Assembly: GCA_002705795.1 (NCBI GenBank)
Contig: PAHG01000012.1
Span: 26,397-59,479 of the forward strand
DNA from: Gammaproteobacteria bacterium
GTDB taxonomy: Bacteria; Pseudomonadota; Gammaproteobacteria; Pseudomonadales; Litorivicinaceae
DNA length: 33,083 nucleotides
Direction of reading: 5' to 3'
Below the pieces are notes generated by a model, which worked only from the letters and a program-made list of their open reading frames with translations, made no database searches and was not told the origin of the DNA. Positions 1-33,083 of this stretch are shown piece by piece. Every line of letters starts with the position of its first letter. Within the stretch, counting starts at the first letter, position 1. A program made the position numbers and the translations under genes.

Positions 1-1451
1 GCGTCGACATCTTCAAGTAATGAGAAATGAGGTTCGATAAAATTCCCTCGACGCGCCACTGCAGTCGTTGCAGCCGCCAGCTGCAAAGGCGTTGTCACCC
101 AGAATCCCTGGCCAATGCCCGAGATTACGGTCTCACCCAAATACCAAGGCTCGTTTTTAGCAGTACGTTTCCACTCTCGACTGGGAAGAATACCCGGGAG
201 ATCACCTTGGATATCGCGGCCCTGTCGGCGTCCGAATCCGAAGCTCTTCATACCCTCCGACATCTGGTCAATACCGAGCCGGACAGCCATGTCATAAAAG
301 TAGGTATCGCAAGACTCAATAACGGCTTTATTCATATTAACTCGACCGTGACCCCACTCTTTCCAATCCCGATATTTGTGGTCATTTCCTGGCAACTGAA
401 AAAAACCTTTAGAAAAATATTCTGTTTTCCAGCTGACGGCACCATAGTGCAATCCTACAATACCAAGCATCGGTTTGATTGTTGATCCAGGCGGGTATTG
501 TCCACTCAACGCTCGGTTAAAGAGGGGGGTATGTTGATCAAGTTGTAACGCCTTGTATTCAGCCTGACTGATCCCTCCGATGAATGAATTGGCATCATAT
601 GTCGGCGTACTCGCGAGTCCTAAAATTCCCCCATTTTTTGGGTCGAGAGCAACAATTGCACCACGCCTATCACCCATCACCTCGTAGAGCTTGGCAGTCA
701 GTCCAATATCTAAGTGTAAAGGAATGTTTTCACCCGGCGTTGGATCCTCACGATCAACCGATCGCATAATCTGTCCTCGGGCACTTGTCTCGACCCGCTC
801 CACGCCAACCTGACCGAGAAGTGAGTCTTCATAAGCTTTTTCTACACCAAGCTTACCGATGGTATCAGTACCCGCGTAGCGGCTTTCTTCAACACTTTGC
901 GACTCACTCAGCGATAATCGTCCAACATACCCGAGACTGTGTGCGGTCAAACCACCATAGGGATAATAGCGTGTTGGACGGGCCTCAAGTTTTAATCCTG
1001 GAAACCGAAATAGATCCACGGCAATACGCGCCGCATCGAATTCTGATAATTCGTCTTTCACAACGACTGGATCTCGCGGTCTGCGGCGCGTTTTTAAATT
1101 TTTTGAAAAACGCTCCGCATCGTTATCTGTAAACCCAATTCGCTGACGGATATCTATGATCAGTTGGTTCAGATCAGGCACTTCTTCCGGAACTGCTAAT
1201 AGTTGAAGGTTCGGTTGGTTTTCGGCCAGTACAATCCTGTTACGATCAATTATCAACCCGCGTGCGGGCCCGACGGGAAGAGTCTGTAAACGGTTTTCCT
1301 CAGAAGCTGTCTGAAACCGCTCCGTTTCGACTAATTGCAGCCAAATCAATCGCATCAGAAGGAGCGAGAGAAGACACGCTCCACCGAGAGAGGCAACTGC
1401 CACCCGTGACTGAACTAGATTCTTTTCACGAACGCTGGTCGAAAGTTCCAA
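1..1451 (-). CDS. mrdA: Penicillin-binding protein 2, peptidoglycan transpeptidase (3' end outside window)
   Basis: This is the elongation-specific D,D-transpeptidase of the inner membrane, which works with RodA to build side-wall peptidoglycan. The ORF track misses it because its stop lies beyond base 1. I read it from a TTG start at 1451, 2 bp after the rlmH stop, with AGGAG six bases upstream. A short cytoplasmic stretch is followed by one membrane segment (ACLLSLLLMRLIWL), then the dimerisation domain and the transpeptidase domain. The active-site SxxK is visible as PPGSTIKP with Ser323, close to the E. coli Ser330. The second motif is ESCDTYFY. The KTG motif falls outside the window. About 483 codons are present of some 630 usual in the family. 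It closes the visible part of the proA-nadD-rsfS-rlmH-mrdA operon, and rodA would be expected next. Confidence 0.93.
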   Translation of the reverse strand, partial: MELSTSVREKNLVQSRVAVASLGGACLLSLLLMRLIWLQLVETERFQTASEENRLQTLPVGPARGLIIDRNRIVLAENQPNLQLLAVPEEVPDLNQLIIDIRQRIGFTDNDAERFSKNLKTRRRPRDPVVVKDELSEFDAARIAVDLFRFPGLKLEARPTRYYPYGGLTAHSLGYVGRLSLSESQSVEESRYAGTDTIGKLGVEKAYEDSLLGQVGVERVETSARGQIMRSVDREDPTPGENIPLHLDIGLTAKLYEVMGDRRGAIVALDPKNGGILGLASTPTYDANSFIGGISQAEYKALQLDQHTPLFNRALSGQYPPGSTIKPMLGIVGLHYGAVSWKTEYFSKGFFQLPGNDHKYRDWKEWGHGRVNMNKAVIESCDTYFYDMAVRLGIDQMSEGMKSFGFGRRQGRDIQGDLPGILPSREWKRTAKNEPWYLGETVISGIGQGFWVTTPLQLAAATTAVARRGNFIEPHFSLLEDVD

Positions 1452-1453
1452 CT

Positions 1454-1915
1454 CTAACTCCTGTGATATGGATGTCCTTGACGGACACTATCCGCACGAT
1501 ACAGTTGTTCGACGACGATAACGCGGGCCAAGGGATGAGGAAAGATAAGTTTTGACAGACTCCATTGGCTGTCTGCAAGTGCCCTCGACTCTTCGCACCA
1601 TCCATCAGCACCGCCAATAGCAAAGACGAGAGAACGGCCCGAAAGTTCCCATTGTGTTATTTGATCGGCTAACTCAAGCGTGGAATACGATCGTCCGCGT
1701 TCATCCAAGAGAACCAAAAAATCATTCTGTTTTAAGCGGCCCAACAATTTTTTTTTATGTTCCGTTTGTGCATCAGCACCCTCTTTTTTTGATACAGGGA
1801 TCTCTTCAATCTGCACCTTAAACTGGTGACGAAACCTAGGAAGGTAATCTGCACAGGCAGCCTGAACCCAGGATGGCATTTTTTGCCCTACCGCCAAAAG
1901 CCTCACATTTGCCAT
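1454..1915 (-). CDS. rlmH: 23S rRNA (pseudouridine1915-N3)-methyltransferase RlmH
   Basis: RlmH is a small SPOUT-family enzyme that uses S-adenosylmethionine to methylate pseudouridine 1915 in helix 69 of 23S rRNA on the assembled 70S ribosome. The 153-residue product has the usual length. It starts with MANVRLLAVGQKMPSWV, carries the knot motif FAIGGADGW and the C-terminal FPHPLARVIVVEQLYRA, and ends in the invariant HPYHR. Its ATG overlaps the rsfS stop (TAATG), which suggests translational coupling. A run of nine T on the plus strand (about 1747-1755) encodes lysines in HKKKLL, and the frame is continuous across it. Pairing with rsfS is near universal in bacteria. Confidence 0.97.
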   Translation of the reverse strand: MANVRLLAVGQKMPSWVQAACADYLPRFRHQFKVQIEEIPVSKKEGADAQTEHKKKLLGRLKQNDFLVLLDERGRSYSTLELADQITQWELSGRSLVFAIGGADGWCEESRALADSQWSLSKLIFPHPLARVIVVEQLYRADSVRQGHPYHRS

Positions 1916-2274
1916 TAACGCTCGCCATTCTCAGCTGTATCCCGGCTACGGCGGTCCCATAGTCTTTCTAAATCATAAAACTCTCGGATGGGAGGCTGCA
2001 TCACGTGAAGAACAACTGAATCGAAATCAACTAAAACCCATTCAGCTACGTCAGCCCCCTCACTACCAAGAGCAGTAACGCTATACTTGACTTTCATTTC
2101 TTGAGAAACATGCTCAGCGAGTGACTTCACGTGCCGGCTGGAGGTGCCACTTGCAATCACTAACCAGTCAGTTACAGAGGTCTGGCCCCTGACATCAACA
2201 ATTCGGATATCGAGTGCTTTCAACTCTTCTAGCGCATCAACAATAAGTTGCCTCAGTGGGATTTCTTCTGTCAT
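1915..2274 (-). CDS. rsfS: Ribosomal silencing factor RsfS
   Basis: RsfS (DUF143/Iojap family) binds ribosomal protein uL14 on the 50S subunit and blocks subunit joining under starvation. The 119-residue product shows the family core: an N-terminal helix, then VTDWLVIASGTSSRHVKSLA and, near the C-terminus, WVLVDFDSVVLHVM. Its start overlaps the nadD stop by 4 nt, and its stop overlaps the rlmH start. The nadD-rsfS-rlmH order is conserved in gammaproteobacteria, so the assignment is secure. No unusual residues are seen. The last dozen or so residues are charged and variable, as is common in the family. Confidence 0.96.
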   Translation of the reverse strand: MTEEIPLRQLIVDALEELKALDIRIVDVRGQTSVTDWLVIASGTSSRHVKSLAEHVSQEMKVKYSVTALGSEGADVAEWVLVDFDSVVLHVMQPPIREFYDLERLWDRRSRDTAENGER

Positions 2275-2894
2275 TCAATGCCCTGGTACAAGTGATATCT
2301 CTTGATATAGTCCGCAATTTTCGACGGTACAGGAAGAGTAGGTTCATTTTTGGCAATCAGTTCTCGTACCTCAGTAGAAGAGACCGGAATATCGGGGGTA
2401 GCTAGATATACAAGTAGGCTACATGCTTTTTGATTCAAATCCGATAGAGTGTCCGTAGAGTGGTACGACGATAATACTCCGGGGATTACGGTAGACTGAC
2501 TCGCGCGATTTAAAACACAAACGTGACAAAGCTCTGGGAGAAGCTCTGGCTGATACCACTCATCAACTACGCGGACTGCATCCGCGCCCAAACACAGCAC
2601 CAGCGACTCTTTCCCACCAAACTGCTCTCGGAGAGCTCGCAGCGTATCCACGGTGAAGCTTGGCCCGTCTCGACCAAGCTCGATTGCATTGACTAAAACT
2701 CGAGGAATCCCCTCCATTGCCAAACCAAGCATTGCCAAGCGATGCTCAGATGATACATAGCTCTTGCGATGAGGCGGCTGACGATTAGGAATCACGTGGA
2801 TTATTGCCCTAGGAAATGCTTTCACTAGGCTTTCCGCCATGACAACGTGGCCGTTATGAACAGGATCAAAGGTTCCGCCAAATAGAACTTGCAC
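2271..2894 (-). CDS. nadD: Nicotinate-nucleotide adenylyltransferase NadD
   Basis: NadD joins nicotinate mononucleotide and ATP to give deamido-NAD in NAD biosynthesis. The nucleotidyltransferase motif GGTFDPVHNGH (with HxGH) stands at the N-terminus and the matching SSTEVREL lies near the C-terminus. The ORF track starts at 2930, but I prefer the GTG at 2894, which shares its G with the proA TAG stop. This gives [11 protein letters not shown], the usual NadD N-terminus, and a 207-residue protein against about 213 in E. coli. The longer start would add a basic stretch ([10 protein letters not shown]) read out of frame from the proA tail. The GTG start makes nadD translation directly dependent on proA termination. 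Confidence 0.95.
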   Translation of the reverse strand: MQVLFGGTFDPVHNGHVVMAESLVKAFPRAIIHVIPNRQPPHRKSYVSSEHRLAMLGLAMEGIPRVLVNAIELGRDGPSFTVDTLRALREQFGGKESLVLCLGADAVRVVDEWYQPELLPELCHVCVLNRASQSTVIPGVLSSYHSTDTLSDLNQKACSLLVYLATPDIPVSSTEVRELIAKNEPTLPVPSKIADYIKRYHLYQGIE

Positions 2895-4141
2895 TACACG
2901 CGCACCTGTCCTTCTCCGAACACGACCCACTTTTGATTGGTTAGTCCTTCAAGGCCGACTGGGCCACGCGCATGGATTCGGTCGGTTGAAATACCAATTT
3001 CCGCCCCGAGCCCGTATTCAAACCCATCTGCGAATCTTGTCGATGCATTCGCGATAACAGATGACGAATCAACCGCCCGCATGAAATGACGAACTGTTTT
3101 GTAATTCGTCGACACAATCGCATCAGTATGATGCGAGCCGTAGGTGTTAATATGCTCAATCGCTGCATCAACTGATGGCACAACTTTAACCGCAACAATC
3201 GGGCCGAGATATTCCTCGAACCAATCATCTTCAGTCGCAACTTTTGCCGATGGCATAATAGCACGAACACGTTCACAACCACGGATCTCAATCTCGTAAG
3301 GCTCCAGAACAGCATTAAGTGCCGGTAGCAATGCCTCAGCAACAGCCTCATGAATCAAAAATGATTCAGCAGCGTTACAGACACCGTAACGATGTGTCTT
3401 CGCATTTTCTAATATTTCTAGCGCTTCCTGCTGATCGCTCTCGGCGTCCACATACACATGGCAATTACCATCCAAATGCTTGATCACAGGTACTCGCGCA
3501 TCTTTTGAAATACGCTCAATCAAGCCTTTGCCGCCACGCGGAATGATGACATCGCACATCGGATGGTCACCGCCAATCATCGCGCCGACAAATTCACGAT
3601 CTGCAGTCGGCGCAACTTGAACACAGGCTCCAGGAAGCCCGGCCGATGCAAGGCCTATTGATATGCATTCGGCGATTGCTTGATTGGAATGAAATGCTTC
3701 ACTTCCGCCACGAAGTACGGAGGCATTACCTGATTTAAGGCACAGTACTGCCGCATCCACGGTAACGTTGGGCCTTGCCTCATAAATGATTCCGATGACG
3801 CCTAAGGGCTGTCGCATGAACCCTACTTCAATCCCGGATGGACGACGCGTCATCCGCGATAACTCGCCGACCGGATCAGGCAAGGCGATAACCTGCTCAA
3901 TACCCTCTATCATGGCGTCGATACGCGCCTCATTCAATTCCAACCGATCAAGCAGTGCGCTATCAAGACCGTTAATTCGACCTGCGTCGAGATCTTTCTC
4001 ATTCGACTGGAGGATTTTGACGCGAGACGCTACTACCGCGTCGCGTATCGCCAAAAGCGCTGAATTCTTGGTATCCGTCGAGGCGGTACCTATGGTCGTT
4101 CGGACCGATTTGGCTGACATAGCCATGGCTTGATAATTCAT
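2894..4141 (-). CDS. proA: Gamma-glutamyl phosphate reductase ProA
   Basis: ProA reduces gamma-glutamyl phosphate to glutamate-5-semialdehyde with NADPH, the second step of proline synthesis. The protein has the aldehyde dehydrogenase fold: [22 protein letters not shown] at the cofactor side, [12 protein letters not shown], and the catalytic cysteine in [13 protein letters not shown]. The length is about 415 residues, the family norm. The ORF track uses a GTG at 4147. I favour the ATG at 4141, preceded by GGGGTGAG. That ribosome binding site lies at the edge of an inverted repeat covering the gap to the LON-domain gene (see the separate entry). proB is not nearby, which is common outside enterics. 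Confidence 0.96.
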
Positions 4142-4147
4142 TCTCAC

Positions 4148-4177
4148 CCCACTGTACTGTGCTAATTATACAGTGGG
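4148..4177 (-). promoter_or_regulatory. Inverted repeat with embedded TATAAT just upstream of proA
   Basis: Read on the minus strand, CCCACTGTA and TACAGTGGG form perfect 9-bp arms around a 12-nt loop. The 3' arm runs into the proA Shine-Dalgarno region, so the RNA hairpin could mask it. There is no T-tract, which argues against an intrinsic terminator. The sequence TATAAT lies across the 5' arm and loop and could be a -10 element for an internal proA promoter, but no good -35 box sits 16-18 bp upstream. The structure is directly visible. Its role, as RBS masking, an operator or a promoter, is inference. Confidence 0.4.
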
Positions 4178-4190
4178 TCGCTGCAAGAAA

Positions 4191-4793
4191 TCAGGCGTCG
4201 CGGCCTCGAATTTGGAGTTTCGTTACCTCGGCCTCTAATTCAGCAAGCCTCACAAGTGGATCACTAATCTCAAAAAACGCTTGTTTAACTTCATTATCGA
4301 GTGGCAGAAGTTCCGTAAGTCTTGAACTGACTTCAGTTGCGTCGGTGTAGTCTATCTCGCTGTAAAGACCCCGCACTGCAGGATGCATTTTCAAGCTCTT
4401 CAACAATTCAACCAGCCCAGAATAATCGAAAGGGACCTCCAAAGACTCCTCCATCGGAAGATCCGCCCCGTCAGCAAACCACAAACCATCTTCGCGCTGT
4501 CGCGGGTTGAATAGTTGCTGTTTACGTTCCCCAATTGCCAAGATACCGAGCAATCCATTACTTAATTGATCAAAGTCGCGGATCGACACCTCACATCCTA
4601 AGTCAGCAAAGCCCTCAGCGCGGGACATTGTAACGACGAAGTTATCGCCCTCGCGCATGCATTTACCAACCATATCCAAATACCGCGCCTCAAAAATCTG
4701 AAGCGGTAGACGGCCACCTGGAAACAACACCAGAGGGAGCGGGAAAAGTGGTTTGGTCACAACAACCTCAGGGCCGATAGTTTCAAAGATCAT
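4191..4793 (-). CDS. LON peptidase substrate-binding (N-terminal) domain protein
   Basis: This 200-residue protein matches the free-standing LON substrate-binding domain family (PF02190 type). The start LFPLPLVLFPGGRLPLQIFE is the hallmark, followed by ARYLDMV and a region with GCEVSIRDFDQLSNGLLGI. The AAA+ and Ser-Lys protease domains of Lon are absent, as expected for this family. The C-terminal half is helical and acidic. Its cellular role is not established; binding of unfolded protein or a regulatory partner is only a guess. It lies 31 bp after mpl and 49 bp before the proA ATG on the same strand, so co-transcription is likely. The ATG at 4793 has no clear Shine-Dalgarno, so the exact start is uncertain. 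Confidence 0.9.
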   Translation of the reverse strand: MIFETIGPEVVVTKPLFPLPLVLFPGGRLPLQIFEARYLDMVGKCMREGDNFVVTMSRAEGFADLGCEVSIRDFDQLSNGLLGILAIGERKQQLFNPRQREDGLWFADGADLPMEESLEVPFDYSGLVELLKSLKMHPAVRGLYSEIDYTDATEVSSRLTELLPLDNEVKQAFFEISDPLVRLAELEAEVTKLQIRGRDA

Positions 4794-4824
4794 GAGATGT
4801 ACTGTGTGGTTGCTTCAGAATTTT

Positions 4825-6153
4825 TCAACGACCTCTTATACGCCCAACAACTCGATCCTGGATGCCTGAAAATCCTCCGTTGGACATAAAGATAATCTGT
4901 CCCGATTGCAGTCCTGCTAATTCATCTTCAAGTGTTAAAGCGTCTCGCACAACGAGTGATGTCCCATCTGTGCGCTTAAGTACAGAAGAATCAAACGCTG
5001 CATCCCCCGGCAGTACCCAGATTACTTGGTCTGCATGAGTGACTGAATTCAGTAGCGTAGCGCCATGAATCCCAGCCTTCATTGTATTCGAACGTAATTC
5101 AATCACAGCAATCAATGGAACATGACCCGTTCCGGCTGTCCTCAGTGCGTCGAGTGTTGCTTCTATGGCAGTTGGATGGTGTGCAAAGTCATCCCAAATT
5201 TTCAGATTATCTGTTTCGAACAACAAGTTGAGTCGGCGATCGACACCCTCAAAAGAGGCAAGCGCGCCAAACGCCCGGTCCATCGGTACATTGACCGTAT
5301 GTGCCATCGCTACCGCAAGCTCAGCATTCTCTGTATTGTGGGTTCCACGCATCGTCCACCGAATTCTTTGACCAAGTGCATCGCTGATCAACTCACCCGA
5401 CTCGGTACGAAAATGAACGGCTGTCCCGCGCCCTATGGGTAACTGGTTAGACCAACATCCTTGAGCCAAAACACGGTCAATTGCGTCTACACCTGACCGG
5501 CTGACTACAAAACCTGACCCAGGAACCCGACGAACCGCGTGATGAAATTGAGTTTCGATCTCCGATAAGTCAGCAAAAATATCGGCGTGATCGAACTCTA
5601 GATTGTTAATTCCAAAGATATCCGGATGGTAGTGTACAAATTTTGACCGCTTATCAAAGAACGCTGTATCATATTCATCGGCCTCGACGACAAACAACTC
5701 CCCACCACCTAGGCGCGCTGACACACCAAAGTTCTGCGGGACACCGCCGACCAGAAAGCCTGGTCCCATTCTCTGAGACTCCAATATCCAAGCGAGCATA
5801 CTGGTCGTCGTTGTCTTGCCATGGGTCCCAGAAACCGCAAGCACCGTCATATCGGCAGTTAAACGCCCTAAGAGTTCTGGGCCTGAGAGAAATGGAATTT
5901 TTCGGTCCAAAACAGCTTCGACTAAAGGATTTCCACGAGACATCACATTACCAATCACAACCAAGTCGAGATCATCGGTTAAGACTGCCGAGTCGAAACC
6001 CTCATGCAAAACAATGCCAGCTCGACGGAGTTGATCCGACATCGGTGGATACACGTGCTGATCCGAGCCGGTCACCTCCCAACCTTTTTGACGACATAGC
6101 TGCGCTAGCCCGCCCATAAAAGTGCCACAGATACCCAAAAAATGAATTTTCAA
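4825..6153 (-). CDS. mpl: UDP-MurNAc:L-Ala-gamma-D-Glu-meso-DAP ligase Mpl (murein tripeptide recycling)
   Basis: Mpl attaches recycled murein tripeptide to UDP-MurNAc, feeding used cell wall back into precursor synthesis. The Mur-ligase layout is clear: a Rossmann start KIHFLGICGTFMGGLA, the ATP loop SGTHGKTTTT, the metal and lysine region EADEYDTAFFDKRSKF, and the C-terminal DDFAHHPTAIEATL. The ORF track begins at 6285, but family members begin right at the KIHxLGICGT strand. I therefore choose a TTG at 6153, giving 442 residues against about 450-457 in the family. The nearest ATG is at 6183 and has no Shine-Dalgarno. The start is the weak point; the identity is not. It heads the leftward operon and diverges from ppa. 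Confidence 0.93.
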   Translation of the reverse strand: MKIHFLGICGTFMGGLAQLCRQKGWEVTGSDQHVYPPMSDQLRRAGIVLHEGFDSAVLTDDLDLVVIGNVMSRGNPLVEAVLDRKIPFLSGPELLGRLTADMTVLAVSGTHGKTTTTSMLAWILESQRMGPGFLVGGVPQNFGVSARLGGGELFVVEADEYDTAFFDKRSKFVHYHPDIFGINNLEFDHADIFADLSEIETQFHHAVRRVPGSGFVVSRSGVDAIDRVLAQGCWSNQLPIGRGTAVHFRTESGELISDALGQRIRWTMRGTHNTENAELAVAMAHTVNVPMDRAFGALASFEGVDRRLNLLFETDNLKIWDDFAHHPTAIEATLDALRTAGTGHVPLIAVIELRSNTMKAGIHGATLLNSVTHADQVIWVLPGDAAFDSSVLKRTDGTSLVVRDALTLEDELAGLQSGQIIFMSNGGFSGIQDRVVGRIRGR

Positions 6154-6334
6154 ATTGTGCTCTCTATCGCTTAGACCATTCATGGTGTCATTGCGCGCCA
6201 CAAACAGCAATTGGCGACGTTGTTTCATCTCACGATGACGATCGATGCGGGTATCGGTTGAAAAAGAGACTGAAGCACCGGACACTTATTACTTAAAAGT
6301 GCACTTGCTTATCTACTAACCAACTGAGGACCTT

Positions 6335-6862
6335 ATGAGCTTCAATGACATTCCTGCGGGAAAGGACATCCCAAACGACATCTATGTCGCAATAGAAATT
6401 CCAGCAAACTCAACTCCAGTCAAGTATGAAATAGAGAAAGAATACGACGCCGTATTCGTTGACCGTTTTATGGCAACTCCGATGTTCTACCCAGCGAACT
6501 ACGGATATGTGCCAAATACTCTCTCAGACGACGGAGATCCGCTCGATGTGTTGGTGGTTACACCATACCCCGTTCAGCCAGGCTCAATTGTTCGTGCACG
6601 TCCGATAGGTATTTTAGATATGAGTGATGAAGGGGGCCGGGACTCGAAAGTGCTTGCGGTACCGCACGACAAGCTCACCACGCAGTATAAAAATGTCAAA
6701 GAGCCACAGGAGCTGGGCTCATTGCTCCTTGACCAGATCGAGCATTTTTTTGAGAACTACAAAGACCTTGAAGCGGGCAGGTGGGTCAAGGTCGATGGCT
6801 GGCGCGGATCCGACGCAGCACGCGATGCTGTGGTTGCATCGGTCGAAGCTGCCAAGAAGTAA
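6335..6862 (+). CDS. ppa: Inorganic pyrophosphatase (family I)
   Basis: This enzyme hydrolyses pyrophosphate released by biosynthesis to two phosphates and pulls those reactions forward. The 175-residue product has the family I signature [10 protein letters not shown] with its metal-binding aspartates, together with [20 protein letters not shown] and the later [11 protein letters not shown]. The length equals that of the hexameric E. coli enzyme. TGAGGACC before the ATG serves as ribosome binding site. Its TAA stop at 6860-6862 directly abuts the stop of the convergent DUF2333 gene, leaving no intergenic base for a terminator. Confidence 0.97.
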
Positions 6863-7882
6863 TCACCCTTGAACCAACAGCGCACGCAGATCAGAAATGG
6901 CTGCGTGCGCTCTAGCGATATAACTCGCCATCACCAACGAGTGGTTGGCAAAAACTCCGAATCCAGACCCGTTCAAGATCGTCGGCGACCAGACAGTTTG
7001 CTGGGTGGCCTCTAATTCACGAATCACCTGCTTCAGCGATACACGTGCATTCTTGTTCTCAAGGACCGAACCGAAGTCACGTTCGATAGCTCGTAATATA
7101 TGTAGAAGTGCCCAGGCGGAGCCGCGCGCTTCATAAAAGACGTCATCAATCTCGAACCATGGCGTCTTGATCACCCGCTCTGATACACCTATCGTGGACT
7201 GGTTTGCTGCCGGATCCCCCGCCAGATCAATATTAAATCGTGCCTGCCCAACACTTGCAGATAGCCGCTGGCTCAGAGAACCAAGGCGCGTCTCCACGTC
7301 GGCCAGATAATTACGCAGATTATCAGCGCGGGCATAGAACTGAGCTCCTTCTTCCGGCGTAGCCAAACGAATCTGGTAAGAGTTTAGTGAGTTTGTTGCT
7401 TTGTAATAGCTCGACTCCGCAGACGGAAACCACTTGCTAGAATCATAGTTAAGCGCAGGTTCAGCGACCACCAAGTCAGCATCCTCAGTTGATTGAGACT
7501 GACTGCGTGATAAGTCTTTGCGCAGAGCGCGCGCTAAATCGCGGGCCTGTACCAACGCACCAAACTCCCAGTTTGGCATGTTATCTAACCAAAGCCCTGG
7601 AGGTGTGACGTCATTGGATAAGTAACCACCGGGTTTTTCGAGCAAAGTCTGTGTTATGAAAATCAAGGTGCTAACAGTTGGATTACCAATCGTCGCCCCG
7701 TTATCAACAGGTCCCGTCTTCGCCAGAATGTCATCAACACCGCGTTGCTCCGGCGGCTGACTCCAGTGGATCCCCAACAGAACCGCGCCGAGAAAAAACA
7801 ATACAAAGGCACCAAACCCGGCGGCAATCCATGTTGATTGGCCTTCAAGGTTGGTAAGCCAGCTTTTCAAAGATCCAAGCAT
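6863..7882 (-). CDS. DUF2333 family membrane-anchored protein
   Basis: The product (339 residues) belongs to DUF2333, a gammaproteobacterial family without known function. One transmembrane segment (WIAAGFGAFVLFFLGAVLLGI) lies near the N-terminus. The remainder is presumably periplasmic and ends with the conserved block IDDVFYEARGSAWALLHIL followed by the FGVFANHSLVMASYIARAHA region. The ORF track starts at a TTG at 7888. I prefer the ATG six bases in, at 7882, with GGA seven bases upstream. It is convergent with ppa at zero distance and divergent from the DsbD-alpha gene. Nothing in the neighbourhood predicts its job. Confidence 0.85.
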   Translation of the reverse strand: MLGSLKSWLTNLEGQSTWIAAGFGAFVLFFLGAVLLGIHWSQPPEQRGVDDILAKTGPVDNGATIGNPTVSTLIFITQTLLEKPGGYLSNDVTPPGLWLDNMPNWEFGALVQARDLARALRKDLSRSQSQSTEDADLVVAEPALNYDSSKWFPSAESSYYKATNSLNSYQIRLATPEEGAQFYARADNLRNYLADVETRLGSLSQRLSASVGQARFNIDLAGDPAANQSTIGVSERVIKTPWFEIDDVFYEARGSAWALLHILRAIERDFGSVLENKNARVSLKQVIRELEATQQTVWSPTILNGSGFGVFANHSLVMASYIARAHAAISDLRALLVQG

Positions 7883-7950
7883 GCTCAATCCGTTTCTCTA
7901 ATAAATGAACAAGGAGTATCATCGGATAATATGACAAGGGGAGGAAACCA

Positions 7951-8367
7951 GTGCAACGCGTTATCTCAAGTTTTATTGTAGCGATTTGTGTCTTCGGGGC
8001 ACCCCCCGTTGAGTCTCAAGGCTCCTTTGGCTCAAGTTTTGGCGCTCCAGACCTTTTGGCACCAGAACAGGCGTTTATCGTCTCGCAACCACGGGCTGAC
8101 GTCATCGAAATCGCAATCGCAGACGGCACATACCTCTACGATGAAAGGACAATCGTGCAAAACGACACCGGTGATATCTTGGAAACAACGCGATCTGCAT
8201 CTGAAATGTATGACGACCCACTACTCGGACCGACGGCAATCCATAAAAAACGCTTGCATATGACCGTATCTAGCGCGCCCAATTTGATGGTTTTAACCTA
8301 CCAAGGGTGCGCGGATATCGGGTTCTGCTATCCCCCCCAACAAACAGAACTGTCATTTTCACGTTAA
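7951..8367 (+). CDS. Secreted stand-alone DsbD N-terminal (alpha) domain protein
   Basis: A GTG start with a strong GGGGAGG site opens a 138-residue protein. It begins with a signal peptide (SSFIVAICVFGAPPVES) and continues as one immunoglobulin-like DsbD-alpha domain. The redox motif YQGCADIGFCYPP is intact: its two cysteines are six residues apart, as in E. coli DsbD Cys103/Cys109. In full DsbD this domain passes electrons from the membrane domain to DsbC, DsbG and CcmG. Here the protein ends right after the motif, with no eight-helix membrane domain and no thioredoxin-like gamma domain, and aroQ begins 44 bp later. It occupies the usual dsbD position before aroQ-accBC, so I read it as a reduced dsbD. 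A partner membrane reductase elsewhere would be needed. Confidence 0.85.
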   Translation: MQRVISSFIVAICVFGAPPVESQGSFGSSFGAPDLLAPEQAFIVSQPRADVIEIAIADGTYLYDERTIVQNDTGDILETTRSASEMYDDPLLGPTAIHKKRLHMTVSSAPNLMVLTYQGCADIGFCYPPQQTELSFSR

Positions 8368-8411
8368 ATCGCGCAAAATAGCGACAATTTTTACGAATTT
8401 GCGGTGATTTC

Positions 8412-8849
8412 ATGTCAAAGGTGCTTGTCCTAAACGGCCCAAACCTCAACTTGCTCGGACAGCGAGAACCTGAAGTTTACGGCGCCACTACCTTGCAGGA
8501 CCTGGAAAACAGACTCACCTCCGGTGCGCCAACTGGAATGAATCTCGAATTTTACCAAAGCAACCACGAGGGCGAGATGATTGACCGCATCCATCAATTA
8601 ATGGATCAACCGGTCGACGGGATTGTAATCAACCCTGGTGCATGGACTCATACCAGCGTGGCCATTCGTGACGCCCTGAGCACCGTAACAGCCCCATTCG
8701 TCGAGGTACATATCTCAAACGTGCACGCACGTGAGGCGTTTCGTCATCATTCATATGTTTCTGATATCGCACTCGCGGTCATAGTGGGGTGCGGAATACA
8801 AGGCTACACATTCGCCCTGGAAACACTGGATCAACACATACAACACTAA
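8412..8849 (+). CDS. aroQ: Type II 3-dehydroquinate dehydratase
   Basis: AroQ converts 3-dehydroquinate to 3-dehydroshikimate, step three of the shikimate pathway. The 145-residue protein is typical: [19 protein letters not shown] contains the catalytic Arg and Tyr, [17 protein letters not shown] carries the substrate-binding segment, and [18 protein letters not shown] provides the catalytic His and the lid Arg. The type II enzyme is a dodecamer of flavodoxin-like subunits. A GGTGA site precedes the ATG. It is first of the aroQ-accB-accC-prmA run, with 9 bp to accB, so one transcript is likely. Confidence 0.97.
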
Positions 8850-8858
8850 GGCCCGACT

Positions 8859-9314
8859 ATGGATATCCGTAAGATTAAGAAGCTGATCGAACTTCTGCAC
8901 GACACCGATGTTGCTGAGATTGAAATTTCAGAGGGCGAAGAAAGTGTCCGCATCACACGCGGCAGCACAAATCAAGTCGTTGTTCAAACGCCACAAATGT
9001 CTGCGCCTCAAACTATCGTGGCGCCACAGGCCGAACCTCAGCAAACTGCTAATGAACCATCTGAAGCCCTAGCTCCTGTCGGCCATCAAGTGAAATCACC
9101 AATGGTTGGAACCTTCTATCGATCGCCATCGCCAGACGCGGCCGCCTTCATCGAAGTGGGTAGCGAAATCAAAAGAGGCGACACGATCTGCATCGTTGAG
9201 GCAATGAAGATGATGAATCAAATCGAAGCCGATACCTCTGGCAAAATTGTGGCGATTCTTGTTGATGACGGAGATGCCGTTGAGTTCGACCAGCCACTGG
9301 TTGTGATTGGATAA
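8859..9314 (+). CDS. accB: Acetyl-CoA carboxylase biotin carboxyl carrier protein
   Basis: AccB carries the biotin that shuttles CO2 from AccC to the carboxyltransferase, committing acetyl-CoA to fatty acid synthesis. The N-terminus [23 protein letters not shown] is the usual one. A flexible linker rich in Pro, Gln and Ala spans roughly residues 40-75. The biotinyl domain follows, with EAMKMMNQ and the biotinylated Lys117. The length of 151 residues compares with 156 in E. coli. accC starts 4 bp after its stop, the usual arrangement that keeps the two subunits in proportion. Confidence 0.98.
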
Positions 9315-9318
9315 TTCA

Positions 9319-10662
9319 ATGTTTGAAAAAATAGTCATCGCTAACCGCGGCGAAATTGCACTCCGTATTTTGAGAGCGTGCCGCCAACTCGGCATCCGGA
9401 CAGTCGCCGTACACTCGGTATGCGATAGAGATTTAAAGCACGTCAAGCTTGCTGATGAGGCGATATGTATTGGTCCAAATCCGTCAAATCAAAGCTACCT
9501 CAACGTTCCGGCAATTATCGCAGCAGCCGAAGTGACTGACGCACAAGCTATCCATCCGGGATATGGGTTCTTGGCAGAAAATGCAGATTTTGCTGAGCGA
9601 GTTGAGCAGTCGGGTTTCACGTTCATTGGTCCGTCGGCGGCAACTATTCGCTTGATGGGAAACAAAGTAGCCGCGATTGAAGCGATGCAAGCAGCCAGCG
9701 TTCCCACAGTGCCGGGCTCAAATGGCCCATTGGGCGTCGATGATGCGAAGAATCTGGAAATCGCTGACAGTATCGGATTTCCGCTCATCGTAAAAGCGGC
9801 AGCAGGCGGTGGCGGTCGTGGCATGCGAGTCGTTCTTTCTAAATCCGACCTGTTGAGTTCAATCCAGATCACACAGTCTGAGGCAAGAGCATCCTTTGGT
9901 GACGCGACCGTCTATCTCGAAAAGTTTCTTGAAAAACCTCGCCATGTTGAAGTTCAAGTCTTAGCCGATAACCATGGCAACGCGATCCACCTCTACGATC
10001 GCGACTGCTCACTACAACGCCGTCATCAAAAGGTTTTAGAAGAAGCGCCGGCCCCTGGAGTTGACCCAAAAGCACGCACGCAGGTGCTTGAAGCGTGCGT
10101 TACAGCATGCAAGAACATGGGCTATACGGGTGCTGGTACATTTGAATTCTTGTATGAAGACGGCCGTTTCTACTTCATTGAAATGAATACGCGCGTGCAG
10201 GTTGAACACCCGGTGAGTGAAATGGTTACTGGTATTGACATAATCCGCGAACAAATTTCGGTTGCGGCTGGTAACCCGTTGTCGGTCACACAAGACCTAA
10301 TCAAACTCAACGGTCATGCGATTGAGTGCCGTATCAATGCAGAAAACCCAAATACGTTTTTGCCAAGCCCTGGTTTGATCTCAAGGTATCATCCACCGGG
10401 CGGTCCAGGTGTTCGCGTGGACTCGCACATTTATTCAGGGTATGCGGTCCCTCCGCATTACGACTCAATGATTGCTAAATTCATCACTCACGGAGCGACA
10501 CGGGAGGAGGCCTTAAAGCGCATGGAAATAGCGTTATCTGAATCGTTGATTGACGGCATCCAAACCAACATTCCACTGCAACGCGACATTGTGACTGATG
10601 CCACATTTGTAGGTGGCCCAGTAAGTATTCACTACCTTGAGAAAAAACTAGGGCTGTCATGA
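9319..10662 (+). CDS. accC: Acetyl-CoA carboxylase biotin carboxylase subunit
   Basis: AccC uses ATP and bicarbonate to carboxylate the biotin on AccB. The 447-residue protein shows the biotin carboxylase N domain ([18 protein letters not shown]), the ATP-grasp glycine loop [14 protein letters not shown], the catalytic stretch [17 protein letters not shown], and the C-terminal domain with [11 protein letters not shown]. The ORF track begins at 9307. The ATG at 9319 gives the normal [11 protein letters not shown] start and has GGAT seven bases upstream. Its stop overlaps the prmA start in an ATGA, so the two are translationally coupled. Confidence 0.98.
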
Positions 10663-11543
10663 CCGAGTTCCGGCAGCTCACAGTTATAGCCAGAGACGAC
10701 CAAGCAGAACTTCTTGAAGAGCTGCTATTTTTGGCAGATGCCCAGGCAGTAACGCTAGTCGATGACGGCGACACACCGATTTTCGAGCCCCCAATTGGAA
10801 GTCATCCAGTGTGGCCTCAGACTCAAATTCAAGCCCTGTTCTGTGACGAAAGGCCCGACTCTGAAATCCTTGAAGATCTTGCAACATACTTTCAACGCGC
10901 AAACATATTGATTGAGCTACCAAAAGAATTCACATCTCTCCCAGACGAAGATTGGATCAGAGCATCGCTCGACCAATTTAAACCAATCAAGATCGGTGGA
11001 CTCTGGATCAGACCATCATGGAATGATGCCCCAATTCCTGAGGACCTCACTGTGCTGAATTTAGACCCTGGTCTGGCATTTGGGACGGGCATGCATCCCA
11101 CGACTCAGTTATGTCTTGAATGGCTCAGTGCGCGCAGACTCTCGGGTCAAACAGTCATGGACTTCGGATGCGGATCGGGAATCTTGGGCATCGCAGCGAG
11201 TCGCCTGGGCGCAAGTCAGGTGACAGGAATTGATATCGACCCACAAGCTCTCATTTCGACGGAAAACAATGCAAGTCTCAATAATTTAGTGGTCGAGACA
11301 CTGCTTCCTGATCAGACACCGAGCTGCACCTATGATATTGTCATCGCCAATATCCTAGCTGACCCATTAATTGAGCTCGCGAGCACACTCACAGGGTTCG
11401 CGCGACCAGGCGGTAAAATTGTCATGGCTGGCCTACTCGATAAACAAGCCGATCAAGTGGAGGCGGCCTACCCTGCAATCGTCTTTGATGACAAGGTATC
11501 TAAGGAAGGCTGGACCCGTCTTTCGGGAATCAAAGCCGAGTAA
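10659..11543 (+). CDS. prmA: Ribosomal protein L11 methyltransferase PrmA
   Basis: PrmA trimethylates several amino groups of ribosomal protein L11. The 294-residue product has a divergent N-terminal substrate-recognition domain. The class I SAM-binding core follows, with [18 protein letters not shown], motif [16 protein letters not shown] and the catalytic-region sequence [12 protein letters not shown]. All family hallmarks are intact and the length matches E. coli (293). It overlaps accC by 4 nt, and the dusB TTG begins 5 bp after its stop. The accC-prmA-dusB-fis order is widespread in gammaproteobacteria. Confidence 0.97.
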
Positions 11544-11548
11544 TTGCC

Positions 11549-12538
11549 TTGCGTATCGGTCCCCATCAACTTGATAACCCTGTGTGGTTAGCGCCCATGG
11601 CTGGCGTAACCGATCGCCCTGTTCGCATCTTATGCAGAGCGCTCGGAGCGGGCATGGCGATTTCCGAAATGGTTCACTCCGATACTAGCCTATGGGATAC
11701 AAAAAAAAGTGATAGACGGCTCGATATTCAAGACGAACCGGGCCCTATCAGTGTCCAGATTGCAGGCTGTGATGCCCAGATGATGGCCAGAGCTGCTCGA
11801 GCAAACGAGGAACGAGGAGCAGATATCATCGACATCAACCTAGGCTGTCCCGCCAAGAAAGTGCTCAAAAAAGCAGCCGGGTCGGCCCTTATGCGCGACG
11901 AGGCACTCTGTGCCGAGATTTTCCGTCAGGTGGTGAATGCAGTCGAGATTCCGGTCACCGTAAAAATGAGAACCGGTTGGGACCACCAGTCAAAAAATGG
12001 TCCCGTGATCGCGAAAATGGCCCAAGATCTTGGTCTTCAAGCAGTCACGATGCACGGAAGAACACGTTGCGACATGTACAAAGGCGGTGCCGAATACGAC
12101 ACTATTCGACGTACACGTGAAGCGGTCCAAATCCCATTGATCGCGAATGGCGACATTACTTCGACAGATAGAGCCCGCGAGGTGCTATGGGCCACTGGAG
12201 CAGATGCGGTCATGGTCGGTCGCGGAACTCAAGGCGATCCATGGCTGCCAGGAATCATTGCAGGTGAACTCAAAGGCCGAACGGTATCTCGGCCCACTGT
12301 CGATGTCCAGATTGCGACCATGGCTGAACTGATTCGAGAGATCCAGCTGTTTTACGGCGAAAATACTGGCGTCAAAATGGCGCGCAAGCATATGCAATGG
12401 TTCTTAAAACGATTTGCAAATGGGGCAGAAGCATGGTCACAATTGCATCCTATTGTCGATCCTGATCTTCAATATCAACAATTCAAGGAATTAATAGACG
12501 GAGGAGGACTCCGCGATGGGATTGAAGGAACTGGTTAG
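11549..12538 (+). CDS. dusB: tRNA-dihydrouridine synthase B
   Basis: DusB is an FMN enzyme that reduces uridine to dihydrouridine in the tRNA D-loop. The 329-residue protein begins at a TTG directly after prmA. It carries the FMN-barrel motifs LAPMAGVTDRPVR, the catalytic-cysteine segment DINLGCPAKKVLKKAAGSAL, VKMRTGWD and MHGRTRCDMYKG, and the phosphate-binding end ADAVMVGRGTQGDPWL. Its 3' end overlaps fis by 23 bp, the classical dusB-fis operon in which translation of dusB favours fis expression. Confidence 0.97.
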   Translation: MRIGPHQLDNPVWLAPMAGVTDRPVRILCRALGAGMAISEMVHSDTSLWDTKKSDRRLDIQDEPGPISVQIAGCDAQMMARAARANEERGADIIDINLGCPAKKVLKKAAGSALMRDEALCAEIFRQVVNAVEIPVTVKMRTGWDHQSKNGPVIAKMAQDLGLQAVTMHGRTRCDMYKGGAEYDTIRRTREAVQIPLIANGDITSTDRAREVLWATGADAVMVGRGTQGDPWLPGIIAGELKGRTVSRPTVDVQIATMAELIREIQLFYGENTGVKMARKHMQWFLKRFANGAEAWSQLHPIVDPDLQYQQFKELIDGGGLRDGIEGTG

Positions 12539-12743
12539 AAAACATATCGACCAGTATTTCGAAGAGCTCGATGGCGAGATTCCACAAGATCTATACGGCC
12601 TCGTCGTTAGTCAGGTGGAGCATGCGCTGCTTGAAGCCGCTCTTCACCAAAGTAACAGCAACCAATCAAAAGCAGCCGAGACGCTTGGCATCAGCCGAGG
12701 GACCTTGCGTACCCGTATGAAACAATTCGGTTTGCTCTCCTAG
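12516..12743 (+). CDS. fis: Short Fis-family nucleoid protein
   Basis: Fis is a DNA-bending nucleoid protein that adjusts rRNA, tRNA and growth-phase genes. The 75-residue product begins at the dimerisation helices ([15 protein letters not shown]). It ends with a complete Fis helix-turn-helix ([26 protein letters not shown]). Compared with E. coli Fis (98 residues), about 25 N-terminal residues are absent, the part that forms the beta-hairpin arms contacting DNA invertases. The in-frame codons upstream include TAA and TAG within 25 bp, and GGAGGA sits seven bases before the ATG, so the short start is real. DNA bending should be retained, whereas recombinase activation probably is not. Confidence 0.92.
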
Positions 12744-12757
12744 ACAGTACAAGACGC

Positions 12758-12773
12758 TGGTATACTTCCCGCC
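12758..12773 (+). promoter_or_regulatory. Candidate extended -10 promoter for purHD
   Basis: TGGTATACT in the 52-bp gap between fis and purH fits an extended -10 element (TGnTATAAT), which would start transcription near 12773, 23 bp before purH. The hexamer 17 bp upstream (TCCTAG) is a poor -35, which extended -10 promoters tolerate. No PurR-type palindrome is visible. A similar TGGTATCAT occurs before pcnB. This is motif evidence only. Confidence 0.35.
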
Positions 12774-12795
12774 TTTTCAGGGGGTTCTAAAAAGG

Positions 12796-14358
12796 ATGCC
12801 AGCCACCGATTCGATTCAGGTGCGTAGAGCGCTTCTCAGTGTTTCAGACAAAACAAACTTATTGGAGTTTGCCCGAGGTCTTCACGATCTTGGCGTTCAG
12901 TTGGTATCCACGGGCGGAACATTCCGCGCACTCCAGGATGAAGGCATACCAGCTACCGAGGTATCCTTTGTGACAGAGTTCCCTGAAATGATGGATGGCC
13001 GCGTAAAAACACTTCATCCAAAAATACATGGTGGAATACTCGGTCGTCGCGACCAGGACCAGGCTGCCATGGTGGAGCATGGAATTGAAGCAATCGATTT
13101 GGTGTGTGTGAGCCTCTATCCGTTCCGAGAAACGATCGCAAATCCTGAGAAAACTCACGAAGACGCTATCGAAAATATTGATATCGGGGGCCCTGCCATG
13201 GTTCGGTCAGCTGCCAAGAATCATCAATTTGTTGGCATTGTGACCTCACCACTTCAATATCAATCGGTGTTATCTGAACTCCAAGCAGGGGGACTCTCGT
13301 TTCAAACTCGGAAGCAACTTGCTAAAGCCGCCTTCCAGCATACTGCGGAGTACGACGGCGCAATTGCTAACTATCTGGGGCGCGACAACGAAGCGGCCCA
13401 ATATCCCGAAAAACTATTTATGTACTTCGAGCGTGACTCAGTATTGCGTTACGGTGAAAATCCGCACCAGTCCGCCGCTTTTTATCGGGACCCTAATGTC
13501 ACGGAGTCGTCTGTGGGCACATCGCAACAACTCACGGGAAAAGCACTCTCCTTTAACAACATCGCAGACACAGATGCCGCTCTTGAATGTGTTCGCCAGT
13601 TTGAAGCACCTGCTTGCGTTATCGTGAAACACGCAAACCCATGTGGTGTTGCGGTCAAAGGATCGATTCTTGAGGCCTATGAAAAAGCATTTGAGACAGA
13701 TCCAACCAGTGCATTTGGCGGAATTATCGCGTTCAATCGCCCACTAGACACACAAACTGCGGACCGAATCTTAGAGCGGCAATTCGTTGAGGTGATTATA
13801 GCGCCAGGTGTTAACCGAGGAGTAATTGGACTGTTCGAGAAGAAGCCATCAGTTCGCTTACTTACCGTTGATCCACTCGACAGGACGCCAACGCAAGCGG
13901 ATTATCGTCGGGTTCAAGGCGGACTCCTGATTCAAGACACCGATACAGGAAGTCGAGCAGAATCTGAGCCCACTTGCGTCACGGACACCAAACCAACTGC
14001 AGCACAAATGGCAGACCTTTTATTTGCATGGAAAGTCGCGAAATTCGTGAAATCAAATGCGATTATCTACGCGAGAAACAACCAAACAATTGGCGTAGGC
14101 GCAGGTCAGATGAGTCGTGTGTACTCGGCACGGATCGCTTCGATCAAAGCACACGACGCCAATCTTACAGTAGCGGGTAGCGTGATGGCCTCTGACGCGT
14201 TTTTTCCTTTTAGAGATAGTATTGACGCGGCTGGAGATGCCGGAATCATAGCAGTTATCCAGCCCGGCGGATCCATTCGCGATGACGAGGTCATCCAAGC
14301 TGCAAATGAATATGGTATCGCAATGGTTGTCACCGGAATGCGTCATTTCCGACACTAA
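12796..14358 (+). CDS. purH: Bifunctional AICAR transformylase / IMP cyclohydrolase
   Basis: PurH performs the last two steps to IMP: formylation of AICAR with 10-formyl-THF, then ring closure. The 520-residue protein has the N-terminal cyclohydrolase domain ([61 protein letters not shown]). The C-terminal transformylase domain has [11 protein letters not shown], with the catalytic Lys-His pair, and [10 protein letters not shown]. It ends in the typical GMRHFRH. The length compares with 529 in E. coli. purD starts 9 bp after the stop, and the pair forms the usual purHD operon. Confidence 0.98.
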
Positions 14359-14367
14359 GGATTGATA

Positions 14368-15648
14368 ATGAAAGTTCTTGTAATTGGCGGCGGCGGCCGT
14401 GAACATGCCCTCGCTTGGAAACTCGCACAATCCCCTCGAGTGACCGAGGTGTTTGTGGCACCGGGAAATGCCGGTACGGCTCTTGAAAACAATGTTACCA
14501 ACATTGATTTATCTGTCTCTGATCTGGATGGTCTGGTCAGATTCGCAGAAAGAAACGCGATCGACTATACCGTGGTCGGCCCAGAAGCCCCCCTCGTGGA
14601 TGGAGTTGTCGATCGTTTTGAAGCAAAGGGGTTACGCTGCTTCGGCCCGAACGCTGATTGCGCGCAACTCGAGGGATCTAAAGCGTTTACGAAAGAATTT
14701 TTAAATCGCCACAATATTCCAACAGCGGCATATGGCACCTTTACCGATGTAGACCAAGCTCTGGCCTATCTCGATTACGTCGGCGCACCAATTGTGATTA
14801 AAGCCGACGGCTTAGCTGCAGGTAAAGGTGTGATCCTCGCAAAAACGTTGGATGAGGCGAAGTCTGCTGTCAAAGATATGCTGCAAGGCAATCAGTTCGG
14901 CGACGCGGGCAGGCGAGTCGTTATTGAGGAGTTCTTAACCGGTGAAGAAGCAAGCTTCATAGTGATGGTTGATGGGACAGATGTTCTTCCACTCGCATCA
15001 TCACAAGATCACAAAGCAGCCAATGAGGGCGACACCGGCCCAAATACTGGTGGCATGGGAGCATACTCACCAGCCCCTGTTGTCGACCAAAATTGCCATA
15101 ACCGCATCATATCGCAAGTTATCAAACCGACAATCCATGGCCTTGTGGCAGATGGATTGAAATACCGAGGATTCCTGTATGCCGGTATTATGGTCACCGC
15201 CGACGGTACGCCCAAAGTGCTCGAGTATAACTGCCGTTTTGGCGACCCAGAAACACAACCCATTCTGTTCCGTTTAAAAAGTGACCTTCTCGATCTGATC
15301 GAGGCCGCTTGCCATGGAAGCTTGGCAGATCAGATCGCGCTATGGGACTCGCGCGCTGCATTGGGAGTCGTTATGGCGGCGTCCGGCTACCCCGGTGATT
15401 ATCCAAAGGGAGCCACAATCAGCCTAGGTCAGGATATTGAAGATACCAAGGTGTTCCATGCCGGAACAGGAATGAACCGAAACCGACCAGTCACATCAGG
15501 CGGCCGAGTGCTTTGCGTTACCGCTCTCGGATCAGGGGTGACAGAGGCTCAAACCAAAGCATATGAACGCCTAAAAACCGTGCAATTTGAAGGCGCTAAA
15601 TATCGTACTGATATCGGATACCGGGCGGTTGCACGCGAAAACGCCTAA
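14368..15648 (+). CDS. purD: Phosphoribosylamine-glycine ligase
   Basis: PurD (GAR synthetase) couples glycine to phosphoribosylamine with ATP, the second step of purine synthesis. It is an ATP-grasp enzyme: the start MKVLVIGGGGREHALAWKLA, the nucleotide lid IKADGLAAGKGVILA, the signature NTGGMGAYSPAP and the metal site YNCRFGDPETQ are all present. I start at the ATG at 14368, seven bases after AAGGA, rather than the TTG two codons earlier in the ORF track. The 426 residues match the family. Its TAA overlaps the stop of convergent sfsA, so no intergenic terminator separates the two genes. Confidence 0.98.
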   Translation: MKVLVIGGGGREHALAWKLAQSPRVTEVFVAPGNAGTALENNVTNIDLSVSDLDGLVRFAERNAIDYTVVGPEAPLVDGVVDRFEAKGLRCFGPNADCAQLEGSKAFTKEFLNRHNIPTAAYGTFTDVDQALAYLDYVGAPIVIKADGLAAGKGVILAKTLDEAKSAVKDMLQGNQFGDAGRRVVIEEFLTGEEASFIVMVDGTDVLPLASSQDHKAANEGDTGPNTGGMGAYSPAPVVDQNCHNRIISQVIKPTIHGLVADGLKYRGFLYAGIMVTADGTPKVLEYNCRFGDPETQPILFRLKSDLLDLIEAACHGSLADQIALWDSRAALGVVMAASGYPGDYPKGATISLGQDIEDTKVFHAGTGMNRNRPVTSGGRVLCVTALGSGVTEAQTKAYERLKTVQFEGAKYRTDIGYRAVARENA

Positions 15649-16331
15649 TCAAGCTCCAAAGGAAGCGCTCCGTTAAACCGAATATGATGCGGAGTGATTT
15701 CTGCTCCCACCGCATGAAAGGCAACCCCCGCATCGTGCGCCTTGATACACGCTTTGAAAAACTTCGGATCAAGTAATCGATGCGGTGCGACCGACTGAAT
15801 GCCCGTATGCATTGCGACAAAAACCAAATGGGTTTCGAGTCCATTCGCGGCCATTTCTGAAAGCAGACTGACATGCTGCGTAGCGCGCTCAGATGGCGCG
15901 TCCGGAAATAATCCAACACCCTGGTCCTCACAGAGCGTGACCGATTTAATCTCGACATACACGGGCTGGCCTTCACGCGATAACTCAAGATCGAATCGAT
16001 GCGATCCTACTTTCGGTTCACGGCGAAAATACGAGACCCCGGGAATCAAAAATGACAAGTCGATCGACGACAGCAATTCGTTGGCACGCGTGGTGTTAAT
16101 ACATGCCATGTCCGAAGCTACTTCAACTAACTCCCAAGCAAACCCCAGTTTTCGCCCCGAGGGTTGCTTACGAAACCAGACCCGCGAACCTTCCTCAATC
16201 AACCCTGTCATGCGTCCTGTATTTGCACAGTGAGCGGTTATAACCCCGTCGCCTGTATCGATATCAGCAAAAAATCTCTTGTAACGACTAATTAACCGTC
16301 CTTCTGTAAGCGTTGCCTGATAATCAATCAT
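15645..16331 (-). CDS. sfsA: SfsA family DNA-binding/nuclease-like protein
   Basis: SfsA was named for stimulating maltose genes in E. coli. It has an OB-fold-like N-terminal part and a nuclease-like core, and its true role is uncertain. The 228-residue product begins MIDYQATLTEGRLISRYKRF. It contains HCANTGRMTGL and the restriction-endonuclease-like catalytic region RFDLELSREGQPVYVEIKSVTL, followed by FPDAPSERATQHV. I choose the ATG at 16331, whose start overlaps the aminotransferase gene by 8 nt. The ORF-track start at 16394 would put the N-terminus inside that gene. Coupling to the upstream aminotransferase is likely. Confidence 0.93.
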   Translation of the reverse strand: MIDYQATLTEGRLISRYKRFFADIDTGDGVITAHCANTGRMTGLIEEGSRVWFRKQPSGRKLGFAWELVEVASDMACINTTRANELLSSIDLSFLIPGVSYFRREPKVGSHRFDLELSREGQPVYVEIKSVTLCEDQGVGLFPDAPSERATQHVSLLSEMAANGLETHLVFVAMHTGIQSVAPHRLLDPKFFKACIKAHDAGVAFHAVGAEITPHHIRFNGALPLELD

Positions 16332-17496
16332 GAATAAAGCGGGCCATCCTATCCAGTGCCTCAAGCAATCGATCTTCAGGTTGCGTATAGGCAATACGAA
16401 TCCACGTCGGCGGAAGGCTTTTTGAGAAATCGATTCCGGGAGTAATCGCCACCCCTGTTCTACGAATCAAATCAGCACAAAATTGCTTACTGTCGTCTGT
16501 AACTCCCGACGCATCAGCGAACACATAAAAGGCACCATCAGGCTCTGCAGCGATCTTAAAACCCATAGCTTCAAGGCGAGGTATTAACAGATCGCGTCGC
16601 TCTTTCAATTCTCGCCGATGCATCTCTGCCTCTTCCAACGCGTCAGACTCGAAACAAGAGAGCGCGGCTTCTTGCGCGAATGATGTCGGACAAATAAATA
16701 AATGTTGCGCTAATCGCTGCGTCGCTTCAAGCGCGTACTCAGGAATCACAAGCCAACCAAGCCGCCAACCTGTCATGTTAAAGTACTTCGAAAAGCTCCC
16801 GACAACGAAATGTTGGTCAGAGATCGCAAGACTACTATCCAAGGCATCGTTAAATGATAGGCTCTGGTAAATCTCATCGACAATTAAGTGGCGATTGGTT
16901 TCCAAGCACCATTGAATCATCCGCTCAAGCTCTGCACTTGGAACGGCCTGCCCCGTCGGATTTGCCGGATGCGCAAGCATTAATGTTCGGTCACTTGCTT
17001 TCGCCTCAAGCTCAAGCGCCTCGCAGGTAGGTTGAAACCGTGATGAAATGTCTGTTTCGATCCAGTGAACCTGGCCACCGACTACCTCGACAAATCTTGG
17101 ATTACACGGATACGTCGGGTCTGCCATCAACACTCCCTCGCCTGGGTTCGTCGTAGCAGCAGAGGCTAGTAAAAGCCCAGCCGATGCCCCCACAGTAATT
17201 TGAATCCGGCGCGCTGACACATCCAGGCCCTGCGCTTTATACCAAGTTGAAAGCGCGTCCCGGAGCGCCTGAATCCCACGCGCATCAGTGTATCGTGTCT
17301 TGCCGGCCTGCAAGGCAATGCATGCTCGCTCAATTACTGATGATGATGTTGAAAAATCGGGCTCCCCCACCTCAAGATGGATAACATCAACACCCTTTGA
17401 TTCAAGCTCCTCTGCTATCCGCACCACCTCCATCACATAAAAGGGAGGAATTGATTGGAGTTTGTTAGCCAGTGGGCGCGGGTCAATTGGTCTCAA
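16324..17496 (-). CDS. Pyridoxal-phosphate-dependent aminotransferase (class I/II)
   Basis: This fold-type I aminotransferase resembles the one found beside dksA in Pseudomonas. Motifs include DVIHLEVGEPDF, the YTDARGIQALRDAL region, LAHPANPTGQAVP, DEIYQSL, the PLP lysine in VGSFSKYFNMTGWRLGW, and the C-terminal arginine in WIRIAYTQPEDRL. The substrate cannot be read from the sequence; an amino acid with 2-oxoglutarate or pyruvate is typical. The ORF track starts at 17766, deep inside dksA. I choose the TTG at 17496, preceded by AGGGGAG, giving 390 residues and the usual N-terminus. It diverges from dksA across about 90 bp and overlaps sfsA by 8 nt. Confidence 0.92.
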   Translation of the reverse strand: MRPIDPRPLANKLQSIPPFYVMEVVRIAEELESKGVDVIHLEVGEPDFSTSSSVIERACIALQAGKTRYTDARGIQALRDALSTWYKAQGLDVSARRIQITVGASAGLLLASAATTNPGEGVLMADPTYPCNPRFVEVVGGQVHWIETDISSRFQPTCEALELEAKASDRTLMLAHPANPTGQAVPSAELERMIQWCLETNRHLIVDEIYQSLSFNDALDSSLAISDQHFVVGSFSKYFNMTGWRLGWLVIPEYALEATQRLAQHLFICPTSFAQEAALSCFESDALEEAEMHRRELKERRDLLIPRLEAMGFKIAAEPDGAFYVFADASGVTDDSKQFCADLIRRTGVAITPGIDFSKSLPPTWIRIAYTQPEDRLLEALDRMARFIHD

Positions 17497-17585
17497 TTTG
17501 TTCTCCCCTGGAAAGAAGGTGGTACAGTTAGCGATGTTCTGATACTTTCTCGCGTCTAATTTTATAGTGTGGAGTTTCGCCAACA

Positions 17586-18020
17586 ATGGCAACGAATAAA
17601 CAAGAATCACTCTTAGGCTACGTTGATCCGTACCAGGCATCGAAAGGTGAAGAGTACATGAGTGAGGCGATGCGTGAACACTTCGTGAAGATTCTCGAGC
17701 AGTGGAAGCGGAATCTGATGGAGGAAGTTGACCGCACCGTTTCCCACATGAAAGAAGAAGCCGCAAACTTTGCCGACCCAGCTGATCGTGCCACGCAAGA
17801 AGAAGAGTTTAGTCTCGAGCTTCGCACCAGAGATCGTGAACGCAAGTTGATAAAAAAAATCGACAAGACCCTCGAAGCAATTGAGAACGACGATTACGGT
17901 TTTTGTGAAACCTGTGGAATCGAAATTGGGCTGCGTCGTTTAGAGGCACGCCCGACTGCAACGCAATGCGTTGACTGCAAAACACTCGACGAGCTTCGCG
18001 AAAAACAGATAGGCGCCTAA
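17586..18020 (+). CDS. dksA: RNA polymerase-binding transcription factor DksA
   Basis: DksA inserts a coiled coil into the RNA polymerase secondary channel and, with ppGpp, adjusts rRNA and amino acid promoters during the stringent response. The 144-residue protein has the coiled coil with the acidic tip DPADRATQEEEF and a C4 zinc finger (CETCG then CVDC) near the C-terminus, so it is the zinc-containing form. GGAG lies 11 bases before the ATG, which is long spacing. A TATAGT at 17563 could be a -10 but would place the start very close to the ATG. gluQ follows 4 bp later, as in many gammaproteobacteria. Confidence 0.98.
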   Translation: MATNKQESLLGYVDPYQASKGEEYMSEAMREHFVKILEQWKRNLMEEVDRTVSHMKEEAANFADPADRATQEEEFSLELRTRDRERKLIKKIDKTLEAIENDDYGFCETCGIEIGLRRLEARPTATQCVDCKTLDELREKQIGA

Positions 18021-18024
18021 AGCC

Positions 18025-18894
18025 GTGATCCAGTATCGCGGTCGGTTTGCACCCTCAGCAACCGGCCCGTTACATCTAGGGTCTATCTTCGCTGCGCTGA
18101 TTAGCTACGTTCATGCGAAGCACCATCAAGGTGAATGGCTGATCCGTATTGATGATCTTGATGAGAAGCGTTGTAAGCAGACCTACGTCGACTCTATATT
18201 AGAATGTCTCAACGAATTTGAATTGAAATCCTCCGAGCCAGTTCGCTTCCAAACCGACAGAATCACTCGCTACGCGCAAGCCTTTAACACACTAGAAACG
18301 AACGGTCTTCTGTATTCGTGTGACTGCTCCCGAAACTCGTTACCTTGCGGCCCCTACCCAGGTTTCTGTCGACACCAAATCGGCAAGCCCCTCATCAGCG
18401 ATTACGCAGTTCGCATCGATACTAACGAGATCGATTTAACGATCGACGATCAGATTACGGAGCTTCAAGGCAGCGACGCGCCCGGTGACTTCATTATAAA
18501 GAGGCGAGATGGTCTATTTGCTTATCAGCTCGCGTGCGCCGTAGATGAGCATATCGACCAAATTACCCACGTGATTCGCGGTATTGATCTCCAAGAATCA
18601 ACAATCATGCAACGATTTATAGCAGAACGACTTGGGTATCGGAGTCCAATGTATGGACACTTCCCCATTCTATTGGGCTCAGATGGAACGAAGCTTTCAA
18701 AACAAACATTTGCGAGACCTGTCGACTTGAGCCATCCCGGCCAAAGTTTTGCAGCTATTTCCCGGCTCTTGTTACTAAACGATACGCCCAGCCACAAAGA
18801 CAGACCAAATGTTTGGATCGATTATTTTCTATCGCTAGATAATTTAATCTCCATCATAACGGGCGTTTCAGAAGCGAATACCCTTTCAGGGTAG
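18025..18894 (+). CDS. gluQ: Glutamyl-Q tRNA(Asp) synthetase
   Basis: GluQ-RS is a truncated glutamyl-tRNA synthetase paralogue that attaches glutamate to queuosine in the anticodon of tRNA-Asp. The 289-residue product has the Rossmann catalytic core only: FAPSATGPLHLGS (HIGH-type), IRIDDLDEKR, and the KMSKS-type GTKLSKQ. The zinc site is CDCSRNSLPCGPYPGFCRH, and the anticodon-binding domain is absent as expected. It starts with GTG four bases after dksA without a clear Shine-Dalgarno, so coupling to dksA is likely. The C-terminal tail ends in a non-conserved stretch. Only 33 bp separate it from the response-regulator gene, where Pseudomonas carries cbrA. Confidence 0.95.
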   Translation: MIQYRGRFAPSATGPLHLGSIFAALISYVHAKHHQGEWLIRIDDLDEKRCKQTYVDSILECLNEFELKSSEPVRFQTDRITRYAQAFNTLETNGLLYSCDCSRNSLPCGPYPGFCRHQIGKPLISDYAVRIDTNEIDLTIDDQITELQGSDAPGDFIIKRRDGLFAYQLACAVDEHIDQITHVIRGIDLQESTIMQRFIAERLGYRSPMYGHFPILLGSDGTKLSKQTFARPVDLSHPGQSFAAISRLLLLNDTPSHKDRPNVWIDYFLSLDNLISIITGVSEANTLSG

Positions 18895-18927
18895 AAACTC
18901 GTAAACTGTCAGGGACAAAGGAGCATC

Positions 18928-20256
18928 ATGGCTACGCTACTTCTCGTTACAGACGAAGCTATTGTTCGCAAATCAATTCAAATGGGCCTCGAACAGCAAG
19001 GGCACCAAATTCTGTCTGCCAAATCACTTAAAGAAGTTATGGCGGGTAGTTTTGATGTCGATTGCGTCATTAGCGAGCATTGGCTACCCGATGGGTCAGG
19101 CATTGATTTGATTTCGCATTTCAAACCAATTCCTCTAATTCTTTTAGTCGGGCAAGTATCGCTACAGGCCGGTATTATCGCGATGCGTAAAGGGGCATTC
19201 GACTGTTTCACAAAACCCGTCGACCACCAAGATCTGTTCCGCGCTATAGAAAAAGCTTCAGCAGACTGTCCTACCAGCAAAGACAACGCCATGATTGGAG
19301 AATGCGATGTAATGCTTAAGCTTAAAAAGCAAATAGTACGGGTCGCTCCTCTGGATACTACAATTCTTATTGGAGGTGAGTCAGGTACGGGCAAAGAGCT
19401 TGTTGCGCAATCCATTCATCAAATGTCCTCACGCACCGAGAAAGAAATGATTTCAGTGAACTGTGCGGCAATCCCGGAGTCTCTCATTGAAGCCGAACTG
19501 TTTGGCCACGTAAAAGGCGCATTTACAGGCGCGACTCATGACCGGGCTGGTTTAATCGAAACCGCCGACGGTTCTACATTATTTCTAGATGAAATTGGCG
19601 AACTTCCATTGGAGGCTCAGTCAAGATTACTTAGAGTGCTTCAGGAGGGAGAGATCCGCCGAGTAGGGAGTACGGATCGAACATATGTCGACGTTCGACT
19701 CGTCGCTGCCACACATCGTAACCTCCTGGAAATGGTCTCCAAAGGACTTTTTCGTGAAGATTTATACTACCGGCTTAATGTAATCGAGCTCAGATGTCCG
19801 CCACTCAAAGAGCGCGGCAAAGATATTGAAATGCTGGCAGATGCTTTCCTTGACCGCTTGAAGCAACAAATGAATCGACCAGAGCTTAAGTTTAGTAGCA
19901 ACGCAAGGGCGGCTATTGATGGTCATAGCTGGCCCGGTAACGTTCGAGAGCTGGGAAATGTGATTGAACGGGCTGTCGTTCTCTGTGAGGGCCCTCTCAT
20001 TGATCACTTAGACCTTGGGCTCCCGAACACGATAAACCAAGGGCACGAGTTCTCCGCTGGTGAGCAACGATCCCAGGGTCGTGCACAGCCTACGATGTCA
20101 CTTGAAGACTACTTTCAGCACTTCGTTCTATCCCATGAAGAACATATGAGCGAAACGGAGCTAGCCAAGCGATTGGGCATCAGTCGAAAGAGTCTGTGGG
20201 AACGTAGGAACCGACTTAAAATTCCGCGGCGCAAAGACGATCAATCGAATTTGTAA
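18928..20256 (+). CDS. cbrB: CbrB-type sigma-54-dependent activator with degenerate receiver domain
   Basis: This 442-residue protein has an N-terminal receiver (1-110), a sigma-54 AAA+ domain (about 122-350) and a Fis-type HTH at the C-terminus. The AAA+ part is intact: Walker A GESGTGKE, the GAFTGA loop at 197-202, Walker B LFLDEIGE, and arginine-finger region FREDLYYRLNV. The C-terminal LEDYFQHFVL plus LGISRKSLWERRNRLKIPRRK matches Pseudomonas CbrB as I recall it, as does the place between gluQ and pcnB. The receiver is altered. The acidic pair reads VTDE, the acceptor Asp is Glu50 (VISEHWLPDGSG), and the switch Thr is Val74, while Lys96 remains. It is probably not phosphorylated in the normal way. 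GGAG precedes the ATG. No cbrA lies beside it. Confidence 0.93.
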   Translation: MATLLLVTDEAIVRKSIQMGLEQQGHQILSAKSLKEVMAGSFDVDCVISEHWLPDGSGIDLISHFKPIPLILLVGQVSLQAGIIAMRKGAFDCFTKPVDHQDLFRAIEKASADCPTSKDNAMIGECDVMLKLKKQIVRVAPLDTTILIGGESGTGKELVAQSIHQMSSRTEKEMISVNCAAIPESLIEAELFGHVKGAFTGATHDRAGLIETADGSTLFLDEIGELPLEAQSRLLRVLQEGEIRRVGSTDRTYVDVRLVAATHRNLLEMVSKGLFREDLYYRLNVIELRCPPLKERGKDIEMLADAFLDRLKQQMNRPELKFSSNARAAIDGHSWPGNVRELGNVIERAVVLCEGPLIDHLDLGLPNTINQGHEFSAGEQRSQGRAQPTMSLEDYFQHFVLSHEEHMSETELAKRLGISRKSLWERRNRLKIPRRKDDQSNL

Positions 20257-20290
20257 CAAGCTAATGTTACAAAAAGTAACTAATAGTAAC
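20251..20290 (+). promoter_or_regulatory. Cluster of GTTAC/GTAAC boxes, putative CbrB upstream activating sites
   Basis: TTGTAAC and GTTACAA form a perfect 7-bp dyad with an 8-bp spacer that begins at the cbrB stop, and two further GTAAC boxes follow at 20276 and 20286. From memory, Pseudomonas CbrB sites use TGTTAC and GTAACA half-sites about 14 bp apart; here TGTTAC (20265) and GTAAC (20286) are 15 bp apart. The cluster lies about 120 bp upstream of the -24 element, a normal enhancer distance for an NtrC-type activator. T6 after the last box means a weak intrinsic terminator for cbrB is an alternative or additional role. Confidence 0.55.
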
Positions 20291-20359
20291 TTTTTTGCTC
20301 CGAAATATCTAAACACTACGTCTAACTGAATTGCCCCAGCGCCCTAGAAAATCATTTTA

Positions 20360-20372
20360 AATCAGGTATTTA
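20360..20372 (+). promoter_or_regulatory. IHF-like site between activator boxes and -24/-12 promoter
   Basis: AATCAGGTATTTA matches the IHF consensus WATCAANNNNTTR with one mismatch (G for the final A of the first block). It lies in AT-rich DNA between the putative enhancer boxes and the -24 element, where IHF bends many sigma-54 promoters. Such short motifs arise by chance, so position carries most of the weight. Confidence 0.35.
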
Positions 20373-20389
20373 TTCCAATTAAGCCAATT

Positions 20390-20405
20390 TGGCACAGCAT
20401 GTGCA
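20390..20405 (+). promoter_or_regulatory. Sigma-54 (-24/-12) promoter
   Basis: TGGCACAGCATGTGCA has GG (20391-20392) and GC (20403-20404) exactly 10 bp apart, the invariant spacing for RpoN promoters. TGGCAC is a full -24 match, and the -12 part reads GTGC instead of TTGC. It predicts transcription from about 20415. It sits directly downstream of a gene for a sigma-54 activator and upstream of a non-coding, terminator-ended interval. Confidence 0.8.
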
Positions 20406-20415
20406 ACCTAAATTG

Positions 20416-20685
20416 GTGTTCGGGATAAGACCAATAAAAAAGAACGCTGCCAGCGAAAAAAATAACAAGATAGCTGGACAAGATTACGGTTCACTGTGAG
20501 AACTTAGGTTCATGGGAGCAGGATTGCTTCCCCAGGCCGATAAAAATAACAATGCGAAAGCTGAGGCCTTGGTTGCACGAATGCAACTTGAAGTTGAGAT
20601 TGCACACTGAAAGGTAATTTTTAGATGCTCGGACAATAAATATAAATGACGAGCAATTATATAGAGGGGCGAAAGCCCCTTTTTT
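20416..20685 (+). ncRNA. crcZ: CrcZ-like Hfq/Crc-sequestering small RNA
   Basis: No credible protein lies between cbrB and pcnB. The interval downstream of the -24/-12 promoter is a structured A-rich RNA of about 270 nt. In Pseudomonas the same spot holds CrcZ, which titrates Hfq/Crc through AAnAAnAA motifs and relieves catabolite repression. Perfect AAnAAnAA motifs occur at about 20433, 20461 and 20545 (AATAAAAA, AATAACAA twice), with a degenerate one near 20635. Hairpins frame them: CCAGC/GCTGG (20450/20473) and TGCTCG/CGAGCA (20626/20650) each hold an A-rich 18-nt loop, and CCAGGCC/GGCCTTGG holds the third. GTTGCA-CGAA-TGCAAC is a plain hairpin. It ends at the terminator at 20665. It is shorter than P. 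aeruginosa CrcZ (about 400 nt). The identity is inferred from position, promoter and motifs. Confidence 0.8.
20665..20685 (+). terminator. Rho-independent terminator of the CrcZ-like RNA
   Basis: AGGGGC-GAAA-GCCCCT forms a perfect 6-bp stem capped by a GNRA tetraloop, followed at once by six T. It ends the non-coding interval 50 bp before pcnB and should separate the small RNA from the pcnB-folK-panBC transcript. Confidence 0.93.
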
Positions 20686-20697
20686 ATTTCTCGGCTC

Positions 20698-20713
20698 TGG
20701 TATCATTTGCGGG
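20698..20713 (+). promoter_or_regulatory. Candidate extended -10 promoter for pcnB
   Basis: TGGTATCAT just after the small-RNA terminator fits an extended -10 element and would start transcription near 20713, 22 bp before the pcnB TTG. No good -35 is seen. Its position between a strong terminator and the first gene of the next operon makes a promoter here necessary unless there is readthrough. Confidence 0.4.
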
Positions 20714-20734
20714 TTATGCGAGTGGAGCCCTCTT

Positions 20735-22066
20735 TTGTTTTCGGTGTTTAAAAAGAAACCTTCCATCACTGGTATCGAGGTATTCAAAGACGTAATCTCT
20801 CAGGAATATCACGGCATTAATCACCGGGACCTCTCGCATGGGAGTCTCCGCGTTATCGAAATCCTCCAGCGGTCCGGTCATGAAGCCTATTTAGTGGGAG
20901 GGGGAATAAGAGACTTACTGCTGGGAAAAAATCCTAAAGACTTCGACGTCGCAACCAACGCTAAACCTGCTGAAATCCAAAAGCTATTTAGAAAGTCCCG
21001 CATCATCGGCCGCCGATTTCAAATTGTTCATGTCCGCATGGGGCCCGAAATCATCGAAGTAACGACGTTCAGAGGCGCCGCTGAAAACAGTCACAAGCGA
21101 CAAGCAAATGCTTCGGGGATGCTCGTTCGCGACAATGTCTTTGGATCAGTGGAAGATGACGCGGTTCGCCGTGACTTCACAATGAATGCACTCTATTACA
21201 ACCCCTCAAATAATGAGGTAATAGATTTCGTCGGAGGATACGATGATCTCGAAGATGGTGTAATTCGGATCATCGGTGATCCGGAAACGCGCTATCGAGA
21301 AGACCCAGTGCGCATGCTCAGAGCTGTGCGGTTTATTGGCAAGTTGGGGCTAAAGCTAGAGACTGAAACAGCCGAACCAATTCAGCGACTCGCCCCTCTA
21401 CTAAGAGACGTCTCTCCTTCCCGATTGTTTGATGAAATCCTGAAGTTACTTCAAGCGGGACATGGTCATTCAACATTTCCGCAGCTTTTAAAATATGACC
21501 TGTTGCGGCCTCTTTTTCCGCAATCTGAAGCTCTAATAACTGAAGCTGACAGTCTGCGCCATCGACGACTTATCGATCTAGCACTTTTAAATACAGATAC
21601 GCGACTAAACGAAGGTAAATCAGTCACCCCCGCTTTCTTATATGCGTCACTGCATTGGCCACAAGTTCAATATCGCTGGGTTGAACTGGAGAAGGAAGGG
21701 CACGGCCGGACACAAGCTCTAACGATAGCGTGCTCTGAAACGCTCGATTTTAATCAACAATTCATCGCCATACCCAAAAGATTCAGCATCACCATACGAG
21801 AGATATGGGAGATGCAGGTGAGGTTGGAAAAGCGACATGGCCGTCGCCCCGAATCGATCCTTGAACATCCAAGATTCCGCGCGGGTTATGACTTCTTGCT
21901 TTTACGAGAACGATCCGGAGAAATGCCGGGTGGTCTCGGCGAATGGTGGACTCAATACCAAATAGCCGATGAGGCCCAGCGTCGCGGTCTTATTGCAGCA
22001 GTCAATGACGGCGAACTAGAGCAGCCAAAACGCTACCCACGGAAAAAATCGAGGCAGCGTGACTAG
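20735..22066 (+). CDS. pcnB: Poly(A) polymerase I
   Basis: PcnB adds poly(A) tails to RNA 3' ends and so promotes decay of mRNA fragments and small RNAs. The 443-residue protein belongs to the class II nucleotidyltransferases: the signature LVGGGIRDLLLGKNPKDFDVAT with its catalytic aspartates, RRFQIVHV, then DAVRRDFTMNALYYNP and YREDPVRMLRAVRF. The C-terminal tail is rich in Arg and Lys (RYPRKKSRQRD), as in the family. The start is TTG with GGAG seven bases upstream; no in-frame ATG gives a sensible N-terminus. folK overlaps its end by 8 nt. Confidence 0.96.
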   Translation: MFSVFKKKPSITGIEVFKDVISQEYHGINHRDLSHGSLRVIEILQRSGHEAYLVGGGIRDLLLGKNPKDFDVATNAKPAEIQKLFRKSRIIGRRFQIVHVRMGPEIIEVTTFRGAAENSHKRQANASGMLVRDNVFGSVEDDAVRRDFTMNALYYNPSNNEVIDFVGGYDDLEDGVIRIIGDPETRYREDPVRMLRAVRFIGKLGLKLETETAEPIQRLAPLLRDVSPSRLFDEILKLLQAGHGHSTFPQLLKYDLLRPLFPQSEALITEADSLRHRRLIDLALLNTDTRLNEGKSVTPAFLYASLHWPQVQYRWVELEKEGHGRTQALTIACSETLDFNQQFIAIPKRFSITIREIWEMQVRLEKRHGRRPESILEHPRFRAGYDFLLLRERSGEMPGGLGEWWTQYQIADEAQRRGLIAAVNDGELEQPKRYPRKKSRQRD

Positions 22067-22532
22067 CCAGATTTTCCTGTCACTGGGCTCAAACCTCAAT
22101 GATCCTGTCTCCCAGATACAACGAGCTATTAAGACATTAGCTAGCTTGGTCAGCACGATCGAATGCGCACCACTCTATCATTCCAAACCACTCGGCCCGC
22201 AAGATCAGCCAGATTTCGTCAATACGGTAGTTTCCGGATATACAGATCTATCTCCAGAGGAGTTACTAATAACCATCAAAGGAATCGAACGGCAACAGTA
22301 CCGGGTGAAGACCAAACACTGGGGACCAAGGACAATCGACATAGATATCCTTTTTTATGGAAACATCCAAATAAAAACCCCCGACCTCACCATTCCCCAT
22401 AAAGAGCTTTTTAATCGCCCATTTGTGACAATCCCCCTCCTCGACTTAATCCCCGACGGAATCACGCCAACAGGTGACCAACTCAAACGAAACCGCTACG
22501 ATTCGACAGGTTTGGTTCGAATCGATACATAG
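22059..22532 (+). CDS. folK: 2-amino-4-hydroxy-6-hydroxymethyldihydropteridine pyrophosphokinase (HPPK)
   Basis: FolK transfers pyrophosphate from ATP to hydroxymethyl-dihydropterin in folate synthesis. The 157-residue protein has the family core: FLSLGSNLNDPVSQIQRAI, APLYHSKPLGPQDQPDFVN, and the signature WGPRTIDIDILFYG with the two magnesium-binding aspartates. The start is a GTG that overlaps the pcnB 3' end, the usual pcnB-folK coupling. The pairing with panB and panC groups folate and pantothenate synthesis; PanB uses a folate cofactor. Confidence 0.97.
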   Translation: MTSQIFLSLGSNLNDPVSQIQRAIKTLASLVSTIECAPLYHSKPLGPQDQPDFVNTVVSGYTDLSPEELLITIKGIERQQYRVKTKHWGPRTIDIDILFYGNIQIKTPDLTIPHKELFNRPFVTIPLLDLIPDGITPTGDQLKRNRYDSTGLVRIDT

Positions 22533-22542
22533 GAAATATACT

Positions 22543-23340
22543 GTGGTGCAAATTACCCTCAACACGTTGAAAAGACATCGGGCTGAAAACACTAAGTTCA
22601 GTGTGGTCACCGCATATGATGCCTGTTTTACACGCATCGCATCGGAGGCCGGCGTCGACGCAATCTTAGTCGGTGATTCGCTCGGCATGGTTCTCCAGGG
22701 GCACAAAAGCACACTTCCCGTAACGGTCGCAGATATTGCATACCACACCCAAAGCGTCGCAGCGGCCTCTACGCATTGCCTTATTGTCGCCGACATCCCT
22801 TTTATGGCATCAGCAACCACACAAGATGCAGTCGATTCCGCTCGCGAATTGATGCAAGCTGGAGCACATATCGTCAAAGTCGAAGGCGGAAGTAATCTCG
22901 CAGACTTAATTAAACTGTATCTAGATCAGGGTGTCGCTACATGCTGTCATCTCGGATTAACGCCACAATTCGTTAATCAATTTGGTGGATATCGCGTCCA
23001 AGGCAGAACAGATGAAGCCGCAAAACGACTCATTGATGCAGCAGCCACTCTCGATCAAGCTGGCACAGATGTAATTTTACTTGAATGTGTTCCTAATCAT
23101 GTCACAGATGCCATCATGAAAGTCACAACAGTGCCAGTAATTGGAATCGGAGCTGGTCCATCAACCACTGGACAGGTACTCGTAATGCATGACCTATTGG
23201 GTATCACACCAGGTAAATCGGCTCGGTTCGTCAAGAATTTCATGGAAACTGCTGATTCGATTCAGGACGCATTTAAATTATATGATCAGGCTGTCAAGAA
23301 TGGCTCTTTCCCCGCTGCGGAGCATTGCTTTGAAAATTGA
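22543..23340 (+). CDS. panB: 3-methyl-2-oxobutanoate hydroxymethyltransferase
   Basis: PanB moves a one-carbon unit from 5,10-methylene-THF to ketoisovalerate, giving ketopantoate, the first step to pantothenate. Of the 265 residues, SVVTAYDACFTRIASEAGVD, VGDSLGMVLQGH, VKVEGG and IGIGAGPSTTGQVLVMHDLLG mark the family. The ORF track starts inside folK at 22474. I choose the GTG at 22543, with AGGA eight bases upstream; a second GTG directly follows and is equally possible. The length agrees with E. coli (264). panC begins 10 bp downstream. Confidence 0.96.
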   Translation: MVQITLNTLKRHRAENTKFSVVTAYDACFTRIASEAGVDAILVGDSLGMVLQGHKSTLPVTVADIAYHTQSVAAASTHCLIVADIPFMASATTQDAVDSARELMQAGAHIVKVEGGSNLADLIKLYLDQGVATCCHLGLTPQFVNQFGGYRVQGRTDEAAKRLIDAAATLDQAGTDVILLECVPNHVTDAIMKVTTVPVIGIGAGPSTTGQVLVMHDLLGITPGKSARFVKNFMETADSIQDAFKLYDQAVKNGSFPAAEHCFEN

Positions 23341-23350
23341 TCAAACACCG

Positions 23351-24193
23351 ATGATTTTTAAAACTGTCGGTAACCTTGTTGAATTCCTCAGTAAGATACG
23401 TAGCCAAGGGAAAGCCGTTAGCTTCGTCCCTACAATGGGGAACCTGCATCAAGGACACCTCGATCTAGTTGATAAAGCCGCGGAGCTATCAAATATTGTT
23501 ATCGTCAGTATTTTTGTGAATCCAATGCAGTTCGGGCCGCATGAAGATTTTGACGCTTACCCAAGAACATTAGAATCAGACTGCAAATCGCTCGCAAATC
23601 GCCCTTGTGTTGCAGTGTTCGCGCCGACAGTTCGTGAGATATATCCAGAGGGAGTCAATACTGAAATCGATGTACCAAGCCTAACAACAATTTTATGTGG
23701 ACATCATCGGCCCGGACATTTCAAAGGTGTTGCCACAGTCGTTGCAAAGCTTTTGAATATCATAAAACCCGATGTCGCAGTCTTTGGAAATAAGGACTAC
23801 CAACAACTCCAAGTGATAAGAACCATGGTCGCTGATCTACTGATACCTGTGACCATTGTCGGCGCAGATACCACCCGAGAACCAAGTGGTTTAGCGATGA
23901 GTAGCCGAAATATGTATCTCTCTGCCGAGGAAAAAGAAACTGCCTCAATGCTTTATTCAACCCTGACAACTATCAGTGACGAACTACAAAATGGGACGCA
24001 AATTAGCGCTACGCTGAAATACGAAAAAGAGCGACTAGCGTCTGCTGGCTTCCTACTGGACTATTTAGAGATCAGGGACGCCGAAGACTTATCAAAATCT
24101 TATGTCGAAGCTGACTTTGCTGTCATCTTGGTAGCCGCAAAACTTGGCAGAGCGCGACTGATCGATAACCTTGTCGTCAATTTAAACCGATGA
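23351..24193 (+). CDS. panC: Pantothenate synthetase
   Basis: PanC condenses pantoate and beta-alanine using ATP. The 280-residue protein shows VPTMGNLHQGHLDLV with the HIGH-like motif, VSIFVNPMQFGP, RPGHFKGVATVVAKLLN, FGNKDYQQLQVI and the KMSKS-equivalent AMSSRNMYLS. The ORF-track start at 23189 is inside panB. The ATG at 23351 gives the usual N-terminus (MIFKTVGNLVEFL) but lacks a Shine-Dalgarno. A TTG at 23330 has GGAG seven bases upstream and would add seven residues while overlapping panB, so it is a real alternative. This is the last gene of the rightward block, convergent with pnp. Confidence 0.95.
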   Translation: MIFKTVGNLVEFLSKIRSQGKAVSFVPTMGNLHQGHLDLVDKAAELSNIVIVSIFVNPMQFGPHEDFDAYPRTLESDCKSLANRPCVAVFAPTVREIYPEGVNTEIDVPSLTTILCGHHRPGHFKGVATVVAKLLNIIKPDVAVFGNKDYQQLQVIRTMVADLLIPVTIVGADTTREPSGLAMSSRNMYLSAEEKETASMLYSTLTTISDELQNGTQISATLKYEKERLASAGFLLDYLEIRDAEDLSKSYVEADFAVILVAAKLGRARLIDNLVVNLNR

Positions 24194-24198
24194 AGCAA

Positions 24199-24223
24199 AA
24201 GGCCTCACAATCTGCAAGGCCTT
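24199..24223 (-). terminator. Terminator hairpin between panC and pnp, best fit for the pnp side
   Basis: AAGGCCT and AGGCCTT pair perfectly over 7 bp around an 11-nt loop. On the minus strand the stem is followed by TT then GC, giving a run of four T with the stem end; on the plus strand there is only a poor T run. It could serve both converging operons. A second perfect hairpin, GAGAAC-acc-GTTCTC, lies at 24243-24257 just after the pnp stop and has no T-tract. Confidence 0.6.
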
Positions 24224-24260
24224 GTATAAAGTCTAGGAGGATGAGAACACCGTTCTCGAG

Positions 24261-26336
24261 TTAGATATCTTTCATGGTGAGTTTTATTCGACCGCGTGCG
24301 TCAACATCTAGCACCTTGACTTTAACAACGTCACCGACCTTCATATAGTCTTCAACGTTCTCAACACGTTCCTCAGAAATCTGGCTAATATGGACCAAGC
24401 CGTCCTTTCCGGGAAGGATATTAACGAACGCACCAAAATCGACGATTCGCTCTACCTTACCCTTATACAAACCACCAATTTCCGCCTCGGCTGTGATTGC
24501 TTCGATCATCGAGATTGCTTTTTGGGCTTTTTCTTTAGTCTCTGCATATACACGCACTAAGCCATCATCATCGAGGTCGACTGTCGCGCCAGAGGTTTCA
24601 CAAATGTTACGGATCGTCGCACCACCTTTACCAATGACTTCACGAATTTTATCTGGATCAATACGGAAACTATAAGTGCGTGGTGCTGTGTCAGCGACCT
24701 CGTCACGTGCGCTATCGATCACTTTGTTCATCTCGCCAAGAATGTGTAAACGCGCTTCTTGCGCTTGAGCTAATGCGACTTGCATGATCTCTTCAGTGAT
24801 ACCCTGAATCTTGATGTCCATTTGAAGCGCCGTCACACCATCGGATGAACCAGCAACCTTGAAATCCATGTCTCCAAGATGGTCTTCATCACCTAAAATA
24901 TCTGTCAAAACGGCATAATCCTCATCTTCTTTTACAAGACCCATCGCGATACCAGCGACAGGTGTACGTAACGGGACGCCCGCATCCATTAGCGCCAACG
25001 ACGCACCACATACCGATGCCATTGATGAAGAACCATTTGATTCAGTGATCTCACTAACAACACGGATCGTGTATGGGAACGTCTCTTCATCAGGGAGCAT
25101 CGCGTAGACGCCGCGACGAGCTAAACGGCCATGACCAATTTCACGACGCTTAGGACCAGACATCATGCCGGCCTCGCCCACACAGTAGGGAGGGAAATTA
25201 TAATGCAGCATAAAGGTGTCTTTTTCGTCACCCATCAGACCGTCAACAAATTGTGCATCGCGTAGTGCCCCGAGAGTCGTCACAACGACTGCCTGCGTTT
25301 CACCGCGTGTGAATACAGCTGAGCCGTGTGCGCGCTTTAAAGTACCGACTTCGCAGTTAATGGGACGGACCGTTTTTTGGTCACGACCATCGATACGTGG
25401 CAACCCTTGAATTACACGGCTGCGAACGACGCTTTTCTCGACTTTACTAAAGAGCTCACCAACGGCTTCGGCGTTCTCGCCCTCAGCACCACCAAGCGCA
25501 GCGATCGCATCCGAGCGAATTTCACCCAATGCGTTATACCGAACCATTTTTTCAGAAATCTGGTACGCATCAACGATACGCGACTGATACTGCTCTTTGA
25601 GCTGAGAAAATAGTGCCTCATTAACTGTTGGTGCGTCCCATTCCCACGCGTCTTTACCAAACTTCTTGCCGAAGTCTCCAATCGCGTCAATCGCAACCTG
25701 GAACTCCTTGTGCGCGAACATAACAGCGGACAGCATCTGTCCTTCTGTCAGCTCATCTGCCTCAGACTCTACCATCAGTACAGCATCTTTCGTTCCCGCA
25801 ACCACCATGTCGAGCCGTGATTCAGACAGCTCGTCAAATGATGGATTCAACAAGTACTGGCCATCTTCAGAAAAACCGACACGTGCAACCCCTAGCGGGC
25901 CGTTGAATGGGATACCTGAAATTGCTAGCGCAGCTGATGCGCCAAGCATCGCCACGATATCTGAGTCATGTGTTTTAGAAGCCGACATCACCGTCAAAAC
26001 AACCTGAACTTCGTTCATGAAACCAGCTGGAAACAGTGGACGAATCGGACGGTCGATCAGACGCGAAGTCAGTGTCTCCTTCTCGGTTGGGCGACCTTCT
26101 CGCTTGAAGTAGCCTCCAGGAATCTTGCCTGCGGCGTATGTTTTTTCCTGATAGTGAACCGACAGTGGGAAGAAATTCTGGCCAGGCTTTGCATTTTTTG
26201 CCCCGACGACTGTCGCGAGAATTTGTGTCTCGCCCATTGATATTAAAACGGCACCTGTTGCCTGACGCGCGACCGATCCTGTCTCCAGCGTGACATCTTG
26301 CCCGCCAAACTCAAATTGTACTACTTGCTTTTCCAT
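24261..26336 (-). CDS. pnp: Polyribonucleotide nucleotidyltransferase (PNPase)
   Basis: PNPase degrades RNA 3' to 5' with phosphate and is part of the degradosome; it acts on tails made by poly(A) polymerase. The 691-residue protein contains two RNase PH domains, the catalytic one in the second half with [20 protein letters not shown]. It then has a KH domain ([16 protein letters not shown]) and an S1 domain ([20 protein letters not shown]). The length compares with 711 in E. coli. AGGA lies six bases before the ATG. The hairpins between rpsO and pnp correspond in place to the rpsO terminator and the RNase III site that controls pnp in E. coli. Confidence 0.98.
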
Positions 26337-26355
26337 TATTTCCTACTTCCGATAT

Positions 26356-26407
26356 GCCGGATCTGATCCGGCTAAAATGCGAAAACGGCCCCGAAGGGCC
26401 GTTTTCG
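26356..26407 (-). terminator. rpsO terminator hairpin plus second hairpin in the pnp leader
   Basis: On the minus strand, CGAAAACGGCCC-TTCG-GGGCCGTTTTCG (26380-26407) forms a perfect 12-bp stem with a very stable UUCG loop. It is followed by CATTTTAG, a weak T-tract typical of leaky terminators. Next, GCCGGAT and ATCCGGC (26356-26372) pair over 7 bp, ending about 20 bases before the pnp ATG. The pair fits partial termination after rpsO with readthrough into pnp and possible RNase III control, as known in E. coli. Function is inferred from position. Confidence 0.8.
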
Positions 26408-26418
26408 TTTTGGTCCGA

Positions 26419-26688
26419 TTAACGGCGAAGACCAAGTTCTTTGATCAATGCTGCGTAACGGCCCAGATCCCTCGACTTCAGATAGTCGAGAAGCTTACGA
26501 CGCTGATTAACCATCCGAATCAAACCGCGACGACTGTGGTGGTCATGAATGTTCTTTTTAAAGTGACTCTGAAGAGCTTCAATATTAGCAGTCAACAGGG
26601 CAACCTGAACTTCCGGTGAGCCTGTATCGTTATCGCCACGACCAAACTTCCCAACTATTTCAGCCTTCTTCTCTACTGATAAAGCCAT
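26419..26688 (-). CDS. rpsO: 30S ribosomal protein S15 (uS15)
   Basis: S15 is a primary 16S rRNA-binding protein that organises the platform of the 30S subunit. The 89 residues match the family length exactly, with [50 protein letters not shown] and the final KELGLRR region. TAGGAG precedes the ATG. In E. coli S15 represses its own mRNA through a pseudoknot at the ribosome binding site; I did not find a convincing equivalent in the 29-bp gap to truB. The gene sits between truB and pnp, the conserved order. Confidence 0.98.
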
Positions 26689-26717
26689 TTTTTACTCCTA
26701 CGATGGCATGCCCGACC

Positions 26718-27674
26718 TTATTGGCCAGAATCCGGGCTGCCGCGCATGCCAGCAGCAGCCGGAGATAGCATCCGCTTTGCGCTGATTATCCCGTTAGAAT
26801 CAACGGACACCAGACCGACAAAAGGACCCCCTGTAAAATAGGCGCGCATAGTATCGCACACATTAACCCCTTTTCCAGAAAGTTTTTGTCCTTTAATAAG
26901 AGTTATACATTCATTATCCGTAAACTCGATCCGTGGAAATTGACTCAAGATCGCATCGATAGGTAGCAGCGAAGATTCAAGTGTTGCATAGCCACGCTTT
27001 TGCTGTGATTCGATTGTACTCCATGGCTGCGCTTGGTCTAGCGAAAATCCACCCGACAGATCGCGCCGCAACCGACTCAGATGCGCGACGGTTCCAAGCG
27101 ACTTACCGATCGTTTCAGCGAGGCTCCGTATATATGTGCCTTTGGAGCATCGGACACTGATATCGATCCAACCCTCACCTGCATCAAACCGCACAAGCTT
27201 GTTACTCAAGATTTGAATTGCTCGCGGAGGCCGCTCAATTTCCCGGCCCTGACGAGCCCATCTATACAGGGGCTTCCCTCGATATTTGAGCGCCGATACC
27301 ATTGGAGGTATTTGCATAAGCGAGCCCGTGAGCGAATCCAGCGCAGCCACTATGATATGTTCCGTTAATTCAGGAATTGGCTTGACTAAAATAACATCGC
27401 CGTCGGCATCAAGCGTATTGGTCGTAGAACCGAGTTGAACACGCGCGAGATAACCTTTGTTCGCATCGAGGCCGTACTGACTGAACTTAGTAGCCTCTCC
27501 AAATACGACAGGCAAAACACCAGTCGCCATAGGGTCAAGCGAACCCGTATGTCCGACCTTTTTTGCATTAGACCATCTCTTCAATCGACTCACCACGCCA
27601 TTAGAGGTAAGGCCAGAAGGCTTGTCCACAACCAAGATCCCGTTTACATCGCGGCCCTTGTCGCTCTTACCCAT
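26718..27674 (-). CDS. truB: tRNA pseudouridine-55 synthase
   Basis: TruB makes pseudouridine 55 in the T-loop of nearly all tRNAs and also acts as a tRNA-folding chaperone. The 318-residue protein carries GILVVDKPSGLTSNGVV and KKVGHTGSLDPMATGVL with catalytic Asp47 (Asp48 in E. coli). Also present are the substrate-binding stretch QIPPMVSALKYRGKPLYRWAR and CSKGTYIRSLAE. A C-terminal PUA-like domain follows. Its ATG overlaps the rbfA stop by one base (TAATG), indicating coupled translation. Confidence 0.97.
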   Translation of the reverse strand: MGKSDKGRDVNGILVVDKPSGLTSNGVVSRLKRWSNAKKVGHTGSLDPMATGVLPVVFGEATKFSQYGLDANKGYLARVQLGSTTNTLDADGDVILVKPIPELTEHIIVAALDSLTGSLMQIPPMVSALKYRGKPLYRWARQGREIERPPRAIQILSNKLVRFDAGEGWIDISVRCSKGTYIRSLAETIGKSLGTVAHLSRLRRDLSGGFSLDQAQPWSTIESQQKRGYATLESSLLPIDAILSQFPRIEFTDNECITLIKGQKLSGKGVNVCDTMRAYFTGGPFVGLVSVDSNGIISAKRMLSPAAAGMRGSPDSGQ

Positions 27675-28045
27675 TAGCTTTTCTGGTCACTCTTCAATGC
27701 TTGATGGATAAGCTCGTTAATTCTTGCCCCGCGCTTTAATGAATCGTCGTAGTGAAATCGTAAATGCGGAACTTTACGGACTCTCAGGCCGCGACCAAGC
27801 TCCGTTCGCAAAAATACCGAAGCCTCATTCAGGATTGCGAGACTCTCAACAATCTCCTCATCAACGTCTCCAGGCACTAATACCGTGACATTCACATCGG
27901 CATAGGATAAGTCTTTCGATAGTTGAACGAAGTTAACTGTCACCATTCCAATACGAGGATCTTTCAACTCGCGCTGGATAAGCAGAGCAAGATCTCTCTT
28001 GATCCGCTCACCTAACCGTTGCGCACGATTAAATTCCGCCGGCAT
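27674..28045 (-). CDS. rbfA: 30S ribosome-binding factor A
   Basis: RbfA is a KH-fold factor that binds immature 30S subunits and helps finish the 16S 5' end; it is needed for growth in the cold. The 123-residue product starts with AEFNRAQRLGERIKRDLALLIQRELKDPRIGMVTV and later shows LGRGLRVRKVPHLRFHYDDS, the family hallmarks. It is joined to infB by a TAATG overlap and to truB by another, so the three genes are read as a tightly coupled unit. Confidence 0.97.
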   Translation of the reverse strand: MPAEFNRAQRLGERIKRDLALLIQRELKDPRIGMVTVNFVQLSKDLSYADVNVTVLVPGDVDEEIVESLAILNEASVFLRTELGRGLRVRKVPHLRFHYDDSLKRGARINELIHQALKSDQKS

Positions 28046-30525
28046 TAGATTTTCCGTGCAACCTCGCGCACATCGAACACCTCAATTTTGTCGCCTGACT
28101 TCACATCTGTGTAGTTCTTCACGCCGATACCACACTCAGTACCATTCCGAACTTCGTTAACGTCATCTTTAAATCTGCGAAGAGATTCAAGCTCACCCTC
28201 ATAAATCACGACGTTATCACGCAGTACACGAATCTTCTTGTTTCGATAAACGATACCTTCAATCACCATACATCCGGCGATTTGACCAAATTTTGGTGAA
28301 TTGAAGACATCCCTTACTTCGGCTACACCCACAATTTCCTCGCGAAGCTCAGGTGCAAGAAGACCTGACATAGCAGCTTTCACATCATCCACAATGTCAT
28401 AAATAACGCTGTAGTAGCGGAGCTCAATACCATCACGCTCGATCACCTGACGGGCGCCAGCATCTGCACGCACATTAAAGCCCAGGACAATCGCGCCTGC
28501 AGATGACGCAAGCGTCGCATCCGATTCCGTGATTCCACCGACACCTTGAACGACTATGTGCACACGCACTTCATCAGTAGCTAGCTTAAGGAGCGCAGCC
28601 GATAATGCTTCTAGTGTGCCTCTTACGTCAGTTTTCAGAACGATGTTGAGGTTCGAAACCTCACCAGCCTCCATATTTGCGAACATTTGATCGAGCTTTT
28701 GTGCGTGCTGACGCTTGTGTTCAGCATCACGTGTTCGCTCAGAACGGAATTCTGCTACTTCACGAGCCTTACGTTCATTCTCGAGAACTATGAGTTCATC
28801 ACCCGCATCCGGGGTTCCGGATAAACCAAGAATCTCAACAGGAATCGACGGGCCAGCCTGCTTGATTTGCTTACCGTTTTCATCAACTAATGCACGCACT
28901 TTACCCACCTGCTCACCGGCGAGGATAGCGTCACCAACTTTCAGAAGACCATTTTGTATGAGCATTGTCGCAACAGGACCACGACCTCTGTCTAGACGTG
29001 ATTCTATAACTATGCCCCGAGCAAAGCCCTCAGGAACAGCCATCAACTCCAACAATTCAGCCTGCAGCAATACTGCTTCAAGAAGCTCATCAATACCTTG
29101 GCCAGTATGCGCACTCACTGGAATAAACTGCACATCACCACCCCAATCTTCTGGGATGACTTCTCGGCTCGCCAATTCGGTTTTCACACGATCTGGGTCC
29201 GCCTCTTCCTTATCAACTTTATTCACTGCAACAACCATCGGAACACCAGCCGCACGCGCATGCTGAACCGCTTCTTCCGTCTGAGGCATCACGCCATCAT
29301 CCGCTGCAACCACAAGGATAACGATGTCAGTCACTTGAGCACCACGTGCGCGCATACTTGTAAAGGCCGCGTGACCTGGCGTGTCAATGAAGGTAATCAT
29401 GCCGTTATCTGTGTTTACGTGATAGGCGCCAATATGCTGAGTGATCCCGCCAGCCTCGCCAGCCGCAACACGTGATTTACGAATCCGATCCAGTAGCGAC
29501 GTTTTACCATGGTCAACATGGCCCATGACCGTCACGACCGGTGCCCGTGGGACTCGCTCCCCTTTTAGCTCTTGATAGTCGTCAAGTACTGATTGTTCGA
29601 GAGCATCATCAGCCACGACCTCAATCTTGTGACCCATCTCTTCGACTACAAGAACTGCAGTATCTTCATCCAACACCTGATTTATCGTAGCCATGACACC
29701 CATTTTCATCAAAATCTTAATCAGCTCTCCTGACTTCACGGCCATTTGGCTCGCCAACTCGGCAACGGTGACGGGTCCTGAAATTTTTACTTCACGGATA
29801 ATTGGCGCCGCAGGCTTCTCAAATTTGTGCGAAGACAATTCTTCGGCTGCCTTACCTGGCTTCCGTTTACCGCGCAATTTAGGTCCACGCTCGTCTTCAA
29901 CAGAAACGATCTTTCCTCGTTTGTCGTCGCGCTTTCCAGCCGGCTTATTAGAACGACGCGGTTCGTCATCGTCGCTAGGACGGTCGCGACGCATATGTGG
30001 TTCTTTCTTGTGGCGACGACCATCATCTTCTTTTGGTGGTGGAGGCGGTTCTAGGATCACTGGATCAACAACCTCTCCAATAATCTCTTTGGCCGCCGGG
30101 GTTATTTCAGAAGCACTCGAACTGGCCTCGGTAGCATTTTCTAATTCTCCAACCTGAGGATCTGCATGCTCATTAACTCCCTCAACTTCACGTGATTTAA
30201 CTTCGTCAATTTCGCGCTGCTTTTCAGCCTCAGCGGTTAAGTCCCTGTGGACATAGGTACGCTTCTTCCGCACTTCCACGTTAACCGCACCTGCACCAGC
30301 CTTAATAGTTGAAGTCGACTTACGACGTAACGTCACCTTGGCTGGTTCGGCAGAGACTCTTGCTTGCCCCGAGCGAATATGTGCAAGTAATTTCTGTTTC
30401 TCATTGTCAGTAACGACATCATCAGAGGAAGACTTATCGATTCCCGCTCCGGTCATCTGAGAAAGTAATTGTTCAGTTGTAATGCCAACGAGTGTGGCCA
30501 GCTGCTTTACTGTTGTATCAGACAA
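28045..30525 (-). CDS. infB: Translation initiation factor IF-2
   Basis: IF-2 is the GTPase that brings formyl-Met-tRNA to the 30S subunit and promotes joining of the 50S. The 826-residue protein has an N-terminal IF2_N-like domain ([19 protein letters not shown]), then a charged linker of Lys, Arg, Glu and Pro (about residues 60-230). A second IF2_N unit ([21 protein letters not shown]) follows. The G domain has [32 protein letters not shown] and VAVNKVDK. After it come domains II-IV, ending [18 protein letters not shown]. All GTP-binding motifs are intact. Length is within the gammaproteobacterial range. It starts 3 bp after nusA and overlaps rbfA. Confidence 0.98.
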
Positions 30526-30528
30526 AAC

Positions 30529-32049
30529 TTACTCCTGCTCGCTAATTTCTTCAGCTGATTCATTAGCGTCATCTGCAAACCAAGGTTCACGAGCTTTCAT
30601 AATGAGGGCCGCTGCAGCGACTTCATCTACACCCTCAATTTCAGTCAATTCATCAACCGACAATTCTGCCAAGTCTTCCATAGTGCAAACACCACGATCT
30701 GCAAGCTGATATGCAAGTCCTGGAGCCATACCTTCCATCGTTAAAAGATCATCCTGCGGCTCACTTGATTTGTCACCAACAAGCGCAGCTGTTAACAATA
30801 CGTCACGCGCTCGCGCTCTGAGAGTCTCCACAAGATCTTCATCAAACCCATCAATCGAAAGCATTTCCTCAACAGGGACGTACGCTACTTCATCAATCGA
30901 GGTAAATCCCTCTTCAACCAAAATACCTGCCAATTCAGCATCCACAGCCATTCGAACCATAAACATGTTGACTAGCTTCTCAGACTCAGCTTCCTGGCGC
31001 TCAACGGCTTGTTCTTCGCTCATAACATTGAGCTTCCAATTGGTCAGTTCAGACGCCAAGCGCACGTTCTGCCCACCGCGACCGATCGCCTGAGCAAGGT
31101 TGTCACCGGTAACTGCAACATCCATTGAGCGGTTATCTTCATCCATCACTATCGAAGATACCTCCGCAGGCGCCATAGCGTTGATTACAAGTTGCGCAGG
31201 ATTATCATCCCACAATACGATATCCACACGCTCACCATTGAGTTCATTGGAAACGGCCTGTACGCGGGCACCACGCATACCAACACAGGCACCAACCGGA
31301 TCGATTCGTCCGTCATTGGTTTTAACAGCAATTTTTGCTCTCATTCCAGGATCCCGAGCCGCACCACGGATTTCGATGGTTTCTTCAGCGATTTCTGGAA
31401 CTTCAATTTTAAACAACTCAATCAGGAACTCTGGTGATGTACGAGACAAGATCAATTGTGGGCCGCGACCCTCGGTACGAATCTCCTGAAGAATCGCTCG
31501 TACACGATCATTCACACGGAAGATTTCTCGACCAATCAAATTCTCACGCGGCAGTAGGGCTTCTGCAACTCCGCCAAGATCAATAATCACAGAATCACGA
31601 GTAACTTTTTTCACAGTCCCGTTGATCAAACTGCAGAGACGGTTCTCATATTCTACGACGACTTTTTCGCGCTCGGCCTCGCGTACTTTCTGAACAATGA
31701 CTTGCTTCGCTGTTTGCGCTTCAATACGACCGAAATCAACAGATTCAACTTCAATCTCATACTCATCCCCAACTTGCAGGCCCATATCGATCTCGGCAGC
31801 TTCTTCAGTGGTCAACTCTGAACCCAAAATAGCAAGGTGGTCGTCTGGCACAACGACCCAACGACGAAAAGTGTCATATTCGCCAGTCGCGCGATCAATC
31901 GAGACACGAATATCGGCCTCTTCATCTCCATAACGCTTGCGCGTTGCCGTCGCCAATGCATGCTCGATTGCTTCAAATATAATTCCTTTCGGGATCCCCT
32001 TTTCATTTGAAAAGAGTTCAACTACCTGAAGGATTTCTTTGTTTCCCAT
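30529..32049 (-). CDS. nusA: Transcription termination/antitermination factor NusA
   Basis: NusA binds elongating RNA polymerase, promotes pausing and intrinsic termination, and takes part in antitermination. The 506-residue protein shows the N-terminal polymerase-binding domain ([27 protein letters not shown]), an S1 domain ([18 protein letters not shown]), KH1 and KH2 ([30 protein letters not shown]). Two C-terminal acidic repeats ([27 protein letters not shown]) complete it, as in E. coli. Its start overlaps the rimP 3' end by 32 nt. A terminator-like hairpin in the operon leader, described separately, is a plausible target for NusA feedback. Confidence 0.98.
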
Positions 32050-32530
32050 CTTTACTTCTGCCTACTTTTGTGACGTCAGCCACCACCAATTGACCTCGTT
32101 CAATATGCTCTGCTGGGAATTCATACTCAGTATCCCCTTGCTGCAAAAGAACTGACGCATTCTCGACTCGAACGATAAAGCCCGAGTAATTTTTTCTTCC
32201 TTCAAACGGAACCTTCAACTTGAGCTTCGCCTGATAACCAACGAATCGCTCGAAGTGCTCGAGTCGGTAAAGTGCGCGCTCGATCCCTGGCGAAGACACC
32301 TCAAGGGTGTATCGTTCAGGGAGTGGATCTTCTATATCTAGAATACGTGAGACTTGCCTACTAACAGCCTCACAATCATCCACTGTTATTGGCCTATCGG
32401 GATGATCAATCACCAACCGTAACGTTGATCGGTTAGCTCTGCCAATTATCTCGATTGCCCATAACTCAAGATCAAGAGAAGTTACACTCGACCCGAGAAG
32501 TGTAGTTAATTGCTGCTGCTTTGGTGTCAT
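32018..32530 (-). CDS. rimP: Ribosome maturation factor RimP
   Basis: RimP binds the 30S subunit early and assists its assembly. The ORF track begins at 32593, but the upstream part runs through a perfect hairpin with a T-tract. I choose the ATG at 32530, giving [16 protein letters not shown] and 170 residues (E. coli 150). The family core is present: [62 protein letters not shown], and the SH3-like C-terminal domain. The C-terminus ([14 protein letters not shown]) overlaps the start of nusA. It is the first gene of the operon, 15 bp after a hairpin terminator. Confidence 0.95.
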
Positions 32531-32547
32531 ATCCAACCGCCAAAAAC

Positions 32548-32568
32548 AAAAAAACCCCAAATTGGGGT
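32548..32568 (-). terminator. Intrinsic terminator/attenuator in the rimP-nusA-infB leader
   Basis: Read on the minus strand, ACCCC-AATTT-GGGGT is followed by an uninterrupted T-tract (TTTTTTTG, counting the stem end), ending about 18 bases before the rimP ATG. There is no room for a promoter between it and rimP, so operon transcripts must read through it. In E. coli, terminators also lie between metY and rimP and the operon is autoregulated by NusA. A similar control is inferred here. Confidence 0.8.
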
Positions 32569-32593
32569 CATGGCCTGCGTATTCTCTCCTCAC

Positions 32594-32626
32594 GGCACTT
32601 GGCGAAACGCAAATTCAGCCAAGGCC
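32594..32626 (-). other. Second leader hairpin upstream of the rimP terminator
   Basis: CTTGGC and GCCAAG pair over 6 bp around a 14-nt loop, and the stem extends by GGC/GCC past a one-base bulge. It has no T-tract on either strand, so it is not a terminator itself. On the minus strand it precedes the terminator hairpin by about 25 bases and would be part of the operon leader RNA. Role unknown. Confidence 0.45.
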
Positions 32627-32666
32627 CCCTCGTAAAAAGTGGCAATAGTATGACCGAGAGGCATTA

Positions 32667-32903
32667 CTAAATCAATGTCTTCTTATGTACCGTCCTGTCG
32701 ACAGCACAACGCTCGCCAGTAGGACATAACAAATTGCGAAGTCGCTTATCAGATTTTTCAACGAAAACATTCGGTTCATCAGGCTTCGGATAGGAGCGAA
32801 AGGCCCACATTTTGGTGTCCCTCAACAAACGAACTACCCCTACTGGGACGCCAAGCCGAAAAACCTCAAAGCTTCGTCGCCCGAGTCGCTTAATTGTAAG
32901 CAT
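32667..32903 (-). CDS. Small hypothetical protein, basic
   Basis: I do not recognise this gene. From the ATG at 32903, preceded by GGAGA seven bases upstream, it encodes 78 residues. The ORF track starts nine codons earlier, at 32930. The sequence is rich in Arg and Lys (LTIKRLGRRSFEVFRLGVPVG at the start) with a middle part MWAFRSYPKPDEPNVFVEKS and two cysteines near the end (LLCPTGERC). There is no signal peptide or membrane segment. It takes the place where many relatives have secG and a tRNA-Leu before rimP. The good ribosome binding site supports it; lack of a known family keeps confidence moderate. Confidence 0.5.
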   Translation of the reverse strand: MLTIKRLGRRSFEVFRLGVPVGVVRLLRDTKMWAFRSYPKPDEPNVFVEKSDKRLRNLLCPTGERCAVDRTVHKKTLI

Positions 32904-32939
32904 AGCGGACTCTCCTTTTCCCCATTCCAACCTAGTTCG

Positions 32940-32968
32940 AGCTTAAGAAACCAAAGTCATTTTTTCAA
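32940..32968 (-). promoter_or_regulatory. Weak sigma-70-like promoter upstream of the small hypothetical gene
   Basis: On the minus strand TTGAAA (five of six to -35) is followed after exactly 17 bp by TAAGCT (three of six to -10), about 37 bp before the ATG at 32903. It could drive the small gene and, by readthrough, the rimP operon. The -10 is poor. Confidence 0.3.
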
Positions 32969-33002
32969 ACCGGCTTAGTCGAAGATCATTGCGCACCCGC
33001 AA

Positions 33003-33083
33003 TAGAGCTGTAGAGCTGTAGAGCTGTAGAGCTGTAGAGCTGTAGAGCTGTAGAGCTGTAGAGCTGTAGAGCTGTAGAGCTGT
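33003..33083. repeat. Perfect 8-bp tandem repeat (TAGAGCTG)n reaching the window end
   Basis: TAGAGCTG is repeated ten times without a mismatch from 33003 to 33082, and the next unit begins at the last base. Eight is not a multiple of three, so this is not a protein repeat, and there are no spacers as in CRISPR. Because the window stops inside the array, the true copy number is unknown. It may be a genuine variable-number repeat at a contig break or an assembly artefact. Confidence 0.95.

What the first reader, a model, noticed from the sequence alone, without database searches (positions are those of the whole stretch)
7951..8367. dsbD reduced to a secreted alpha domain at its normal locus
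The gene before aroQ-accBC, where full-length dsbD is common, encodes only a signal peptide and a DsbD-alpha domain with an intact YQGCADIGFCYPP motif. The membrane and gamma domains are absent, and only 44 bp remain before aroQ. Without the membrane domain it needs another electron source, such as a CcdA/ScsB-type protein, or it has a new role.
Basis: partly seen in the sequence, partly recalled or inferred. Interest (0 to 1): 0.6.

Follow-up and report, generated by a model that had tools for sequence, protein, structure and literature searches.

The report
Stand-alone DsbD alpha domain before aroQ
A bacterial gene that normally makes a three-part electron-carrying machine has been cut down, at its usual place, to the soluble end piece alone; this happened several times in related bacteria, and where it could be checked a second, different membrane machine is present that could feed it, so it looks like a working arrangement rather than a broken gene.

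Summary
ORF 7951-8367 encodes a 138-aa, probably exported protein with only a DsbD alpha domain (Pfam DsbD_N, 54 bits) and an intact YQGCADIGFCYPP motif, 44 bp before aroQ-accBC-prmA-dusB. It is not a recent deletion. The host belongs to the OM252/Litoricola group; 18 of 21 same-genus genomes carry a short DsbD_N gene, and it is under purifying selection (pairwise dN/dS 0.02-0.23). The window's own MAG lacks it, but also lacks about 20 kb around it, including radA, nagZ and pdxH, so a gap in the bin is likely. A tree separates type-2 alphas (one clade, 100/100) from aroQ-locus alphas, and short forms arose several times (7 changes; at least 4 forced); one is sister to a full-length DsbD of its own genus. 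Best reading: a free alpha shuttle, probably reduced by the type-2 gamma domain and serving DsbC and CcmG. The electron route is inferred, not shown. Known domain, new arrangement.

The parts
7951..8367 (+). alpha-only DsbD gene, 138 aa, GTG start, stop at the alpha-domain boundary
   Evidence: a short DsbD_N ORF in 18 of 21 same-genus genomes
7940..7944 (+). ribosome-binding site GGAGG
   Evidence: sequence
7951..8019 (+). probable Sec signal peptide (about residues 1-23), no lipobox
   Evidence: read by eye (basic n-region, hydrophobic core); residues 1-30 low-confidence in the model; no predictor run
8047..8349 (+). DsbD alpha (Ig-fold) domain, residues 33-133
   Evidence: Pfam PF11412; AlphaFold and Foldseek match to nDsbD
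8209..8229 (+). cap-loop equivalent YDDPLLG (residues 87-93); E. coli F70/Y71 replaced by Leu/Leu
   Evidence: F70 shields the disulfide in E. coli (PMC7347389)
8299..8337 (+). active-site motif YQGCADIGFCYPP with Cys120 and Cys126
   Evidence: both Cys invariant in 19 short forms
8368..8411 (+). 44-bp gap to aroQ; no remnant of the beta or gamma domain
8412..8849 (+). aroQ, conserved downstream neighbour (then accB, accC, prmA, dusB, purH)
6863..7888 (-). DUF2333 protein, conserved divergent upstream neighbour
   Evidence: PF10095, 470 bits; synteny

Best explanation
Shown: the gene is the aroQ-locus DsbD reduced at the domain boundary to an alpha domain, and it is conserved across the genus. 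Inferred: the protein is exported and works as a free periplasmic thiol shuttle. The type-2 (ScsB-like) DsbD, encoded elsewhere in relatives and probably in an unassembled part of this genome, brings electrons from cytoplasmic thioredoxin across the membrane. Its thioredoxin-like gamma domain (ADWCITCK) reduces the Cys120-Cys126 disulfide of the free alpha domain, which then reduces DsbC and CcmG, both encoded here. The DsbD pathway is thus split between two genes: a membrane donor with its own divergent alpha, and a loose classical alpha hub.
For: Intact fold and active site. Genus-wide conservation at one locus, mostly with the same end ...CYPPQQTELSFSR. dN/dS 0.02-0.23, mature part 0.01-0.17. 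All nine same-genus relatives at least 90% complete have both genes. The 12 other short-form genomes seen in the order all have a divergent DsbD_TM protein in a long frame; five of these loci were opened and show an alpha-type and a gamma-type Cys motif in one protein. By contrast only 45 of 128 genomes with a classical DsbD_TM have any second DsbD_TM. Short forms arose repeatedly (7 changes, at least 4 forced; G206 short is sister to G031 full, same genus, 100/99). DsbC (G000:C11) and CcmG (G000:C24, 169.6 bits), the established alpha partners, are present (PMC7347389, PMC3420020). In E. coli the isolated alpha and gamma domains exchange electrons in vitro (PMC3961690).
Against: No interaction or activity was tested. 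The donor gene is absent from the window's own assembly. Type-2 proteins have their own alpha domain, so the free one may be redundant or serve another pathway. Cap-loop residues differ from E. coli (F70/Y71 to Leu/Leu), which could change partner choice. That short-form genomes lack a classical TM is close to a tautology, since the classical TM normally sits in this very gene; only the presence of type-2 is informative, and the genomes are not independent.
Confidence: 0.62

Rival explanations
1. The free alpha has a different job: it serves a pathway other than DsbC/CcmG (for example sulfur oxidation or copper handling) and became specialised after loss of the membrane part.
For: The motif is kept but the cap loop and following residues differ from classical DsbD (DDPLLG...PIHKK here, DEYFG...EVYY there). 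OM252 isolates are reported to oxidise thiosulfate (PMC8269220), and ScsB donors serve ScsC in other bacteria (PMC8900818).
Against: DsbC and CcmG are encoded. Most short forms of other families keep a classical DEYFG/DEFFG cap loop. Nothing in the neighbourhood points to sulfur or copper.
Confidence: 0.2
2. Redundant paralogue: the type-2 DsbD does all the work and the short alpha only adds capacity.
For: Type-2 has its own alpha, TM and gamma domains; some genomes carry several DsbD_N copies.
Against: Kept in 18 of 21 same-genus genomes, which are small, with low dN/dS. The two alphas lie in separate clades, so it is no recent duplicate.
Confidence: 0.12
3. Decaying remnant, recent deletion or assembly error.
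For: Two domains are missing compared with full-length DsbD at this locus in other families.
Against: Same short gene in independent isolates and MAGs (HIMB30, LSUCC0096); purifying selection; intact start, RBS and motif.
Confidence: 0.02
4. This organism truly has no membrane donor, and the alpha works without one.
For: No DsbD_TM match in the 91%-complete MAG.
Against: radA, nagZ, pdxH and other neighbours are missing too. The one other genome of 246 without DsbD_TM, G036, has the gene that neighbours type-2 in a congener at a contig start, so there too an assembly break is likely.
Confidence: 0.04

Closest known systems
DsbD (E. coli-type thiol:disulfide interchange protein)
   Same: Alpha domain fold, motif and genomic place before aroQ
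   Different: No membrane beta domain and no gamma domain; 138 aa instead of about 600
ScsB / type-2 DsbD-like proteins
   Same: DsbD_N fold; the likely partner in the same genomes
   Different: They have TM and gamma domains and a divergent alpha motif (WLVCKDICIPES); their alphas form a separate clade
Isolated nDsbD constructs used in vitro
   Same: The same architecture, made artificially; accepts electrons from cDsbD (PMC3961690)
   Different: Here it is a natural gene, with no membrane domain of its own
CcdA with separate thioredoxin-like carriers
   Same: Membrane donor and periplasmic carrier encoded apart (own knowledge)
   Different: The carrier here is an Ig-fold DsbD alpha, not a thioredoxin fold; no CcdA-like DsbD_TM was found in this MAG

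Membership tests
DsbD alpha domain (PF11412) | sequence match above the curated cut-off | tested here: met
   54 bits against 25
DsbD alpha domain (PF11412) | Ig-like fold of nDsbD | tested here: met
   Foldseek top 18 hits are all nDsbD, E 8e-11 to 1e-7
DsbD alpha domain (PF11412) | two active-site cysteines in QGC-x5-CYPP | tested here: met
   Cys120 and Cys126; invariant in A2
DsbD (whole protein) | membrane beta domain (PF02683) | tested here: not met
   absent from the protein and from the MAG
DsbD (whole protein) | C-terminal thioredoxin-like gamma domain | tested here: not met
   no room before aroQ
DsbD (whole protein) | NCBIfam NF001419 cut-off (330 bits) | tested here: not met
   63.8 bits, positions 6-138 of 574
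DsbD (whole protein) | reduces DsbC and CcmG | not testable with these tools
   partner genes present; no assay
ScsB / type-2 DsbD | alpha domain in the type-2 clade | tested here: not met
   window alpha lies on the other side of a 100/100 branch
Exported protein | Sec signal peptide | not testable with these tools
   plausible by eye; no predictor

The most novel reading that the evidence does not exclude
Repeated release of the DsbD alpha domain creates a freely diffusing periplasmic reduction hub that takes electrons from a different (type-2/ScsB-like) membrane reductase: a natural, convergent, cross-family splitting of the DsbD pathway, with the altered cap loop in this genus tuned to the new donor.
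Probability: 0.4. Interest if true: 0.6.

Novelty: new variant of a known kind. Interest (0 to 1): 0.45.

Why it matters
DsbD is the textbook case of an electron cascade whose three domains are tied together. Natural alpha-only genes that appear several times, alongside a different membrane reductase, would show that the alpha hub can be uncoupled and fed in trans, and would give ready-made pairs to ask what determines donor and partner recognition. I found no description of it in the open-access papers searched, which is not proof of absence.

Tried and rejected
The 405-aa gene upstream of the short form in f44 was suspected to be a membrane partner, but is a beta-ketoacyl synthase. Idea that G036 works without any membrane domain: set aside as a likely contig break. 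Idea of one single ancient truncation: not favoured by the tree, although alpha-domain trees are weak deep down (20 of 59 inner branches open). No Rfam hit in the window and no promoter-like site near the gene. Literature searches for a stand-alone or truncated DsbD alpha found nothing.

Full report
What is there. The ORF at 7951-8367 (+) starts with GTG behind GGAGG and encodes 138 aa. Pfam finds one domain, DsbD_N, at residues 33-133 (54 bits). NCBIfam's DsbD model (574 positions) aligns only over positions 6-138, far below its cut-off (63.8 against 330 bits). The stop lies 44 bp before aroQ. A profile of 19 short forms retrieves solved nDsbD chains and nothing else at E<=0.01. The AlphaFold model (mean pLDDT 84, about 95 over residues 41-130) matches nDsbD structures first, and no other structure at E<=0.001.

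Where it comes from. 18 of 21 same-genus genomes hold a short DsbD_N ORF; the three without it are 60-68% complete. At every same-genus locus opened it lies between the divergent DUF2333 gene and aroQ-accBC-prmA-dusB. A sister genus (G023) has it too. Pairwise dN/dS is 0.02-0.23, mostly lower for the mature part. So it is an old, maintained gene and not a recent deletion.

Full-length DsbD elsewhere. Relatives carry a second DsbD_N protein of 666-739 aa with DsbD_TM and a thioredoxin-like gamma domain, between rep/imuB/sulA-like genes and a TlpA-like gene, rpiR and radA. Its alpha motif is of the WLVCKDICIPES type. All nine same-genus relatives at least 90% complete have both genes. The window's own MAG has no DsbD_TM. 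It also gives no match for radA, imuB, the sulA-like gene or the TlpA-like gene beyond a short weak thioredoxin hit, and only low-identity (35-41%) matches for rep and rpiR; nagZ, pdxH, a pta-like gene and ackA are missing as well. That is about 20 kb by G001 coordinates. Absence of the donor is thus most likely a gap in the bin; this is an inference. Searches used concatenated queries, so weak matches could have been missed.

Beyond the family. Alpha-only ORFs in front of aroQ/accBC also occur in families f44, f39, f8, f23 and f13 of the order and in four named MAGs. DsbD_TM scores over 246 genomes are bimodal: 128 have a classical one (E below 1e-60), the rest only a divergent one or none. 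The 12 short-form genomes outside the family that the list showed all have a divergent DsbD_TM in a long frame; for one of them (G092) the locus opened did not show the short gene clearly next to aroQ. Five of those type-2 loci (G222, G206, G218, G132, G257) and two congeners (G075, G102) were opened; each protein shows an alpha-type and a gamma-type Cys motif, and the three scanned with Pfam have all three domains (L207, L208, L210). A second DsbD_TM is found in 45 of 128 classical genomes (Fisher p about 1e-5, but genomes are related, so this is only a guide). The list was cut off, so the number of short forms is a lower bound and leans to high scorers. Of 246 genomes only G000 and G036 lack DsbD_TM; in G036 the gene close to type-2 in a congener lies at a contig start (94% identical), which again points to an assembly break.

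Tree. In a 62-row alpha tree the type-2 alphas form one clade (100/100), and short forms mix with full-length aroQ-locus alphas. The short label needs 7 changes, and at least 4 are forced by well-supported branches. The clearest case is G206 (short), sister to G031 (full), same genus, 100/99. Regaining a TM and a gamma domain is implausible, so several independent losses are the natural reading. Deep branches are poorly resolved, the bootstrap had not fully settled, and one family member (G023) has a very long branch.

Mechanism. In E. coli electrons pass from thioredoxin to tmDsbD, cDsbD and nDsbD, which serves DsbC, DsbG and CcmG (PMC7347389; PMC3961690; PMC3420020). Isolated nDsbD and cDsbD exchange electrons in vitro. 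From my own knowledge, not read here, the domains also function when made as separate polypeptides in E. coli (Katzen and Beckwith 2000). DsbC (G000:C11:106870) and CcmG (G000:C24:7244) are encoded here. The most likely scheme is type-2 gamma to free alpha to DsbC/CcmG. Shown: the domains, their conservation, the partner genes and the co-occurrence. Inferred: export, the direction of electron flow and partner choice. The cap loop of this protein has Leu/Leu where E. coli has F70/Y71, so partner specificity may differ.

Known or new. The domain is known; the stand-alone arrangement, its repeated origin and the association with a type-2 reductase were not found in the open-access literature searched. 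It is filed as a DsbD alpha-domain protein, not as a DsbD, because two defining domains were tested and are absent.

Noticed in passing
L170:4398-5042 (G132): Alpha-only DsbD with a single C-terminal hydrophobic helix (SGPPVTLLLGFALGLVLIAAVVWLSIRR), apparently a membrane-tethered variant at the same locus.
   Followed up: partly
L065:5291-6049 (G036): Alpha-only form with a long N-terminal extension and a possible lipobox (LASC), perhaps a lipoprotein.
   Followed up: no
window 8368-8384: The sequence just after the stop (AATCRCGCAAAATAGC) is conserved among most same-genus genomes; it may be part of an aroQ promoter.
   Followed up: no
L060:4176-6581 (G030): A DUF255/DsbH-like protein with a weak C-terminal DsbD_N match, 24.9 bits against a cut-off of 25.
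   Followed up: no
L206:8894-9940 (G001): A protein with two thioredoxin-like stretches (348 aa) some 16 kb from the type-2 dsbD; a possible further client.
   Followed up: no
L162:4441-5655 and similar in f44, L120, L127: A beta-ketoacyl synthase gene lies directly upstream of the alpha-only gene in several genomes.
   Followed up: partly
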